Below the pieces are notes generated by a model, which saw nothing but the letters and a program-made list of their open reading frames with translations, had not been told where the DNA came from and made no database searches. The position numbers and the translations under genes were made by a program. 64,000 bases of DNA from Paractinoplanes abujensis (GTDB lineage Bacteria > Actinomycetota > Actinomycetes > Mycobacteriales > Micromonosporaceae). The stretch is taken from positions 6,696,001 to 6,760,000 of the forward strand of contig NZ_JACHMF010000001.1 of assembly GCF_014204895.1 (NCBI RefSeq), written 5' to 3'. Positions within the stretch are counted from its first letter, which is position 1. Every line of letters starts with the position of its first letter. Below are positions 1 to 64,000 of the stretch, one piece after another.

Positions 1-106
1 TCCGATGCTGGCCCGGCTGCCCGATTACGAGTGGTTCAAGACCTTCATCCGCAGGTGGCGGCAGCCGTCGCGGCCTGCGGTGCAACCCCGTACGGCGGAG
101 GATTGA
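1..106 (+). CDS. C-terminal end of an unidentified protein (partial)
   Basis: The second forward frame is open from the left edge to a TGA at 104-106. It encodes about 34 residues, including LPDYEWFKTFIRRW and a basic, proline-containing tail. The high GC at third codon positions fits coding sequence. The fragment is too short to assign to a family, and the rest of the gene lies outside the window. About 130 bases separate it from the next start codon, so the two need not be one operon. Confidence 0.45.
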   Translation, partial: PMLARLPDYEWFKTFIRRWRQPSRPAVQPRTAED

Positions 107-235
107 CGCTCAGGCTGCATTAAGTTACTAGCAAGTATCTAATTGTGAGCCCTTGACACTTTCGCAAGACATCAACTTCGCGCTACCGTTCCCTCCCGAC
201 AACTGACAGTCATCAGATTTTTCTCGGGCGGCGAC

Positions 236-682
236 GTGGCAGTGCGTGAGTCGACTTTCTTTGGTTTCGCGAATCCGGTCGATCCCCGGCCGGAGGAGCT
301 GCAGGCGTGGGCCTACCACCCGGAAGCCGTGCCCTTAAGCAGCATGCCTCCGGACTGGGACCTGCTGATCTCCGGTGACGTCCTCGCGCCGACACTGTTC
401 GAGCTGGCCATGGACAGGCAGTGCCCGGCCCGCCGCTTCGCGCAGCACTGCATGTATATCTACGCCGCCGACGGGGTCCGGCAGAATGCCTCCGGCCAGC
501 GCAAACGGCGGCTGAAGAAGTTCGTCGAGCGGGCCGAGGAGGTCGGCGACGAGCCGATGTCGATCTGGGCGCACAACTGCCGCGTCCTGATGAGCCGCCC
601 CGAGATCTTCGACTACTCCGACTGGATCGAGGGCGGTCTGGTGCGGCATCAACGCCGGCTGGGTTTGTTCAACCGGCGCTAG
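236..682 (+). CDS. Hypothetical protein, 148 aa
   Basis: I do not recognise the family. The protein is 148 residues, soluble, mixed acidic/basic, with no signal peptide or membrane segment. It has a central Arg/Lys-rich helix (QRKRRLKKFVERAEEVG) and a short Trp/Asp-containing tail (DYSDWIEGG). The chosen start is GTG at 236, with a second in-frame GTG at 242, and neither has a strong Shine-Dalgarno. A strong bidirectional hairpin follows within 10 bases of the stop and separates the gene from the convergent hspR. The coding call rests on consistent GC-rich third positions and the tight terminator. The function is unknown. Confidence 0.6.
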   Translation: MAVRESTFFGFANPVDPRPEELQAWAYHPEAVPLSSMPPDWDLLISGDVLAPTLFELAMDRQCPARRFAQHCMYIYAADGVRQNASGQRKRRLKKFVERAEEVGDEPMSIWAHNCRVLMSRPEIFDYSDWIEGGLVRHQRRLGLFNRR

Positions 683-688
683 ACGAAA

Positions 689-715
689 ACGGCCCCGCTG
701 AGCGGGGCCGTTTTT
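689..715. terminator. Bidirectional intrinsic terminator
   Basis: An 11-bp GC-rich perfect stem (ACGGCCCCGCT / AGCGGGGCCGT) has almost no loop and is followed by TTTTT on the plus strand. An A-rich run on the other side serves the minus strand. It lies between the 148-aa gene and the convergent hspR stop at 719, so it can end both transcripts. Confidence 0.85.
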
Positions 716-718
716 CGT

Positions 719-1153
719 TCACCTGTCAGCAGCTCGTCGGGGACGCCACACGACCAGGGCGGTCGAGGGACGTTCCTGACGCACCAGGTCGCGCCCGGCG
801 TACGGGCTCTCGAGCTGGGCGATCCGGGTGTACGCCTCGGACAACTCCTGCTCGAGCTCGGCCAGCCGCTGCTGGAGGTCGCCCACCAGCTGCTCGAGGC
901 CGATGATGCGCTTGATCCCGGCCAGGTTGACGCCTTCTTCCTGGCTGAGCTTCTGCACCTCACGCAGCAGCGCGACGTCGCGCTCGCTGTACCGGCGTCC
1001 ACCGCCACCGGCCCGGCCCGGCTGCACCAGCCCGAGCCGGTCGTACTGCCGGAGGGTTTGCGGGTGCATCCCGGCCAGGCGAGCCGCGACCGAGATGATC
1101 AGGACCTTCGCGTCGGAGGTCTGCTCGACCGAGATGCTGATCTCCTCATGCAT
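719..1153 (-). CDS. hspR: Heat-shock repressor HspR (MerR family)
   Basis: HspR is a MerR-type winged-helix repressor that binds HAIR sequences and uses DnaK as co-repressor. The MerR DNA-binding domain occupies about residues 18-85 and contains the typical motif VAARLAGMHPQTLRQYDRLGL, interrupted here only by its helix-turn. A coiled coil (about 85-115, LQQRLAELEQELSEAYTRI) mediates dimerisation. The 144-residue length fits actinobacterial HspR. It is the last gene of dnaK-grpE-dnaJ-hspR, starting 22 bases after dnaJ with a clear GGAGGTGG Shine-Dalgarno. Autoregulation is expected through the two HAIR sites upstream of dnaK at 5023-5041 and 5076-5094. Confidence 0.95.
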   Translation of the reverse strand: MHEEISISVEQTSDAKVLIISVAARLAGMHPQTLRQYDRLGLVQPGRAGGGGRRYSERDVALLREVQKLSQEEGVNLAGIKRIIGLEQLVGDLQQRLAELEQELSEAYTRIAQLESPYAGRDLVRQERPSTALVVWRPRRAADR

Positions 1154-1175
1154 AATCCACCTCCTAGTCGCCGAC

Positions 1176-2378
1176 CTAACTGTTCCGGCGCACCCGAGCC
1201 TCGAGCCGCTCCCGCCCGGCGGGTGGGGTCAGCTTGGCGAACCGCTCCAGCGCGTCCCGGGCCTCCCCCGTGACTCCTCCCGGCACCTGCACGTCGACCG
1301 TGACGATCAGGTCTCCGGGTGGTCCGTCCTTGCGCGTGATTCCCTTGCCGCGCGCCCGCAGTTTGCGGCCGCTCGGCGTGCCCGGCGGCACCCGCAGGGT
1401 GACCGGGCCGTCCAACGTCGGCACTCGCAGATCAGCGCCGAGCACCGCCTCGGCGATGGTGATCGGCACGACCAGGGTCAGATCGTCGCCCGTCCGGCCG
1501 AACAATTCGTCCGGTCGCACGCCCACCTGCACGTAGAGGTCGCCCGCGGGACCGCCCCGGTCGCCCGGCTCACCCCGGCCGCTGAGCCGGATGCGCTGAC
1601 CGTCGGCGACGCCGGCCGGGAACCGGACGTTGATCGTGCGGTTCTTGGTGACCCCGCCCGTGCCCCGGCACTCCGGGCACTTCTGGTCGACGATCGTGCC
1701 CGCGCCCTGGCAGTCCCGGCACGGCTCGGAGAAGCTGAACGACCCCTGATTACGGGAGATCAGGCCACTGCCGGCGCACTGCGGACAGGTGCGCGGCGAG
1801 GTGCCGGGCTTGGCCCCGTTGCCGTGGCAGGTCTCGCACTCGCCGGCCGAGCGCAGCGTGAGCGGCAGGGTGGTGCCCCGCACGGCCTGCGCGAAGTCCA
1901 GCGTCACCTCGGTCTCGACATCCCGGCCGCGGCGGGGACCGCCACGGCGTGCGGCGCCGCCTCCAGGACCGCCGCCCGAAAATATCGAGGAGAATATGTC
2001 CGAGAAGCCCGCGCCGCCGAAGCGCCGGTCACCGGCCGCGCCACCCTGCGCGCCCGCGCCGCTGAACCCGCCGAACAGGTCGGACGGGTCGAACTGGGCC
2101 CCGCCGGCGCCGGACCGGGCGCCGCGGCGGAATGCGCCCGAGCCGAACAGCGAGCGCATCTCGTCGTACTCTTTGCGCTTCTTGTCGTCCGAGAGCACGT
2201 CGTACGCCTCGGAGGCGGCCTTGAACTTCTCCTCCGCCTCCTTGTTGCCCGGGTTGCGGTCCGGGTGCAGATCGCGGGCGAGCTTCCGGTACGCCTTCTT
2301 GATCTCGTCGGTCGGAGCGGACTTGGGCACGCCGAGAACGGCATAGAAGTCCTTTTCGAGCCAGTCCTTCGAGCTCAT
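1176..2378 (-). CDS. dnaJ: Chaperone protein DnaJ (type I Hsp40)
   Basis: This is the J-domain co-chaperone that delivers unfolded clients to DnaK and stimulates its ATPase in the cytoplasm. The 400-residue order is canonical. A J domain occupies about residues 8-75 with the HPD motif, followed by a Gly/Phe-rich linker (about 80-150). Four CxxCxGxG zinc-binding repeats lie at about 185-250 ([32 protein letters not shown]), and the C-terminal substrate-binding beta domains follow. The ATG is preceded by a strong GGGGGGAGG Shine-Dalgarno. The gene lies between grpE and hspR in the HspR-controlled operon, the usual position of the long actinobacterial DnaJ1 paralogue. Confidence 0.97.
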
Positions 2379-2445
2379 CCCGCCTCCCCCCTCCTGCGGC
2401 AGGTCCCGCCTGCCGCGGCGCGGCAGGCGGGACGAACATGTGAGA

Positions 2446-3083
2446 TCACTCGGGGTCGGCCACCGCGACCAGCGCGGGTCGCAGCAGCCGCTCGCCCAGG
2501 TTGTAACCGCGCCGCATGACCTCGACGCAGGTCGGCTCGGTGACGTCCGCAGACGTCTGGTGAGCGACCGCCTCGTGGCGGTTGGGGTCGAACGGGTCGC
2601 CCTTCTCGCCGAAGGCCACCAGGCCGAGCTTGCCGGTGACCGTGGTCAGCGACTCGGCCACCGAGGCGAACGGGCCGACCAGGTCGCCGTGCTCGCGCGC
2701 CCGGTCGATGTCGTCCAGCACCGGCAGCAGCGAGGTCAGCACCGCACCGGTGGTCTGCTCGGCCGCCGCGCCCCGGTCGCGGTCGACCCGCTTGCGGTAG
2801 TTGGCGTACTCGGCGGTGACCCGTTGCAGGTCGTGGGTGCGCTCCTCGAGCTCGGTCCGCAGCGCCTCGAGTTCGGCGCCGAGGGCCGGCTTGGCCTCCT
2901 CGGGCTCAGCTTCTTCAGCGGTCACGGGTGCCTCGTCCTCGGGCTCGGCGGCGCGGTGTGCACCGACCGTGGCCTTGCCCTTGGCCGCGGGGGCCTCGGG
3001 CTCGGCCTTCGCATCGATCTTGCGACGGTCCCGGATGACGACCCGCTCGGTCGCCTGACCGTCGTTCTCGTCGTCCGTGGCGG

Positions 3084-3087
<4 letters not shown>
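2446..3087 (-). CDS. grpE: Nucleotide exchange factor GrpE
   Basis: GrpE releases ADP from DnaK so the chaperone can cycle. The 213-residue protein has an acidic, Ala/Glu-rich disordered N-terminus (about 1-70). A long dimerising coiled coil ([18 protein letters not shown]) and the conserved core with YRKRVDRDR follow. The C-terminal beta domain contains FDPNRHEAV and ends near [12 protein letters not shown]. It starts with GTG inside the dnaK stop (GTGA overlap), which indicates translational coupling. The spacing to dnaJ is 67 bases. Confidence 0.96.
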
Positions 3088-4988
<1,901 letters not shown>

Positions 4989-5022
4989 GGTGGTTCCTCA
5001 ATTCCGGGTTGCTCAGACAAGG

Positions 5023-5041
5023 TTGAGTGCAACGGACTCAA
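5023..5041 (-). promoter_or_regulatory. HAIR operator 1 (HspR binding site)
   Basis: TTGAGT (5023-5028), a 7-base spacer, then ACTCAA (5036-5041) matches the published HAIR dyad core (CTTGAGT-N7-ACTCAAG) at every core position. It lies directly downstream of the inferred dnaK -10 and would cover the transcription start. Confidence 0.9.
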
Positions 5042-5068
5042 TGATGCCACGGGCATGCTCGTCGTCAA
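5041..5068 (-). promoter_or_regulatory. Putative dnaK promoter
   Basis: On the minus strand, TTGACG (plus positions 5063-5068) is followed after 16 bases by CATCAT (plus 5041-5046), a plausible housekeeping -35/-10 pair. The two HAIR sites lie on either side of it. The call is inferred from spacing and context. Confidence 0.5.
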
Positions 5069-5075
5069 GTCGAAG

Positions 5076-5094
5076 TTGAGTCTCCCTGACGCAA
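5076..5094. promoter_or_regulatory. HAIR operator 2, one mismatch
   Basis: TTGAGT (5076-5081), exactly 7 bases, then ACGCAA (5089-5094) differs from the HAIR core at one position. It sits just upstream of the dnaK -35. It also lies about 105 bases upstream of the divergent GTPase start at 5199, so HspR could influence both directions. Confidence 0.65.
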
Positions 5095-5198
5095 CTGCCA
5101 GGCATCTCACAGCGCACCAGCAGTTCGGTAGATACCTGTCCGGTCACGGCATACCGGCCGCTGTTGTCCCGCATGCATAGATCGGGCACTCTTTACCC

Positions 5199-7157
5199 GT
5201 GACGACGCACGGTGACGCGGTCGGTCCGTCGGCCCTGTCCGCCGCACCCGCTGCCACGCAAGACCCCGCCACGGCCGCCGAGGCCACCTCCGCGCCGGAA
5301 AAAGCGCAGGTCAGCGTCGTGTCCGCCGATTCGGCGAGCCCCTCTGAGGGTACTGAAGCCACTGTGCCCCGTCAGCCACATGAGAAACCCGAGGAGCAGC
5401 GGCCCACTGACCTCGGCGAGGCCGACGCGCGCATCGCCGAGGCGCCGCCCGCGATCACCCGGCTCGCCGACGCCCTCAGCGCCCTGCGCGCGGCGATCGC
5501 CGGCACGGCGTATCCGCTGGTCATGCCCTCGGCCGAGGAGGCCCAGCGGATCGGCACGGCACTGACCACCCAGCTCGACGACTACCTGCTGCCCCGCCTG
5601 GCCCGGCTCGACGCGCCGCTGCTGGTCGTGATCGGCGGTTCCACCGGCGCCGGCAAGTCGACGCTGGTCAACAGCCTGGTGCGGGCTCCCGTCAGCAGTG
5701 CCGGCGTGCTGCGCCCCACGACCCGCTCGCCGGTGCTGGTCAGCAACCCGGCCGATCTGCCCTGGTTCCAGCAGGGCCGGCTGCTGCCCGGGCTGGTGCG
5801 CACCCGCGAACCCAGCAACGACGCCAACGCGCTGCAGCTCGTCTCGGCCCCGGCGCTCGGCGCCGGGCTGGCGTTCCTCGACGCGCCCGACATCGACTCG
5901 GTGGTCGACCGCAACCGCAAGCTGGCCGCGCAGCTGCTCGCGGCGGCCGACCTGTGGCTGTTCGTCACGACCGCCGCCCGCTACGCCGACGCCGTGCCGT
6001 GGGAGCTGCTGACCACCGCCCGTCTGCGCGGCACGGTGATCGCCCTGGTGCTCGACCGGGTGCCGGCCGAGGCCGCCCCCGAGATCGCCACCCATCTGCA
6101 AGACATGCTCAACGTCCGCGAGCTGGGCGCCGCGCCGCTGTTCGTGCTGCCCGAGACCCGGCTCGACGGTCAGGGCCTGATCGGCGAGGACGTGATCCGC
6201 CCGCTGCACGACTGGTTCGGCCGGCTCGCGGCCGACGCCACCGCCCGCTCGGCAGTGGTGCGCCAGACACTGGACGGCGCGCTCATCTCGCTCGGCCCGG
6301 CCGTCGCGGGCCTGGCCGACGCGGCCGACGAGCAGGCCCGGGCGGCCAAGGCGCTCGGCGACCGGGTCACGGCGGCCTATCGCACCGGCCGGCAAACCCT
6401 GGGCAACGGCCTGCAGGACGGCCGGCTGCTGCGCGGCGAGGTGCTGGCCCGGTGGCAGGAGTTCGTCGGCACCGGCGAGTTCCTCAAGACCCTGGAGAGC
6501 AAGGTCGGCCAGCTCCGCGACCGATTCGTGGCCGCGCTCACCGGGCGTCCAGCCCCCGGGCGCAACCTGCAGATGGCGCTGGAGTCCCAGCTGGTCACGC
6601 TGCTGCGGGGCATCGCGGCGGACGCGGCCGAGCAGGCCTACTCGGGGTGGCAGGCCCACCCGGCCGGCGCCGCCCTGCTCGACCCGGGGCTGCAGCGGCC
6701 CGCGGCCGACCTGCCCGAACGGGCCGACCGGCTGGTGCGCGACTGGCAGCAGTGGGTGCTCGGCCTGGTGCGGGCCGAAGGCGCCGAGAAGCGGGTCGTC
6801 GCGCGCGGGGCGGCATACGCGGTCAACGGGGCCGGGCTGGCCGTGATGATCGCCGTGTTCACCTCGACCGCCTTCATCCCGACCGGGCTCGAGGTCGCAG
6901 CGGGCGCGGGCAGCGCGGTCGCGGCGCAGAAGGTGCTCGAGGCGATCTTCGGCGACCAGGCCATCCGTACGCTCGCCACCCAGGCCCGCGAGGACCTGCT
7001 GCTGCGCGCGGGCAAACTCTTCGACGAGGAGGCCGCGCGGTTCACCGACCGGCTGGCCGCGGTCGGCCTCGACGCGGAACCAGGGGCCCGGCTGCGCCAG
7101 GCCGCGGCCGACGTGGAGACTGCCCGGGGAGAACTGGCGTTGACGGGGAGCGCATGA
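5199..7157 (+). CDS. Dynamin-like membrane GTPase, 652 aa
   Basis: This is a large GTPase of the bacterial dynamin-like/YfjP type, probably membrane associated. Its substrate is unknown. The N-terminal ~85 residues are Ala/Pro/Glu-rich and disordered. The GTPase domain follows, with P-loop GSTGAGKST at about residues 147-155, switch PTTRSP and a DAPDIDSV segment. A helical region leads to a hydrophobic Gly/Ala-rich stretch at about 545-590 (AGLAVMIAVFTSTAFIP), a likely membrane hairpin. The start is GTG at 5199, and the gene is divergent from dnaK. A second related GTPase follows, as in many actinobacterial pairs. A role in membrane remodelling or stress protection is inference from dynamin families. 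Confidence 0.8.
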   Translation: MTTHGDAVGPSALSAAPAATQDPATAAEATSAPEKAQVSVVSADSASPSEGTEATVPRQPHEKPEEQRPTDLGEADARIAEAPPAITRLADALSALRAAIAGTAYPLVMPSAEEAQRIGTALTTQLDDYLLPRLARLDAPLLVVIGGSTGAGKSTLVNSLVRAPVSSAGVLRPTTRSPVLVSNPADLPWFQQGRLLPGLVRTREPSNDANALQLVSAPALGAGLAFLDAPDIDSVVDRNRKLAAQLLAAADLWLFVTTAARYADAVPWELLTTARLRGTVIALVLDRVPAEAAPEIATHLQDMLNVRELGAAPLFVLPETRLDGQGLIGEDVIRPLHDWFGRLAADATARSAVVRQTLDGALISLGPAVAGLADAADEQARAAKALGDRVTAAYRTGRQTLGNGLQDGRLLRGEVLARWQEFVGTGEFLKTLESKVGQLRDRFVAALTGRPAPGRNLQMALESQLVTLLRGIAADAAEQAYSGWQAHPAGAALLDPGLQRPAADLPERADRLVRDWQQWVLGLVRAEGAEKRVVARGAAYAVNGAGLAVMIAVFTSTAFIPTGLEVAAGAGSAVAAQKVLEAIFGDQAIRTLATQAREDLLLRAGKLFDEEAARFTDRLAAVGLDAEPGARLRQAAADVETARGELALTGSA

Positions 7158-7236
7158 GCGAGCTTGCGAGCGAATCATCAAGCTCAGTGCCCGGCTCACG
7201 CCTCTGCCGCAGCGAAGCGAAGGCGGGGGCATGAGC
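7152..7236 (+). repeat. 77-bp insertion-like module with 8-bp direct repeats and coupled mini-ORF
   Basis: GCATGAGC occurs at 7152-7159 and again at 7229-7236, exactly 77 bases apart. The first copy holds the stop of the upstream GTPase overlapped by an ATG (7154). The second holds the downstream ATG (7231) overlapped by a TGA (7232-7234). Between them runs an in-frame 26-codon ORF starting MSELASES. The interior has an inverted repeat GAGCTTG/CAAGCTC (7160-7166/7179-7185) and a weaker CGCCT/AGGCG hairpin (7199-7225). Removing 77 bases would restore a plain ATGA overlap. From memory, similar AGCGAGCGAATCATC-type elements recur in Micromonosporaceae genomes, but this cannot be checked here. 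Confidence 0.6.
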
Positions 7237-8913
7237 CTGGTGGAAAAAGTGCGGGACGATCGGATCGACTCCGAGCGGTTGGTGCAGCGGCTCGAAGCCC
7301 TGAGCCGATTCCTGCGCCTGGTCGACCCGCACCTCCCGGACAGCGACCTGGTGGCCGCACACACGCTGGTCGAGCGGGCCGGCAACCGGCTGGCGCTGTC
7401 GCGCGACCACACCGTCGTCGCGCTCGCCGGCAGCACCGGCAGCGGCAAGTCGAGCCTGTTCAACGCGTTGGCCCGGCTCAAACTGTCGCCGGTCGGCGTG
7501 CGCCGGCCGACCACCGGCGTCGCGCACGCGTGCGTCTGGGGCCCGCTCGAGCCGGCCAACCAGCTGCTCGACTGGGTGGGTGTGCTGCCGCGGCACCGGT
7601 TCATCCGCGAAAGCGCCCTCGACGGTGAGGACGAGGCCGCCCTGCGCGGGCTCGTGCTGCTCGATCTGCCCGACTTCGACTCGGTCGAGCGCGGCCACCG
7701 CCTCGAGGTCGACCGCCTGCTGGGCCTGGTCGACCTGATCGTCTGGGTGGTCGACCCGCAGAAGTACGGCGACCGCATCCTGCACCAGGCCTACCTTTCC
7801 CAGTTCCGGTCGCACGCCGCGGTCACCGTCGTCGTGCTCAACCAGGCCGACCGGCTGTCCGCACCGGACACCGAGCTGGTGCTGACCGACCTCAAGCGCC
7901 TGCTCACCGACGACGGTCTGGGCGAGGCCCCGGTGCTGGCCACCTCGGCCAAGCAGCCGGGCATGCTGGGCGAATTGCGCGGCTCGCTCGAGACCACGGT
8001 GGCCGAACGGCAGGCCGCGCTGCGCCGGGTCGCGGGCGACCTCGAGACGGTGAGCGAGCCGCTGACCGCCATGATCGGCCCGCCCGCGGCCGAGGACGAG
8101 GTCGACCGGGCCACCGTCCGCCAGCTGACCGACGCGCTCGCCGTCTCGGCCGGGGTGGGCGCGGTGGCCGACGCCACCGCGGCCGCCTACCGGCATCGGG
8201 CGGCCGCCGCCACCGGCTGGCCCCTGACCCGGGGCCTGCGCCGGCTGCGCCCCGACCCGCTGCGCCGGCTGCACCTGGCCGACCGGCCCGCCGAGACGCC
8301 GGCCGACGCGGAGCCGCGTGTCACCTCCACCGAGCTCGTGCCGCGCACCTCGCTGCCCGAGGCCGACGCGGCCCAGCGGTCCGCGGTCAGCCTGGCCGTC
8401 CGCGCGGTCTCCGACCGGGCCGCGGCGCCACTGCCCGAGGTCTGGAAGCCCGCGCTGACCAACGCGGCCCGCTCGCGGGCGGCCGACCTGTCCGACGCGC
8501 TCGACCGGGCGATCGGCACGACCGACCTGGGCGTGGCCAAGGCGCCGCTGTGGTGGCGGGTCGTGGGGGCGCTGCACTGGCTCTTCCTGGCCGCCGCCGT
8601 GTTCGGGCTGGGCTGGCTGATCTTCGGCTACGTGCTGCGGGCGCTCGGACTGCCCGAGTTGGACGATCCGAAGGTCGGCGTGGTGCCGCTCCCTACCGTG
8701 CTGCTGCTCGGCGGACTGCTGCTCGGGTTGCTGCTCTGGCTGCTGCTGCGGCCGGTCGTGGAGTGGGGCGCCCGGCGGGCCCGGCGCCGGGCCGAGCAGC
8801 GATTGCGGAACTCGGTCACCGAGGTCGGCCGGGAGTATGTGGTGGCTCCGGTGCGCGAGGTGCTGAACTCCTACGCACAGGCGCGTGAAGCTCTGACCGC
8901 GGTGCGTTCGTAG
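7231..8913 (+). CDS. YfjP-family GTPase with C-terminal membrane spans, 560 aa
   Basis: This is the second GTPase of the pair. The G domain has P-loop GSTGSGKSS at about residues 67-75, switch RRPTTG, a DLPDFDSVE G3-like segment near 150, and NQADRLS (G4-like) near 205. A long Ala/Arg-rich helical region follows. Two hydrophobic segments (about 445-470, LHWLFLAAAVFGLGWLIFGY, and about 485-512) anchor it in the membrane, and a basic amphipathic tail completes it. Overlap through the small coupled ORF at 7154-7234 ties its translation to the upstream GTPase. The two proteins probably form a hetero-oligomer, as paired bacterial dynamin-like proteins do (inference). Confidence 0.8.
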   Translation: MSLVEKVRDDRIDSERLVQRLEALSRFLRLVDPHLPDSDLVAAHTLVERAGNRLALSRDHTVVALAGSTGSGKSSLFNALARLKLSPVGVRRPTTGVAHACVWGPLEPANQLLDWVGVLPRHRFIRESALDGEDEAALRGLVLLDLPDFDSVERGHRLEVDRLLGLVDLIVWVVDPQKYGDRILHQAYLSQFRSHAAVTVVVLNQADRLSAPDTELVLTDLKRLLTDDGLGEAPVLATSAKQPGMLGELRGSLETTVAERQAALRRVAGDLETVSEPLTAMIGPPAAEDEVDRATVRQLTDALAVSAGVGAVADATAAAYRHRAAAATGWPLTRGLRRLRPDPLRRLHLADRPAETPADAEPRVTSTELVPRTSLPEADAAQRSAVSLAVRAVSDRAAAPLPEVWKPALTNAARSRAADLSDALDRAIGTTDLGVAKAPLWWRVVGALHWLFLAAAVFGLGWLIFGYVLRALGLPELDDPKVGVVPLPTVLLLGGLLLGLLLWLLLRPVVEWGARRARRRAEQRLRNSVTEVGREYVVAPVREVLNSYAQAREALTAVRS

Positions 8914-8950
8914 TAGTCCCGGCACGCACCGTGGCGGGTAGGCTCGCGAC

Positions 8951-10162
8951 ATGCCCGCACCCCAGACTCCGTACGAGGCGGTCCTGCACGCGGCCCGCGA
9001 CGTGGCGAAGCTCGACTGCGCGCTCGACGCCGAGCTGCTGGGGACGGCCCTGCTCGGCAGCGTCTACTCGGTGGCGGGCGACGACCGCGCGGCCGCCGTG
9101 CGCGGGTTCGTCGGCGAGTTCCTCTCCGCGACCGCCCGGCGGCGCACAGCCTCGGCCACCACGATCCGCGAGGTCTTCGCCGCCCTGGTGCCCGGGGCCG
9201 AGGGCGCGGGCCAGGTGCGGCGCGGGGCCCAGGCGCCGTCCTGGACCACCCAGCTCGGCCGGGTCCGGCCCACCGGCTGCTATGCGTACGGGGACGTCTT
9301 CGGCGATCAGACGTCCTATTTGGTGACCTTCGCCTACGACGACGAGCAGGACGGTGGCCCCGAGCACGCGGTCGTCGCGCTGGTCGACCACAACATCGGC
9401 ATCACGAAGGACCTGTTCGTCGGGTCGTCGGCCGCGCGCATCCTCGAGCAGGTGCGCGAGATGTGCTCCGGCGACGAGCTGACCTGGTTCCGCGAGGAGG
9501 ATCCGGGCCGGCTGCGCGGCGAGGTCGACCGCCACCTCGAGATCACCGACGCCCTGAGCGACCTGCCGGCCGAGGGTTCGCTGGCCACCGACCGCGCACT
9601 GGCCGGCGCACGGCTGGCCCTGCTGCCCGCGGCGACCACCCCGCCGCTGGCCGAGCCGCCCACCGTCAACAGCACGGAACTCGTCCGCGACTTCCTGTCC
9701 TCCCCCGAGGCCGCGCGCTTCGGCCTCGACCGGGTGCACGCCGACGACGAGCTGGCCTCGCTGCACTTCTGCCTGAGCCTGATCCTCGACCACGCGGCGA
9801 GCCTGCCCGACCCCGATCCGCTGCGCTGGAGCCCCGCCGTGGCCGGGTTGTTCCTGCTCGACTGGGTGCACCGGCGCGCGGTCCTCGACATGGACGACGC
9901 CGCGATGCTGCCCCGGGTGACGCGTGCCTGGTCGGCCTACGCGGTCCGGCGGCGTGACCTGCCCACCGCCGCGGCCGAGCAGGTCGACCACGTGGTTGAG
10001 GAGATGATCCCCGAGTTCGCCCGGCTGTACGCGACGGGCGAGAAGCGCAGCGCGGCCACGGCGGCAGTGGCTCAACTGATCTCCGAGGGCGTCGACCCCA
10101 ACGACGCGGACGCGATCGACGCCTGGATCGAGGCCAACCGCCACCGCCTCGACGACGCCTGA
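8951..10162 (+). CDS. Conserved hypothetical protein, 403 aa
   Basis: I do not recognise a named domain. The protein is soluble, Ala/Asp/Glu-rich, and has no signal peptide or membrane helix. An N-terminal helical part (about 1-75) is followed by a probable beta core containing YAYGDVFGDQTSYLV, HAVVALVDHNIG and KDLFVG (about 115-165). A second, mostly helical half carries acidic patches and ends with DPNDADAIDAWIEANRH. The ATG at 8951 is 37 bases after the GTPase stop, so it is probably the third gene of the GTPase operon and may work with it. The next gene is convergent, with only 3 bases between stops. Confidence 0.65.
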   Translation: MPAPQTPYEAVLHAARDVAKLDCALDAELLGTALLGSVYSVAGDDRAAAVRGFVGEFLSATARRRTASATTIREVFAALVPGAEGAGQVRRGAQAPSWTTQLGRVRPTGCYAYGDVFGDQTSYLVTFAYDDEQDGGPEHAVVALVDHNIGITKDLFVGSSAARILEQVREMCSGDELTWFREEDPGRLRGEVDRHLEITDALSDLPAEGSLATDRALAGARLALLPAATTPPLAEPPTVNSTELVRDFLSSPEAARFGLDRVHADDELASLHFCLSLILDHAASLPDPDPLRWSPAVAGLFLLDWVHRRAVLDMDDAAMLPRVTRAWSAYAVRRRDLPTAAAEQVDHVVEEMIPEFARLYATGEKRSAATAAVAQLISEGVDPNDADAIDAWIEANRHRLDDA

Positions 10163-10165
10163 CGT

Positions 10166-11674
10166 CTACCAGCGGCCCGACAGGTCCTCGCTCGGCTCGG
10201 CGTGATGCCGGCCCACCCGGGAGCTGCGCTGCTGCTCGGGCGTGTGCTCGTCGGCGTGGTGCTGGCTGCCGGCCCGGTGACTGCCGCGGTACGAGCGGTT
10301 CTGGTTCTCCTCCGAGCGGGCCTCCGGGATGAGGTTGACGTGATGGCCGCCCCCGGTGTTGGCGTAGCTGCGCTCCAGGATGCTGGACGGACGGATGTTG
10401 TTGGATCGTTCGGCCACAGCTGACCTCCGGCTGTGTTCGGACCGGTCACGCGACCGGTGACGGGTTACGGAACGGTGGGTCTTCTTGGCGTGCTTGCTTT
10501 CCTCGCAACCGCGGTGGCGGGGCCGGTCGGCGGGCTGAGGGTCGTGGTCGCCGTCGTCATCGGGCTCCGGATCGTCCGGAACGTCCGGCAGGCCGGGCAC
10601 GGTCGGCTTCCCGGAATCGTCGTCGTCGGGCGCGGAGTCGTCCCTGGCTGAGTCGTCGTCAGGCGCCGGGTCGTCAGACGCTGAGTCGTCGTCAGGCGCC
10701 GGCTCGGGCTCGTCGGCCGATTCGTCGGGCACCGGGGGCAGGTCGGGCACAGCGGGTCTGCGGCCCCAGCGGGCGGGGTTGTCGTGTCCCGTTCCTGGCT
10801 TTCCGTCATCACGAGACACACCACCCCCATCCCGTACGTCTCCAGGCCCGTCACCCTCGTCTGACCTCCCACCGCGGTGGCCGTCATCGCCGGGCTTGCC
10901 GCCACCGCGCGGCCCACCGCCACCGTTCGGCCCGCCGCCGCTGCTCGATTCGCCGCCGCTGCTCGACCCACCGCCGCGTGAGCCGTCGCCGCTGCTCGGT
11001 CCGCCGCCGCGTGAGCCGTCGCCGCTGTTCGACCCGCCGCCGCGTGAGCCGTCGCCGCTGTTCGACCCACCGCCGCGTGAGCGGTCGCCGTCACGAGACC
11101 CGCCACCGTCGCGTGAGCCCCCACCGTCGCGTGAGCCGCTGCCGCTGCTCGATCCGCCGTCGGCGCGCCGTCCGTGATCCCTGTCCGATTTGTCGCCATC
11201 GCGGGATCCACCGCCTGGGCCAGGAGCCGGGCCGGAGCCGTCCGTCGCCGGTGCGGCGGGTTCCCGCGCTCCGGCCTGCCCGAGCACCTTCCCCGCCCGT
11301 ACGGCGGCATCGGCGCCCTTGGAAGCCCCCTGAGCCGCGCCGCTCACTGAGTCGGGCTGCGACGACGGGGGTGCCTGCGACGGATATTGGCGCACGGGTC
11401 CCGACGAGGGCGGCGGTAGGAACGGAATGTCCATCGTGTCCGTTCGCCCGCCGGACAGTTCGCGCGACCCCGCGGTGATGGCGGCCAGGGTCGGCACCGA
11501 GGCCAGTCCCACCAGCATCGCGACGATCAGCACGTACCGGCGGGTCGGTCCGGAGAAACCGGTGTCGGCCCGGTAGACCCCGTTGAGCCGCTTGCGCATC
11601 ACCTTCATCGGCGGCACGAGGTGGTCGTCGTCGCGCTGGTCCGGCACGGCCGGGGTCCCCCTCTGCGTCGGCAT
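10166..11674 (-). CDS. Single-pass membrane protein with tandem Gly/Ser/Asp repeats, 502 aa
   Basis: The function is unknown. A basic N-terminus of about 45 residues precedes one membrane helix (about 46-69, YVLIVAMLVGLASVP). This suggests a type II topology with about 430 residues outside. Residues about 155-300 are low complexity: SRDGGG units of 6 residues, then four 11-residue SRGGGSNSGDG-type units (199-242). Residues about 320-380 are Asp/Pro-rich. The last 110 residues are rich in Arg, His and Ser and contain one Cys. The start is ATG at 11674. The high repeat content makes length variation between strains likely. The C-terminal third is less certain because low-complexity GC-rich DNA stays open by chance. 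Confidence 0.55.
   Translation of the reverse strand: MPTQRGTPAVPDQRDDDHLVPPMKVMRKRLNGVYRADTGFSGPTRRYVLIVAMLVGLASVPTLAAITAGSRELSGGRTDTMDIPFLPPPSSGPVRQYPSQAPPSSQPDSVSGAAQGASKGADAAVRAGKVLGQAGAREPAAPATDGSGPAPGPGGGSRDGDKSDRDHGRRADGGSSSGSGSRDGGGSRDGGGSRDGDRSRGGGSNSGDGSRGGGSNSGDGSRGGGPSSGDGSRGGGSSSGGESSSGGGPNGGGGPRGGGKPGDDGHRGGRSDEGDGPGDVRDGGGVSRDDGKPGTGHDNPARWGRRPAVPDLPPVPDESADEPEPAPDDDSASDDPAPDDDSARDDSAPDDDDSGKPTVPGLPDVPDDPEPDDDGDHDPQPADRPRHRGCEESKHAKKTHRSVTRHRSRDRSEHSRRSAVAERSNNIRPSSILERSYANTGGGHHVNLIPEARSEENQNRSYRGSHRAGSQHHADEHTPEQQRSSRVGRHHAEPSEDLSGRW
10949..11080. repeat. Four 33-bp in-frame tandem repeats
   Basis: Four consecutive 33-base units encode SRGGGSNSGDG, the same again, SRGGGPSSGDG and SRGGGSSSGGE. 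They differ by only a few bases, which indicates recent expansion by slippage or unequal exchange. An 18-base SRDGGG repeat lies next to them at about 11081-11134. Confidence 0.85.
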
Positions 11675-12084
11675 GGACGGGCACGGCCGGCTGCAATGAT
11701 CAACATTGATCGACCGTGGTTACCGGATGAACGACGCATGGGCATGAAGGCAGCGGCGCGAATTGCCCGTTCGTACGGTAGTGACCGTACGAAAGCCGCT
11801 TATTCGGACAAATACGGGCACCGATATGACGGGCGAATTTCTCGACTGTGATCGACCTGACCTGTAACGGGGCTCACGTTCTCTGTCAGGATGGGGGCGA
11901 CGGCACCGCCGCCGTCGCTTCGCCGACCCAGCGGGGCAAGGTGGGGGCCGTCACTCCCCGGCGGGGTCCAGGCCCGCGCCGATACGCCGCGCGGCAACCT
12001 CACCCGGGCCAGGCGCGGTGACCAGCGGTCCGCCGCGCGTACGGGCAACACCCGTCGCGGCGCAGAGATGAACAGGGAGACTCG
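11675..12084. other. 410-bp intergenic region with perfect hairpin/operator
   Basis: This region separates the divergent repeat-protein gene and the 2-oxoacid dehydrogenase operon. It contains a perfect inverted repeat TTCGTACGGT (11770-11779) / ACCGTACGAA (11784-11793) with a 4-base loop. The dyad has no T tract, so an operator or leader structure is more likely than a terminator. A possible 37-codon ORF (ATG near 11738) overlaps it but lacks a convincing ribosome binding site. I see no clear -10/-35 pair. Confidence 0.6.
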
Positions 12085-13224
12085 ATGGCGAACGGCGAAA
12101 GCACGGCGGGGACAGACGCCCCCGCAGGCGGTTTCGTCCAACTGCTGACCCCCGACGGCGAACGGATCGACAGCGTCACCACCGCTGACGGCACGACGTA
12201 CTCCGTCGACTTCACCGACGACGAGTATCGCGAGCTGTACCGCGACCTGGTGACGGTCCGCCGGCTCGACGCCGAGGCGACCGCCCTGCAGCGCCAGGGC
12301 GAGCTGGGCATCTGGGCGAGCCTGCTGGGCCAGGAGGCGGCTCAGGTCGGTTCCGGCCGGGCCATGCGCCCCCAGGACATGGCGTTCCCGACGTATCGCG
12401 AGCACGGCGTCCTCTACACCCGCGGGATCGACCCGATCATGCCGTTCGGCCTGTTCCGCGGCGTCGACCAGGGCGGCTGGGACGCGAACGAGCACCGCTT
12501 CAACGGCTACACCATCGTGATCGGCTCGCAGACCCTGCACGCGACCGGTTACGCGATGGGCGTGACGATGGACGGCAAGACCGGCAGCCCCGACGGCGAG
12601 GCCGTGATCGCCTACTTCGGCGACGGCGCGACCAGCCAGGGCGAGGTCAACGAGGCGTTCGTCTGGGCCGGCGTCTTCCACGCCCCGATGGTGTTCTTCT
12701 GCCAGAACAACCAGTACGCGATCTCGGAGCCGCTGGAGCGCCAGACCCGCATCCCGCTCTACCGCCGGGCCGCGGGCTACGGCTTCCCGGGCGTCCGGAT
12801 CGACGGCAACGACGTGCTGGCCAGCTTCGCGGTCACCCGGGCGGCGCTCGACAACGCGCGTAACGGTCAGGGCCCGACGCTGATCGAGGCGTACACGTAC
12901 CGGATGGGCGCGCACACCAGCTCGGACGACCCGACCCGTTACCGCATCGCCAGCGAGGTCGAGTCGTGGAAGGCCAAGGACCCGATCTCCCGGCTCCGCG
13001 CGTTCCTGGCCAAGCAGCAGCTCGGCGACGACAGCTTCTTCGACGAGGTCGACGAGTCGGCCAAGACGCTGGCCCTCAGCCTGCGCGAGCGGGTGCTGTC
13101 GATGCCCGACCCGCAGCCGATCTCGATGTTCGACAACGTCTACCCGCACGGTTCGCCCGAGCTCGACCTGCAGCGCAGCCAGTTCGCCGACTACCACGCC
13201 TCGTTTGAGGGGAGTGACCACTGA
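12085..13224 (+). CDS. 2-oxoacid dehydrogenase E1 component, alpha subunit
   Basis: This subunit carries out thiamine-diphosphate-dependent oxidative decarboxylation of pyruvate or branched-chain 2-oxoacids together with the beta subunit. The 379-residue protein carries the ThDP motif GDGATSQGEVNEAF (about 172-185) ending in NNQYAIS. It also has the phosphorylation-loop-like segment YRMGAHTSSDDPTRY near 275. The ~40-residue N-terminal extension is polar and disordered, as in actinobacterial homologues. The ATG has GGGAGA upstream. It is the first gene of E1alpha-E1beta-E2. The sequence resembles pdhA/bkdA types, and substrate preference cannot be decided here. No E3 gene is nearby, so lipoamide dehydrogenase must be encoded elsewhere. 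Confidence 0.92.
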   Translation: MANGESTAGTDAPAGGFVQLLTPDGERIDSVTTADGTTYSVDFTDDEYRELYRDLVTVRRLDAEATALQRQGELGIWASLLGQEAAQVGSGRAMRPQDMAFPTYREHGVLYTRGIDPIMPFGLFRGVDQGGWDANEHRFNGYTIVIGSQTLHATGYAMGVTMDGKTGSPDGEAVIAYFGDGATSQGEVNEAFVWAGVFHAPMVFFCQNNQYAISEPLERQTRIPLYRRAAGYGFPGVRIDGNDVLASFAVTRAALDNARNGQGPTLIEAYTYRMGAHTSSDDPTRYRIASEVESWKAKDPISRLRAFLAKQQLGDDSFFDEVDESAKTLALSLRERVLSMPDPQPISMFDNVYPHGSPELDLQRSQFADYHASFEGSDH

Positions 13225-14210
13225 TGGCCGAGACGATCACCATCGGCAAGGCCCTCAACCACGGCCTGCGCCGCTCGCTCGAGCACGACTCCAAAGTCGT
13301 CATCATGGGCGAGGACGTCGGCAAGCTCGGCGGCGTCTTCCGCATCACCGACGGCCTGCAGAAGGACTTCGGCGAGGACCGTGTCATCGACACCCCGCTG
13401 GCCGAGGCCGGCATCGTGGGCACCGCTGTCGGTCTGGCCATCCGCGGATACCGCCCGGTCTGCGAGATCCAGTTCGACGGGTTCGTCTTCCCGGCCTACA
13501 ACCAGATCGTGGCCCAGGTGGCCAAGATGTTCTACCGCTCGATGGGCAAGGTGCGGCTGCCGATCGTCATCCGCATCCCGTTCGGCGGTGGCATCGGCGC
13601 GGTGGAGCACCACTCCGAGTCGCCCGAGGCGTATTTCTCGCACACCCCCGGCCTCAAGGTCGTGACCTGCTCCAACCCCGCCGACGCGTACTCGATGATC
13701 CAGCAGGCCATCCGTTCCGACGATCCGATCGTGTTCTTCGAGCCCAAGCGGCGCTACTGGGAGAAGGGCGAGGTCGACCTCGACGCCGACCTGGCGGGGG
13801 CCTACCCGCTGCACGAGGCCCGGGTGGCTCGCGAGGGCACCGACGCGACCCTGATCGCGTACGGGCCGATGGTGCGTACCTGCCTGGACGCGGCCACCGC
13901 GGCCGCCGAGGACGGGCGCAACCTCGAGGTGATCGACCTGCGCACGCTCTCCCCGGTCGACTACGACAAGATCTATTCCTCCGTACGCCGGACCGGCCGC
14001 GCCGTCGTGGTGCACGAGGCCCCCGGCAACATCGGCCTCGGCGCCGAACTGGCCGCGCGCATCACCGAGCACTGTTTCTACTCGCTCGAGGCGCCCGTGC
14101 TGCGGGTGACCGGCTACGACATCCCGTATCCGGCGGCCCGCGTCGAGGAGGAATACCTGCCCGATCTCGACCGGGTGCTGGACGCCGTCGACCGTTCGTT
14201 CGGCTGGTGA
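13224..14210 (+). CDS. 2-oxoacid dehydrogenase E1 component, beta subunit
   Basis: This is the partner of the E1 alpha subunit in the alpha2beta2 decarboxylase. The 328-residue protein has the usual transketolase-like pyrimidine-binding domain, with GEDVGKLGGVFRIT near 30-45 and DTPLAEAGIVGTAVGLA near 55-70. The transketolase C-terminal domain follows (about 200-320, DLRTLSPVDYD, VVHEAPGNIGLGAEL). Its ATG overlaps the E1alpha stop (TGATG), with GAGGGGAG as ribosome binding site. Stop and the next start are also nearly contiguous, so the three proteins are translated from one message. Confidence 0.94.
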   Translation: MAETITIGKALNHGLRRSLEHDSKVVIMGEDVGKLGGVFRITDGLQKDFGEDRVIDTPLAEAGIVGTAVGLAIRGYRPVCEIQFDGFVFPAYNQIVAQVAKMFYRSMGKVRLPIVIRIPFGGGIGAVEHHSESPEAYFSHTPGLKVVTCSNPADAYSMIQQAIRSDDPIVFFEPKRRYWEKGEVDLDADLAGAYPLHEARVAREGTDATLIAYGPMVRTCLDAATAAAEDGRNLEVIDLRTLSPVDYDKIYSSVRRTGRAVVVHEAPGNIGLGAELAARITEHCFYSLEAPVLRVTGYDIPYPAARVEEEYLPDLDRVLDAVDRSFGW

Positions 14211-14215
14211 CGCCG

Positions 14216-15628
14216 ATGTCGCGGATCAAGGAGTTCAACCTGCCCGACCTGGGCGAGGGCCTGACTGAGGGCGAGATCCTGGCCTGGCTGGTCAAGGTGG
14301 GCGACACGATCGAGCTCAACCAGCCGATCGTGGAGGTCGAGACGGCCAAGGCCGCGGTCGAGATCCCGGCCAAGTGGGGCGGCGTCGTCTCGAAGATCTA
14401 CGTCGAGGCCGGCACGACGGTCGAAGTGGGCGCGCCCATCGTGGCGATCGACACCGACCCGGCGGCCGGTCCGCTGCCCGCCGACGGTCCCGTGCCGTCG
14501 GCCGAGTCGCTGGCCGCGGTCGAGATCGCCCCGGCCGAGGGCGCGGTCGAGCCGGGCCTGATCGGTGGTCCCGCGCCGGGCGGCCGCACGGCCGTGCTCG
14601 TCGGTTACGGGCCCAAGAGCACAACGGCGAAAAGGCGCCCCCGTACGACCTCCGTCGCCCAGCCCGCTGTTGTGCCGCCGCCCGCGCCGGTTGTCCCGGC
14701 CGCTCCGCCGGCCCCAGTCGCCCCGCCGGCCCCGATCGCGCGGACCAGCGGCCCGGTGCTGGCCAAGCCCCCGGTGCGCAAGCTGGCTCGCGATCTCGGC
14801 GTCGACCTGGCCACTATCACGGGCAGCGGGCCGCTGGGCTCGGTGACCCGGGAAGACGTGCACAAGGCGGCCGCTCCGGCTGAGGTTGCGGCCCCCGTCG
14901 TGACCGCTGCTTCCTTCGACGCGGGTCGCGAGCAGCGGATTCCGGTCAAGGGCGTGCGCAAGCTGACCGCGCAGAACATGGTGGCCTCGGCATTCACCGC
15001 GCCGCACGTCACCGAGTTCCTCACCGTCGATGTGACGCGCACCATGAAGACGGTCGAGAAGCTCAAGGAAAGGCGTGATTTCCGCGACGTCCGCATTTCG
15101 CCTCTGCTGCTGGTGGCCAAGGCCGTGCTGCTCGCGGTGAAGCGCCACCCGATGGTCAACTCGTCGTGGTCGGCCGAGACCAACGAGATCGTGGTCAAGG
15201 ACTACGTCAATCTCGGCATCGCCGCGGCGACCGAGCGGGGCCTGATCGTTCCCAACGTGAAGGACGCCGGGCGTCTCTCGCTGCGGGAACTGGCTGAGGC
15301 GCTCACCACACTGGTGCAGGTGGCCAAGTCCGGGAAGACTCCGCCGTCCGATATGGCCGGTGGGACCCTTTCTATTACGAATGTCGGAGTGTTCGGCGTG
15401 GATACAGGAACGCCGATTCTTCCGCCGGGCGAGTCGGCGATCCTGGCCTTCGGCGCGATCCGCCCCATGCCGTGGGTGCACAAAGACAAGATCAAGATTC
15501 GCCAGGTCACCACCCTCGGGCTCTCCTTCGACCACCGGATCATCGACGGCGAACTGGGCTCGAAGTTTCTGCGCGACGTCGGCGACTTCCTCACCGACCC
15601 GGAGGGGACCCTGCTCTCCTGGTCGTAA
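14216..15628 (+). CDS. Dihydrolipoamide acyltransferase E2 of 2-oxoacid dehydrogenase complex
   Basis: E2 transfers the acyl group from the lipoyl arm to CoA and forms the core of the complex. The lipoyl domain covers residues 1-80, with the lipoylated Lys in VETAKAAVEI. A Pro/Ala-rich linker (about 85-180) leads to the peripheral-subunit-binding domain (about 182-218, PVRKLARDLGVDLATI). The catalytic domain (about 235-470) ends with DHRIIDGELGSKFL, containing the active His and Asp. The ATG at 14216 gives the usual N-terminus. A GTG at 14207 overlaps the E1beta stop (GTGA) and would add three residues. Only one lipoyl domain is present. Confidence 0.93.
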   Translation: MSRIKEFNLPDLGEGLTEGEILAWLVKVGDTIELNQPIVEVETAKAAVEIPAKWGGVVSKIYVEAGTTVEVGAPIVAIDTDPAAGPLPADGPVPSAESLAAVEIAPAEGAVEPGLIGGPAPGGRTAVLVGYGPKSTTAKRRPRTTSVAQPAVVPPPAPVVPAAPPAPVAPPAPIARTSGPVLAKPPVRKLARDLGVDLATITGSGPLGSVTREDVHKAAAPAEVAAPVVTAASFDAGREQRIPVKGVRKLTAQNMVASAFTAPHVTEFLTVDVTRTMKTVEKLKERRDFRDVRISPLLLVAKAVLLAVKRHPMVNSSWSAETNEIVVKDYVNLGIAAATERGLIVPNVKDAGRLSLRELAEALTTLVQVAKSGKTPPSDMAGGTLSITNVGVFGVDTGTPILPPGESAILAFGAIRPMPWVHKDKIKIRQVTTLGLSFDHRIIDGELGSKFLRDVGDFLTDPEGTLLSWS

Positions 15629-15703
15629 GTTCGTTAAGCGTCAGCATCATTTGACCTACGATCGTTAGGCAGGTGCTGCGCGTCACCCTCTAAATCGTTG
15701 GCA

Positions 15704-15746
15704 GCTCGTCCCGTTGAGGCGCACAATGGACTCACACGGGACGAGC
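15704..15746. promoter_or_regulatory. 11-bp perfect inverted repeat upstream of a small gene
   Basis: GCTCGTCCCGT (15704-15714) and ACGGGACGAGC (15736-15746) pair perfectly across a 21-base spacer. The pair ends 47 bases before the 45-aa ORF. It may be a regulator site or a leader hairpin. The large spacer and missing T tract argue against a terminator for E2. Confidence 0.6.
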
Positions 15747-15792
15747 ACCACGATGAGCCGGCGATCCCGGCTCGAGGGAAGTGAAGAAGCAG

Positions 15793-15930
15793 ATGAGCAT
15801 CGTCGACCGCGTTCGTCAGCGCCGGTTGATCAACCGTCAGAACCGCGCCATCGACCGGGCCTGGATGACCGCGCCCACTCAGTCGATGCGTGACGAGATC
15901 GCGATCTTCGCCCAGCGCAAGACCTTCTGA
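15793..15930 (+). CDS. Small basic protein, 45 aa
   Basis: The ATG at 15793 opens a 45-codon ORF, starting MSIVDRVRQRRLINRQNRA and ending EIAIFAQRKTF. It has AGAAG just upstream, and an in-frame GTG at 15781 behind GAGGGA is an alternative start. The peptide is helical, strongly basic in its first half, has no membrane segment, and ends in a conserved-looking aromatic tail. A strong terminator follows within 14 bases, so it is a self-contained transcription unit between E2 and the giant FG-rich gene. Arg/Gln-rich composition suggests nucleic-acid or ribosome binding, but this is only a guess. Confidence 0.7.
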   Translation: MSIVDRVRQRRLINRQNRAIDRAWMTAPTQSMRDEIAIFAQRKTF

Positions 15931-15943
15931 CACCTACGACGCC

Positions 15944-15980
15944 ACGGCCCGCCCGGAAACCCCAGCCCGGACGGGCCGTT
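15944..15980 (+). terminator. Intrinsic terminator after the small ORF
   Basis: The arm ACGGCCCGCCCGG (15944-15956) pairs with CCCGG-A-CGGGCCGT (15966-15979), with one mismatch/bulge and a 9-base loop. It is followed by a T-rich stretch (TTCGCTTTT). Confidence 0.75.
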
Positions 15981-16171
15981 CGCTTTTCCACCCCGTGCTT
16001 AAAGATCTTTTTACAGTCCCCTTGGTGGCGTACACCGGGATTCCTCATGCCGCCCTCGCCCGGTACGGTTGGCCACGGCCATCGAGCCGGCTCGGCCGGT
16101 CGGCGCGAGGCCGAGGTTTGACCGGAGCAATTCGGGGATGCCTCGCACGGCCTGGCCTCAGCGCTGGGCAC

Positions 16172-16194
16172 GACGCCGGAGTCTGTCCGGCGTC
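16172..16194 (+). other. Perfect 9-bp hairpin in leader of the FG-rich gene
   Basis: GACGCCGGA (16172-16180) and TCCGGCGTC (16186-16194) flank a 5-base loop, 41 bases before the start codon at 16236. No T run follows. It could stabilise the leader or act as an operator. The rest of 15981-16235 shows nothing clear except a weak promoter-like TTTACA...TACACC near 16010-16037. Confidence 0.45.
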
Positions 16195-16235
16195 AGTGCA
16201 GAGCTGGCACGGCCGCATGGAATGAGGAGGCGCTC

Positions 16236-19200
16236 ATGACGTCCGAGGGGCACTACGCCGGTTCACAACCGGCCGAGGCCACGTCGGGCGGACCGACGTC
16301 GGACGGCTTCCCGCCGGACACCGACGGTCAGCGGGTCTCGGCCCGGGCTTCGGCCCAGCCGCCCGCCGACGGTTTCCCCACCTCCTACGGTCCACCACCG
16401 CAGGCCACGCCCAACGGCGGCTCGCCGTTCGTCGTCCCCGTCGTGCCCACGTTCGGCCAGGGCCCCGATGCCCCGCGCCCGGCCACCGGCACCTCGTACG
16501 GGTCGGCCCGCGTGCCCGGTCCCGACGACAACGGCAACGGCCTGCCGCAGCGCACCCCCGCGCCCGCACCCGAGGGCAACGGGCTTCCGCAGCGCGGCGC
16601 CGCCTCGCCGTACGGGTCGGTCTCCCCCGGCAACGACAATGCCTACGGTTCGGCCACGCCGCCGTCCGCGTTCGGCCCGTCCTCCGTCTTCGGCGCCCCG
16701 CCGTCCGAGGCCCCGCAGGCGTCCGCGCCGAGCGCGGCCGAGCCGCAGCAGCCGCCGACCGGCTGGGCCCCGACGCCGGCGCCTCCGGCCCGCACACCCC
16801 CCGAGCAGAACTTCATCCAGCGCCCCGGCGCCCCGCTGCCGCAGCGCAACGCCAACCCGGCCGGCACGGTCGACAGCGTCGAAGGCTTCAACGGTTTCGC
16901 GGCGCCCGCCGGTCGTGGCGCGCCCGAGCAGCAGCAGCAGCAGCCGCAGCAGCAGTCGATCGATCCCTCCACCGGCCGCCCGCCCGGCATCTCCGCCTTC
17001 GGCGACCAGCGCGTCCGTGTGCCCGGGGCCACCCTGACCGGCCTGCCCGATGCCCCGCCGCCCGCGCAGACGGGCGACAGCGGCGGCTTCCCGCTGCGCG
17101 GCACCCCCGGCAGCGGCGGTTCGGCGTTCCCGACCCGCGGCGGTGGCGGCAGCGGCTTCCCGCTGCGCGGCACCCCCGGCAGCGAGCCCGCCACGCCGGC
17201 CACCGCGGCCCCGTCGGGTGAGCTGCCCGTCCGCGGCCAGCAGGGCCCGTTCGGCCCGCCCCCTGGCGCTCCGCAGCTGCCCCCGGCGTCCAGCGACTTC
17301 AGCGCGTTCGGCCCGGCCTCGTCCGGTCCCGCCGCCGTCTCGGCCGAGAACGCCCCCCACCCGTACGGTCGTCCCGAGCCTCTCGCCGACCCGTTCGGCC
17401 GCAACCCCGACGGCCAGGCCACCGAGGGCCGCCCGGCGCCCGGCGGCACCACTGAGGCCGAGCGCGGCAGCCTGCCCGACCCGTTCGGCCGCAGCTCCGG
17501 CGAGGCCCCGGTGGCCGGTGTGGCTTACGGCAGCGCCCGCCCGCCGGCCCAGTTCGGCCCGTCCGACGACGGCTCGGCCGACGCCGCCTTCGGCACCCGC
17601 CCGTCCGCACCCGACAGCCGTTCCGCCGGCAGCAGCGACTCGGCCGCCTTCGGCTCGGCCCGCCCCGCCGGTGGCCCGTTCGGCACCCCCGAGGGCGACT
17701 CCGGCGCGTACGGTTCCGCCCGCCCGTTCGGCCAGCCCGAGGGTGACTCCGGCGCGTACGGCTCGGCGCGCCCCGCAGGTGGCCCGTTCGGCGCACCCGC
17801 GGACGATCACGGCTCCGCGCGCCCGGCCGACCCGTTCGGCCGTCCCGACAGCGACAACGACGGCCGGCCCACCTCCCCGGCCAGCGGCTCCGCCCGCCCC
17901 GCCGGTGGCCCGTTCGGGACCCCCGAGGGCGACTCGGGCGCGTTCGGCTCCGCCCGCCCGTTCGGCGACGCGGCCGCATACGGCTCGGCCCGCCCCACCG
18001 GCGAGTCCGACAACAACTCCGGCGCGGCCCACCCGTACGGCCGCTCCGAAAACGACCAAAACGCCTTCGGCACCGCCCGTCCGGCCGGTGGCCCCTTCGG
18101 CACCCCCGAGGGCGACTCGCCCGCGTACGGCTCCGCCCGCCCCGCCGGCGGCCCCTTCGGCGCGTCCGAGGGCGACTCCGGCTCCGCGCGCCCCGCCGAC
18201 CCGTACGGCGACAACAACGCCTTCGGCACCGCCCGGCCCACCTCACCCGCGAGCGGCTCCGCCCGCCCGTTCGGTGCGTCCGAGGGCGACTCGGGCGCGT
18301 ACGGGTCCGCCCGCCCCGCCGGCGGCCCGTTCGGCCAGCCCGAGGGCGGCGCCCGGCCCACCTCACCCGCCGCCGGCTCGGCCCGCCCGGCCGGTGGGCC
18401 CTTCGGCGCTCCCGACGGCTCCTCGTCGCCGTTCGGCCCCGTGCAGGGTGAAGGCCAGGGCGCGCAGTTCGGCTCGGCCTTCGGCGGCGGACGCCAGGAC
18501 GACAACGGCTCGCAGTTCGGCCCGCGCCCGGGTTCGCCCGAGCCCGAGTCCCAGTCCCCCGCCCAGCCTCCTTCGCCGTTCGGTGTGGTGCGTGAGCCCG
18601 GTGCCGCCTACGGCGCGGCCCGGCCCGCCTCCCCCTTCGGCCCCGGCGGCGACGATCAGTCCGGCGAGGACGCGCACGCGCCGTACCGGCGGCCCGAATC
18701 TCCGGCCGAGAACAACGGCTATCCGCAGCGGGTGCCCGGCGCCGCGTTCGGGTCCCCCGCGGCCGCCGACAACCGCAACGGTTCGGTGCCCGCGCCGCGC
18801 GACCCGTCCGAAAACGCCGTCGGCTCGGCCCGCCCGGTCACGGCCAGCGCTTCGGTGCCGACGACGAACCGCACCGCCCCGGTCGAGGCGTCCGAGGTTC
18901 CGCCGCCGTCCGCCGCGCCGCAGGCCCGCGTCTACGGCCGCCCGGCCGCGACCGAGCCCGCCGTCGAGGACGAGCAGCCGCCGCGCGACAGCGAACCGTC
19001 GTTCGGCGCCGACTCGCCGTTCGGGCCGCGGCCCGGCAACGACCGTCCGGCCTTCGGCGGCGACTCACCGTTCGGCGGCCACCCCGGCGACTCACCGTTC
19101 GGCAACCACCCGGACGACGACCGCCCGGAACCGGCCACGGGCGGGCACGGTGCCTCGGCGTACGGGCGTCTCAACGAGCTCGACGGAAGTGGCGACGAGC

Positions 19201-20057
19201 CGGATCTGCCGGGCATCGCCCCGCAGTCGCCCGCCCGCGCCAGTGCCCGCGCCTCGGCGAGCGCCCGGGTCTCCCTGCCCGGCCCCGGCGGCCCGGGCAA
19301 CCCGCCGACCGGCATGGCCTCGGCCCCCGCGCTGCCCGGGGCGGCACCCGAGCCGGCCTCGCCCGGTTCGCCCTACGCCGATCGGCCCGGTGGGGACCGT
19401 CCCGGCGGCGGCCGTCCCGGTGAGCCGTACAGCGAGTTGACCACTGACATCGCCGGCCGCGAGCAGCCGTTCGTGCCTGCGCCGGCCTTGCCGCCGATGC
19501 CTCCGGGCCTCAACGGCTTCGACCCGGCCACTCAGCCCCGCTCGAACGGTTTCGGCCCGCCCGGGCAGCAGCCGCCGAACGGCTTCGGCCCCGGTAACGA
19601 CGGCTTCCCGAACCAGCCGGGTCCGGCCAGCCGCGCCACCGTGACACCGCCCACCCCGGAGGAGACGACCAGCTGGCCGGGCGTCGAGGCCGATCAGGGC
19701 CGGTTCGACAGTTTCAAGGCGGAGGAGAAGCCGGCCAAGCCCGCGACCCCGCACGTCCGCATGCTGCCGATCCTGATCTCGGTCATCATCGCCGCGGTGC
19801 TGCTGCTCGGCATCGGCTTCGGCATCGTCTATCTGGTGGCCGGCGGCAACGACAAGTCGCTGTCGGTGATCCAGGGCGAGTGCGTGAAGCGCGAGGGCGA
19901 CTCCGCGGTCAAGGCCGAGTGCTCGGAGTCCGGGTCGTATCAGGTCGCGTCCATCGTGCCCACCGTGGCCGAGTGCGCCGACCCGGGCCAGCCGCACGTG
20001 ATCAACAAGGCGTCGGACGGCAAGCAGCAGGTGCTGTGTCTCAAGGCGAACGGCTGA
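16236..20057 (+). CDS. Giant FG-rich disordered membrane protein with LppU-like C-terminal domain, 1273 aa
   Basis: The first ~1165 residues are low complexity (Pro, Gly, Ala, Ser, Asp) with some three dozen FG dipeptides. Near-repeats of GSARPAGGPFGTPEGDSGAY are densest at residues about 470-730. One membrane helix follows (about 1178-1203, LPILISVIIAAVLLLGIGF). The ~70-residue outer domain has four Cys (GECVKREG, AECSESG, VAECADPG, VLCLKANG) and resembles the LppU/SCO3897 family, in which such a domain follows a membrane anchor. The start ATG has a perfect AGGAGG seven bases upstream. The disordered part should lie in the cytoplasm. Homogeneous codon bias along the whole length supports one intact gene. 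The function is unknown. Confidence 0.85.
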   Translation: MTSEGHYAGSQPAEATSGGPTSDGFPPDTDGQRVSARASAQPPADGFPTSYGPPPQATPNGGSPFVVPVVPTFGQGPDAPRPATGTSYGSARVPGPDDNGNGLPQRTPAPAPEGNGLPQRGAASPYGSVSPGNDNAYGSATPPSAFGPSSVFGAPPSEAPQASAPSAAEPQQPPTGWAPTPAPPARTPPEQNFIQRPGAPLPQRNANPAGTVDSVEGFNGFAAPAGRGAPEQQQQQPQQQSIDPSTGRPPGISAFGDQRVRVPGATLTGLPDAPPPAQTGDSGGFPLRGTPGSGGSAFPTRGGGGSGFPLRGTPGSEPATPATAAPSGELPVRGQQGPFGPPPGAPQLPPASSDFSAFGPASSGPAAVSAENAPHPYGRPEPLADPFGRNPDGQATEGRPAPGGTTEAERGSLPDPFGRSSGEAPVAGVAYGSARPPAQFGPSDDGSADAAFGTRPSAPDSRSAGSSDSAAFGSARPAGGPFGTPEGDSGAYGSARPFGQPEGDSGAYGSARPAGGPFGAPADDHGSARPADPFGRPDSDNDGRPTSPASGSARPAGGPFGTPEGDSGAFGSARPFGDAAAYGSARPTGESDNNSGAAHPYGRSENDQNAFGTARPAGGPFGTPEGDSPAYGSARPAGGPFGASEGDSGSARPADPYGDNNAFGTARPTSPASGSARPFGASEGDSGAYGSARPAGGPFGQPEGGARPTSPAAGSARPAGGPFGAPDGSSSPFGPVQGEGQGAQFGSAFGGGRQDDNGSQFGPRPGSPEPESQSPAQPPSPFGVVREPGAAYGAARPASPFGPGGDDQSGEDAHAPYRRPESPAENNGYPQRVPGAAFGSPAAADNRNGSVPAPRDPSENAVGSARPVTASASVPTTNRTAPVEASEVPPPSAAPQARVYGRPAATEPAVEDEQPPRDSEPSFGADSPFGPRPGNDRPAFGGDSPFGGHPGDSPFGNHPDDDRPEPATGGHGASAYGRLNELDGSGDEPDLPGIAPQSPARASARASASARVSLPGPGGPGNPPTGMASAPALPGAAPEPASPGSPYADRPGGDRPGGGRPGEPYSELTTDIAGREQPFVPAPALPPMPPGLNGFDPATQPRSNGFGPPGQQPPNGFGPGNDGFPNQPGPASRATVTPPTPEETTSWPGVEADQGRFDSFKAEEKPAKPATPHVRMLPILISVIIAAVLLLGIGFGIVYLVAGGNDKSLSVIQGECVKREGDSAVKAECSESGSYQVASIVPTVAECADPGQPHVINKASDGKQQVLCLKANG

Positions 20058-20126
20058 GGCCCGTACGGCTGTCATCCTGACCACCTTCGTGCCGTGCCGG
20101 AGCCATCGGTGCGGCACGATGGTGCG

Positions 20127-21917
20127 ATGACTGGACGTGTGCGGGCCCCGGAGTTGCGGGGTCGTGGCTGGTTGAACACCGGCGGCAAGGACCTGACCCT
20201 CGCCGACCTGCGCGGCAAGATCGTTCTGCTCGACTTCTGGACGTTCTGCTGCATCAACTGCCTGCACGTTCTCGACGAGCTGCGACCGCTGGAGGAGAAG
20301 TACGGCGACGCCCTCGTGGTGATCGGCGTGCACTCCCCGAAGTTCGAGCACGAGCGCGACCCGAAGGCGCTGGCCGCCGCGGTCGAGCGTTACGGCGTGC
20401 ACCACCCCGTCGTCGACGACGGCGACATGCACCTGTGGCAGCAGTACGCGGCGAAGGCCTGGCCCACGCTCGCGGTGATCGACCCGACCGGCTACCTGGT
20501 CGCCTCGATGGCCGGCGAAGGCCACGCCGAGGGCCTGTCCCGGATGATCGACGAGCTCATCGTCAAGCACACCGCCGACGGCACCCTGCATCGTGGCGAC
20601 GGCCCGTACGTGCCGCCCGCCCCCGCCGACACGGTGTTCCGCTTCCCCGGCAAGGCGATCGAACTGCCCGGCGGCCACCTGCTGGTCAGCGACTCGGCCC
20701 GGCATTCGGTCGTCGAGGTCGAGGCGGACGGCGAGACGCTGGTCCGCCGGTTCGGCCGCGGCGAACGCGGCGACCCGTTCAGCGAGCCGCAGGGCCTGCT
20801 CCTGCTCCCGGCTGAGGTCGCGGCCACAGCGGGTTACGACGTGGTGGTGGCCGACACGGTCAACCACCAGCTCCGCGGGCTGCGCCTGGCCGACGGCGAG
20901 ATCACGCTGATCGCCGGTTCCGGTCGGCCGTGGCGCTCCACAGTCGACGAGCATCCGCACGACGCGCTGGCCGCCGACCTGTCCTCACCGTGGGACCTGG
21001 CCTGGTACGACGACCGTGTGATCATCGCCATGGCCGGCATCCACCAGCTGTGGTGGTTCGACCCGATCAAGCGCACGGTCGGGGTCTACGCGGGCACGAC
21101 GGTCGAGTCGCTGCGGGACGGTCCGATTCCCGACGTGTGGATGGCCCAGCCGTCCGGCCTGTCGGTGGGCGGCGACCGGCTGTGGATCGCCGACAGTGAG
21201 ACGTCGGCGCTGCGCTACATCGAGGCGGGCGTCCTGCACACCGCGGCCGGGCAGGGTCTTTTCGACTTCGGGCACGTCGACGGCCCGGGTAAGGAGGCCC
21301 TGCTGCAGCACCCGCTCGGCGTGGCCGCCCTGCCCGACGGCTCGGTGCTGGTCGCGGACACGTACAACGGCGCGATCCGCCGCTACGACCCGCAGGACGA
21401 CGAGGTGTCCACGGTCGACACCGGTCTGGCCGAGCCGAGCGACGTGCTGGTGACCGCCGCCGGCGACGTGTTCGTGGTGGAGTCGTCGGCGCACCGCCTG
21501 ACCCGTCTCGCCCCCGGCGCCGTGCGTACGGTGGCCGGGGAACGTCACCGCACCGAGCGCCCAGCTTCCCCGCTCGCGCCGGGCGAGGTGACCCTCGACG
21601 TGGTCTTCACGCCCGCCCCGGGGCAGAAGCTGGACACCCAGTTCGGCCCGTCGACCCGCCTCGAAGTGTCGTCCGCCCCGCCCGAGCTGCTGCTCTCGGG
21701 GGCCGGGGTGACGACCGACCTGTCCCGCCCCCTGGTGATCAACCCGGCCGTGCCGAAGGGCGTGCTGCAGGTGGTGGCCCAGGCCGCGACCTGTGACGTG
21801 GACGTCGAGTTTGCCGCCTGCCACCTCACCCGGCAGGACTGGGGCGTGCCGATTGTGGTCACCGCCGACGGTCCGGCCCGCCTCCCGCTGATCCTGCGGG
21901 GGATGGACGAGTCCTGA
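20127..21917 (+). CDS. Thioredoxin-like / NHL-repeat protein (NHLRC2-like), 596 aa
   Basis: The N-terminal ~145 residues form a TlpA-like thioredoxin fold with redox motif FWTFCCINC (CxxC: CINC) and a cis-Pro region WPTLAV. Residues about 170-480 contain NHL beta-propeller repeats (PGGHLLVSDSARHSVV, VVVADTVNHQLRGL, SVLVADTYNGAIRRY). A C-terminal beta domain of about 110 residues follows. This layout matches the NHLRC2 family found in bacteria and animals, whose substrate is unknown. No signal peptide is visible, so a cytoplasmic location is likely. The start chosen is ATG at 20127, and an upstream in-frame ATG at 20094 is less likely. Its 3-prime end overlaps the convergent pxpA by 59 bases. 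Confidence 0.85.
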   Translation: MTGRVRAPELRGRGWLNTGGKDLTLADLRGKIVLLDFWTFCCINCLHVLDELRPLEEKYGDALVVIGVHSPKFEHERDPKALAAAVERYGVHHPVVDDGDMHLWQQYAAKAWPTLAVIDPTGYLVASMAGEGHAEGLSRMIDELIVKHTADGTLHRGDGPYVPPAPADTVFRFPGKAIELPGGHLLVSDSARHSVVEVEADGETLVRRFGRGERGDPFSEPQGLLLLPAEVAATAGYDVVVADTVNHQLRGLRLADGEITLIAGSGRPWRSTVDEHPHDALAADLSSPWDLAWYDDRVIIAMAGIHQLWWFDPIKRTVGVYAGTTVESLRDGPIPDVWMAQPSGLSVGGDRLWIADSETSALRYIEAGVLHTAAGQGLFDFGHVDGPGKEALLQHPLGVAALPDGSVLVADTYNGAIRRYDPQDDEVSTVDTGLAEPSDVLVTAAGDVFVVESSAHRLTRLAPGAVRTVAGERHRTERPASPLAPGEVTLDVVFTPAPGQKLDTQFGPSTRLEVSSAPPELLLSGAGVTTDLSRPLVINPAVPKGVLQVVAQAATCDVDVEFAACHLTRQDWGVPIVVTADGPARLPLILRGMDES

Positions 21918-22671
21918 CGAACGGCTCGACCAGCAGCCCCGCCGCCAGCAACCCGGCCCGCACCCGCGCCGCCAGCTGCACTGCGCCGGCGGTGTCCCCG
22001 TGCACGCAGATCGACGCCACCGGCACCGCCACCACCTGCCCGGTGCCGGTCTCGACCTCGCCGTCGGTGGCCATCCGCACGGTCCGAGCCACCACCTCGT
22101 CCGGTTCGTGCAGCACAGCCCCTGCCGCCGACCGCGGCATCAACGTCCCGTCGGCCTGATATCCCCGGTCGGCGAACCCCTCGGCCACCACGGGCAGCCC
22201 GGCCGCGGTCGCCAGCCGGGCCACCACCGAGCCCGGCTGGCACAGCAAAGGCAGATTCCCCCCGTACGCGTTGAGGGCGGCCACCACCGCCCCGGCCTGC
22301 ACGTCGTCGACGGCCGCCGTGTTGTAGAGCGCGCCGTGCGGCTTCACGTAGCCGACGCGCCCCCCAGCGACCCGGCTGAACGCCTCCAACGCCCCGATCT
22401 GGTACAGAATGTCGTCGCGCAGGTCGTCGGGGTCGTAGTCGATTCGCCGCCGCCCGAAGCCGGCCAGGTCGCGATAGCCCACCTGCGCGCCGATGGCGAC
22501 CGAGCGTTCGACGGCCGCCGCACAGATCCGGTGCATCGTGGACGGGTCGCCCGCGTGGAAGCCGCAGGCCACGTTGGCCGAGGTCACGATGTCGAGCAGC
22601 GCCTCGTCGGCGCCGAGGGTCCAGCGGCCGAAGCCCTCGCCGAGGTCCGCGTTCAGGTCAATGGAGCGCAC
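21859..22671 (-). CDS. pxpA: 5-oxoprolinase subunit A (LamB/YcsF family)
   Basis: PxpA acts with PxpB and PxpC to hydrolyse 5-oxoproline (pyroglutamate) to glutamate using ATP. The 270-residue protein starts SIDLNADLGEGFG, the family signature, and contains VTSANVACGFHAGDP, VGYRDLAGFGRR and VKPHGALYN. The GTG start lies inside pxpC (14-base overlap). The C-terminal ~25 residues are Pro/Gly/Arg-rich beyond the domain and overlap the convergent NHL gene. It is the last gene of pxpB-pxpC-pxpA, an order that supports the function. Confidence 0.93.
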   Translation of the reverse strand: MRSIDLNADLGEGFGRWTLGADEALLDIVTSANVACGFHAGDPSTMHRICAAAVERSVAIGAQVGYRDLAGFGRRRIDYDPDDLRDDILYQIGALEAFSRVAGGRVGYVKPHGALYNTAAVDDVQAGAVVAALNAYGGNLPLLCQPGSVVARLATAAGLPVVAEGFADRGYQADGTLMPRSAAGAVLHEPDEVVARTVRMATDGEVETGTGQVVAVPVASICVHGDTAGAVQLAARVRAGLLAAGLLVEPFVRTRPSPAGSAGGGPDRRR

Positions 22672-23485
22672 GGAACCGCACCGTACTCCCCGGCCGGGCC
22701 TGCGCGAGCGGGGTCACGTCGTCGACCACGCCGATCACGGGGTAGCCGCCGGTCGTCGGATGGTCGGCCAGGAAGATCAGTGGCTGCCCGTCGGCCGGCA
22801 CCTGGACCGCGCCCAGCACCAACCCTTCGGGGGGCAGCTCATCGCGGCGGACCCGGCGCAGCGCCTCGCCCGTCAGGCGGCAGCCCACCCGGTTGCTCAT
22901 CGGGCTGACCTGGTACGGGTTCTCGAACAGCTCATTCCCCGCGAACCAGTCGTCGCGCGGCCCCAGCCAGACCCCCAGCTCCACCTCGTCAGCAATCACG
23001 ATGTCGTCCACGAGGTCCGGCAGATCCGCTTCGCAGGGACCGGCAACATCGAGTTCGGCCCCGTCCGCGAGCTTCGGCGGCCCCAGACCCGAGAGCGTGT
23101 CGGTCGACCGGCTGCCCAACACCGGCTCGACGTCAATACCGCCACGAACCGCCACATAGGATCGCACGCCCCGGGTGGCCCGCCCCACTTCCAGAACGGA
23201 TCCCGCCGGCACCTCGATCACCCCCGACACCGGCTCCTTGTCCAGCTTGACCACCGCCACCGCTCCCGTGACCGCCACCCGGGCCGCCCGCGTGAACCGC
23301 AGCGTGCAGCCCATCAGTGTCGTCTCCAGGCCGGCCGCGTCAGATGGGTTACCGACCAGCGTGTTCGCGCGCCGCAGGGCCCGCCCGTCGAGCGCCCCCG
23401 ACCGCGGCACACCCAGATGCGCGTACGAGGGACGCCCTTGATCTTGAACGGTGGTCAGCGGACCAGCCCGCACCACCGTGATCAC
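22658..23485 (-). CDS. pxpC: 5-oxoprolinase subunit C (biotin-dependent carboxyltransferase-like)
   Basis: This is a KipA/allophanate-hydrolase-subunit-2 homologue and the partner of PxpB in the 5-oxoprolinase. The 275-residue protein has the typical opening VVRAGPLTTVQDQGRPSYAH followed by GVPRSGALDGRALRRAN. It also has SYVAVRGGIDVEPVLGSRST near 120 and a closing GGYPVIGVV. It starts with GTG inside the pxpB stop (GTGA overlap), so translation is coupled. Older annotations call such genes urea amidolyase-related, but the linked pxpA makes 5-oxoprolinase the better call. Confidence 0.92.
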   Translation of the reverse strand: MITVVRAGPLTTVQDQGRPSYAHLGVPRSGALDGRALRRANTLVGNPSDAAGLETTLMGCTLRFTRAARVAVTGAVAVVKLDKEPVSGVIEVPAGSVLEVGRATRGVRSYVAVRGGIDVEPVLGSRSTDTLSGLGPPKLADGAELDVAGPCEADLPDLVDDIVIADEVELGVWLGPRDDWFAGNELFENPYQVSPMSNRVGCRLTGEALRRVRRDELPPEGLVLGAVQVPADGQPLIFLADHPTTGGYPVIGVVDDVTPLAQARPGSTVRFRALH

Positions 23486-24087
23486 GCCGCCACCAACCGC
23501 ACGCGCGTGCCCGGGGTGAGCAGTGCGGGAGGCTCACGGCGTACGTCGAAAAGCGACGACGACGTGCGCCCCACCAGGCGCCAGCCGCCCGGCGAAGCGG
23601 TGGGATAGATGCCGCAGTATTCACCGGCCAGTCCGACCGAACCGGCCGGCACGCGGGGCCGTGGGGCGTCGAGCCGGGGCACGGTCAGCCCGTGCCCGCG
23701 CATGTAGGCGAAACCGGGCGCGAACCCGCAGAACGCGACGGTGAATTCCGTCGCCGCCAGCCGCGCGATCGTCGCCTCGGCGGACAGGCGCCAGAGCCCG
23801 GCCACGTCGGCCAGGTCGTCGCCGTCGAACACCGTCGGGACCTCCACCAGCGCCCCCTCCGCAGGGGCGGATGTCGCGGGCGAGGGCGGCGGCCACGCGG
23901 CCAGCAGGGCGTCGGTGCCGGGCGCCACGCCGTCGAGCAGCAGGGTTCGGGCGCCGGGAACGATGTCGATCACTTGCAGGTCACCGGCGTCGCGGCGGGT
24001 CGTCACCAGGCGGCGCCAGGCCTCGACCTCGTCGCCGTCGCGGCATTCGATCAGCAGCGCGGAGGCGCCCGCCCGTCTCAGCCTCAT
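23482..24087 (-). CDS. pxpB: 5-oxoprolinase subunit B (allophanate hydrolase subunit 1 family)
   Basis: This is the first gene of the 5-oxoprolinase operon. The 201-residue protein has the KipI/AHS1 fold signature with FCGFAPGFAYMRG near 125-137 and VPAGSVGLAGEYCGIYP near 155-172. It also has the closing GGWRLVGRT. The ATG at 24087 lies about 30 bases from the -10-like region of the divergent hemolysin III gene. The operon removes 5-oxoproline, a damage product of glutamine and glutamate metabolism. Confidence 0.92.
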   Translation of the reverse strand: MRLRRAGASALLIECRDGDEVEAWRRLVTTRRDAGDLQVIDIVPGARTLLLDGVAPGTDALLAAWPPPSPATSAPAEGALVEVPTVFDGDDLADVAGLWRLSAEATIARLAATEFTVAFCGFAPGFAYMRGHGLTVPRLDAPRPRVPAGSVGLAGEYCGIYPTASPGGWRLVGRTSSSLFDVRREPPALLTPGTRVRLVAA

Positions 24088-24127
24088 GGCGTCATCCTGC
24101 CAGTGCCGCAGCTCACCACTCAGAAAA

Positions 24128-24154
24128 TACTGACGGGTAACTTACGATACCGTA
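24128..24154 (+). promoter_or_regulatory. TTAC-N6-GTAA-type dyad upstream of hemolysin III
   Basis: TACTGACGGGTAAC (24128-24141) is identical to the core of the dyad upstream of the acyl-CoA dehydrogenase (29189-29204). It is followed directly by the imperfect palindrome TACGATACCGTA (24143-24154). The pair sits 12-38 bases upstream of the GTG start and probably overlaps the promoter, so a TetR-type regulator site is plausible. Confidence 0.55.
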
Positions 24155-24165
24155 GCCTGAAAAGC

Positions 24166-24843
24166 GTGACGACCTCCGCCCCGTTCCGGATGAAGCCGAC
24201 CGACCTCGGCAAGCCGCGGCTGCGCGGCCGGCTTCATCAATACGCGTTCTTCGTCGCGCTGGTCTGCGGCATCGTGCTGTGCTCGATCGCCCTCAGCCGA
24301 CCGGGCATCGAGCCCTTCCTGAGCGTCCTGATCTACAGCTTCACCGTGTGCGGGCTGTTCGGCATCAGCGCGCTCTACCACCGGCGGGCCTGGAGCGAAC
24401 GTGGCTACCAGATCATGCGCCGGGCCGACCACTCGATGATCTTCATCTTCATCGCCGGCACCTACACCCCGTTCTGCACCCAGTTGCTCTCGCCGGGCAA
24501 GGCGACGCTGATGCTCAGCCTGATCTGGGGCGGCGCGCTCGGCGGCGTGGCGCTCAAGACCATCTGGCCGCATCTGCCGCGCTGGGCCGGCGCCCCGCTC
24601 TATCTGGCCCTGGGCTGGGGTGCGGTCGCGATCCTGCCCGACGTGCTGCACCGCGGCGGCGTCACCACCCTGGTGCTGCTGGCGGTGGGCGGCGTGATCT
24701 ACAGCGTCGGCGCGGTCTTCTACGCGTTGCGACGGCCGAATCCGTGGCCCGAGGTGTTCGGCCACCACGAGTTCTTCCACGCGTGCACGCTGATCGCCGC
24801 GATCTGCCACCACATCGCGATCTACTTCGCGCTCTACGCCTGA
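24166..24843 (+). CDS. Hemolysin III family (PAQR/YqfA) membrane protein
   Basis: This is a seven-helix inner-membrane protein of the hemolysin III/PAQR superfamily. The biochemical role in bacteria is unsettled. The 225-residue protein starts at GTG 24166, and an ATG at 24190 would shorten it by eight residues. Conserved polar residues are visible at SALYHRRAWS (first His), RRADHSMIFIFIAGTYTP (Asp-His) and GHHEFFHACTLIAAICHH (terminal His cluster), the putative zinc site of PAQR proteins. It is divergent from pxpB. The upstream dyad shared with fatty-acid-oxidation genes suggests a link to membrane lipid state. Confidence 0.9.
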   Translation: MTTSAPFRMKPTDLGKPRLRGRLHQYAFFVALVCGIVLCSIALSRPGIEPFLSVLIYSFTVCGLFGISALYHRRAWSERGYQIMRRADHSMIFIFIAGTYTPFCTQLLSPGKATLMLSLIWGGALGGVALKTIWPHLPRWAGAPLYLALGWGAVAILPDVLHRGGVTTLVLLAVGGVIYSVGAVFYALRRPNPWPEVFGHHEFFHACTLIAAICHHIAIYFALYA

Positions 24844-24865
24844 GTCGCTCTACGCCTGAGTCGCT

Positions 24866-25240
24866 CTAAGCCTGAAGGACCCGTACGCCCGGGTTGTCGT
24901 AGGCGACCCGGGCCGCCTGCACGTCGTCGATGTGCATCTCGGCCCACTTCTCCAGCGCGCCCACCAGGTCGAGCAGGCTGCGGCCGAGCTCGGTGAGCGC
25001 GTAGTCGACCCGGGGCGGCACCTCGGCGTACACCGTGCGGCCGATCAGACCGTCCCGCTCGAGCCCGCGCAGGGTCTGGGTGAGCATCTTGGGGCTGACC
25101 CCCTCGATGCGCTTGGCCAGCGCCGAATAACGCTGCGGGCCGTCGGCCAGCATCATCACGGCCAGGACGCTCCACGTGTCGCCGATCCGGTCGAGGATCT
25201 GCCGGCTGGGACAATCTTTCGCGTACGCACTGGGTTCCAC
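24866..25240 (-). CDS. HxlR-family redox-responsive regulator
   Basis: This is a winged-helix repressor of the HxlR/YodB/QorR group. The 124-residue protein (GTG at 25240) has SRQILDRIGDTWSVLAVMML at the N-terminus, then GVSPKMLTQTLRGLERDGLIGR (recognition helix and wing). Its only cysteine is Cys10 (KDCPSR), at the conserved position used for thiol sensing in QorR/HypR/YodB. It is divergent from a QorB-like quinone reductase, the classical pairing in which the regulator represses the reductase until quinones or diamide modify the Cys. An upstream ATG at 25336 is open but would run through the shared promoter region. Confidence 0.88.
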   Translation of the reverse strand: MEPSAYAKDCPSRQILDRIGDTWSVLAVMMLADGPQRYSALAKRIEGVSPKMLTQTLRGLERDGLIGRTVYAEVPPRVDYALTELGRSLLDLVGALEKWAEMHIDDVQAARVAYDNPGVRVLQA

Positions 25241-25267
25241 CTGTTTACTATCCCTCGGGTGAGTACT

Positions 25268-25281
25268 GCACTTCAAGGTGC
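25268..25281. promoter_or_regulatory. Candidate HxlR operator
   Basis: GCAC-TTCAAG-GTGC forms a dyad (25268-25271 / 25278-25281) midway between the divergent HxlR and QorB-like starts. A second weak dyad TACT-N12-AGTA lies just to its left. Placement is suggestive, but no match to a known consensus is claimed. Confidence 0.35.
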
Positions 25282-25358
25282 CTTCTATCGAATGGGAAGT
25301 GATCTCTGAGCTGCACCGTTGGCTCATATGGTTCAAGGATCAACTACAGGAGGACCAC

Positions 25359-26198
25359 ATGACCATCGTCGTGACGGGCGCCACCGGGCACCTCGGCCGG
25401 CTCACCATCCAGTCGCTGCTCGCCAAGGGCGTCCCCGCGAGCGAGATCGTCGGCCTCGGCCGCCAGACCGACAAGATCGCCGACCTCGGCATCACGGTCA
25501 AGCAGGTCGCGTACGAGGATCCGGAGGCGCTGCGAGCGGCGTTCGAAGGCGCCGACAAGGTCCTTTTCATCTCCGGCAGCGAGGCCGGCAACCGGCTGGC
25601 CCAGCACACCAACGTGGTCGCCGCGGCCAAGGCCGCCCAGGTGGGCCTGCTCGTCTACACCAGCATCACGAAGGCCGACACGAGCGACCTCAAGCTCGCC
25701 GAGGAGCACGCCGCCACCGAGAAGCTGATCACCGAGTCCGGCCTGCCGTACGCGTTCCTCCGCAACAGCTGGTATCTCGAGAACTACGACGTCGCGCAGG
25801 GCCTGGAGCACGGGTTCTTCGGCGCCGCGGCCGACGGCCGGATCAGCGCCGCCAAGCGGGCCGACTACGCCGAGGCGGCCGCCGCGGTCCTCACCACCGA
25901 CGGGCAGGCGGGCAAGATCTACGAGTTGGGTGGGCCGGGCTTCACCATGGCCGAGTTCGCCGCCGAGGTCGCCGAGCAGTCGGGCCGCCCGGTCACCTAC
26001 ACCGACCTGGGCGAGGACAAGTACCGCGAGATGCTGGTCGGGGTGGGGCTGCCCGAGGCGTTCGCGGCGATTCTGGCCGACTCCGACCGGGGCGCCGCGA
26101 ATGGCGGGCTCTACGCTCCCGCGGACGACCTCGAGTCGCTGCTCGGCCGCCCGGCGACGTCGCTGAAGACGTACGTGAGTGAAGCTCTCAAGTCCTGA
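25359..26198 (+). CDS. NAD(P)-dependent quinone oxidoreductase (QorB/NmrA-like SDR)
   Basis: This is an atypical short-chain dehydrogenase similar to E. coli QorB, which reduces quinones with NADPH and protects against quinone and thiol stress. The 279-residue protein has the nucleotide-binding motif VVTGATGHLGRL at residues 4-15. It also has the QorB-like segments LVYTSITKADTS near 105-115 and LRNSWYLENYD near 145. A perfect GGAGG precedes the ATG at 25359. Expression is probably controlled by the divergent HxlR regulator. A strong terminator follows the stop. Confidence 0.88.
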   Translation: MTIVVTGATGHLGRLTIQSLLAKGVPASEIVGLGRQTDKIADLGITVKQVAYEDPEALRAAFEGADKVLFISGSEAGNRLAQHTNVVAAAKAAQVGLLVYTSITKADTSDLKLAEEHAATEKLITESGLPYAFLRNSWYLENYDVAQGLEHGFFGAAADGRISAAKRADYAEAAAAVLTTDGQAGKIYELGGPGFTMAEFAAEVAEQSGRPVTYTDLGEDKYREMLVGVGLPEAFAAILADSDRGAANGGLYAPADDLESLLGRPATSLKTYVSEALKS

Positions 26199-26208
26199 GA
26201 CACGCGCG

Positions 26209-26253
26209 CGACGCCGGCAGCCGCCAGGGGGATGAGCGGCTACCGGCGTCGCG
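26209..26253. terminator. Strong terminator hairpin
   Basis: GCGACGCCGG-C-AGCCGC pairs with GCGGCT-A-CCGGCGTCGC across a short loop, followed by GAGTCTTTG. It lies between the convergent quinone reductase and the DUF6458 gene. Confidence 0.75.
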
Positions 26254-26267
26254 AGTCTTTGTGCGGA

Positions 26268-26570
26268 TTACTGGTAGGCGGGCGGCGGGGGCGGGGGAAC
26301 GTCCTCGCGGCGGGTCTCCCGGTATTCGCTGCGAACCTGCTGGTTGGGGTAGACCGGAGCGCCCGCGGCCGGCTCGGCCGAGGTCTGCCGCGTCACGACG
26401 GTGCGGCGCCGGCTGTTCCAGAACCAGAGCGTGATGACCAGGCCGACCAGGCCGGCCGCCATCAGGATCCACCCGATGATGTTGATGTCGATCCCGCTGA
26501 TGTCCGCGTTGACGGCGAACGCCAGGATCGCGCCCAACGCCAGCAGGAAGATGCTTCCGCCGATGCCCAT
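26268..26570 (-). CDS. DUF6458 family small membrane protein
   Basis: This is a 100-residue protein whose start MGIGGSIFLLALGAILAFAV is typical of DUF6458, a family of unknown function common in actinobacteria. It has two membrane helices (about 4-20 and 30-50, IIGWILMAAGLVGLVITLWF). A basic RRRT stop-transfer signal and a cytoplasmic Pro-rich tail (PPPPPPAYQ at the end) follow. GAGGAGG precedes the ATG. It stands alone between two terminators. Confidence 0.85.
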   Translation of the reverse strand: MGIGGSIFLLALGAILAFAVNADISGIDINIIGWILMAAGLVGLVITLWFWNSRRRTVVTRQTSAEPAAGAPVYPNQQVRSEYRETRREDVPPPPPPAYQ

Positions 26571-26658
26571 CGCGGGCCTCCTCGAACTTCACCATGGTCA
26601 ATGCGTCGCTGTGGGGTTTACCCACCCGCTCCGATCCTCAATCAGGCAAGCTGGACAC

Positions 26659-27180
26659 ATGACCGTCAGGACGCTCGTGATCCTCCGCCACGCCAAGGCG
26701 GTAACGCCCGATGAGAGCCCCGATTTCGACCGTACGCTGACCACCCGCGGGGAGACTGACGCCGACGCGGCGGGCGCCTGGCTGGCCGATGAGCGGCTCC
26801 ACCCCGATCTGGTGCTCTGCTCGTCGGCGGCGCGCACCCGCCAGACGTGGCAGGGCGTCTCGATCGCGTTGGCGCAGGCGCGGCCGGGCGGCGGCGCGCC
26901 CGAGGTCCGTTACGAGCAGAGTCTCTATCACGGCGGCCCGACCGAGGTTTTCGATCTCGTACGCAAGGTGCCGGACACCATTCGTACGGTGCTCGTCGTC
27001 GGGCACAACCCGACGGTGTCCGAGGTGTCCACTCTGCTGATTCCCGACGACCAGTACGACGGCGTCGACGTGATCATGAGGACGTCGGGACTGGCCGTGC
27101 ACCGCAGCGCCGACGGCTCCTGGTCGGCCACCGAGCCCCGATCGATGCGCCTGATCGAACGGCACACGGCCCGCGGCTGA
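26659..27180 (+). CDS. Phosphohistidine phosphatase SixA-like
   Basis: This is a member of the histidine phosphatase superfamily, SixA branch, which removes phosphate from phosphohistidine proteins. The 173-residue protein has the catalytic LRHAKA motif (His at about 11), LCSSAARTRQTW near 53-64, and the second His in VVGHNPTVSEV near 115. The N-terminus is short and there is no signal peptide, so it is cytoplasmic. It starts at ATG 26659 and is followed by a very strong terminator. Confidence 0.9.
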   Translation: MTVRTLVILRHAKAVTPDESPDFDRTLTTRGETDADAAGAWLADERLHPDLVLCSSAARTRQTWQGVSIALAQARPGGGAPEVRYEQSLYHGGPTEVFDLVRKVPDTIRTVLVVGHNPTVSEVSTLLIPDDQYDGVDVIMRTSGLAVHRSADGSWSATEPRSMRLIERHTARG

Positions 27181-27186
27181 GCGGAG

Positions 27187-27233
27187 ACGGCTGAGGCCGG
27201 CGGACGTCCTTGTCCGCCGGCCTCAGCCGTTTT
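27187..27233 (+). terminator. Perfect 19-bp terminator
   Basis: ACGGCTGAGGCCGGCGGAC (27187-27205) and its exact complement (27212-27230) have a 6-base loop and are followed by TTT. It ends the sixA transcript and may also serve the convergent acyl-CoA dehydrogenase. Confidence 0.9.
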
Positions 27234-27294
27234 CAGGAGAGTGGGCAATGCCCTTCAGCAGCGCGGAAGTGGGGCGACCGCCGCGCCGAGATCT

Positions 27295-29151
27295 TTAGAA
27301 GACGTCCTCGGAGAGGTCCATGACGTCCAGCGTGGTGTTCTCGATGATGCGACGGTCGGAGCCGATCCGCGGCAGCACCTCGCGCACGAAGAAGCGGGCC
27401 GCCGCCACCTTGCCCTCGTAGAAGTTCTTGTCGGCCGCCGAGACGTCGCCGCCCAGCGCCTTGAGGGCCACCTCGGCCTGACGCAGCAGCAACCAGGCCA
27501 GCACCACATCACCCAGCGCGAGCAGGACGCGCCGGGAGGTCAGACCGACCTTGTAGAGCTCGCGGGTCTCCCCGCCCTGCACGGCGCCGAGCCAGCCCAT
27601 CGTGGTCCCGAGGATCTGCTGCATCTCGCCGAGGGCCTTGCCCAGGCCGAGCCGCTCCACCTTGAGCTGACCGTTGCCGGCCTCGCTCTCGACGAACGCC
27701 TGCATCTCGGTGGCCAGGGTGGCCAGCGCGGCGCCCTGGTCCTTCACGATCTTGCGGAAGATCAGGTCGAGGCTCTGGATCGCGGTCGTGCCCTCGTACA
27801 GGGTGTCGATCTTCGCGTCGCGCACGTACTGCTCGAGCGGGTAGTCCTGCAGGAAGCCGGAGCCGCCGAACGTCTGCAGCGCCTCGTGGCCCAGCAGCTC
27901 GTACGCCCGCTCGGAGCCCACGCCCTTGACCAGCGGCAGCAGCAGATCGTTGACCTTGCTGGCGGCCTTCGCGGTCTCGGTGTCCCCGGCCGCCTCGGCG
28001 ATAGCGACCTTGTCCTGCCACGTGCCGGTGTAGACGACCAGCGCGCGCAGGGCCTCCGAGTACGACTTCTGCAGCATCAGCGAGCGGCGTACGTCGGGGT
28101 GGTGGGTGATCGTGACCCGAGGCGCGGCCTTGTCGTCGTTCTGTACCAGGTCGGCGCCCTGCACGCGGTTCTTGGCGTACTCCAGCGCGTTCAGGTAACC
28201 GGTCGACAGGGTCGCGATCGCCTTGGTGCCGACCATCATCCGGGCGTACTCAATGATCATGAACATCTGCCGGATGCCCTGGTGCTTCTCGCCGAGCAGC
28301 CAGCCCTTGGCCGGGGTGCCGTGCTCGCCGAAGGTCAGCTCGCAGGTGTTGGAGACCTTGAGGCCCATCTTGTGCTCGATGTTGGTGGCGTAGACGCCGT
28401 TGCGCTCGCCGAGCTCGCCGCTCTCGGGGTCGAAGTGGTACTTCGGCACGATGAACAGCGACAGGCCCTTGGTGCCGGGGCCGCCCACGCCTTCGACGCC
28501 GACCGGGCGCGCGAGCACATAGTGGATGATGTTGTCGGTGAGGTCGTGCTCACCCGAGGTGATGAAGCGCTTGACGCCCTCGATGTGCCACGAGCCGTCG
28601 GGCTGCGGGATGGCTCGGGTGCGGCCGGCGCCGACGTCCGAACCCGCGTCGGGCTCGGTCAGCACCATCGAGGAGCCCCAGAGCTTGTCGACGAAGAGCT
28701 TCGCCCACTTCTTCTGCTCCTCGGTGCCCTCGGCGTCGACCACCGACGCGAAGGAGGGGCCCGACGAATACATCCACACCGGAGCGTTGGCGCCGAGCAC
28801 GTTCTCGGCCAGAGCCCACCAGAAGGCGCGCGGGGCCAGGGTGCCGCCGAGCGAGCCGGGCAGGTCGAGACGCCAGAACTCGCTGGCCATCCACTGCTCG
28901 AAGGACTTCTTGAACGACTCCGGCAGCGGAGCGCTGTGGGTCGCGGGGTCGAAGACCGGCGGATTGCGGTCGGCCTCGACGTAGCTGGCGGCCAGATCCT
29001 CGGTGGCGAGGCGGTTGACCTCGGTCAGCACATCGCGTGCGGTGTCCGCGTCGATGTCGGAGTACGGCGCCTGACCGAACGCCTGATCAGCCCCGAAGAC
29101 CTCGAACAGATTGAACTGGAGGTCCCGAAGGTTGCTCTTGTAGTGAGTCAT
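27295..29151 (-). CDS. Acyl-CoA dehydrogenase, FadE5-like, 618 aa
   Basis: This FAD enzyme introduces the first double bond in fatty acyl-CoA during beta-oxidation and passes electrons to ETF. The 618-residue length and the ~60-residue N-terminal extension match the mycobacterial FadE5 class rather than the 380-residue short type. Seen are the substrate/FAD loop [19 protein letters not shown] (about 165-183), [15 protein letters not shown] near 200, and [21 protein letters not shown] near 440. The catalytic-Glu-region segment [17 protein letters not shown] and a C-terminal helical domain follow. The ATG lacks an obvious Shine-Dalgarno. Two dyads at 29189-29226 probably control it. Confidence 0.92.
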
Positions 29152-29188
29152 GGTGCTTGGCCCCGCTCTCCGAACGCCGCCGGCTGGA

Positions 29189-29226
29189 GTTACCCGTCAG
29201 TAACCCCACTGTATTACCGATCGGTA
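29189..29226 (-). promoter_or_regulatory. Operator region of the acyl-CoA dehydrogenase gene: two dyads
   Basis: A perfect palindrome TACCGATCGGTA (29215-29226) and a dyad GTTAC-N6-GTAAC (29189-29204) lie 38-75 bases upstream of the start. On the minus strand a TAATAC-like -10 falls between them. The second dyad reappears upstream of hemolysin III (24128-24141) and, in variant form, upstream of the EtfD-like gene (44697-44711). The 12-bp palindrome looks like a TetR-family operator. Confidence 0.7.
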
Positions 29227-29447
29227 GGAACGGACAAGCCACGAGTTGTTTCGTGACCAACCACCCAGTTGCGGGGGTCTGTCCGTCGGTTCGCACATCA
29301 AACGCCTCCGATCGGGTGGCTAACCGGATGGCCGTTCGGCTATTTGCCGACTCCCATGCGGCCCATACGTATCGGGGGGCGACGCGGCTCGTTGCTCCGG
29401 ATAGACACGAAGCTTTCGTCTTCGCCAGCCGCCAAAGGGGGCGCGCC

Positions 29448-29654
29448 ATGTTCGCCACGATCAAGAGCCTCATTCCGGAGCCCCGCCGGGCGGACCCGCC
29501 ACGCCACTACATCGGGCGCCACCGCCGGCCCGAGCCTGTGCCGGCGCCGGTCTCGCCCGCCCCGATCGTCACCACACCGTCCGACACGCCTCCCGTCTCC
29601 CCCGCCGCCGAGTCCGTCTCGGCCGAGGAGAAGACGAAGGAGATCGCGGCCTAG
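29448..29654 (+). CDS. Small Pro-rich hypothetical protein, 68 aa
   Basis: ATG at 29448 has AAAGGGGG upstream and opens a 68-codon ORF starting MFATIKSLIPEPRRADPP. The middle is Pro/Val-rich (PEPVPAPVSPAPIV) and the tail is acidic/basic (SAEEKTKEIAA). It has no membrane segment or known domain. The stop overlaps the convergent phosphatase gene by four bases. Low complexity makes the call moderate. Confidence 0.5.
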   Translation: MFATIKSLIPEPRRADPPRHYIGRHRRPEPVPAPVSPAPIVTTPSDTPPVSPAAESVSAEEKTKEIAA

Positions 29655-30760
29655 CTTCCGGCCGCGCCGACCTCCCAGCTCGGGATCGGCACCGCCGCGC
29701 CGTCGTCCCGGCCGGCGTATTCGAGCAGCACCAGCGCGATGTCGTCCTCGAGGCGGCCGTGCACCCAATCGACCAGGGCCGTCTCGAGCGAGGCAAGCCC
29801 GTCACCGACCGTGCCGTGGCCCAGCAACCGCCACGCACGGTCGGCGGTCGGGAAGAACTCACCCTCCCGGCGGGCCTCGCCCAGGCCGTCGGTGAACAGC
29901 AGCAGCCGGTCGCCCGGCTCCAGCCGCTCCACCCGCGCCGACACCTCGGGCATGAAGCCCAGCGGGGGCGCCGGGGCCGACGGCTCCAGCGGAATGACCT
30001 CACCGCGGCGCAGCAGCAGCGGCGCCGGATGTCCACAGTTGACGATCGTCAGCGTGCCGCCGCGCTCCTCGACCAGGGCCGCGGTCACGAAATCCTCGTC
30101 GCCGACACTGCGAGCCACCGCACGGTCCAGGTCGGCCACCACGGTTTTGAGGTCGGCTCGCTCGTACGCCACATGCCGATACGACCCGAGCACGATGCTG
30201 GCCAGCCGCACCGCGTCCAGACCCTTGCCCCGCACGTCGCCGATGATGATCCGGACCCCGTACGGGGTGTCGAGCGCCTCGTAGAGGTCGCCCCCGATGT
30301 CGGCCGCGGCCGTCGCCGAGATGTACCGCCCGGCCACCGCCAGCGCACCCACCTGCGGCCCGAGCGGGCGCAACACCGCCTGCTGGGCCACCGCGGCCAG
30401 CCGCTGCAACTCGGCGATCTTGTCGGCCTGACGCTGGCGCATCATGGCCACCGCGGCGGCGATGCCGGTCGCCAGCAGAATGCCGGAGATGTTGACCGAG
30501 CCGGCCAGATCCATCGGACCGGCCGCGCCCAGAAACACCATCCCGACGATCGTGGCCAGCACCCCGACCACGATCACGGTCTGCCAGAACGCGAACACCG
30601 CGGCGAGGAACGGGACGGCCGCGAACAGCCCGACGAAATCGGCTTGGGTGTTGTCGATCAGCTCCACGGCGGACACGACAGCGAGCAGCACAAGGGCCGC
30701 GCCGAGTCCGGCGCGGGATCCAGGGCTCAGCGGGCGGCGGCCCGGCGGCAGATTAGGCAT
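29651..30760 (-). CDS. Membrane-anchored SpoIIE-type PP2C phosphatase
   Basis: This is a Ser/Thr phosphatase of the PPM/SpoIIE class, likely acting on an anti-sigma-factor antagonist in a partner-switching cascade. The N-terminal ~115 residues hold four hydrophobic helices, followed by a short coiled linker (MRQRQADKIAELQRLAAVAQQ). The phosphatase domain (about 140-360) contains metal-binding segments GDLYEALDTPYGVRIIIGDVRGKG and LTIVNCGHPAPLLLR, and ends in DDIALVLLEY. ATG at 30760 gives MPNLPPGRR, and an in-frame ATG at 30778 is possible. No sensor (PAS/GAF) domain is present, so any signal must come through the membrane part. Confidence 0.88.
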   Translation of the reverse strand: MPNLPPGRRPLSPGSRAGLGAALVLLAVVSAVELIDNTQADFVGLFAAVPFLAAVFAFWQTVIVVGVLATIVGMVFLGAAGPMDLAGSVNISGILLATGIAAAVAMMRQRQADKIAELQRLAAVAQQAVLRPLGPQVGALAVAGRYISATAAADIGGDLYEALDTPYGVRIIIGDVRGKGLDAVRLASIVLGSYRHVAYERADLKTVVADLDRAVARSVGDEDFVTAALVEERGGTLTIVNCGHPAPLLLRRGEVIPLEPSAPAPPLGFMPEVSARVERLEPGDRLLLFTDGLGEARREGEFFPTADRAWRLLGHGTVGDGLASLETALVDWVHGRLEDDIALVLLEYAGRDDGAAVPIPSWEVGAAGS

Positions 30761-30878
30761 GGCTACGCGGAACAGCATGCCCGATCTCCCGCCCCGACTG
30801 CACTAACTTGACCCGTAGTCTGAGCGGGTTCTGACCGCGCGGCCCAATGACACCCCCACGCGGTGACAGGATGTCCGC

Positions 30879-31430
30879 GTGACGACCGATCTGCGTGATC
30901 ACCTCAGGGCCGAGTTCCGCTGGACCGACCCCGGCCAGGGCTACCTGGTGAGCGACCGCTCGGGTTGGTGGCGCTCCCCCACGATCCTGGCCGGCGTGGG
31001 CGACGCCCTGGCCGACCTCTTCCGCGCGGCTCGACCCACCGTCGTGGTCTCCCCCGAAGTCACCGGCTTCCTCGTCGGCCCCCTGGTCGCCCGCGCCCTG
31101 GGAGCCGGCTTCGTCGAGGCCTACCGAGCCGGCGCAAGACTCCCCATCGCCGAGCCGATGATCTGGGCCGAGGTCCCCTCCGACCACAGAGGCAAAAAAC
31201 AAGAACTAGGCGTACGCCGCCAGCTGATCACCCCCGACGACCGCGTGCTGGTCGTCGACGACTGGGCCGCCACCGGGGCCCAAGCTCGCGCCCTGCGCTC
31301 ACTGTTCGGCAACAGCTACGTCGGCACCGCGGTGATCGTCAACGAGTGCCCACCCCCGCTGGCCGACGAACTCACCCTGCGCGGCCTGCTCACCGCGGCC
31401 GACATCGACCCCGATCAAACCTTCGGATAG
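30879..31430 (+). CDS. Phosphoribosyltransferase family protein
   Basis: This 183-residue type I phosphoribosyltransferase fold carries the PRPP-binding motif RVLVVDDWAATGAQA at about residues 126-140. A loop segment VVSPEVTGFLVGPLVARALG near 50-68 resembles adenine phosphoribosyltransferase. The hood is short and the motif has DDW where purine enzymes usually have DDL/DDV, so the substrate is uncertain. The start is GTG at 30879. The 3-prime end overlaps the convergent YciI gene by 16 bases. Confidence 0.78.
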   Translation: MTTDLRDHLRAEFRWTDPGQGYLVSDRSGWWRSPTILAGVGDALADLFRAARPTVVVSPEVTGFLVGPLVARALGAGFVEAYRAGARLPIAEPMIWAEVPSDHRGKKQELGVRRQLITPDDRVLVVDDWAATGAQARALRSLFGNSYVGTAVIVNECPPPLADELTLRGLLTAADIDPDQTFG

Positions 31431-31699
31431 TCCTTCAGCGCCCCGCGCGTCGGAACCCACCCGGTCGCGCTGTATTCGGCCACACCCCGGACCACGTACG
31501 GGTCCTGACTGATGATCTCGCGGGCCCTCGCCTCGTCGTCGACGTCGAGCACCACGACCCCACCGACGGGCGGGTCCTGCCGACCGGCCGTCACCACGAG
31601 GTTCTGCGCTTCCAGCCCTTCCAGAAAGGCCAGATGCGCCTCCCGCACGGCATCCACTTCCGCCAGCGGCACCAGGTACTTGGAGATCATCAAATACAC
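31415..31699 (-). CDS. YciI-family protein, 94 aa
   Basis: This is a small alpha/beta ferredoxin-like protein of the YciI family. The reaction of most members is unknown. Seen are the strand YLMISKYLV, the His in VREAHLAFLEGLEAQN, the Asp-containing GGVVVLDVDDEARAREII, and DPYVVRGVAEY near 70. Those His and Asp positions form the family's putative active site. The start is GTG at 31699, with ATG at 31690 as the alternative. It is divergent from the next gene. Confidence 0.82.
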   Translation of the reverse strand: MYLMISKYLVPLAEVDAVREAHLAFLEGLEAQNLVVTAGRQDPPVGGVVVLDVDDEARAREIISQDPYVVRGVAEYSATGWVPTRGALKDYPKV

Positions 31700-31891
31700 A
31701 CCCCGATAGTACGGTCGTCGCGCCCCGGCGACCCGCATGCCGGACCGGCCGGCGGCTGCTCGCCCATACGCACCGCCGTCCGCGGCGGGACATCGATCCA
31801 ACCGCCAGCCCGACCCTGACCACACGTGGTCATCCGAGCAGCGCCCTCTCATCGGGCTCACCCACATAGGGCGTGTGCCGGATGATGCACG

Positions 31892-32851
31892 GTGATGACC
31901 AGGACGCGCGCAGAACGCGATCGAGACAGCCTCACACGACGGCTGGAGGTGCTGAGACTTCCCGTCGTGGCGCTCAAGCACCACGGTTTCCTCACACCGA
32001 CGGACCGCCGCGAGTGGCAGCCCGAGCCGGAAGCGGTCGGCGTGGGGCCGGACGGGACGGCCTTCGCCGTGTGGCCGCATCGCCGACAGCCCGACCGGAA
32101 GCAGGTGACAGCCCATGCCGGCGGCACCGGCATCGTCACCTCCGCCACGGTCGAAACGGAACTAAAGGTGTCATTCGTTCAGCCGCTGCCGGGCGGGCAG
32201 TTCCTCCTCGCGGCCGCCCGAGGCCGAGCGGGCGCCTCACCGAACGCGCAGATCTGGACCAGTGAGGGCCACCTCGTCCGCGCCGGCTACCTGGGCGACG
32301 CCATCGAAGAAATCCTGACGACGCCCTCGGGCGATCTGTGGATCGGATACTTCGACGAGGCGATGGGCGGGAGCGGCCCTCAGGCTCACGGCCTTGTCCG
32401 CTTCACGCACGAACTCGTCCCGGACTGGCTCTACCCGGCCGACGATGCACTCCCCGCCGTATTCGACTGCTACGCGCTCAACGTCGCCGGGGAGAGTGCG
32501 TACTGCTGCCCGTACACCGACTTTCACCTGATTTCCATCACCGGCAACGTCCCGAGAGACCTGGGCCCCGCGCCCCACCGCTCGGCGCACAGCCTCCTCA
32601 TGCGAAACGCCCAAGGCGCGCTGATCGGCGGCTGGGGTCCCGAGTACGACCTGGTGACGCCGCTGCGACCAGGCGGCCAGGGTGTCGAGCCGGCCGGTCG
32701 GCAATGCCGGATCGTCCTCCCGGACGGGACCGAGGCACAACGCGTGCGCTACACCGGCCGGGGTTCCGTCTTGCACGCCATCGCCAGGAACAACTGGTAT
32801 TCCGTCATGCTGGACGACATCGCCGAGGTCGCCCAAGCTGACAGGCATTGA
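31892..32851 (+). CDS. Conserved hypothetical protein, 319 aa
   Basis: I recognise no named family. The protein begins with a basic helix (RTRAERDRDSLTRRLEVLRL). After that it appears all-beta, with alternating hydrophobic strands and motifs GVGPDGTAFAVWP, GDLWIGYFDEAMGG, GLVRFTHEL and HSLLMRNAQGALIGGWG. This suggests a beta-propeller-like fold, possibly related to a group of actinomycete hypothetical proteins. It has no signal peptide. The start is GTG 31892 or ATG 31895. Codon use is slightly less GC-extreme than in the core genes, a weak hint of accessory status. Confidence 0.65.
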   Translation: MMTRTRAERDRDSLTRRLEVLRLPVVALKHHGFLTPTDRREWQPEPEAVGVGPDGTAFAVWPHRRQPDRKQVTAHAGGTGIVTSATVETELKVSFVQPLPGGQFLLAAARGRAGASPNAQIWTSEGHLVRAGYLGDAIEEILTTPSGDLWIGYFDEAMGGSGPQAHGLVRFTHELVPDWLYPADDALPAVFDCYALNVAGESAYCCPYTDFHLISITGNVPRDLGPAPHRSAHSLLMRNAQGALIGGWGPEYDLVTPLRPGGQGVEPAGRQCRIVLPDGTEAQRVRYTGRGSVLHAIARNNWYSVMLDDIAEVAQADRH

Positions 32852-33028
32852 GCCCAGTGCCGCACCGGCAACACGCTCGTTTCCCCGGGCCGGGTCCGGC
32901 CTCGCTGATTCAACGGCCCGGATGGGTCACGCCTTCACGCGAGCGGCGACGATTTACCGGCACCGCCCGATCCCGCGCCTTGAGGCGCCCCTCGTGATGG
33001 CATGCCGATGGCACGGCGTCCGGCTTCG

Positions 33029-33526
33029 TCAGCGCCACGAGCCGGCGAGGAAGACCACCCGATCATCGGCCACCTGGTACGCCATCATCGGCGGATAGTC
33101 ATGACTTCCCTCGGCGTACATGAGGACGGACTTCCCGAGGGCCGCGCCGAGTGTGCACAGGAAGCGGCAGAAGGCGTCCAACTTCTTCTGTCCCTGAATC
33201 TCGTGCAGGCTGACATCGCTCACGACTTCGTCGGGAGTCCACAACCGGACGATCCATTCCAGGCCGGGGTCCGGCCACACCCACAAACTCCGACCCCTGC
33301 CCTCCGGGTCCGGCTCAAACAGCTCAGCGGCCGATGGAGGCAGCGGCCGCCGCTCCTCGCCGAGCGCGTACTCACACCGCCAGCCCTCAGACCGGATGAG
33401 CGCCAGCAGCGCCTCCCAGTCCGCGATCGCCGTATCAGGCACCACCACATCGGGGGCGCTGCCGTTCTGCGAGGGATCGAACCACTCTTCCACGTCAGCC
33501 CACCGGATGGTCGCCACCCGGGCCAT
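33029..33526 (-). CDS. Hypothetical protein, 165 aa
   Basis: This acidic, Trp-rich cytoplasmic protein opens with ATIRWADVEEWFDPSQNGSAPDVVV. It also contains WEALLALIRSEGW, LFEPDPEGRGRSLWVWPDPGLEWIVRLW and a helix LDAFCRFLCTLGAALG. No family is recognised. The pattern resembles small immunity or contact-system proteins only vaguely, so I assign no function. ATG at 33526 has GGAG directly upstream, and GTG at 33517 is an alternative. It is convergent with the 319-aa gene across about 180 empty bases (32852-33028). Confidence 0.6.
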   Translation of the reverse strand: MARVATIRWADVEEWFDPSQNGSAPDVVVPDTAIADWEALLALIRSEGWRCEYALGEERRPLPPSAAELFEPDPEGRGRSLWVWPDPGLEWIVRLWTPDEVVSDVSLHEIQGQKKLDAFCRFLCTLGAALGKSVLMYAEGSHDYPPMMAYQVADDRVVFLAGSWR

Positions 33527-33733
33527 TCTCCGGGTCAACCAAGGCTCAGACGCGGGGAGTAAAGGCCCGACGCGACAGTTGCTCCCGGCGCCCGACTCTG
33601 GCCCCGCACGCCGAGTGCTCGGCCGGCAGGCGGTCATCATTAGCAGGGTCTGGCCCACGGTGCTCCTGCATGAAGTAACCCGTACGAGGGCTTGCAAAAA
33701 CGATCAAGTGCCCGGAACGCCTAGAATGGACAT

Positions 33734-34477
33734 ATGACCCATAACATCCCCCGCTTCACTCGGCGGCCGGTGGCGGCTGTGGCTGCCGGTGTGCTGGCTG
33801 CCCTGTCGGTCACCGTGGTGAGCGCGCAGCCGGCCAGCGCCTCGTCGCACCGGCCCTGCACGATCGTCAAGCACAGCAACACCAACGGCGTCACGAAGGT
33901 CGGCACGGCAACGGCCACCGTGGGCACCGACGGCATCAAGCTGGCGACCGCGGCGGGCAAGAACGAGGACAAGGTTTCGTGGCGTGAGAACATCCGGCCG
34001 GTGCTCGCGAGCACCGTCGAGGAGGTCTCGTACGAGACGGTCAAGCTCGACCAGGCCGGGGCGGGCGTCAACGACGCGGCGCTGCCCGCGTACCACCTCT
34101 TCGTGAAGACGCCGGCCGGCGAAGGCACCCTGATCTTCGAGCCGTACTACTACCTCATGGACCTCGGCGCCGGGAATCCGCAGCGCCAGATCCGCACCGA
34201 GTGGAACGTGCTGCAGGGCAAGCTGTGGACGTCGTCGACGACGATCAACGGTCTGCCCAAGAGCGCCGGCGGTCCCGCGACCAAGACGTTCGCGCAGATC
34301 GTGGCGGACAACCCGCGGATGACGGTCACGGGCGTCGGTTTCGGGCTGGGCACTTACAACCCGGGCACGACGGCGATCCTGGACGAGCAGCGGTTCGCCA
34401 CCAAGCAGTCCTGCTCCGAGCACCAGTGGTCGACCGGATTCCGTACGGGCCTCTGGTGGCCCGGCTGGCTGCGCTGA
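33734..34477 (+). CDS. Secreted hypothetical protein, 247 aa
   Basis: A Sec signal peptide is clear: a basic start with RRP, a hydrophobic run VAAVAAGVLAALSVTVVS, and likely cleavage after ASA near residue 37. The mature part (~210 residues) is beta-rich and has two Cys (HRPCTIV and KQSCSEH) that could form a disulfide. No family is recognised. A -10-like TAGAAT at 33722-33727 lies six bases before the ATG, which suggests a nearly leaderless message. A 10-bp hairpin follows the stop. Confidence 0.75.
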   Translation: MTHNIPRFTRRPVAAVAAGVLAALSVTVVSAQPASASSHRPCTIVKHSNTNGVTKVGTATATVGTDGIKLATAAGKNEDKVSWRENIRPVLASTVEEVSYETVKLDQAGAGVNDAALPAYHLFVKTPAGEGTLIFEPYYYLMDLGAGNPQRQIRTEWNVLQGKLWTSSTTINGLPKSAGGPATKTFAQIVADNPRMTVTGVGFGLGTYNPGTTAILDEQRFATKQSCSEHQWSTGFRTGLWWPGWLR

Positions 34478-34484
34478 CCGCAGT

Positions 34485-34514
34485 CGGGAGCGGCTGCGTG
34501 GGCGGCCGCTCCCG
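34485..34514. terminator. Hairpin between convergent genes
   Basis: CGGGAGCGGC (34485-34494) and GCCGCTCCCG (34505-34514) form a perfect 10-bp stem with a 10-base loop, without a T tract. It probably acts as a weak terminator for the secreted-protein gene and the convergent membrane protein. Confidence 0.5.
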
Positions 34515-34519
34515 CCGGC

Positions 34520-34987
34520 TCAGCGGACCGGGACGCCGTTCGCAACCGCCGTGTTCAGCACCTCGTTGATCTGCTGCGGGCTGAGCCCTCGCGTGGGCAC
34601 CCGGATCGAGCGGGAACCGCCGAGGTTGAACACCAGCTGGCCGGCCAGGAAGTCGACATGCCGAAAAGCGTTCCAGGCGTACGCGTGCCGGCTCTCCGCG
34701 GTCGAGGTGGTCACACCGCCGTCGCTGATCTCGTACGTCGCCGGGCCGCCGTCGCGGGCACGTCGAGCGCCCTGGTTGACCAGGAACATCGGCACGACCA
34801 CGGCGAGCACGACGCCCGCCAGCAGCAGTGTGTAGTTGAGGCCGTGGCCGGTCCACTGGATCAGGACGGCCAGCCCGAGCAACGCCCAGCCGCCGATCCG
34901 GGCCAGCATCACCGGCCGCCGCGTCTCATGCCGCGCGGCCGCCGCGGCCAGGTGGGGGTCCCTGTGTGCGGTGATCTGCAATAACAC
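34520..34987 (-). CDS. YcxB-like two-helix membrane protein, 155 aa
   Basis: The protein has an N-terminal cytoplasmic ~35 residues and two adjacent membrane helices (IGGWALLGLAVLIQWTG and YTLLLAGVVLAVVVPMFLV). A beta domain follows with ATYEISDGGVTTST, HAYAWNAFRHVDFLAGQLVF and SIRVPTRGLSPQQINEVL. That layout resembles YcxB-family proteins, whose function is unknown. The start GTG at 34987 is inferred from where the hydrophilic N-terminus begins, and an open extension to 35104 has poor coding character. Confidence 0.65.
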   Translation of the reverse strand: MLLQITAHRDPHLAAAAARHETRRPVMLARIGGWALLGLAVLIQWTGHGLNYTLLLAGVVLAVVVPMFLVNQGARRARDGGPATYEISDGGVTTSTAESRHAYAWNAFRHVDFLAGQLVFNLGGSRSIRVPTRGLSPQQINEVLNTAVANGVPVR

Positions 34988-35169
34988 GACTAAAAAGTAA
35001 GTTTCCGGCTCCCGTACGGGCCATCGTCCGCACGGCCGACCAACGCCTCCACGGACGGCCGGGCATGAGGATTGTTCCGGTAGGTTCGGGCCGCGTCCGC
35101 CCATGAGTACCCGGTCACGGACGAGCTTGTTCGTCGGCGGTCAGTGTGCAGCCGGGTGGGGGCGGTTCG

Positions 35170-35823
35170 GTGCAGCAGCTCGATGAGGTGGTCGGTGCCG
35201 GGCCCCTGCTGCTGGATTTCGACGGCCCGATCTGCGCCATGTTCGCCGGCTTGCCCGCGCCCCTGGTGGCCGCCGACCTTGTTCGTGTGGTGACGCCCCT
35301 CGCCGATCCGCCCGGCATGGATGATCCGCTGGCGGTGCTCCGGTGGGCCGACGAGCACGGTTCCCCGGCGCTGACGGCTGCCGTTGAGGAGGCCTTGATC
35401 GCCGCGGAACTGGTCGCGGCCGGAAGAGCCAGACCCACGCCGTACGCACGTGAGGTGCTCGCGGCGGCTCGGGCCAAGGGCGTCCCGGTGGCGGTGGTCA
35501 GCAACAACTCTGCCGCGGCGATCGAGCTCTACCTGGCCCGGCAGGGACTGACCGGCTACGTCGACGCTGTCGTCGGCCGCCCCCGGGCCGATCCCCGGCG
35601 CATGAAGCCCGACCCGGGTCCAGTGCTCGACGCCATCGAAGCTGTGGGGAGCACGCCGAGCCGTTGCACCTTGATCGGGGATTCGCTGACCGACATCGAG
35701 GCTGCCCGCGCGGCCGGGGTCGCTGTGATCGGCTACGCGAACAAGCCCTGGAAGATCGGCGCCTTCACCCACGCCGACGCGGTGATCACCTCGATGAGCG
35801 AGGTCGTGGCAGCTTTGATCTAG
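35170..35823 (+). CDS. HAD-family hydrolase
   Basis: This 217-residue haloacid-dehalogenase phosphatase probably acts on a small phosphorylated metabolite. Motif I is LLLDFDGPICAMF (nucleophile Asp and acid Asp), motif II is VAVVSNNS, motif III is the Lys in RRMKPDPGP, and motif IV is IGDSLTDIEAA. The cap between motifs I and II is helical (C1 type), as in phosphoglycolate-phosphatase-like enzymes. The GTG at 35170 has GGGGGCGG upstream. It is followed 11 bases later by a 47-aa membrane protein. Confidence 0.85.
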   Translation: MQQLDEVVGAGPLLLDFDGPICAMFAGLPAPLVAADLVRVVTPLADPPGMDDPLAVLRWADEHGSPALTAAVEEALIAAELVAAGRARPTPYAREVLAAARAKGVPVAVVSNNSAAAIELYLARQGLTGYVDAVVGRPRADPRRMKPDPGPVLDAIEAVGSTPSRCTLIGDSLTDIEAARAAGVAVIGYANKPWKIGAFTHADAVITSMSEVVAALI

Positions 35824-35834
35824 GGTGAGGCGCT

Positions 35835-35978
35835 ATGGGCGCGATCAAACCTTGGCACTTACTGATCCTGATCAGCTGTTTCATCGCGGTCGCGGGCATC
35901 GTCGCGGCGATCGCTTTCGCCTGGGCGCAGAGCCGCCGCAAGCGGTCCGGCGACGTGAACAAACCCCCGACGCTGTAA
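35835..35978 (+). CDS. Small single-span membrane protein, 47 aa
   Basis: ATG at 35835 with GGTGAGG upstream opens a 47-codon ORF. The start MGAIKPWHLLILISC resembles the small actinobacterial membrane proteins that begin with GxxKPWH, a start also seen in TatA. A single helix (about 8-31, LILISCFIAVAGIVAAIAFA) is followed by a basic cytoplasmic tail (AQSRRKRSGD). It lacks the amphipathic helix of TatA, so I do not call it TatA. It is probably co-transcribed with the HAD hydrolase. Confidence 0.68.
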   Translation: MGAIKPWHLLILISCFIAVAGIVAAIAFAWAQSRRKRSGDVNKPPTL

Positions 35979-36122
35979 CCCGTTGAGCGTCACCATTCCC
36001 GCAGGTCGCCCGGGTGGGTTTCGCGTTCTGGACGCGCCGGCGGCCGGCGAAGCCCGCCCGGGTCCCCGCGGGAGCGACGGCCAGCACCCACCACCCCGCC
36101 GGGACCTGAAGATCTTGACCTC

Positions 36123-36701
36123 TTAGCTGGTCGGCCAGAGCCGGAAGTTTTGCGCCGAGCGGCTCGGCGTCGGACCGCGTTGGCCCTGGTAACGCGAGCC
36201 GTAGACGGCCGAACCGTACGGGTGCTCGGCCGGGCTCGACAGGCGGAAGATGCAGAGCTGGCCGATTTTCATGCCCGGCCAGAGCTTGATCGGCAGGTTG
36301 GCCACGTTGGACAGCTCCAGCGTGACGTGACCACTGAAGCCGGGGTCGATGAAGCCCGCCGTGGAATGGGTCAGCAGGCCGAGGCGGCCCAGGCTGCTCT
36401 TGCCCTCGAGCCGGCCGGCGAGCTGGTCGCCGAGAGTGATGACCTCGAGGGTGGAGGCGAGAACGAACTCGCCCGGGTGAAGAACGAAGGCCTCACCGTC
36501 GGTGACCTCGACCTCGGCGGTGAGGTCGTCCTGCTGTTCGGCCGGGTCGATGTGGGTGTAGAGGTGGTTGTTGAACACCCGGAAGAATCGGTCCAGCCGC
36601 ACGTCGATGCTGGACGGTTGCAGCAGCGCCGGCTCGAAGGGCTCCAGAGACAGATCACCGGACTTGATCTCGGAGACCAGGTCACGGTCGGAGAGCAGCA
36701 T
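36123..36701 (-). CDS. dcd: dCTP deaminase
   Basis: This enzyme converts dCTP to dUTP (or, in bifunctional actinobacterial forms, to dUMP) for thymidylate synthesis. The 192-residue protein starts [17 protein letters not shown] and contains [11 protein letters not shown] and [14 protein letters not shown]. It also has the active-site segment [15 protein letters not shown] and the family motif [17 protein letters not shown], with the conserved Glu. The length matches the actinobacterial group. The start at 36701 is internal to a longer open frame and was chosen from the family N-terminus. An SOS box lies 48 bases upstream. Confidence 0.95.
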
Positions 36702-36748
36702 CGGGACACCATACCTACCTGCCCGTTCGGCGTGTTTTGGTGGGCGTG

Positions 36749-36770
36749 TCGAACGTATGTTCGATAGAAT
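36749..36770 (+). promoter_or_regulatory. LexA SOS box overlapping a promoter
   Basis: TCGAAC-GTAT-GTTCGA (36749-36764) is a perfect dyad matching the actinobacterial LexA consensus (TCGAAC-N4-GTTCGA). TAGAAT (36765-36770), a good -10, abuts it, and the plus-strand ATG follows six bases later at 36777. The downstream gene is therefore probably SOS-inducible and leaderless. The divergent dcd could also be affected. Confidence 0.85.
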
Positions 36771-36776
36771 CACGTC

Positions 36777-37277
36777 ATGGCTTCCTGGTCCGATCTCACC
36801 GCCGCCGAGCCCACCCTCGCGGCGGGCATCCGCGCGCTCCTCCAGCAGTACGGTCCTGGCCTGGCCTACCTGGCCACCGTGCGTGCCGATGGCGGTCCAC
36901 GGGTTCACCCCGTCTCACCGGTGATCACCGACGCCGGCCTCTACTGCTTCATCATCGACTCACCCAAACGGCGCGACCTGGAACGCGACGGCCGCTACGC
37001 GCTGCACTCGTTTCCCCCGGAAGAGAACGACGACGAGGCCTTCCTGACCGGCCGGGCCGTCCGCGTCCACGACCCGCGGGTGATCGCCGACCTCTCCCGG
37101 GCCCTGCACGCGTCACCGGACGTCGACTGGCGCCTGTTCGAGCTGACGATCGAAAGCGCCACCCTGCGCACCCACGGCCCAGCCGGCGCCCTACCCCTGG
37201 CCGCGCTACCGATCGTGACCCCGATGACCCGCACGTGGCGCGCAGAGTTACCCCGCCCGCTGGCGGCGGTGAGTTAG
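36777..37277 (+). CDS. Pyridoxamine 5-phosphate oxidase-fold protein, likely SOS-regulated
   Basis: This 166-residue split-barrel flavin-binding protein is of the PNPOx-like family and probably binds FMN or F420. Family motifs are [20 protein letters not shown] near 28-48, [25 protein letters not shown] near 55-80, and [12 protein letters not shown] near 87-98. The substrate is unknown. The placement behind a perfect LexA box is the notable feature. It implies a role when DNA is damaged, perhaps oxidative repair of a cofactor or detoxification (inference). Confidence 0.82.
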
Positions 37278-37329
37278 TGCCGGGTGAGTGCTCTTCGGGC
37301 GGCCACAATCAGGTACAGTGGGGCCCGCC

Positions 37330-37403
37330 GCGGGTGTAGTTCAATGGCAGAACATCAGCTTCCCAAGCTGACAGTGCGGGTTCGATTCCCGTCACCCGCT
37401 CCA
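37330..37403 (+). tRNA. tRNA-Gly (CCC)
   Basis: A cloverleaf folds fully. The acceptor stem is GCGGGTG/CACCCGC, the D arm contains TTCAATGGCAGAAC, and the anticodon stem TCAGC/GCTGA has loop TTCCCAA (anticodon CCC, reads GGG). The T arm is CGGGT-TCGATTC-CCG. The discriminator T is followed by an encoded CCA. A terminator follows at 37406. A decayed integrase lies just behind it. Confidence 0.96.
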
Positions 37404-37405
37404 CA

Positions 37406-37450
37406 GACGGAAGCCCTGGTCAGGACCGATGGTCCGCCAGGGCTTCCGTC
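37406..37450 (+). terminator. Terminator of tRNA-Gly
   Basis: GACGGAAGCCCTGG (37406-37419) pairs perfectly with CCAGGGCTTCCGTC (37437-37450) and is followed by GTTCT. Confidence 0.8.
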
Positions 37451-37509
37451 GTTCTAGGTCATGCTGAAACAGTGATGGGCCATTAGCGGGCCCTTAGGTC
37501 GCCTGGCGG

Positions 37510-37812
37510 CTAGTTGAAGAACAGCGCGTTACCTGCCTCAACCAGCCCGCTGGAAGCCAGGCTCCCACCCGCCGTGCCAAGGATCCGTACGACGTACTTT
37601 CCGATCCGGCGGACCTTCCCAGCTTCCGGCTCGGCCTTCTCTAGCTCGGCCTGCAGTGCTCCCGATCCCAAATCGCGTTCAGAAACCGCAGTCTGAGTGC
37701 CTGTGCCTCTCGGATTTGGGCCTCGTCGGGCACGCTGCCCTCCCATCGTCGGCCGCGACAGTACCTTCGAGCCTCTATTTCTCCTGTCTTGTGTCATCCC
37801 TTGGGGTGACAT
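37510..37812 (-). pseudogene. Remnant of an unidentified gene in the decayed element
   Basis: An open frame of about 100 codons ends LVEAGNALFFN and has its only protein-like part in the last ~50 residues (AELEKAEPEAGKVRRIGKYV). The N-terminal half is Arg/Gly-rich and looks non-coding. GC at third positions is lower than in the surrounding core genes. It may be the 3-prime end of an element-borne gene truncated during decay. No family is recognised. Confidence 0.35.
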
Positions 37813-38275
37813 CTTTCGGCTTTCGCTTCGTCGGCTTACGTCGGGCCGCCGTTACTGCCCTGTCCATCGCGGCGGCAATCCCGTGGTCCGCCTCCCGGTT
37901 GGGGTTCTGGTAGATCAACGCTGCGTGCGGGCTGTCGTGGCCCATCCGCGCCATGATGTCCCGCAGGCTCGCGCCCGGTGCCCGTGAGGCGAGGGAGTTG
38001 CCGGTGTGCCGCAGGTCGTGGAAGTGCAGCCCGGTCGCGCCGATCGCTGCCACTTGACCAGCTTGTTGAAATTGCCGCGCCACAGGTTCGCCCGCTTTCA
38101 CCGGTGAAAACGAACGCCTCGGCGGCCTTGCCGACGTACGCGCCCATGTGCTCGACGGCCGCGATCGTCTCGGACCTGGCTGAAGGCGCCGCGTCACCCC
38201 GGTTCGGCCGTTCTCGCCGGTGCAGACAAACGCCACGGCACTGTCCTGCATGTGGGCGGCGACAGCCGACATCAC
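37775..38275 (-). pseudogene. Frameshifted tyrosine recombinase (integrase) remnant
   Basis: The C-terminal catalytic part of a phage-type tyrosine recombinase is recognisable: LHFHDLRHTGNSLASRA (His-x-x-Arg) and IMARMGHDSPHAALIYQNPN (third His and the Tyr nucleophile). The upstream piece VEHMGAYVGKAAEAFVFTGE is in another frame, which shows a frameshift. A second, similar piece (VAAHMQDSAVAFVCTGENG) precedes it, so this part of the gene is duplicated in tandem. No N-terminal arm-binding domain is found. The position immediately 3-prime of a tRNA-Gly is the usual integrase site, so an integrative element once inserted here and was lost. Confidence 0.8.
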
Positions 38276-38392
38276 GGCCGAGGGGGTAACGACGCGCGCT
38301 CGGCCCGTGACTACTGCGGGCCGAGGCCGCGCTGTTCGACGAATGCCTGACGTACGTGGACGGTGCCCGGCTGCAGCGCGCTCCTGGGCGAT

Positions 38393-39295
38393 TCAGTTGA
38401 TTTTGATGAAGACGTCGTCGATTTCGCCGGCGAACTGGTCGTTGCTTTTGCTGGTGCCTTTGCCGCCTACGCGGAGGGGCTCGGCGTTGGCGATCGACAA
38501 GTCGGGGGGCACGGTGGTCGAGGCGGCTTCCTGGCCGTCGACCTCGAGGGTCAGCTTGTCGCGGTGGCGGGTGCACGCCAGCGAATGCCACTGCCCGTCG
38601 GCCACGTCGATGGTGGGTTCGGCCCGGTAGATCCGGCCCTCGCCGGCCACGACACAGCTGGGGTGGCCGAGGCGGTGGTCGACCTGCAGTTTGTACTGGC
38701 TGATGCCGCCGACCGAGTATCCCTTCTGCACGACGTTGGCCCCGTCGGCGAGGTCGGCGTAGGTCATGCGGACGGAGGCGCCGTACCGGAGTTTGCGGGT
38801 GCCGGGGTTGAGCGAGTCGTCGCGGACGCCTTCGAGGATGGCGCGGGGGCAGTCGCGTTCGCGGGCCAGGCGGCAGCGGTTGGGGTAGGAGACGGCCAGA
38901 CCCGATCCTTGCTGTACGAGGCGGAGCGCGCCCCCGTTCTGGCCGAGCGGGCGCAGTTCGTGCCGGCCCCGGTCGTCGGTGATCGGCTGCCCGACGCCCC
39001 CGTCGAAGTCGTAGCGCACACTTACCGGCCCCCGCGCGATTTCGATCTGCCCGGGGGGCTGGGAGGACTTTTGCTCCACCGGCTCCTGCACGGGAAGCAA
39101 CCCGGCCAGAGCCCGTACGCCACCCGACTTGTCCAATTTGCCGGAGGGGCCGCCGACCGCGGAGTCGTCCGGCGCGGAGTCGGGCGGCTTGACCACTGCG
39201 AAGGCCGGCCCGGGTGACGGCCGCTGGGCGTGCGCGACCGCGCCGACCAGGACCAGCAAACCCGCCAGAGCCAGCCACCACCGTTTGCGAGACAT
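38393..39295 (-). CDS. Secreted LamG/concanavalin-like domain protein, 300 aa
   Basis: ATG at 39295 gives a basic start and hydrophobic run (KRWWLALAGLLVLVGAVAHA), a signal peptide or N-terminal anchor. After a ~50-residue Pro/Ser-rich linker, a LamG-like jelly-roll domain (about 95-300) contains VRYDFDGG, GANVVQKGYSVGG, DGQWHSLACTRHRDKLTLEVDGQ and FAGEIDDVFI. Three of its four Cys lie in SYPNRCRLARERDCPRAI and SCVVAGEG. Such domains bind carbohydrate or protein outside the cell, and the partner here is unknown. It lies between the decayed element and CNNM genes and is intact. Confidence 0.8.
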   Translation of the reverse strand: MSRKRWWLALAGLLVLVGAVAHAQRPSPGPAFAVVKPPDSAPDDSAVGGPSGKLDKSGGVRALAGLLPVQEPVEQKSSQPPGQIEIARGPVSVRYDFDGGVGQPITDDRGRHELRPLGQNGGALRLVQQGSGLAVSYPNRCRLARERDCPRAILEGVRDDSLNPGTRKLRYGASVRMTYADLADGANVVQKGYSVGGISQYKLQVDHRLGHPSCVVAGEGRIYRAEPTIDVADGQWHSLACTRHRDKLTLEVDGQEAASTTVPPDLSIANAEPLRVGGKGTSKSNDQFAGEIDDVFIKIN

Positions 39296-39369
39296 ACGCT
39301 TATTGTCCGAAATGGTCGGCGGACAATCGAATCCGGGCCGCCATGAGGACCAGAACAACCCGTACGCGG

Positions 39370-40425
39370 TCAGCCGACCGCCCGAGGCTGCCCTGTCGCA
39401 GTGGGCAGGATCGGGTGGCCGGGCTCGCCCACCACGGCGTGCACCACGTCGTCCAATGTGATCACGCCGAGCGGTCGCCGTCCGTCGCTGACCAGCACGA
39501 TGTGCAGCCGGTCGCGCCGCATGGTCAGCAGCAGGTCGGCCAGGGTGCGGTCGGGCGCCACCACCGCCAGGGGCCGGATGATCTCGGGCGGGATCGGCCT
39601 CGTGCGCCGCTCGGCGGCGTACCCGAGAATGTCTTTGACGTGCACGAACCCGAGCACGCGGCGGGTTTCGCGCTGCACCACGGGGAACCGCGACCGGCCC
39701 GTACGGGTGGCCACCGCCTCGACCGTGGCCGGTGACACGTCGTCGGCGATCGTGGTGACGCTCGACCAGGGTCGCAGGGTGTCGGCCGCCGTACGCCCGT
39801 GCAGTTCGAGCGCCGCACGGATGCGCGCGTACTGTTCCGTGCCCAGCAGGCCTTCGCTGCGCGCCTGCGTGACCATGCCGGCCAGCTCCTCGGCCGTGAA
39901 CACCGTCTTGACCGAATCCGTCGACTCGATCGACCAGATCTTGAGCACCACCCGGGCGGCCCAGCGCATCGCGTTGAGCAGCGGCTTCGTGGCCGTGCAG
40001 AAGGCCAGCATGAACGGCCCGAGGATGAGCGCGGCCCGTTCCGGTCCGGCCAGCGTGATGTTCTTGGGGACCATCTCGCCGATCACCGTGTGCAGGAACA
40101 CGACCACGCCCAGGGCCAGCACGAACGCGACCGGGTGGATCGCGTTTTCGGGCAGCCCGATCGTGTGGAACGGGCCTTCCAGGAAGTGGGCCAGCGCCGG
40201 TTCGGCCAGCGCGCCCAGGCCGAGCGAGCAGATCGTGATGCCCAGCTGGGCGCCGGCGATCATGAGCGGGATCTGGCTCATCGCGGAGAGGGCCCACTGG
40301 GCGCGCCGGTTGGTGGCGGCGAGCGGTTCCAGGGCCGTACGCCGGGAAGCGATCAGCGCGAACTCGCCGCCCACGAACAGCCCGTTGCCGATCAGCAGCA
40401 CGAAGGTGACCAGGAGCTCAGTCAT
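39370..40425 (-). CDS. CNNM/CBS-domain membrane protein (HlyC/CorC-related), 351 aa
   Basis: The CNNM transmembrane module (about 1-170) has three to four helices. Examples are LVTFVLLIGNGLFVGGEFALI and the conserved segments SLGLGALAEPALA and VIGEMVPKNITLAGPERA. A CBS pair follows (about 200-330, ETRRVLGFVHVKDILGY, PLGVITLDDVVHAVVGE). The C-terminal transporter-associated (CorC_HlyC) domain is absent, unlike in its neighbour. Family members are linked to magnesium/cobalt efflux. It starts inside the end of the upstream paralogue (8-base overlap), so the two are co-translated and may form a heterodimer. Confidence 0.88.
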   Translation of the reverse strand: MTELLVTFVLLIGNGLFVGGEFALIASRRTALEPLAATNRRAQWALSAMSQIPLMIAGAQLGITICSLGLGALAEPALAHFLEGPFHTIGLPENAIHPVAFVLALGVVVFLHTVIGEMVPKNITLAGPERAALILGPFMLAFCTATKPLLNAMRWAARVVLKIWSIESTDSVKTVFTAEELAGMVTQARSEGLLGTEQYARIRAALELHGRTAADTLRPWSSVTTIADDVSPATVEAVATRTGRSRFPVVQRETRRVLGFVHVKDILGYAAERRTRPIPPEIIRPLAVVAPDRTLADLLLTMRRDRLHIVLVSDGRRPLGVITLDDVVHAVVGEPGHPILPTATGQPRAVG

Positions 40426-41752
40426 CGTCGGGCTCCGGCGGGGCGGACACTCGCACCTGTTCGATGCGGTGCCGGTCGACCCCCATCACGGTGAACTCCC
40501 ACCCCTGCGACTCGTAGGACTCACCCACGACCGGAATGTGGCCCAGCCGGGAGAGCAGGAAACCCGCAAGCGTCTCGTACGGCCCCTCGGGCAGCGCGAA
40601 TCCGGTCTGCTCCATCAGCTCGTCCTCGCGGAGCAGACCGTCGACCACGTACGACTTCTCGCCGTCGGGCGCCGTGAGTTCCTGTGTCGAGGTCTCGGCG
40701 GGCTCGACGTCGTACTCGTCGGCGATCTCCCCGACCAGCTCCTCGATCAGGTCCTCGGCCGTGACGACCCCGTCGGTGCCGCCGTACTCGTCGACCACGA
40801 TGGCCAGGTCGGCGTTCGCCTCCCGCAGCGCCGCCAGCACCTTGTCGAGGGGGAGGCTCTCGGGGACGTAGACGGGTTCCTTGGCGATCGTCGCGACCTG
40901 GGTGGCGCCCCGGCGTTCGGGTGGCACGCCGAGCGCGTCGGGCACCCCGACCACCCCGATGACCAGGTCGATCGTGTTTTCGTAGACGGGGAAGCGGGTG
41001 TGCCCGGTCTCGCGGGCGACGGCGATCAGCTCGGCCACACTGGCCGTGGTCTTGAGCCCGGCCACGTCGACCCGCGGGGTCATGGCCTCGGCCGCGCGTT
41101 TCTCGCCGAAACGGATCGTGCGGCGCAGCAGCGTGGCGGTCTCGACGGGCAGCGCACCGGCGTCGGCGCTGATCGCGGCGAGCAGCCCCAGCTCCTCGGG
41201 CGAGCGGGCGCTGGCCAGTTCCTCCTGCGGTTCGATGCCGATCCGGCGGACCAGCCAGTTCGCCGACCCGTTGAGACCGCCGATCAGCCATTTGAAGAGC
41301 TTCGAGAAGGTCCGCAGCGGGGCCGCGGTCAGCAGCGCGGCGCGCATCGGGCGGGCCAGTGCCGCGTTCTTGGGCACCAGTTCGCCGAACAGCATCGAGA
41401 TGAGCGTGGCCACGACCAGGGCGAGCGCGTGCGTGACACCCTCGGTGGCGTCGCCCGCGACGGGCTCGACGATCGGGTCGAACAGCTTGGAGAGCGCGGG
41501 CTCGGCCAGGTAGCCGGTGAGCAGCGCGGTCAGCGTGATGCCGAGTTGGGTGCCGGAGAGCTGGAACGAGAGCTCGTGCAGGGCGTGCTGGACTGTGCGG
41601 GCCCGGCGATCTCCTGTGGTGGCGCGGGCCGCGATCTCGGCCCGATCGACGGTGACCAACCCGAACTCGGCTGCCACGAAGAACGCGTTGCCCACCGTGA
41701 GCAGGGCAAACGCCGCCAACGGGAGCACCGCGGTCAGGAGCAGGCCGTCCAT
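40418..41752 (-). CDS. CNNM/CBS/CorC_HlyC membrane protein, 444 aa
   Basis: This is the full-length member of the hemolysin-C/CNNM family. The CNNM domain (about 1-185) contains FALLTVGNAFFVAAEFGLV, SGTQLGITLTALLTGYLAEPAL and FGELVPKNAALARP. The CBS pair (about 215-335) has AMTPRVDVAGL, DEYGGTDGVVTAEDLIEELVG. The CorC_HlyC domain (about 350-435) has a Gly/Pro-rich start and ends WEFTVMGVDRHRIEQVRV. AGGTGA precedes the ATG. It is the first gene of a two-gene operon with the shorter paralogue, and magnesium homeostasis is the likely role (inference from the family). Confidence 0.9.
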   Translation of the reverse strand: MDGLLLTAVLPLAAFALLTVGNAFFVAAEFGLVTVDRAEIAARATTGDRRARTVQHALHELSFQLSGTQLGITLTALLTGYLAEPALSKLFDPIVEPVAGDATEGVTHALALVVATLISMLFGELVPKNAALARPMRAALLTAAPLRTFSKLFKWLIGGLNGSANWLVRRIGIEPQEELASARSPEELGLLAAISADAGALPVETATLLRRTIRFGEKRAAEAMTPRVDVAGLKTTASVAELIAVARETGHTRFPVYENTIDLVIGVVGVPDALGVPPERRGATQVATIAKEPVYVPESLPLDKVLAALREANADLAIVVDEYGGTDGVVTAEDLIEELVGEIADEYDVEPAETSTQELTAPDGEKSYVVDGLLREDELMEQTGFALPEGPYETLAGFLLSRLGHIPVVGESYESQGWEFTVMGVDRHRIEQVRVSAPPEPDDD

Positions 41753-41852
41753 GATCGGTTCACCTCGACCTCATTGTGCCGGACCGGGGCTAACCCGGCG
41801 TGCCCGCCCGGCGTGAGGATTGGCACGGCCCGGAACTGGAAATCGTCAGGGC

Positions 41853-42521
41853 ATGAACCTGGTCGAGGAGTTCACGCTGCTGGCGTACGACGACGACGGC
41901 ACCCCGCTGACCGACGGCACCCACCTGGACCACGGTCTGGGCGGCGGGCTGCTGCTCGAACTGGCGCTGGCCGGCCGGGTCGACGTCGTCGACAAGAAGG
42001 TGGTCGCGCTCGACATCACCCCGACCGGGGACCCGCTGGTGGACGCGGCCCTGATGAAGATCGTGGCCGAGGACAAACCGCGCAAGCCCGGCCACTGGGT
42101 GTCGAAGTTCGCCCAGGACACCCGCCCTCAGGTGCTCGACAAGCTGGTGGCCGACGGCATTCTGCGTACCGAGAAGGACAAGGTGCTGTGGGTTTTCCCC
42201 CGGACGAAGTATCCGGCCGCTCACGACGTCGAGCCCGCGCAGGAGACGGCGGCGCGCGAGCGGATGCGGCGGGCCGTGCTCGGCTCCGGCCCGGTCGAAC
42301 CCCGTACGGGTGCGCTCTGCGCCCTGGTCGCGGCCACCGACCTCGACCAGAGGGTGTTCGGTGACCTCGACCAGAAGGTGGCCAGGGCGCGGCTGCTCGA
42401 GATCAGCGAGGGAGCCTGGGCGGCCGAGGCCGTGAAGCGGGCCATCGACGAGATCCAGGCGGCAGTGCTGGTGGCCATCGTCGCCTCGACCACCGCGGCC
42501 ACCGCCGGCACACCCTCGTAG
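41853..42521 (+). CDS. GPP34 (Golgi phosphoprotein 3-like) family protein
   Basis: This 222-residue helical protein is of the GOLPH3/VPS74-like family, expanded in actinobacteria with unknown function. In eukaryotes it binds phosphoinositides. Seen are the typical start LVEEFTLLAYDDDGTPL, HLDHGLGGGLLLELALAGRV and DPLVDAALMKIV. Further on are KLVADGILRTEKDKVLWVFPRTKYP and a C-terminal helix VKRAIDEIQAAVL. ATG at 41853 is the family start. The stop is three bases from the convergent EtfD-like stop. Confidence 0.88.
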   Translation: MNLVEEFTLLAYDDDGTPLTDGTHLDHGLGGGLLLELALAGRVDVVDKKVVALDITPTGDPLVDAALMKIVAEDKPRKPGHWVSKFAQDTRPQVLDKLVADGILRTEKDKVLWVFPRTKYPAAHDVEPAQETAARERMRRAVLGSGPVEPRTGALCALVAATDLDQRVFGDLDQKVARARLLEISEGAWAAEAVKRAIDEIQAAVLVAIVASTTAATAGTPS

Positions 42522-42523
42522 GC

Positions 42524-44656
42524 CTAGACCTCCTGCTTGAGCGAGCGCAGCAGCACCGTCGCGACGTCCACGACCTCGACGTTCTCCTGCTCGCCCTGGC
42601 CGGTGACCCCGTCGCCGATCATCGTGTAGCAGAACGGGCAGCCCACGGCGATCGTCTTCGCGCCGGTGGCCAGGGCCTCCTCGGTGCGTTCGACGTTGAT
42701 CCGCTTGCCGATCTTCTCCTCCATCCACATGCGGGCACCGCCGGCGCCGCAGCAGAAGGACCGTTCGGAGTTGCGCGGCATCTCGGTCAGCTCGCCGACC
42801 GCCGAGCCGAGGACCTCGCGCGGGGCGTCGAAGACCCGGTTGTGCCGGCCCAGGTAGCAGGGGTCGTGGTAGGTGACGCCGCCGTCGACCGGCTGCACCG
42901 GGGTCAGCTTGCCCTCCTTGACGAGGTGGGCCAGCAGCTGCGTGTGGTGCACGACCTCGACCTTCAGGCCGAGCTGCTCGTATTCGTTGCCGAGCGTGTT
43001 GAAGCAGTGCGGGCAGGTGGCCACGATCCGCTTGACGCCGGCTTCCTGCAGGGTCTCGACGTTCTGCTGGGCCAGCATCTGGAAGACGAACTCGTTGCCG
43101 ATCCGCCGCGCCGGGTCACCCGTACAGGTCTCGCCCTCGCCGAGAATCGCATAGTTGACACCGGCCTCGTGCAGCAGCTTCGCCACCGCGCGGGTGGTCT
43201 TCTTGGCCCTGTCCTCGAACGCGCCGGCGCAACCGACCCAGAACAGATAGTCGAAGTCCTCGGTCTCGCCGACCCGCGGCACCTCGAAGTCGAGGCCCTT
43301 GGTCCAGTCCTCGCGGGTGTTCTGCGGCGCGCCCCACGGGTTGCCCTTGTTCTCCAGGTTGCGCAGCATCACGCCGGCTTCGCTGGGGAACGACGACTCG
43401 ATCAGCACCTGGTAGCGGCGCATGTCGACGATGTGGTCGACGTGCTCGATGTCGACCGGGCACTGCTCGACGCACGCCCCGCAGGTGGTGCACGACCAGA
43501 GCACGTCGGGGTCGATCACGCCCTGCTCGTCCTCGGTGCCGATCAGCGGCCGGTTGCCCTCGGCCAGCGCCAGCACGTCCATGTGGGCCAGCTGGGCCTC
43601 GGTCGCCTTCTCCTCACCGGTCAGGTCCTTGCCGCCGCCCGCCAGAAGATAAGGAGCTTTCGCGTACGCGTGATCGCGCAGACTGAGCACGAGGAGTTTG
43701 GGCGACAGCGGCTTGGCGGTGTTCCAGGCCGGGCACTGCGACTGGCACCGTCCGCACTCGGTGCAGGTGGAGAAGTCGAGCAGGCCCTTCCAGGTGAACT
43801 GCTCGACCTGGGCCACGCCGAACTGGTCTTTCTCGGGGTCGGCCTCCTCGAAGTCGAGCGGCTTGCCCTGGCTCATCATCGGCCGCAGCGCGCCCAGCCC
43901 GGAACCGGCCGGCTTCTCGGGCGCGCGCTTGAAGAAGATGTTGAAGAAGGCCAGGAAGCGGTGCCAGGCCACACCCATGGTCGGGTTGAGCGCGATGGTG
44001 ATCAGCCAGCCCATGGAGATGCACAGCTTGACCAGCGCGACCCAGGTCGGCCCGTCCTCGGCCGCGGGCAGCAGGTTGCCGACGCCGTGCGACAGCGGGG
44101 TGGCCCACGCCGGGTACTCGAACGTGTCGTTGGCGACCTTGAACCCGCGGATCAGGAAGCCGCAGGCCAGCACGCCGAGGATGACCGCCTCGACGAAATA
44201 CGCCTGCCACATCGTGGAGCCCAGGAAGCGGCTGCGCTTCTGCCTGATGTTCCGCTGCCGCACGAAGATCAGGTAGAGGATGCCGGCCAGGCCGAGGATG
44301 CCGATCCACTCGGTGACGAAGCCGTAGACGACCCAGTGCCCGACGATCGGGAGCCCGCCCTCGGGGTCGACGACCTCGAAGTAGGCCTCCACGACCAGCA
44401 GGAACAGGATCATGAAGGAGACCATCACGAGCCAGTGGGCGGCGCCGATCGCGCTCCACTTGAGCATCCGGGTGTGGCCCAGCGTCTCGACCAGCATGGT
44501 CTTCGTACGGGTGGGTTTGTCGGCGAAGCGCGCCGGGTCGGGCTGGCCCTGCCGGATCACCGCGGTGATGGTCAGGACGGCGCGGACCGCAAGCACGACC
44601 GCGACGACGGTGACGGCGCCGGCCAGCACGGTGGCGACTATCTGCGCGATGTCCAT
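42524..44656 (-). CDS. EtfD-like membrane iron-sulfur oxidoreductase, 710 aa
   Basis: This membrane (Fe-S)-binding reductase is probably the quinone-reducing end of the ETF/acyl-CoA dehydrogenase chain, as its mycobacterial relative EtfD. About six N-terminal membrane helices (to ~240) form a NarI-like heme domain with conserved His. Two 4Fe-4S motifs follow near residues 300-400 (CTECGRCQSQCP and CTTCGACVEQCP). Two CCG domains complete it (FWVGCAGAFEDRA and YHDPCYLGRHNRV with SFCCGAGGARMWMEE). ATG at 44656 follows GAGGAGG, and a longer frame to 44758 crosses the operator and is rejected. The upstream dyad is shared with the FadE5-like gene. Confidence 0.9.
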   Translation of the reverse strand: MDIAQIVATVLAGAVTVVAVVLAVRAVLTITAVIRQGQPDPARFADKPTRTKTMLVETLGHTRMLKWSAIGAAHWLVMVSFMILFLLVVEAYFEVVDPEGGLPIVGHWVVYGFVTEWIGILGLAGILYLIFVRQRNIRQKRSRFLGSTMWQAYFVEAVILGVLACGFLIRGFKVANDTFEYPAWATPLSHGVGNLLPAAEDGPTWVALVKLCISMGWLITIALNPTMGVAWHRFLAFFNIFFKRAPEKPAGSGLGALRPMMSQGKPLDFEEADPEKDQFGVAQVEQFTWKGLLDFSTCTECGRCQSQCPAWNTAKPLSPKLLVLSLRDHAYAKAPYLLAGGGKDLTGEEKATEAQLAHMDVLALAEGNRPLIGTEDEQGVIDPDVLWSCTTCGACVEQCPVDIEHVDHIVDMRRYQVLIESSFPSEAGVMLRNLENKGNPWGAPQNTREDWTKGLDFEVPRVGETEDFDYLFWVGCAGAFEDRAKKTTRAVAKLLHEAGVNYAILGEGETCTGDPARRIGNEFVFQMLAQQNVETLQEAGVKRIVATCPHCFNTLGNEYEQLGLKVEVVHHTQLLAHLVKEGKLTPVQPVDGGVTYHDPCYLGRHNRVFDAPREVLGSAVGELTEMPRNSERSFCCGAGGARMWMEEKIGKRINVERTEEALATGAKTIAVGCPFCYTMIGDGVTGQGEQENVEVVDVATVLLRSLKQEV

Positions 44657-44696
44657 CAGCGTTGTGCCTCCTCGGTCGGCGGTCCGCCGCGCCCAT

Positions 44697-44711
44697 GTTA
44701 CCCACGAGTAA
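44697..44711 (-). promoter_or_regulatory. TTAC-N6-GTAA dyad upstream of the EtfD-like gene
   Basis: Reading the minus strand, TTACTCGTGGGTAAC has the same TTAC-N6-GTAA arms as the sites at 29189-29204 and 24128-24141, and the inner GGG is conserved. It lies about 41-55 bases upstream of the start codon. Confidence 0.6.
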
Positions 44712-44756
44712 TAGACGGCCGCACGCCACCGGGTCAAGTGGGGCGGCCGCAGGCGC

Positions 44757-44793
44757 AAAGCGCACCCCGGCCAGCCGGCGCGGGGTGCGCTTT
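44757..44793. terminator. Terminator hairpin downstream of crgA
   Basis: AAAGCGCACCCCG (44757-44769) pairs perfectly with CGGGGTGCGCTTT (44781-44793) over an 11-base loop. Terminal A/T pairs give a U-rich end for minus-strand transcripts from crgA. Confidence 0.75.
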
Positions 44794-44853
44794 ATTCAGA
44801 CAAAAGCCACACTACCCGCGCGTGAGCGGGCTCAACGGCGTTACGTCAGCCGG

Positions 44854-45117
44854 CTAACGCCAGCGCGACAGGATGCCCAGCGAGGCGACCATGCACCCGA
44901 AGCCGATCGCCAGGTTCCAATACCGCAGCGACTCCACCGGGTACTGCTGGGACGACAGGTAGTACACGACCAGCCAGGCGATGCCGATCACGATCAGCGC
45001 CACGGCACTGATCGGCAGCCACATCGGGCTCGGCTTCTTGGAGGCTGCAGCCGCCGCGGGACGAATGTCCGTCGGCGGTGTGTAGACCTTCTTCTTTCGG
45101 ACCTGAGACTTCGGCAC
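44854..45117 (-). CDS. crgA: Cell division protein CrgA
   Basis: CrgA is a small two-helix membrane protein that recruits and coordinates FtsZ/FtsQ/FtsI and peptidoglycan synthesis at actinobacterial septa. The 87-residue protein has a basic start (KSQVRKKKVYTPP) and a first helix (MWLPISAVALIVIGIAWLVVYY). The conserved YLSSQQYP loop and a second helix (WNLAIGFGCMVASLGIL) follow. GTG at 45117 has AGGAG upstream. The place beside DUF881, sortase, pabA/trpG and the pkn cluster matches the origin-proximal locus of mycobacteria and streptomycetes. Confidence 0.95.
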   Translation of the reverse strand: MPKSQVRKKKVYTPPTDIRPAAAAASKKPSPMWLPISAVALIVIGIAWLVVYYLSSQQYPVESLRYWNLAIGFGCMVASLGILSRWR

Positions 45118-45195
45118 GGTGCTCTCCTGAGGGCAACAAGTGGTGAACAACCCCACCGCTGAGCGGCTCCGGAGACCCCGAATGCTGCCCGTGGC

Positions 45196-45224
45196 GATTA
45201 ATGTTCGACAGCTAGCGTAGTCAA
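45196..45224 (-). promoter_or_regulatory. Putative crgA promoter
   Basis: Minus strand: TTGACT (plus 45219-45224), exactly 17 bases, then TTAATC (plus 45196-45201), about 78 bases before the GTG. The spacing is ideal for a housekeeping sigma factor. Confidence 0.55.
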
Positions 45225-45260
45225 GGCGACGGGCAGACAGGCACCCGCCGGGCGAGGAAA

Positions 45261-46109
45261 ATGTCCGACGCGGATATTTCGAGGGGATACGAGGACGTGG
45301 AATACACCACCGGCACACCCTCGTGGCGGCTTGTCCTGCGCCGCGCGTGGCGGGGTCTGCGGCCGCATCGTCCCAGCCTGCGCATGGGGGGCTGGTCGGC
45401 CGGTGTCCCATTGATCGCCCTCGCTGCGGGCCTGCTCTTCACCACCTCGGCCACGATCGCGGACGGCACGGCGTTGCGCGACGACCGCCGTCCCCAGCTG
45501 ACCCAGCTGATCGCCGACAAGCGCGTACGCCTCGACGCGCGCGAGCAGGTGGCGGCCAAGCTGCGGGCCGAAGTCGACCAGGACACCGCCCGGCTGGCCG
45601 AGGTCGACGCCCCGGTCGGAGCGGCCCGCCGGACCACCGAGGGGCTGCGCGCGCCCGCGGGCTTCACCGCCCTGCAGGGGCCCGGGCTGACGGTGACCCT
45701 CGACGACTCCTCGCGCCGCAGCAACGACTTCGTGGCGGCCAACGCCCCCGACAACGACGACCTCGTGGTGCACCAGGGCGATGTGCAGGCCGTCGTCAAC
45801 GCGATGTGGGCCGGTGGGGCCGAGGCAATGTCGATCATGGATGTCCGCGTGATCTCCACCAGCGCTGTACGCTGTGTCGGCAACACGCTGCTGCTTCACG
45901 GCCAAGTTTTCTCGCCGCCGTTCACGATCACCGCAATCGGCGAACCCACAGGGATGCGTCGCGCGTTGGAGTCCGCGGAAGGGGTCCAGCAATTCCGGGA
46001 TGCGGTCGCTGACTTCGGCCTCGGCTATACGGAAACCGTCGAGAGGAACGTGACAGTGCGGGCGTACGACGGGTCGAGTGACCTCCGATCCGCGCGGGTT
46101 GCCGGGTAA
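45261..46109 (+). CDS. DUF881 family protein
   Basis: This 282-residue single-pass membrane protein has a cytoplasmic N-terminus (about 1-45), one helix (about 45-65, [19 protein letters not shown]), a coiled coil (about 75-120) and the extracytoplasmic DUF881 domain. Motifs in that domain are [40 protein letters not shown] and [20 protein letters not shown]. The function is unknown, but the gene is always beside crgA and the pkn locus in actinobacteria, so a division or envelope role is likely. GAGGA precedes the ATG, and a GTG at 45297 is an alternative start. It is divergent from crgA. Confidence 0.88.
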
Positions 46110-48151
46110 TGGCTGACAACACGTCCGCGGGCAGTGGGTCGGGACGGCATCGCGCCCCCGACACCGACGCCCAGACGGCGTTCATCCCGCGCATCAGCGA
46201 CGCGTCGCCCGACGGTGTGCCCGGGGGTCCGCTGGCCCCGCCGATCGGCCTGGGCGCGGCCCCGCGCTCGGCCCCGCCTTCGCTGCCACCACCGTCCCCC
46301 TCGGCCGCCGAGACCGCTGTGCTGCGCACCGACGAGGAGGTGCAGCAGCGGATCGCCGCCGGCGGCTCCCTCGGCGCGGCCGCGCGCGCCGTGCGGCCCG
46401 CCTCGGCACCGCCCGGCCGCCAGGATTTCGAGTTCTTCACCACGACCGAGCCCCGGCCGGCCACCCATCAGCCGGCCGCCCAGCAGCAGCCGCCCCAGCC
46501 GCAAGCGACCCGTCACCAGGCCGCCTACCAGCCCGCCGCTCAGCAGCAGTCCGCGCCGCGGCCACCCGCGCCACCGGCCCCGGTCGTGCCACCGCCGCCC
46601 ACCGGCACGCCCGGGCCGCCCTCCGCGCCCCTTCCCGGCCGCGCCCCGGGCTGGACCTACGAGCACGGCGTCCCGGTCAACGGCCCGCAGTACACCGAGT
46701 CGTTCGGCGCCTCCGCGCAGGCCCCGCCGTTCCGAGCCGCTCAGAACGCCCGTACGCCGTCTGCGGGCCCGGAGGCACCCGGCACCCCCGGCCAACCCCT
46801 CAACGGCCATTACAGCGGCGGCGAGCAGGCCTTCACTTCGGCCGAGCCCTACGGCCGCCGCCCCGACGGCCCCTCGTACGAGGCGCCGAGCAGTCTCTAC
46901 AACAGCGGCGCCTACGGCGAGCCGGTCGCTCGCGACGGGCGTGCGGGAGGGAACGGCTTCTTCGAGCCCCGCCCCGAGCCCGCCGGCCCGCCGCAGGCCT
47001 TCCGCCCGCCCGCCACCACCGGCGCTCACCCAGCCGGCGCGGTGAGCCCCGGCGGCCAGGTGCGCTCCAGTGTCCCGGTCAGTCCCGGCTCCACCCCGCG
47101 CCACGAGCCCGCCCCGCCGGGCGACCCGGGCGAGACCGCCGTCATCCGTACGTCGGACGCGCCGACCGGGCTGCTCCCGGCCGTGCCGCGGCCCGACGAG
47201 CAGCCCTCCCCCATCAAGGCACCCACCGCGCTCCTCTCCGCGGTCCCGGGCGTCGCCGCGCAGGCCGCGAAGGCGAAAGCCGAGCCCGACGCCGTGCTGG
47301 GCGCCGCCTCGGTCGCCCCGCCGGGTCCGGGCGGTCCGAGGCCCCCGGCGGAGGAAGAGGCCGTGGCCGAAGCACCCAGGCGGGGCGAGAAGGTCGTCAA
47401 GCTACGACCGGAGCAGACCGGCGAGGGTTACAAGAGCGTCTACTCCGAGATGACCCGGCCCAGCCTGGGCTCGCGCATTCGCGGCGCCATCCGCGTCTCG
47501 GGCGAGTTGATGATCACCTTTGGTCTGATCGTCCTGCTGTTCGCGGGCTACGAGGTGTTCGGCAACTCGGCCAAGGTGCAGGACGAGCAGAACGCCCTCG
47601 ACACCGAGCTCGACGAGGTGTGGAACGACCCGACCGTGGGCCCGAGCGCGTCGACCGCCGCCAAGGCGCCCGCCGCCCCCGGATCCAACCTGGTCGGCCG
47701 GCTCTACATCCCGAAACTCGACAAGGAGTGGGTGGTCGTCGACGGCGTGCAGCCCGACGACATCCGATACGCGCCGGGCCACTACCCCGACTCGGCCAAG
47801 CCGGGCCAGGTCGGCAACTTCTCGGTGGCCGGTCACCGCATCAAGAAGATCTTCTGGCGGCTCGACGAGCTCAAGGACGGCGACGTGATCGGCGTCGAGA
47901 CCCGCACCAACTGGTACGTCTACAAGGTCTACCAGCAGCAGGTCGTGAAGCCGAGCGCCGTCGAGGTGGTGGCGCCCGTGCCCGGCAAGCCCCGGGCCCG
48001 GCCGACCCAGTCGCTGCTCACGCTGACGACCTGCAACCCGAAGTACAACAACTACGAGCGGCTCATCATCCACGCCGAGCTGGTCTCGACGTCCAAGCGT
48101 GACCAGGCCCAGCCCAACGCCGGCATGCCGGCCGAGATCAAGGGGGCCTGA
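46109..48151 (+). CDS. Class E sortase with long disordered N-terminal region, 680 aa
   Basis: This transpeptidase attaches surface proteins to peptidoglycan. The catalytic domain occupies about residues 530-665: [17 protein letters not shown], the active His in [10 protein letters not shown], the active Cys in [10 protein letters not shown] and the Arg in [12 protein letters not shown] membrane helix (about 468-492, [19 protein letters not shown]) precedes it. The first ~450 residues are Pro/Ala/Gly/Gln-rich and disordered, predicted to face the cytoplasm. This is unusual for a family of roughly 200-350 residues. The start overlaps the DUF881 stop (TAATG). No LAxTG-type substrate is evident in the window. 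Confidence 0.88.
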
Positions 48152-48156
48152 CGCCG

Positions 48157-48462
48157 ATGTACGGCTGGATCTGGCGCAAGCTCCCCGGCGGTGTCTGGGG
48201 CAAGCTCATCGGGTCGCTCGGCATGATCGCCGCCACGACCGCCCTGCTCTGGTACGTGGTGTTCCCGTGGGCCACGCCGCTGCTGCCGTTCGACGACGTG
48301 CAGGTCGGCACGGGCACCGAGCAGCAGGGCCCCGACGGCGGGGGCAACGCCGACGTGACCAGCACGGACAGCCCCGACCACGAGGGTCCGGACGACATTC
48401 CGTACGACACCGAGTCGAACCAGCCCCACCCCTCCGACGCCGCCCAGATTCCCGGTGATTGA
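48157..48462 (+). CDS. Small membrane protein, 101 aa
   Basis: MYGWIWRKLPGG opens a short basic N-terminus, followed by one helix (about 18-44, LIGSLGMIAATTALLWYVVFPW). An acidic, Gly/Asp/Pro-rich tail outside the membrane follows. Similar small proteins lie between sortase and pabA/trpG in other actinobacteria, and their role is unknown. It begins five bases after the sortase stop, and its end abuts or overlaps the next gene, so all belong to one operon. Confidence 0.75.
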   Translation: MYGWIWRKLPGGVWGKLIGSLGMIAATTALLWYVVFPWATPLLPFDDVQVGTGTEQQGPDGGGNADVTSTDSPDHEGPDDIPYDTESNQPHPSDAAQIPGD

Positions 48463-48463
48463 C

Positions 48464-49114
48464 GTGCGCATCCTGGTCCTCGACAACTACGACTCCTTCG
48501 TCTTCAACCTGGTGCAATATCTGGGGCAGCTCGGCGCCGAGTGCGAGGTGCGGCGCAACGACGAGATCTCGGTGGCCGACGTCGGCTCGTTCGGCGCGGC
48601 GGGCATTCTGCTGTCACCCGGGCCCGGGACGCCCGAGCGCGCCGGCATCACCATGGACGTGATCAAGGCGTACGCCGGGAAGGTCCCCATGTTCGGGGTC
48701 TGCCTGGGCCATCAGGCGATCGGGGCCGCGTTCGGGGCCACCGTGACCCGCGCACCCGAACTGCTGCACGGCAAGACCTCCGAGGTGCACCACGGCGGTA
48801 CGGGGGTGCTGGCCGGGCTGCCCGAGCCGTTCACGGCCACGCGCTACCACTCGCTCGCCGTCGTGCCCGAGACGCTGCCGGCCGAGCTCGAGGTCACCGG
48901 TCGTACGGAGTCGGGGGTGGTCATGGCCATGCGCCACCGCGAGCTGCCGATCGAGGGCGTGCAGTTCCACCCCGAGTCGGTGCTCACCGAGGGCGGGCAC
49001 ACGATGCTGGCCAACTGGCTCGCCTCCTGCGGCCTGCCGTCCGCGCTCGAGAAGGCTCCCCCGCTGGCAGCCGAGGTCGAGACCCGGCGCCGCGCGGCGT
49101 TCGCCACCGCCTGA
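48464..49114 (+). CDS. pabA: Aminodeoxychorismate/anthranilate synthase glutamine amidotransferase subunit
   Basis: This class I glutamine amidotransferase supplies ammonia to a chorismate-using partner for p-aminobenzoate or tryptophan synthesis. Seen are ILVLDNYDSFVFNLVQYLG at the start, LLSPGPGTPE, the nucleophile Cys in FGVCLGHQAIG, and the His-Glu pair in IEGVQFHPESVLTE. GTG at 48464 fits the family N-terminus, and GTG at 48455 would overlap the previous gene by 8 bases. Its homologue in mycobacteria is labelled trpG at the same position. No chorismate-binding partner lies nearby. A terminator follows. Confidence 0.9.
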   Translation: MRILVLDNYDSFVFNLVQYLGQLGAECEVRRNDEISVADVGSFGAAGILLSPGPGTPERAGITMDVIKAYAGKVPMFGVCLGHQAIGAAFGATVTRAPELLHGKTSEVHHGGTGVLAGLPEPFTATRYHSLAVVPETLPAELEVTGRTESGVVMAMRHRELPIEGVQFHPESVLTEGGHTMLANWLASCGLPSALEKAPPLAAEVETRRRAAFATA

Positions 49115-49121
49115 GCCAAAA

Positions 49122-49154
49122 AACGGCCGCTTCCCGATGCCGGGAGCGGCCGTT
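49122..49154. terminator. Bidirectional terminator between pabA and pknB
   Basis: AACGGCCGC-T-TCCCG (49122-49136) pairs with CGGGAGCGGCCGTT (49141-49154), with one bulged T and a 4-base loop. A run of six A on the left becomes the U tract for the minus-strand pkn operon. Confidence 0.85.
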
Positions 49155-49166
49155 CTCGTGGCGTCG

Positions 49167-51023
49167 TCAGTCGCGGCGCACCGGGGTGATCGGATAGTTG
49201 ATCAGGCCGTTGGTGCCCGATCCGGAGCCGGTGCCCCCGGCGTTGCCTGTGCCTCCCGTGCCCGGCGACTCGGTGTCGTCCGGGTCGGGCGTGGTCTCGT
49301 TCGGGTCGGGCTCGGCGACGACCGTCAGGGTGACCTTGTCCCCCTTCGTCACCGTCGAGTTCGCCCTCGGGTTCTGCTCGACCACGGTGCCCGGGACCCC
49401 GTTGGGATCCTGGACGAGCACGGTGTTGACGTTGAAGGGGCCCGCGTTGTCGAGGGTGCCCATCGCCGTCGCCACCGACTTGCCCACCACGTCGGGCATC
49501 CTGGTCTGCCGGGCGTTCGAGATCTGCACCGTCAGCGTCTGGCCCGGCTCGACCGTCTGGCCCGCCTTCTCGACCTTGACCACGGTGCCTTCCTGCTTGA
49601 GGCTCGGCACTTCCTCAAACTTGACCTTGAAGCCGAGGCCCTCGAGCCTGCTCTTGGCCGCGTCACGGGTCGAGCCGACCAGGTCGTCGGGCACCTCGAC
49701 CTTGTCCGGCTTCTGACAGAGCTGATAGCGCACCTGCTGGTCGGCCGCCACCGTGGCGTTCGCCTGCGGGACCTGCTTGATGACCGTGCCGTCGCAATCC
49801 TGGCTGATCTGCGGCTCGTCGCGATCGATGTCGGAGATGCCCGCCGTCTTGAGAAGCGCCAAGGCTTCCGCGTCGGTCTTGCCCTCCAGGTCGGGCATCT
49901 TGTACGTCACCGGGGCCGAGGTGGGTGTGTCGCCGGCGTTGGTCTCGTTCGCGTTGTTGCGCATCTGGGCCAGCGCCACGCCCAGCACGATCACCACCAG
50001 CACACCGAGGGCGGCCAGCGACGCCCACACCCACGTCGACCGCCGCTCCGGCGGGCGCGGCCCACCGGCCACGGGACGCTGCATGGTCGTGGCGGCCTGC
50101 GGCTGCCACTGCCGCGACGGCGGGCCCTGCATGGCCATCGTCTCGGCCTCGGTCATCACCGGGGTGGCCAGCACCGGACGCCCGGCCACGGCGCGCAGCG
50201 CGTCGGCCCGCATCTCCTGCGCGCTCTGATAGCGGTTCATCGGGTTCTTGGCCAGGGCCTTGAGCACGATCGCGTCGACGTCCGGCGGGACCTCGTGGTT
50301 GATGTCGCTGGGGGCCTTGGGCTCTTCCCGGACGTGCTGGTAGGCCACGCTGACCGGGCTGTCACCGACGAACGGCGGGTGGCCGACGAGCAGCTCGAAC
50401 AGCACACAGCCGGCGGCGTAGACGTCGGATCGCGCGTCGACCGACTCGCCGCGGGCCTGCTCGGGCGACAGATATTGCGCCGTGCCGATGACCGCGCTGG
50501 TCTGCGTCATGGTGGTGGCCCCGCTGGCCAAGGCCCGCGCGATGCCGAAGTCCATGACCTTGACCTGGCCGTTCTGCGTGATCATCACGTTGCCGGGCTT
50601 GATGTCCCGGTGGATGATGCCGTGCCGGTGGCTGAACTCCAGGGCGGCGCAGATGTCGGCGATCATTTCGAGGGCCCGGCGCGTCGGGATGCGCTGCTCC
50701 TGGGCGAGCACCTCCTTGAGGGTCCGCCCGTTGACGAACTCCATGACGATGAAGGGCAGCTTCTCGCCGGTGGACGAGATCTCCTCGCCGGTGTCGTAGA
50801 CGGCGACGATCGCGGGGTGGTTCAGGGCCGCCGAGTTCTGCGCCTCGCGACGAAAACGCTCCTGAAACGTCGCGTCGCGGGCCAGGTCGGTGCGCAGCAT
50901 CTTGATCGCCACGTCACGGCCGAGCCGGAGGTCGCGTCCGCGGTGCACCTCGGCCATGCCGCCGTAGCCCAAGAGCTCGCCGACCTGATACCTGCCACCG
51001 AGCAGGCGGGCCTGCGCCGTCAT
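49167..51023 (-). CDS. pknB: Ser/Thr protein kinase PknB with three PASTA domains
   Basis: This transmembrane kinase senses peptidoglycan fragments and regulates wall growth and division. The kinase domain covers residues 12-275: Gly loop LLGYGGMAEV, Lys41, HRDIKPGN (Asp140), DFG at 158-160 and an activation loop with Thr170/171/173 and GTAQYLSPEQ. The juxtamembrane region is Pro/Gln-rich. The membrane helix is 331-353. PASTA domains lie at about 374-438, 442-506 and 512-577, one fewer than the four of the mycobacterial enzyme. PASTA 1 has Cys410 and Cys436. A Thr/Gly/Pro-rich tail ends the protein. ATGA overlap with pknA couples translation. Confidence 0.97.
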   Translation of the reverse strand: MTAQARLLGGRYQVGELLGYGGMAEVHRGRDLRLGRDVAIKMLRTDLARDATFQERFRREAQNSAALNHPAIVAVYDTGEEISSTGEKLPFIVMEFVNGRTLKEVLAQEQRIPTRRALEMIADICAALEFSHRHGIIHRDIKPGNVMITQNGQVKVMDFGIARALASGATTMTQTSAVIGTAQYLSPEQARGESVDARSDVYAAGCVLFELLVGHPPFVGDSPVSVAYQHVREEPKAPSDINHEVPPDVDAIVLKALAKNPMNRYQSAQEMRADALRAVAGRPVLATPVMTEAETMAMQGPPSRQWQPQAATTMQRPVAGGPRPPERRSTWVWASLAALGVLVVIVLGVALAQMRNNANETNAGDTPTSAPVTYKMPDLEGKTDAEALALLKTAGISDIDRDEPQISQDCDGTVIKQVPQANATVAADQQVRYQLCQKPDKVEVPDDLVGSTRDAAKSRLEGLGFKVKFEEVPSLKQEGTVVKVEKAGQTVEPGQTLTVQISNARQTRMPDVVGKSVATAMGTLDNAGPFNVNTVLVQDPNGVPGTVVEQNPRANSTVTKGDKVTLTVVAEPDPNETTPDPDDTESPGTGGTGNAGGTGSGSGTNGLINYPITPVRRD

Positions 51024-52324
51024 AGCCTCTGTCGTCCTTCGTTAGCTCTGATCCAGCCGGGGTTCGCACCCGCCTGCGTAGTTAGACGGTACGACGCCAC
51101 CGTTGGCTCCCCGACGGTGCCGCCCAACGCGTTGTTCTTCTGCTGGTTGTAGAGGAACGAGATCACCCCGGCGCAGAGCAGGACCAGAAGCGCCAGGACC
51201 ACAGCCAGCACGATCAGCACCTGCCGCCCGCCGGAGCTCTCGGGCTTGGCGGCGGGTGCCGGCTGTGATTGATACGGCTGACGGTAGGGCTGCGGTTGAA
51301 CGGGTGGTCCGGAAGGTACCGACGCCGCTCCGCGGGCGCCCGAAACGGGCCGGGGCACCGGCGGGTAAGGCGGGCGGGCCGTGCCGGCCATGGGCGAGCC
51401 CGGCATCGGGGCGCCGCTGGACGGGCGGCTCTTCGGGTGCACCGGCGCGGGGCTGACCGGGCCGGCCGCGCGGGCCGGGGCGCCGGTGGGTGCCTGAGCC
51501 GGGTTGGCCAGCGAGGCGGCGGCCTGCCGGGCCACGGCGGCCAGCGCCGACGCGGACGGCCAGCGGGCGTTCGGGTCCTTGGCCAGGGCGCGGTCGACGA
51601 TCGTGCGGACCTGGGGCGGGATGTCGCCGGGCAGCGGGCGCGGCGTCTCCCGCACGTGCTTCATGGCGATTTCCATCGGCGTCGCGCCGTCGAACGGCCG
51701 GTGCCCGGAGAGGCACTGGTAGGCGACCACGCCGAGCGCGTAGACGTCGGAAGCGGACGTCGCGACCGCGCCGGAGGCCTGCTCGGGCGAGATGTAGGAC
51801 GCCGTGCCGAGCACCGAGCCGGCCACGGTGAGCTGGCCCACCAGAGCCGAGCGGGCGATGCCGAAGTCGGTCAGCACCAGTGTGCCGTTGGGGCGGACGA
51901 GCAGGTTGCCGGGCTTCACGTCGCGGTGAACGATGCCGTTGGCGTGGGCCGCCTGCAGGGCATCGGCGGCCTGGGCGATCAGCGCCATCGTGCGGGCCGG
52001 GGTCAGCCGGCCGACCCGGCTCAGCGTGCGCGAGAGTGCATCGCCCTCGACGTACTCCATGACCAGGAACGCGAGCTGCTGGTCACTGCCGTAGTCGTAG
52101 ACGTCGACGACGCCGGGGTGGTTGATCGTGGCCATCGTGCGGGCCTCGCCCCGGAACCGCTCGGCGAAGCCGGGCTCGTCGAGCAGCGCGGGCAGCAGGA
52201 TCTTGACAGCGACCGTCCGGCCCAGCACCTCGTCGGTGCCGCGCCAGACATCGCCCATCCCCCCTCCGGCGATCCGCTCGTCGAGAACGTACCGGCCGCC
52301 GAGGGTCACCCCAGGGCTGATCAT
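51020..52324 (-). CDS. pknA: Ser/Thr protein kinase PknA
   Basis: This is the partner kinase in the growth-control operon. Residues about 11-270 form the kinase domain: IAGGGMGDVWRG, VAVKIL (catalytic Lys41), HRDVKPGNLL, LTDFGIAR and SVLGTASYISPEQASG. A ~90-residue Pro/Ala-rich linker precedes one membrane helix (about 375-400, VLIVLAVVLALLVLLCAGVI) and a short outer tail of ~30 residues without PASTA domains. Mycobacterial PknA phosphorylates FtsZ, MurD and other targets. The start is ATG at 52324. The gene is two bases downstream of pbpA and overlaps pknB by four bases. Confidence 0.95.
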   Translation of the reverse strand: MISPGVTLGGRYVLDERIAGGGMGDVWRGTDEVLGRTVAVKILLPALLDEPGFAERFRGEARTMATINHPGVVDVYDYGSDQQLAFLVMEYVEGDALSRTLSRVGRLTPARTMALIAQAADALQAAHANGIVHRDVKPGNLLVRPNGTLVLTDFGIARSALVGQLTVAGSVLGTASYISPEQASGAVATSASDVYALGVVAYQCLSGHRPFDGATPMEIAMKHVRETPRPLPGDIPPQVRTIVDRALAKDPNARWPSASALAAVARQAAASLANPAQAPTGAPARAAGPVSPAPVHPKSRPSSGAPMPGSPMAGTARPPYPPVPRPVSGARGAASVPSGPPVQPQPYRQPYQSQPAPAAKPESSGGRQVLIVLAVVLALLVLLCAGVISFLYNQQKNNALGGTVGEPTVASYRLTTQAGANPGWIRANEGRQRL

Positions 52325-52326
52325 GC

Positions 52327-53823
52327 TCAGTTCCCTCCCTGACCCGCCGCGGCCTCCATGATGAGCCCGGCGATCCGGGCCGCCTCGGCGCTGGCGTGGC
52401 CACCGGGCACGTTCTCAAGCATGACGCACGCCGCCGAGACCGCCTCGCCCTTGTCGTTGAAGGCGAACCCGACGAACCAGCCGTGCGGGTCGGCGCCCTC
52501 GGCGTTCTGGGCCGTGCCGGTCTTGCCGCCGACCTCCATGCCGTCGATGCGGGCGCGCTTGCCGGTGCCGTTCTCGACGACGCTGACCATCATGTCTTTC
52601 AGATCGTCGGCGACCTGACCGTTGATCGGCTCGCGGAGCACCTTTCCTTTGGCCGTGTAGATCGTCCGGAGGTCGGGGCTGGTCAGCTTCTGCACCAGGT
52701 AGGGGCGCATCTGCTTGCCGCCGTTGGCCACCGTGGCGGCGATCAGGGCGCCCTGCAGCGGGGTCATCCGCACGTCGCGCTGGCCGAGCGACGACTGGGC
52801 CAGCGCGCCCTTGTCGACGCTGCCGTCCGGGTTGGCGATCTTGCCGGTGTCGCTCATCGCAACCGGCAGGCCGCTGCCCTCGAGGTCGCCCACGGTCAGC
52901 TGGTCGTCCTCGAAGCCGAACGCCTTGGCCGCGGCGAGCACCTTGTCACGGCCCAGCGTCACGCCGAGCCGGGCGAAGCCGGTGTTGCAGCTGGTGGTCA
53001 GCGCGTCCTTCAGATCAATCTGGCTACCAGGGCAAACTTCGTCCTCGGAGTTGCGGATGACCGCGCCGCTCTCGCGGTATTCGCGCCCCGCTTCGATCTC
53101 GGTCTCGGTTGTATAACCGTTTTGGAGCGCGGCCGCCGAGACGATCACCTTGAAGACCGAGCCGGGGGGCTTGGTCTCGGCGGTCGAGCGGTTCAGCAGC
53201 GGCTGGGCCGGGTCCTTGTTGAGCTTGTTGTAGGCCGCCGCGGCCGCTTTCTCGTCGTGGCTGACCAGCGGGTTCGGGTCGAAGCTGGGCATCGACACCA
53301 TGGCCTGGACGGCCCCCGTACGCGGGTCGATCGCGATCGCCGCGCCCTTGGTGACATTGCGCTCGTTGTCGTTCAGCTCTTTCCAAGCCGTCTCTTGCGC
53401 CTTGGTGTTGAGCGTCAGCAGCACGTTGCCGCCACCGGTGTTGTTGCCGGTGAACATGTCCTTGACCCGGTCGGCGAAGAGCTTGTCGCTCTCGCCCGAG
53501 AGGAAGTCGTTCTCGGCGTTCTCGATGCCGGTCGCGGCCAGGCCGACGGGCCGATACCCGAGGACCGGCGCGTAGACCTCCTTACGCGGATAGACGCGCA
53601 GGTACTTCAGGGCGTCGTCGGTGATCTTGTTGGTCGCGACCCCCTGGCCGCCGGCCTCGATCACGCCGCGGGGGCGCTCGTACTGGGCGACCACCACGCG
53701 CCGGTTGTAGTCGTTGGTGCGGTAGTCGTCCGCTTTGTAGGCCTGTACCCAGTTCAAGTTGGCGAAAAGCAGCCCGAACAGGACGAGGATGACCACGCCG
53801 GCCCGTCGAAGTGGTGCGTTCAC
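52327..53823 (-). CDS. pbpA: Penicillin-binding protein PbpA (class B transpeptidase)
   Basis: This monofunctional transpeptidase cross-links peptidoglycan together with RodA. The 498-residue protein has one N-terminal membrane helix (AGVVILVLFGLLFANLNWV), a dimerisation/pedestal domain and the penicillin-binding domain. Motifs are the active Ser in KPPGSVFKV (SxxK), SCNTGF (SxN) and GGKTGTAQNA (KTG). GTG at 53823 overlaps the rodA stop. The order pstP-rodA-pbpA-pknA-pknB matches the conserved actinobacterial operon. The protein is a likely substrate of the linked kinases. Confidence 0.96.
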   Translation of the reverse strand: MNAPLRRAGVVILVLFGLLFANLNWVQAYKADDYRTNDYNRRVVVAQYERPRGVIEAGGQGVATNKITDDALKYLRVYPRKEVYAPVLGYRPVGLAATGIENAENDFLSGESDKLFADRVKDMFTGNNTGGGNVLLTLNTKAQETAWKELNDNERNVTKGAAIAIDPRTGAVQAMVSMPSFDPNPLVSHDEKAAAAAYNKLNKDPAQPLLNRSTAETKPPGSVFKVIVSAAALQNGYTTETEIEAGREYRESGAVIRNSEDEVCPGSQIDLKDALTTSCNTGFARLGVTLGRDKVLAAAKAFGFEDDQLTVGDLEGSGLPVAMSDTGKIANPDGSVDKGALAQSSLGQRDVRMTPLQGALIAATVANGGKQMRPYLVQKLTSPDLRTIYTAKGKVLREPINGQVADDLKDMMVSVVENGTGKRARIDGMEVGGKTGTAQNAEGADPHGWFVGFAFNDKGEAVSAACVMLENVPGGHASAEAARIAGLIMEAAAGQGGN

Positions 53824-55328
53824 GGCTTGATCACCTCCGTCATGGCGCCGTGCAGTTGTGCTGGTGCTTTCTTACCTCCGCCACCGGCCCGATCCGTGCC
53901 GCCGCCGCTGGCCGCCGGGCCGCGCGCCGCGTTCGAGATGCGCAGGAGCATCGCGATCAGCAGCCAGTTGGCCATCAGCGAGGAGCCGCCGGACGAGAGG
54001 AACGGGGTCGTCTGACCGGTCAGCGGGATCAGCCCGGTGATGCCACCCAGGATGACGAAGATCTGCAAACCCAGCGTGAACGACAGGCCGCCCGCGACCA
54101 GCTTGCCGAACGAGTCCCGCACGGCCAGCGCGGACCGCAGGCCGCGTTCCACGATCAGCAGGTAGAGCACCAGGAGCGCGGAGAGCCCGAACAGGCCGAT
54201 CTCCTCACCCATGCCGGCGAAGATGAAGTCGTTCTGCACCTCGGGCACGAATCGGGGCGAACCGCCGCCCGGGCCGGAGCCGAACAGGCCGCCGGTGCCC
54301 AGCGAGAGCAGACCCTGCACCAGCTGATAGCTGCCGCCGACGCGCTCGTAGTTCTCGCTGTCGAACGGGTTGAGCCAGACCTGGGCGCGGTCGTAGAAGT
54401 TGGCGAACGGGCCGCCGACCGAGGCGCCGAGCAGGTAGGCCACGTAGACACCGCCGAAGAACAGCAGCAGACCGATGATCAGCCAGCTGGACCGTTCGGT
54501 GGCCACGTAGAGCGTCACGATGAACAGGCCGAAGTACAGCAGCGCGGTGCCCAGGTCCTTCTCGAAGACCAGCACCAGGAGGCTGAGCAGCCAGACCGTG
54601 ACGACCGGGCCGAGGTCACGGCCGCGCGGGAAGTCGATGCCGAGGACCCGGCGGCTGGCCAGCGACAGCACCTCGCGCTTGCGTACCAGGTAGTAGGCGA
54701 AGAACGAGACCAGCGCGATCTTGGCGAACTCACCGGGCTGGATCGAGAACGACCCGATGCGGATCCACAGCTTGGCCCCGTTGACCTCGGAGAGGCTGCG
54801 CGGCAGCACGGCCGGGATCATCACCAGCACGATGCCGGTCAGACCCAGGGTGTACGCGTACCGGGAGACGACCTTGTGATCGCGGACCACCAGCAGCAGG
54901 ACCGCGGCCAGGATCAGCGCGATCAGCGTCCACGCCAGCTGGCGGCCGCCGATGCCGGAGAAGATGCCCGGAATCGGCTGCTTCTCGGAGAGTGCGTCAC
55001 CGATGTCGAGCCGCCGCAGGAAACCCACACCCAACCCGTTGATCAGCGCGACGGCCGGGATGAGCACGGGATCGGCGTACGGCGCGGTGTAGCGCACCAC
55101 GAAGTGCAGGCCGAGGAAGAGGACGCTCAGCAGCGCGGCGGGCACCCAGAAGGTCGGGGTGATCTCGCCGATCCGGCCCGCTTCGACTGTCGCGCCGTAC
55201 GCCGCCACCAGCACCATGGCGAACGCCAGCAGACCCAGCTCGGCATTGCGCTGGGTCTTCATTCCCGGGATACGCGCCATCTCGCCCGTGGAAGCGGGCG
55301 AGGAAGCAGGCACGGCGGGCGCGGTCAA
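53820..55328 (-). CDS. rodA: SEDS peptidoglycan glycosyltransferase RodA/FtsW family
   Basis: This polytopic glycosyltransferase polymerises lipid II for lateral or polar wall growth with PbpA. The 502-residue protein has about ten to twelve helices. Family segments are WIRIGSFSIQPGEFAKIALVSF, the catalytic-loop region, and a C-terminal QTTPFLSSGGSSLMANWLL. The N-terminal ~30 residues and C-terminal ~35 (Gly/Lys-rich) are cytoplasmic. The longest frame begins with TTG at 55328. GTG at 55313 or ATG at 55280 are possible starts, so the N-terminus is uncertain. The gap to pstP is 31 bases. Confidence 0.95.
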   Translation of the reverse strand: MTAPAVPASSPASTGEMARIPGMKTQRNAELGLLAFAMVLVAAYGATVEAGRIGEITPTFWVPAALLSVLFLGLHFVVRYTAPYADPVLIPAVALINGLGVGFLRRLDIGDALSEKQPIPGIFSGIGGRQLAWTLIALILAAVLLLVVRDHKVVSRYAYTLGLTGIVLVMIPAVLPRSLSEVNGAKLWIRIGSFSIQPGEFAKIALVSFFAYYLVRKREVLSLASRRVLGIDFPRGRDLGPVVTVWLLSLLVLVFEKDLGTALLYFGLFIVTLYVATERSSWLIIGLLLFFGGVYVAYLLGASVGGPFANFYDRAQVWLNPFDSENYERVGGSYQLVQGLLSLGTGGLFGSGPGGGSPRFVPEVQNDFIFAGMGEEIGLFGLSALLVLYLLIVERGLRSALAVRDSFGKLVAGGLSFTLGLQIFVILGGITGLIPLTGQTTPFLSSGGSSLMANWLLIAMLLRISNAARGPAASGGGTDRAGGGGKKAPAQLHGAMTEVIKP

Positions 55329-55359
55329 GAAGGATCCCCAGACATGGTCGAGCCGAAGC

Positions 55360-56817
55360 TCAGTTGACGGTCCGGCACCCGACCGGATCGGCAGCGGGCG
55401 CAGACTCGGAAACCTGAGCGGACGGCGTGGTCACGGGCACGGAGGTGGGCACCGAGCCGTTGGTGCCGGCTGCGGTGCTGCCGGTTCCGGTGCCACCGGC
55501 GGCAGTCGTGCTGCCGGGGGCGGCCGGTCGGCCGCTGGTCCCGGCGCTCGGCAGGACCGGTGGCGCCGCCGTGGCGGGCGGCGTGGTGACGGTGTCGCAG
55601 AGCGGCTTGAGGTTCGGGTTCGACGGGGTCTCGTCGGTCAGCTCGGCCAGCATGCGCTGGGCGTCCGGCCGGTCGTTGGCGTGGATGCCCTCTTTGACCC
55701 GATCCTGCGCGACCGTGGTGAGGTCGTCGAGGCGGGACGGGCTGGTCTCGTTGACGCTGGACAGGTCGAGGCCGGCGATCTGGCCCGGAACCCCGCGGAA
55801 GATCGCGAGCTGCCCGGCCTCGGTGGCGCCGACGTAATACTGATCCTGCGTGTACTGGTAGCCGAGCCACAGACCGCCGCCGAGCACGCCCAGCAGCACC
55901 AGCACGAGCAGGGTGGCCCGCACCGGGTGCCCCTTGGGCTCAGGCTCGGCATAGGTGTCCCGCTCGGGCTGCGGCTGGGCCGGGCGAGGCGCCTGCAGCG
56001 CGGCGGCCCGGGCGGCCGAGGTCGAGCTGTCGGCCACCGTGTTGTTGCCGCGGTCGATGGCCGCGGCGCCCCCCACGATCGGCGCCTGCTCGACGATGTC
56101 GGCGTCGGTCGCGTCCGCGATGACCACCGTGATGTTGTCGGGACCGCCGCCGCGCAGGGCCAGCTGCACCAGACGCTCGGTGCAGGCCTGCGGGTCGGCC
56201 AGCTCGCGCATCGTCTGGCCGATGGTCTCCGCGCTGACGACGCCGGAGAGGCCGTCGCTGCAGATCAGGTAACGGTCGCCCTTGAGTACCTGACGCACCG
56301 AGTACTCGGGGTCGATGTCGCGACCGTCGAGCGCTCTGGTGAGCAGCGACCGCTGCGGGTGGCTGCTCGCCTCCTCGGGGCTGACCCGGCCCTCGTCGAC
56401 CAGCATCTGGACGTACGTGTCGTCCTTGGTGATCTGGGCGAACTCGCCCCCGCGGAGCAGGTAGGCCCGGCTGTCGCCGATGTGCACCATGCCGAACTTG
56501 CTGCCCGAGAAGAGCACCGCGGTCAGCGTCGTGCCCATGCCCTCGAGTTGCGGGTTGGCGTCGACGGTGTCGCGCAGCTGTTGATTGGCCGTGCCGACCG
56601 CGTGGCGTAAGGCGTCCACCATCGCGTCGCCGGGGACGTCCTCGTCGAGCGGCGCCATGGCGGCGATGACGATGTTGGAGGCGACGTCACCGGCGGCCAT
56701 GCCGCCCATACCGTCGGCGACAGCAAGCAGCCGCGGCCCGGCGTAGACGGAGTCCTGGTTCAGGTCTCGGATCAGACCGCGGTCGCTCTGAGCGGCATAG
56801 CGCAGGGTCAGGGTCAT
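55360..56817 (-). CDS. pstP: Ser/Thr protein phosphatase PstP (PP2C)
   Basis: PstP is the only phosphatase of the operon and reverses PknA/PknB phosphorylation. The PP2C domain spans residues 1-240. Metal-ligand motifs are RDLNQDSVYAG, LAVADGMGG, IGDSRAYLLRGGEFAQITKDDT, CSDGLSGVV and GGGPDNITVVIAD. A ~65-residue linker leads to a membrane helix (about 302-322, TLLVLVLLGVLGGGLWLGY). The outer domain of ~160 residues ends in a Thr/Ala/Pro-rich tail. ATGA overlap with fhaB. The layout is the same as the mycobacterial PstP. Confidence 0.96.
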   Translation of the reverse strand: MTLTLRYAAQSDRGLIRDLNQDSVYAGPRLLAVADGMGGMAAGDVASNIVIAAMAPLDEDVPGDAMVDALRHAVGTANQQLRDTVDANPQLEGMGTTLTAVLFSGSKFGMVHIGDSRAYLLRGGEFAQITKDDTYVQMLVDEGRVSPEEASSHPQRSLLTRALDGRDIDPEYSVRQVLKGDRYLICSDGLSGVVSAETIGQTMRELADPQACTERLVQLALRGGGPDNITVVIADATDADIVEQAPIVGGAAAIDRGNNTVADSSTSAARAAALQAPRPAQPQPERDTYAEPEPKGHPVRATLLVLVLLGVLGGGLWLGYQYTQDQYYVGATEAGQLAIFRGVPGQIAGLDLSSVNETSPSRLDDLTTVAQDRVKEGIHANDRPDAQRMLAELTDETPSNPNLKPLCDTVTTPPATAAPPVLPSAGTSGRPAAPGSTTAAGGTGTGSTAAGTNGSVPTSVPVTTPSAQVSESAPAADPVGCRTVN

Positions 56818-57296
56818 GGCCGTAACTCGAGAGAAGTGCGACCGATACGGATCGGTACGCCAAGGGGGACGGGAGTAGGTCCGGAGACCTTACCGCGGTC
56901 GAGGTACGTGCCGTTCGTCGAGCCGAGATCCTCGACGAACCACTGACCGTCCCGCGGAACGAGCCGCGCGTGCCGGGCCGAGGCGAAATCGTCGGTGATG
57001 ACGAGGGTCGAATCCTCGGCACGACCGATAGTGATCGGAGCCTCGCTCAGCGTGATGCGCGTGCCGGACAGCTGGCCGGCCGTGACCACGAGTTGCCGCG
57101 CCGCCTTACCGCGTTTCGCCTTCGCGGGCCGGCCCTCGGGCACCGCGCCACCCACCCCCCGAGGGCTGGCGACGATGCTCTTGGACCGGACCCCAGCGAA
57201 GAGATCCCGGCGGATCACTCCCACCACCGTGAACACGAAGATCCACAGCAGGATGAGGAAGCCGAACCGGGCGACGGTGAGGACGAATTCGGGCAA
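56814..57296 (-). CDS. fhaB: FHA-domain protein FhaB (FipA-like)
   Basis: This phosphothreonine-reading adaptor links the kinases to division and wall enzymes. The 160-residue protein has an N-terminal membrane helix (ARFGFLILLWIFVFTVVGVI). The FHA domain (about 80-155) contains IGRAEDSTLVITDDFASARHARL and VEDLGSTNGTYLD (pThr-binding Arg, Ser, Asn). It also carries a TxxT-type site before the domain (VTAGQLSGT). The start appears to be TTG at 57296, aligned with the family N-terminus, and GTG at 57284 is an alternative. The stop overlaps pstP (ATGA). Confidence 0.93.
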   Translation of the reverse strand: MPEFVLTVARFGFLILLWIFVFTVVGVIRRDLFAGVRSKSIVASPRGVGGAVPEGRPAKAKRGKAARQLVVTAGQLSGTRITLSEAPITIGRAEDSTLVITDDFASARHARLVPRDGQWFVEDLGSTNGTYLDRGKVSGPTPVPLGVPIRIGRTSLELRP

Positions 57297-57301
57297 GGTG
57301 C

Positions 57302-58069
57302 TTAGCCGTCCACTCGGAACGTCAGCGTGGTGGTGCCCAGCTGGATCATGTCGCCCGGGTTGAGCGCCACAGCCGAGACCCGCTGGCCGTTCACCATCGT
57401 GCCGTTGGTCGAACCCAGGTCGGTCAGCACGACCTGGTTGCCGTCGTAATCCAGACGGGCGTGCCGGCGCGAGATGCCGACGTCGGGCAGGCGCAGGTTG
57501 GCCTGGTCGCCGCGGCCGATCACCGTCGAACCCATCTGCAACGGGTAGGTGCGGCCGTCACCCGAGATGAGGCCCACACCGCCGCGGCCGTTGGGCGCGC
57601 CGCCGCCGTGCTGATAGCCACCCTGCTGTTGCTGCTCGTAGGGCGGGTACTGCGGGCCCGCGTCATACGCCGGCTGCTGCACCGGGGCGACCTCGCCGCC
57701 GGTGTAGACCTCGGCGGTGACCCGGAACATGCCCGTGTCGAGCCCGTCACCACGCTCGATCTCGACGATCACGTCGCCGTAGACCGTCCACGCCTGCTCC
57801 CCGATGAACTCGGCCTGCGACTGGGCCAGCTCCTGGGCGAGCGCGGCGGCATACGGCGCCAGCCGGCTGTGGTCGTAGGGCGAAAGGTCGATCACGTAGC
57901 GGTTCGGCACGAGAGTCCGGCCACCGGCGAGGATGGCCTTGTGTGCTTCGGCCTCCCGCTGCATGGCATTCAGGATCTCCACCGGGTGCACGACACCCTT
58001 GAACACCTTGGCGAAGGCCCCTTCGACAAGGCCTTCCAATCGCTTCTCAAAGCGCTGCAGCACGCTCAC
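57302..58069 (-). CDS. fhaA: FHA-domain protein FhaA
   Basis: FhaA binds phosphorylated partners such as the pseudokinase domain of MviN and modulates peptidoglycan synthesis at poles and septa. The 255-residue protein has the N-terminal DUF3662 domain (about 1-130, LQRFEKRLEGLVEGAFAK). A Gln/Pro/Tyr linker follows (about 135-165). The C-terminal FHA domain (about 168-250) contains VIGRGDQANLRLPDVGISRRHAR and LTDLGSTNGTMVNGQ. GTG at 58069 with AGGAGGAG upstream is chosen, and the longer frame to 58324 crosses the promoter region. It is the first gene of the seven-gene operon. Confidence 0.95.
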   Translation of the reverse strand: MSVLQRFEKRLEGLVEGAFAKVFKGVVHPVEILNAMQREAEAHKAILAGGRTLVPNRYVIDLSPYDHSRLAPYAAALAQELAQSQAEFIGEQAWTVYGDVIVEIERGDGLDTGMFRVTAEVYTGGEVAPVQQPAYDAGPQYPPYEQQQQGGYQHGGGAPNGRGGVGLISGDGRTYPLQMGSTVIGRGDQANLRLPDVGISRRHARLDYDGNQVVLTDLGSTNGTMVNGQRVSAVALNPGDMIQLGTTTLTFRVDG

Positions 58070-58227
58070 CGGCTCCTCCTCGGCTTCCGAGGACATGATG
58101 GTATCCGGCCGCCGCTTGCGCATCTGTAGCTCAAGAGCGACCGGCACTTCTGACCCTCGTATGACACCCGTAGACGCCGTGCTAGTCTTCCCTGGCGTCA
58201 CGGGCGATATCAACTCGCTTGGTGACG

Positions 58228-58249
58228 TGCGACAGCGTAGTCTGTCGCA
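58228..58249. promoter_or_regulatory. Perfect 8-bp inverted repeat between fhaA and tRNA-Leu
   Basis: TGCGACAG (58228-58235) and CTGTCGCA (58242-58249) have a 6-base spacer. They lie 47 bases before the tRNA-Leu and 159 bases before fhaA. It may be an operator for the signalling operon or part of the tRNA promoter. No T run follows. Confidence 0.5.
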
Positions 58250-58295
58250 GCCCGTAACAAAAAGGCAGGCCTCCGGGCCGGCTTCATAAAGCCAC

Positions 58296-58378
58296 GGGGA
58301 TGTGGCGGAATGGCAGACGCGCACGGTTCAGGTCCGTGTGTCCGAAAGGACGTGGGGGTTCAACTCCCCCCATCCCCA
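58296..58378 (+). tRNA. tRNA-Leu (CAG)
   Basis: The cloverleaf folds with acceptor stem GGGGATG/CATCCCC. The anticodon stem CACGG/CCGTG has loop TTCAGGT (anticodon CAG, reads CUG), and the variable arm is long (TGTCCGAAAGGACGT). The T loop is TTCAACT. The discriminator is A. CCA is not encoded. The position next to fhaA is the same as in mycobacteria. Confidence 0.96.
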
Positions 58379-58386
58379 CGAGTCGC

Positions 58387-58426
58387 AGGAGCCCCTGTTC
58401 GCTGAGAAGCGCGAACCGGGGCTCCT
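58387..58426 (+). terminator. Terminator of tRNA-Leu
   Basis: AGGAGCCCCTGTTCGC (58387-58402) pairs with GCGAAC-C-GGGGCTCCT (58411-58426), with one mismatch and an 8-base loop. Confidence 0.8.
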
Positions 58427-58749
58427 CGTCATATCTGCACCGGAGCCGGTCGCTCGGGCGCCCCACGTCACGGTGGGCGCGGTGTGGTGTATTTCTCACG
58501 TTTTGTGGGGCTGCCGGCTACGCCGAGACGATCCAAAACCCCGCTTTGGTCGCCCTGAGTGATGGTCACGGTGTGGTCCCAACATCATGACGGGGCGGCA
58601 ACAGGTGGGCAGAGGGGCTGAAAACGGGATGCGCCGCGTGCCGGGCGCGTCGGGCGGGCGGCCCCTCGGCTCCTAATGGGTGATGGGGATGCGGAAGGCT
58701 ATGCTCGGCGGCGAAAATTGACGGTGACGCCTAACCCGAGGATGCCTTC
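58427..58749. other. Intergenic region upstream of the WecG-like gene
   Basis: The 323 bases have no convincing ORF. TTGACG (58718-58723) and GAGG (58738-58741, a likely ribosome binding site) are visible, but no well-spaced -10. The region is T/G-rich around 58480-58520. Nothing matches a riboswitch known to me. Confidence 0.4.
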
Positions 58750-59574
58750 GTGAGTGCCCAACAGGCCGCTACTCAGACCGGCAAGCGCAGTGTGCTCGGA
58801 GTGTTGGTGGACGTCACTGACTATGCGGACGCGACTGCCCGGATCATGGAGGCGGCTCAGGAGCGGCGGCCCTATGCCGTGACCGCGCTGGCGGTGCACG
58901 GGGTCATGACGGGAGTGCAGGACAAGGCGCACAACGCGCGGCTCAACTCCTTCGACCTGGTGACGCCGGACGGGCAGCCGGTGCGGTGGGCGCTGAACAG
59001 CGTGCACCACGCGGGGCTGACGGATCGGGTGTACGGGCCGACGCTGACGCTCAAGGTCGTGGAGCGGGCGGCGGCCGAGGGGCTGCCCATTTATCTGTAC
59101 GGGTCGACGCAGCCCACCCTGGAGCGGCTCGTGCCGGCCCTGGAGAAGATGTTCCCGGCGCTGAAGATCGCGGGGGTGGAGGCGTCGAAGTTCCGGACGA
59201 GCCACCCGGGCGAGGCGGAGGAGATCGCCGAGCGGATCAAGAGCTCGGGGGCACGCATCGTTCTGGTCGGGCTCGGGTGTCCGCGGCAAGAAATCTTCAC
59301 GTACGCGATGCGTCCGCTTCTCGACATGCCACTTCTTGCCGTCGGGGCCGCGTTCGACTATCACGCCGGCCTGCTCAAGAACCCGCCCGCGTGGATGCAG
59401 AAGTACGCGCTCGAGTGGCTGTGGCGCCTGGGCCTCGAACCGAAGCGTCTGTGGAAGCGATACGTGCTGCTCAACCCGGCCTACCTGGCCCGGCTGGCGG
59501 CTCAACGCAGCGGCCTGTGGAAGGCGACCCCGCCCGCGCCGGCCACCGAGCCGGTCACCACGTTCGCTGTCTGA
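58750..59574 (+). CDS. WecG/TagA/CpsF family glycosyltransferase
   Basis: This GT26 enzyme adds an N-acetylmannosaminuronate- or mannosamine-like sugar to a lipid-linked precursor of a cell-wall or capsular polymer. The 274-residue protein has VLGVLVDVTDYADATARIM and YAVTALAVHGVMTGVQD at the N-terminus. The conserved Asp lies in FDLVTPDGQPVRWALN. YLYGSTQPTLERL, IVLVGLGCPRQEIF and the GT26 hallmark VGAAFDYHAGLLKNPPAWMQKYALEWLWRLG, interrupted here in description only, complete the domain. GTG at 58750 has GAGG upstream. No other glycan genes are adjacent. Confidence 0.88.
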   Translation: MSAQQAATQTGKRSVLGVLVDVTDYADATARIMEAAQERRPYAVTALAVHGVMTGVQDKAHNARLNSFDLVTPDGQPVRWALNSVHHAGLTDRVYGPTLTLKVVERAAAEGLPIYLYGSTQPTLERLVPALEKMFPALKIAGVEASKFRTSHPGEAEEIAERIKSSGARIVLVGLGCPRQEIFTYAMRPLLDMPLLAVGAAFDYHAGLLKNPPAWMQKYALEWLWRLGLEPKRLWKRYVLLNPAYLARLAAQRSGLWKATPPAPATEPVTTFAV

Positions 59575-59667
59575 ACTGGACCGCCTCAGGGTCGCGACAG
59601 GGTAATCACCGACACCCCCTACGGGGTCCGGTCGGGTGGAAACCCGGTTTCGTCCTGGCGCCACCGG

Positions 59668-60279
59668 GTGAACGCTGTCGATGTGAACATCGTCGCGGAC
59701 CTCATCCTCGCCGGCGCCCTGGTTGCCGTCTGGCTCACGGCCGGGCTGCTGGCCGACTCGCTGCCGTCGGCTCGTTCGGCGCCGGCTCTGCGCCGCCGGG
59801 CCGGCCTGATCACCATGCTGATCGCCGCCGGCGCGACGGTGTTCGTCGCCATCGGAATCGTCACGGCTCTGCTGCCGGGCCAGTCGGCGGCTCCGGCCGC
59901 GGCGCTCGTGCCGGCCGTTCCGGCCCTGATCGTGCTGACCGCCGGCCTGCGCCGGATGGCTCAGGTGCGGCGAGGTGCGGGCGCCTTCGCCACGGCGCCG
60001 CAGACCCCCGTGCCGCCGGCCCTGCGGGCGGCCGCGGCGCATCCGCTGATCCTGGTGCCGTTGCAGGTCACCGGATTGGCGGCGCTGCTCAGCCTGCCGA
60101 TCGCGGGCGGTGTGGTGAAGGTTCCGGGGGCCGACCTGGCCGGCATCGGCATCACGGTGGTGGGTGTGGCCGTGCTGGCGATCGGCGTTCGGGCCGGTCT
60201 GCGGCACAGCAAGCTCAGCGTGCAGGCGCTGGCCCCGATCGGGCGCAACCGGCCGCGGGTGCCGGTCAACAGCCGCTGA
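59668..60279 (+). CDS. Polytopic membrane protein, 203 aa
   Basis: About four or five helices are visible: IVADLILAGALVAVWLTAGLL, LITMLIAAGATVFVAIGIV, AAALVPAVPALIVLTAGL, ILVPLQVTGLAALLSLPIA and IGITVVGVAVLAIGVRA. The last 25 residues are basic (GRNRPRVPVNSR). No family is recognised. The start is uncertain: GTG at 59668 is used, with another GTG a few codons downstream. The 93 bases before it contain a short GC-rich hairpin (CGGGT-GGAA-ACCCG) near 59635-59648. Confidence 0.6.
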   Translation: MNAVDVNIVADLILAGALVAVWLTAGLLADSLPSARSAPALRRRAGLITMLIAAGATVFVAIGIVTALLPGQSAAPAAALVPAVPALIVLTAGLRRMAQVRRGAGAFATAPQTPVPPALRAAAAHPLILVPLQVTGLAALLSLPIAGGVVKVPGADLAGIGITVVGVAVLAIGVRAGLRHSKLSVQALAPIGRNRPRVPVNSR

Positions 60280-60282
60280 CCG

Positions 60283-60735
60283 TCAGCCCTTCTTGGCTTC
60301 CTGCACATAGAGGAGCTCGAGGATCGATCGGGCCGCCTCGAACCAGCGGTCCAGCCAGTCCGAAGTGGGCAATGTGCCGCGGGCGGGCAGTTCCAGCAGC
60401 AGACCGCGCAGCAGCGGGTGGTCCGCCATCGACTGCGACGACCCGGAGTCGATGGCCGGCCAGCCGCTCGACGGGAAGACCGGCTCGGTCAGCCCCTGCA
60501 GGTCGAGGGAGGGCAGTTTGGCCGCCCGGTCGAGCGGGTTGGTCGAGTCGATGCTGTGCGAGCGGCCCGGCGACCGGGTGGGCAGACCCGAGGAGCTGCG
60601 CGACACCAGTTCGCCGTCGGCGGCCTCGGCGGCGATCGCGGCTTCGCGCCGGTTCTGCCGATAGGCGCTGACCCCACCGCTGAAGCGGTCCTGCGCCGTC
60701 GAGGAGTTACTGAGGTTGTCCGAACCCATCGTCAT
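60283..60735 (-). CDS. Hypothetical protein, 150 aa
   Basis: I do not recognise the family. The first ~100 residues are polar, Ser/Arg/Asp-rich and disordered (contains YRQNRREAAIAAEA and SRSSSGLPTRSPGR). The last ~50 are helical, with ADHPLLRGLLLELPARG and WLDRWFEAARSILELLYVQEA. This pattern suggests a docking peptide in front of a small helical domain. ATG at 60735 with AAGG upstream is used, and ATG at 60729 is close. The gene is convergent with the membrane protein (3 bases). Confidence 0.6.
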   Translation of the reverse strand: MTMGSDNLSNSSTAQDRFSGGVSAYRQNRREAAIAAEAADGELVSRSSSGLPTRSPGRSHSIDSTNPLDRAAKLPSLDLQGLTEPVFPSSGWPAIDSGSSQSMADHPLLRGLLLELPARGTLPTSDWLDRWFEAARSILELLYVQEAKKG

Positions 60736-60893
60736 CTGTCTGCCTTGCCTCGCTCGGGGGAAGCGACCCCGCCGGTGTTGCGCGGTCCGGGCCGCGCTTT
60801 TGCCGTTCAACGAGGCGAGCGGAGAAATGACTACGGCCGGTTCTCCCGCGCCGATGAGGGAGAACCGGCCGCACTACGACGGACCTCGAGGGA

Positions 60894-61118
60894 TCAGAGG
60901 TCGAACTCGCCGTCCTTGGCGCCGCCGACGAACGCGTCCCACTCGGCGGCAGTGAAGATCAGTGCCGGTCCGTGCGGGTTCTTGGAGTCGCGCACCGCGA
61001 TCGCCTCGTCCACGAAGGCCACCTCGACACAGTTGTCGGAGTTGGGCCCGCTGCGAGTGCTCTTGAACCACTGTGCCCGGCTCAGATCGATCCGGAAACC
61101 CTTCGCTTCGACTTCCAC
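60894..61118 (-). CDS. DUF397 protein
   Basis: This 74-residue protein is of the DUF397 family, which is nearly always encoded next to an XRE/DUF5753 regulator in actinomycetes. Hallmarks are WFKSTRSGPNSDNCVEVAF, IAVRDSKNPHGPALIFTAAEWDAFV. Partners of this type affect development and antibiotic production in Streptomyces (whiJ/abaA-like loci), and several pairs behave like toxin-antitoxin modules. It starts with GTG inside the upstream regulator gene, overlapping by 37 bases in another frame, so translation is coupled. Confidence 0.92.
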   Translation of the reverse strand: MEVEAKGFRIDLSRAQWFKSTRSGPNSDNCVEVAFVDEAIAVRDSKNPHGPALIFTAAEWDAFVGGAKDGEFDL

Positions 61119-61963
61119 AATGGCTCCTCTACCAGCATGTGAATCATCCCGATGGACTCCTCCGGGGGGAGGGCCGACGTCCGGATGGTCTCGAAGATGG
61201 AGTTGTACTGGCCGAGCTCCTCGGCCTTCTCCAGAAACAGGCCGCCGGTCGCATTCTCGGTGAACACCACGTCGGCGTCGCCCTCCTCCTCGAACTCGAG
61301 AATGGCGAACGTGCCGTCCATCCCGGCGTGCGCGCCCGCCGCGAAGGGCATGATCTGCAACGTGACGTTCGGCAACTGCGCGGTGTTGATCAATCTGGCT
61401 AATTGATCACGCATGACGTCGTCGCCGCCGACCGGCCGGCTTACCACCGCCTCATCGAGCACCACCCAAAGATCAATCGGATCGTCCTGAATCAATAACG
61501 ACTGTCTTTCCATCCGGACGCGCACCCGTTGCTCGATTTCCTGATCGCTGTCCCCCGGTTGGGCGGCCCGAATCACCGCAATTGCGTACGCTTCGGTCTG
61601 CAGCAAACCCGGAATGACCTGCGACTCGTACGTCCGGACGGACCGGGCGGCAGCCTCCAGCCCCACGTAGGCCCCCGTGAGAACAGTGGAATACGGGTGC
61701 CACCATCCTTTTTGCCGCGCCTCCCGGGCAATGTGGACAAGCTCCTGTTTGACCTCGTCGGAAACGCGGTAGATGTCCAGCATGGCCGCAACATCGCCAG
61801 GAGTGGCGCTGGTATGTCCCGTCTCAATTCGGGACACTTTGGACGTGGAGCAACCCAATCGCTCCGCCACCATGTCGATGGTGACCCGGGCACCCTCCCG
61901 ATGCCGGCGCAACTCGACCCCGAGCCGGCGGCGTCGAATGGTAGGACTGCGATGTTGATTCAC
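61082..61963 (-). CDS. XRE-family regulator with DUF5753 domain
   Basis: This 293-residue DNA-binding protein has an N-terminal Cro/C1 helix-turn-helix (about 10-65): LGVELRRHREGARVTIDMVAERL is the scaffold helix pair, and STSKVSRIETGHTSATPGDV contains the recognition helix. A DUF5753 ligand-binding-like domain follows (about 100-280, IPGLLQTEAYA, LWVVLDEAVVSRPVGG, VTLQIMPFAAGAHAGMDGTF). GTG at 61963 has AGGAG nine bases upstream, and a GTG at 61969 is too close to it. An inverted repeat just upstream is a likely autoregulatory site. Its partner is the overlapping DUF397 gene. Confidence 0.9.
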   Translation of the reverse strand: MNQHRSPTIRRRRLGVELRRHREGARVTIDMVAERLGCSTSKVSRIETGHTSATPGDVAAMLDIYRVSDEVKQELVHIAREARQKGWWHPYSTVLTGAYVGLEAAARSVRTYESQVIPGLLQTEAYAIAVIRAAQPGDSDQEIEQRVRVRMERQSLLIQDDPIDLWVVLDEAVVSRPVGGDDVMRDQLARLINTAQLPNVTLQIMPFAAGAHAGMDGTFAILEFEEEGDADVVFTENATGGLFLEKAEELGQYNSIFETIRTSALPPEESIGMIHMLVEEPLWKSKRRVSGSI

Positions 61964-61986
61964 AACCACAGTCTCCTGTCGATCAT

Positions 61987-62030
61987 TTAGTGATTCAAGT
62001 TCATCGGACCTACCAACCGGTAATCACTAA
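61987..62030. promoter_or_regulatory. 9-bp perfect inverted repeat upstream of the XRE gene
   Basis: TTAGTGATT (61987-61995) and AATCACTAA (62022-62030) lie 26 bases apart, about 24-67 bases before the XRE start. AT-rich half-sites in such GC-rich DNA stand out. Two half-sites may bind two XRE dimers or loop the promoter. Confidence 0.65.
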
Positions 62031-62147
62031 GGGCTGACATGCAACTTGCATCGACCGGACTCGTGGTGCAATCTTTTCGGTATGGCTCGCGTCACTCCGC
62101 CCCGATCGGGGGATGGGCCGAGCCCCGCTCAACGTAGAGATGCGCCA

Positions 62148-62157
62148 CCGTTAACGG
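62148..62157. promoter_or_regulatory. GTTAAC-centred palindrome 1
   Basis: CCGTTAACGG is a perfect 10-bp palindrome. A second palindrome with the same core lies at 62275-62286, 127 bases on, in the same otherwise gene-free region (61964-62333). Confidence 0.5.
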
Positions 62158-62239
62158 GGTGACGATCTTAAGCGCCGTCCGACGTGGACTGATCCACTTT
62201 CGGCAGGCCTCAGGATCGGTAACGGTGACGTTCCGCAAC

Positions 62240-62267
62240 GCTTTCGAGGATTGGCATCGTCGAAAGC
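62240..62267. other. 8-bp inverted repeat (hairpin)
   Basis: GCTTTCGA (62240-62247) and TCGAAAGC (62260-62267) flank a 12-base loop. It lies just before the second GTTAAC palindrome and may be a leader hairpin or second operator. Confidence 0.45.
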
Positions 62268-62274
62268 TTGCATA

Positions 62275-62286
62275 GGCGTTAACGCC
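62275..62286. promoter_or_regulatory. GTTAAC-centred palindrome 2
   Basis: GGCGTTAACGCC is a perfect 12-bp palindrome 48 bases before the 62334 start codon, a good position for an operator of that gene. Confidence 0.55.
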
Positions 62287-62333
62287 GGGCACACTTGGTG
62301 CTTTCGTGTCAAGGTTTCAGGGCAGGAGATGAC

Positions 62334-62633
62334 GTGCTTCCTCGGTCCGGTGATGTCATACACGTGACGAAGGCGGCCAGCGTCCAATTCGCGGCGCCGA
62401 TGCTGTTCCGTGTCATCCGGGTCCACGACTGGCCGACGTACGAGGGCTGGATCTGGCTGGACGGCTATGAACTGAACGCGACGGGTGACGCCGTGGAGCG
62501 CCGTTCGATCTTCGTCCAGGTCAGCGGCCTGCGTGCCGTCGGCAAGGCGCCCGACCCCCGGGCCCGTAACGGCCGGCAGCCGGGCCTGGTCAGCGGCACA
62601 GTCCAGGCCCGCACGGTGCGGACCAACCGCTGA
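62334..62633 (+). CDS. Hypothetical protein, 99 aa
   Basis: GTG at 62334 has AGGAG five bases upstream. The 99-residue protein is beta-rich with several Trp/Tyr (LFRVIRVHDWPTYEGWIWLDGYEL, ERRSIFVQVSGLRAV) and ends in a basic, disordered ~30-residue tail. The family is not recognised, and the compact N-terminal ~65 residues could be a small beta-barrel. The promoter region contains the palindromes at 62148, 62240 and 62275. The stop is four bases from the convergent PASTA gene. Confidence 0.65.
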   Translation: MLPRSGDVIHVTKAASVQFAAPMLFRVIRVHDWPTYEGWIWLDGYELNATGDAVERRSIFVQVSGLRAVGKAPDPRARNGRQPGLVSGTVQARTVRTNR

Positions 62634-62637
62634 CCCG

Positions 62638-63564
62638 TCAGTTACCGTCCGCGCCGGTGCCGTCCGTGGGCTCGGCCGTGTCCGTCGGGTTGTTCGTCGG
62701 CTGAGCCGCGATCACCAGGGTGACCGTCGTGTCCGGTGGGACCTCCTGCCCCTCCACCGGATCGCTGTCGATCACCGTGTCCGGCGGCACGTCCGGTGCC
62801 TGGCGATAGATCAACCGGTAGTTCAGCCCGGTCGAGCGCAGCGCCTCCTGCGCCTCGGCCAGGGCCAACCCGCGCAGCGCGGGGATGGTGATCTCGCTCG
62901 CGGTCGGATCCGTCGTGGACTGCACGGGATCCGGCGACGTAGCGGTCGGCGTCGCGCTCGGTGACGACGTCACGGTCTCGGCCGCAGTTGTGGGCGTCTC
63001 AGCCGGCGCGGCCGAGGTGCTCGTGGCCGGCGCGGGCGTCTCGTCCGACGAGTCCTGCACGAGCAGATAGATCGCCCAGCCCAGCACGCCGAGCAGGATC
63101 AGCGCCACGATGCCGACCACGATCGGCATCCACCAGCGGTCCCGCGGCTGGGCCGGCGCCGAGGCGGCCCAGTCGACCTCGGGGTAACCGCGCCCGGGCT
63201 GGGGCGGCCGCACCTCGGCCCGCCCCGACCACGCGGGGTTGGCCCGGCTGGGCGCCCAGTCGTCGTCGCCGACCGGCGGCATCACCGCGGTCGACCCGGG
63301 CCGGCCGGTGACTACCGTCGGTTCGTCGCGGATTGCCGGCACCGTGCGGACGTCGTCGAGAGTGTCGTCGCTGCGGCGTACCCCGTCCAGCGTGTCCTCG
63401 TCGCCGGGCGGCGGCACGGAGGCGCGGCCCACCGTGGCCTCGTCGACCCGCGTCGCGTCCAGGTCGTCAGGCTCGGACTTCGCCGGCCCTTCGGTCGCCT
63501 CGGCGGCAGGGTCCTCGGCATCGCCGGGCGAGAGACGTCGCGTCTCGTCGCTCTCGTCGGACAT
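62638..63564 (-). CDS. Membrane protein with a single PASTA domain, no kinase, 308 aa
   Basis: Residues 1-130 are acidic, disordered and cytoplasmic (DESDETRRLSPGDAEDPAAE at the start). They include several Thr in acidic contexts that could be kinase targets. A membrane helix (about 145-170, WWMPIVVGIVALILLGVLGW) and a Thr/Ala/Pro-rich stalk follow. One PASTA-like domain (about 222-285, ITIPALRGLALAEAQEALRSTG) ends in a Thr/Pro tail. It lacks a kinase domain, so it may sense or bind muropeptides without signalling itself. ATG at 63564 has GGAGGAGAGG upstream. Confidence 0.8.
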   Translation of the reverse strand: MSDESDETRRLSPGDAEDPAAEATEGPAKSEPDDLDATRVDEATVGRASVPPPGDEDTLDGVRRSDDTLDDVRTVPAIRDEPTVVTGRPGSTAVMPPVGDDDWAPSRANPAWSGRAEVRPPQPGRGYPEVDWAASAPAQPRDRWWMPIVVGIVALILLGVLGWAIYLLVQDSSDETPAPATSTSAAPAETPTTAAETVTSSPSATPTATSPDPVQSTTDPTASEITIPALRGLALAEAQEALRSTGLNYRLIYRQAPDVPPDTVIDSDPVEGQEVPPDTTVTLVIAAQPTNNPTDTAEPTDGTGADGN

Positions 63565-63730
63565 CGCCTCTCCTCCGGCTCGTTCACCCGCATGGGTCAA
63601 CGTATCGAATCTTGCGGGACATGTCTGGCCTCCGCAGGACAAACACACCAGGTGGCTACAGGTGAGAAGGACATGCAGAGACCGATCCATCGATTCGCAG
63701 GCATCGGCGGCTACCGCTACAGTGCGGCGC

Positions 63731-64000
63731 ATGGCCGACAAGGGCTGGATGGCACGCGTAGCCACCGCGGCAGGAGCCGCAGCGGGCACGGGCGCCGCGC
63801 AATTGGGCCTGGGCTACGGCCTGGGTGTGGTGGTCTGGCCGGTCACGCCGACCCCCGACGACAGCGCCTGGCTGGGCAGCCTGGGCTGGGCCACCTGGAT
63901 CACGGCGAGCGCCACGGTGTTCGGCGCCGTGCTGGGCAGCCGCTCCCGGGGCGGTCCAGGACCGCGCACCACCGCCGCGTGGCGTTTCGCCCTGGCCGCC
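63731..64000 (+). CDS. Membrane protein, partial (N-terminal 90 residues)
   Basis: ATG at 63731 opens a frame that runs off the right edge. The start MADKGWMARVATAAGAAAG is followed by one or two hydrophobic Gly/Ala-rich segments (LGLGYGLGVVVWPV and WITASATVFGAVLG) and a basic loop. It looks like the N-terminus of an actinobacterial polytopic membrane protein, with no family assigned. Confidence 0.55.
   Translation, partial: MADKGWMARVATAAGAAAGTGAAQLGLGYGLGVVVWPVTPTPDDSAWLGSLGWATWITASATVFGAVLGSRSRGGPGPRTTAAWRFALAA

Follow-up and report, generated by a model that had tools for sequence, protein, structure and literature searches.

A Probable MIRU-Type Mobile Element With a Register-Conserved Leader ORF at Gene Starts of Paractinoplanes abujensis and Other Actinobacteria

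The Element and Its Neighbouring Genes

A 77-bp unit that separates two GTPase genes in a 64,000-nt stretch of the Paractinoplanes abujensis genome (the whole stretch analysed, hereafter the window) is very probably a non-autonomous mobile element of the MIRU type, which inserted at a DTGA start codon and carries an ORF in register and its own Shine-Dalgarno sequence within a stem, and which would thereby couple the downstream gene (Table 1).

The sequence GCATGAGC occurs at 7152-7159 and 7229-7236, exactly 77 bases apart as the initial annotation had reported, with no third occurrence in the window; two occurrences per 64 kb are at chance level (shuffle mean 2.83), and the significance of the repeat comes from the repeat family in relatives. 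The initial annotation had also described ATGA stop-start overlaps at both copies, an open 26-codon ORF between them, two flanking GTPase genes and internal inverted repeats, all of which are borne out, the inverted repeats as a folding prediction. Both neighbours match Pfam Dynamin_N with scores just over the cut-off, and the downstream GTPase is present in all 60 genus genomes searched. The element is predicted to fold with a minimum free energy of -39.1 kcal/mol (z -1.78), a value equalled or bettered by 7 of 200 shuffles. Because ATGA flanks both sides, the element may equally be placed at 7158-7234. Rfam matches to mir-484 and STnc450 over 6800-7700 were both under their gathering scores, and were taken as chance.

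Table 1. Positions of the element, its parts and the two neighbouring genes in the window.
Feature	Position	Strand	Basis
77-bp element (one period)	7154..7230	+	Second full copy in own genome; empty allele in L076, L077, L078
Left ATGA: stop TGA of upstream gene overlaps start ATG of leader ORF	7154..7157	+	Sequence
Leader ORF, 26 codons, open, MSELASESSSSVPGSRLCRSEAKAGA	7154..7234	+	Register kept across the family
Conserved core GCGAGCGAATCATC	7166..7179	+	Sequence comparison
Predicted left stem GAGCTTG / CAAGCTC	7160..7185	+	Single-sequence folding prediction only
Right hairpin with ribosome-binding region and start codon of downstream gene	7194..7236	+	Predicted in the window; stem covaries in relatives
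Weak Shine-Dalgarno AAGG	7220..7223	+	Sequence
Right ATGA: stop of leader ORF overlaps start of downstream gene	7231..7234	+	Sequence
Upstream gene, Dynamin_N-type GTPase	5199..7157	+	Ends in TGA of left ATGA; Pfam match
Downstream gene, Dynamin_N / MMR_HSR1 GTPase	7231..8913	+	Begins in right ATGA; Pfam match

Empty Sites and Insertion

Thirty loci were fetched for the window junction, one of them the window's own, and 20 of the 29 relatives aligned across the junction at the set thresholds; 19 of these 20 are without the element, and the other (L075) has a shortened copy. The empty alleles read ...GGGGAGCGC, then ATGA, then GCCT. Three of them (L076, L077, and L078) have GCGTTGACGGGGAGCGC-ATGA-GCCT here and an upstream frame that stays open up to its TGA, which is exactly what deleting one period from the window would leave; a single ATGA overlap, which the initial annotation had predicted for such a deletion, thus exists in relatives. 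The L075 copy, at 53 bp, is shorter by two 12-base blocks and retains an open ORF in register.

For 12 further junctions, the joined flanks were searched in 67 genus genomes; 10 of the 12 (11 of 13 with the window junction) proved to have empty alleles carrying DTGA where the element inserts, the number of alleles at each junction being an at-least figure drawn from a selection of the matched places. This search of 67 genomes returned no empty allele for L058 and L059. At the level of sequence comparison, these alleles demonstrate insertion at a DTGA start codon.

An ATGA junction already in place could also give rise to such a module by slippage or local duplication, and exact tandem arrays in several genera are of the kind that these processes would leave. 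For the window copy this origin is contradicted by the empty alleles: the inserted 77 bp are found neither within nor beside the empty allele, and the 77-bp unit also sits at unrelated junctions, which leaves slippage hardly any probability here. Of the two origins offered by the initial annotation, mobility is thus supported by dispersed copies and empty sites, and slippage fails beyond the tandem arrays.

Orthologous occupied junctions often share length and frame, as in L022, L036, L055, and L071, which are all 77 bp and have 77-81% identity downstream. Orthologous occupied junctions that differ were also found (L202/L277, 65 vs 80 bp; L330/L342; L205/L235); the L202/L277 difference reflects either two independent insertions or a deletion with a compensatory change. 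At this Micromonospora-type junction the fifth target bases are C and G, each matched by an internal base as judged by eye.

Distribution of the Family

The search for relatives proposed in the initial annotation found related copies in many genomes; with the empty junctions described above, neither of the two outcomes that it named as a refutation was observed. The genome of the window contains a second full copy (90% identity across 84 bases) and a 29-base remnant. Two more diverged copies were noticed in the same genome, L443 (C1:8219220-8219300, minus strand) and L444 (C1:8344592-8344669, plus strand); by eye, L443 precedes the same downstream gene as copies L020 and L311 of two other species. 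The exact 14-mer GCGAGCGAATCATC occurs in 12 of 60 genomes (own included) and the reversed pattern in none, with at least four of the 14-mer matches (L009, L014, L018, and L072) judged from their flanks to be chance. The pattern ATGAGCGAGC-N0-12-GAATCATC was matched in 81 of 250 genomes and in 13 of the 44 genera of the family. Among named contigs, the matches listed (at least 120 stretches) included Micromonospora, Actinoplanes, Catenuloplanes, Phytohabitans, Pseudonocardia, Actinokineospora, Kitasatospora, Nocardia, Nocardioides, and others; 23 non-actinobacterial records listed with them were left out as chance.

A covariance model (R1), built from 41 sequences with the window copy among them, found matches across the order in 132 of 298 genomes, which fall in 36 of 77 genera; at most about 15 candidates were scored per genome, so that copy numbers from this order-wide search are lower bounds. 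In a Mycobacterium-type genus, which differs from the genus of the window's own genome, the members are 65 bp long, with matches in 57 of 218 genomes (R1) and 130 of 396 genomes (R2); this genus shares blocks of 79-85% identity with Mycolicibacterium septicum, a record matched by 4 of 40 loci.

Several genera have exact tandem arrays, spaced at 65, 74, 77, or 80; the array of Pseudonocardia nigra, with a spacing of 75, is an exception to the register rule set out below. A different type of array was observed in Actinophytocola and Pseudonocardia records (L214 and L252), where the left-end core is repeated in tandem with a period of about 30 bp. Certain copies (L016, L027, L068, L069, and L198) end after the core, and in these the downstream gene seems to have its start fused to the left end of the element; such core-truncated copies possibly represent decay into new N-termini.

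Ends and Gene Context

Left ends were sought by resemblance to ATGAGCGA preceding a GAATCAT core, so that their likeness is partly by construction. The 334 left ends yielded 299 with a DTGA start in range, and 280 of these had a strong stem, which, through the hairpin, decided the right end in the length counts; the remaining 35 of the 334 include truncated copies and contig ends. The non-actinobacterial records, 30 orthologue loci (L074-L103), and duplicate sequences were left out before counting, and the 280 copies were taken without selection for length.

The left end begins with A in 277 of the 280 copies, and of 237 copies whose right end could be assessed, 230 have a coding start there. 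In 167 of 240 copies, the upstream coding frame terminates at the left TGA; the other 73 are away from any upstream stop, and many of them sit at what resemble isolated gene starts. Copies lie at DTGA starts, mostly in stop-start overlaps and with the register kept, in line with the gene-junction test proposed in the initial annotation; its suggestion that the stop-start overlap may be the target holds for most sites, and gives way to the DTGA start codon as the target, given the 73 copies without an upstream stop. Upstream of the right start, 252 of 280 copies carry GGAGG, GAGG, or GGAG.

A TANNNT-like box was noted by eye approximately 7-9 nt 5' of the element's first ATG in L241, L271, L232, L253, L353, and others. 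At isolated gene starts the position of this box resembles that of leaderless promoters, and leaderless starts seem also to be taken over.

Register of the Leader ORF

The ATGA-to-ATGA lengths of the 280 copies are 65 (32 copies), 71 (13), 74 (16), 77 (99), and 80 bp (100), the remaining 20 having other lengths. In 265 copies the length is 2 mod 3, compared with 99.4 expected if the parts before and after the core were independent; the 265 are not independent events because copies within a clade share descent, and the safest count is thus that all five abundant lengths obey the rule. The offset of the core from the start is 0, 1, and 2 mod 3 in 128, 93, and 59 copies, respectively, and the remainder varies likewise. 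In alignment A3, each of the 50 rows has a 1-nt change before the core that is offset by one after it, a balance that is partly due to selection of the sample, as A3 contains 80-bp copies only. The 15 copies outside the rule have a length of 76 bp (three copies) or, rarely, 57, 60, 64, 72, 75, 78, 81, or 87 bp, as would decayed or miscalled copies.

None of the 150 distinct copies in the four main length classes has an in-frame stop, and 39 of these 150 carry a stop in another frame. Comparison of the copies thus demonstrates a predicted ORF with a start at one end, a stop overlapping the start of the next gene at the other, and a conserved register. Since the core is read in all three frames, what is kept is the reading register and not the peptide, a pattern consistent with selection to keep the path of the ribosome unbroken. 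An ORF kept open and in register in nearly every copy would also be explained by a leader peptide or attenuator-like regulator conserved for the peptide itself, a reading made very improbable by the three reading frames of the core, by unit lengths from 53 to 80 bp, and by neighbour genes of many kinds. A short cysteine-containing peptide (e.g., MSEACERIIGAECGNRACEVTA) was seen to recur in Mycobacterium-type 65-bp copies (L289 and L298).

Covariation of the Right Stem

The right stem joins the start-codon region to an upstream segment, which is CTCAT in most Actinoplanes- and Micromonospora-type copies. Alignment cells in which both sides of a pair have changed number 33 in 46 genus copies (10.7 when shuffled), 27 in 50 Micromonospora-type copies (7.9), and 23 in 27 Mycobacterium-type copies (6.2), with 0 of 500 shuffles as high in any of the three groups; relatedness can inflate this shuffle control, and slid structures, in which relatedness is kept, score far lower. 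Counting pairs with a double change gives a weaker result: 20, 0, and 3 of 500 shuffles equalled or exceeded the observed number in the genus, Micromonospora-type, and Mycobacterium-type copies, respectively. The drawn inner helix of two pairs failed, with 1.1% paired among the 46 genus copies, and the central mismatch (pair 51:73) is retained in 41 of these 46.

Folding energies are mostly unremarkable against shuffles (z of -1.78, -0.45, -1.87, -0.56, +0.88, -0.73, and -4.09 for seven copies); a different fold is predicted for two of the seven. From the compensatory changes, the right end, with the putative Shine-Dalgarno sequence and the start codon, is in a stem, and the element evidently brings its own predicted Shine-Dalgarno within this conserved structure.

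Target Choice

Among 155 background DTGA overlaps without the element, the first base is G in 78, A in 70, and T in 7, and the fifth base is G in 60, C in 52, T in 23, and A in 20. Beside elements, the right first base is A in 224, G in 12, and T in 2, and the fifth base is G in 201, C in 21, T in 8, and A in 8. The closest aligned empty allele has GTGA at L047, L053, L056, and L067, and the occupied right end has ATGA; given this difference at four junctions, the A may come from the element itself. At 10 of 11 junctions (all but L053), the fifth base of the occupied allele is also that of its closest empty counterpart; examples are L316, with ATGAT in 12 of 12 empty alleles, and L017, with ATGAC.

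In the 76-77 bp class of the genus, the internal base that faces the fifth base is complementary to it in 10 of the 14 copies with a flank other than G (GC 6, TA 3, AT 1); the corresponding figures elsewhere are 0 of 4 (80 bp), 0 of 5 (74 bp), 1 of 3 (71 bp), and 2 of 5 (Mycobacterium-type 65-bp copies). Over all 280 copies, the internal and fifth bases form Watson-Crick pairs in 220 (shuffled mean 192; 0 of 10,000 shuffles as high, in a shuffle that ignores clades). The fifth target base is G in 22 of 27 Mycobacterium-type copies, none of which has pairing at the position opposite the last A of ATGA. Because these copies favour G without such pairing, guide pairing cannot by itself account for target choice; pairing of the internal base is a clue to mechanism in one clade, and no general rule.

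Both the stem and the target-base match, and only these two features, could alternatively result from template-switch correction of an imperfect palindrome and owe nothing to selection or guide pairing. Such correction could work on any hairpin and extend to the flanking base; the orthologous copies L073 (flank G) and L327 (flank C) nevertheless both retain an internal C, and the central mismatch persists in most genus copies, and we consider this reading of the two features unlikely.

Candidate Mobilizers

An alternative is that the family is an ordinary MITE or REP with an incidental ORF, mobilized in trans by a Y1 transposase of the IS200/IS605 or RAYT type; it has in common with such repeats a short hairpin, a fixed orientation, and a tetranucleotide at the boundary. 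The internal NTCAT that is complementary to the target ATGAN in Actinoplanes-type copies also points in this direction, and recalls the guide-target pairing of IS200/IS605. The register rule, however, is unexpected for an incidental ORF, and PF01797 (Y1 transposase) is missing from 8 of 12 copy-rich genomes and from the genome of the window, and present in 3 of 12 copy-free genomes. As PF01797 does not track copy number, a Y1 transposase is an unlikely mobilizer, although the enzyme may have been lost; an ordinary MITE or REP is accordingly an improbable description of the family. Six Y1 transposase matches, several of them partial, were observed at about 6.5-8.0 Mb of G021:C1, in a copy-rich genome. 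With respect to carriers, the left-end pattern was found in 11 viral contigs, none of which by eye runs on into the element, and the one Actinoplanes-type copy searched against plasmids gave no match.

Proposed Mechanism and Significance

Under the preferred reading as a MIRU-type coupling element, ribosomes that end the upstream gene would re-initiate at the left ATGA and translate the leader ORF, which would open the right stem; re-initiation at the right ATGA would then keep the downstream gene translated. Insertion would be tolerated because the downstream gene remains translated. At isolated gene starts, the first ATG of the element would replace the original start. We infer such translational coupling through the element from the arrangement of its overlaps, ORF, and stem.

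A broader proposal, which we regard as possible and put forward tentatively, is that a widespread actinobacterial class of 53-80 bp elements inserts at start codons only, with NTCAT/ATGAN target pairing in some clades, is moved by a not-yet-named enzyme, and leaves a portable translation coupler, the MIRUs of mycobacteria being one branch of this class.

Soil actinomycetes, which have tandem arrays and empty alleles alongside dozens of copies, offer a tractable place for finding the mobilizing enzyme and for testing whether start codons are targeted. The register rule provides strong comparative support for the view that a tiny ORF can persist purely for the delivery of ribosomes to the next gene, and the units could be natural coupling parts for high-GC hosts.

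Comparison With Known Systems

MIRU repeats are used for strain typing in tuberculosis. The abstract of Supply et al. 1997 reportedly presents MIRUs as lacking dyad symmetry; we know of no account of how MIRUs move. REP and other IS200/IS605-derived repeats, like the present family, are short hairpin repeats, and may base-pair with their targets; they differ from it in that no Y1 was found in 8 of 12 copy-rich genomes and in the register-conserved ORF found here.

The RUP, ERIC/RU-1, and Correia/NEMIS repeats are likewise small, dispersed, and intergenic, according to the available part of PMC2229807. These have terminal inverted repeats, whereas the ends here are direct ATGA repeats with an inverted repeat at the right end only; the terminal inverted repeats at both ends that define a MITE are thus missing. 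Rickettsia palindromic elements (RPEs) also combine a short repeat with an open frame tolerated by the host (PMC2229807); they are fused in frame inside protein genes, in contrast to the copies here, which lie at gene starts.

The closest likeness is to the MIRUs of mycobacteria, which, in the excerpt of PMC12548453 available to us, a 2025 review that cites Supply et al. 1997, seem mobile, insert at start codons, and have an internal ORF coupled at -4 nt; excerpts of two further papers describe 77-bp and 53-bp MIRU units in tandem at the senX3-regX3 / MIRU04 locus (PMC4213456, PMC2453075). To the extent of these excerpts, the present family shares start-codon insertion, the small ORF in the -4 arrangement, and tandem arrays with MIRUs (PMC12548453, PMC4213456, PMC2453075), and both MIRU sizes, each 2 mod 3, recur in the window (77 bp) and in L075 (53 bp) (PMC4213456, PMC2453075). 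DTGA start-codon insertion is found here in the empty alleles of 11 of 13 junctions and the 230 of 237 right coding starts, the small ORF overlaps its neighbours by DTGA in the window and is in register in 265 of 280 copies, tandem units have a spacing of 77, and the Mycobacterium-type genus close to Mycolicibacterium septicum gives a mycobacterial occurrence; sizes of 65, 71, 74, and 80 bp are also common in this family.

A start-codon-inserting, coupling repeat is consequently not new in kind, MIRUs being in print as such in the excerpted text of PMC12548453. New here are the spread beyond mycobacteria, the existence of empty sites, the rule on register, and an internal base complementary to the target base in Actinoplanes-type copies. 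Among CC-licensed PMC papers, a search that is weak evidence of absence returned no recognised description of MIRU-like elements outside mycobacteria, nor of this spread, of empty sites at junctions, of the register rule, of a start-codon stem that covaries, or of the target-base match. The family differs from MIRUs in spanning many genera outside Mycobacterium, and its covarying stem around the start codon may be a further difference. We class it, from this comparison, as MIRU-type by way of working, a variant and not a proven MIRU by descent.
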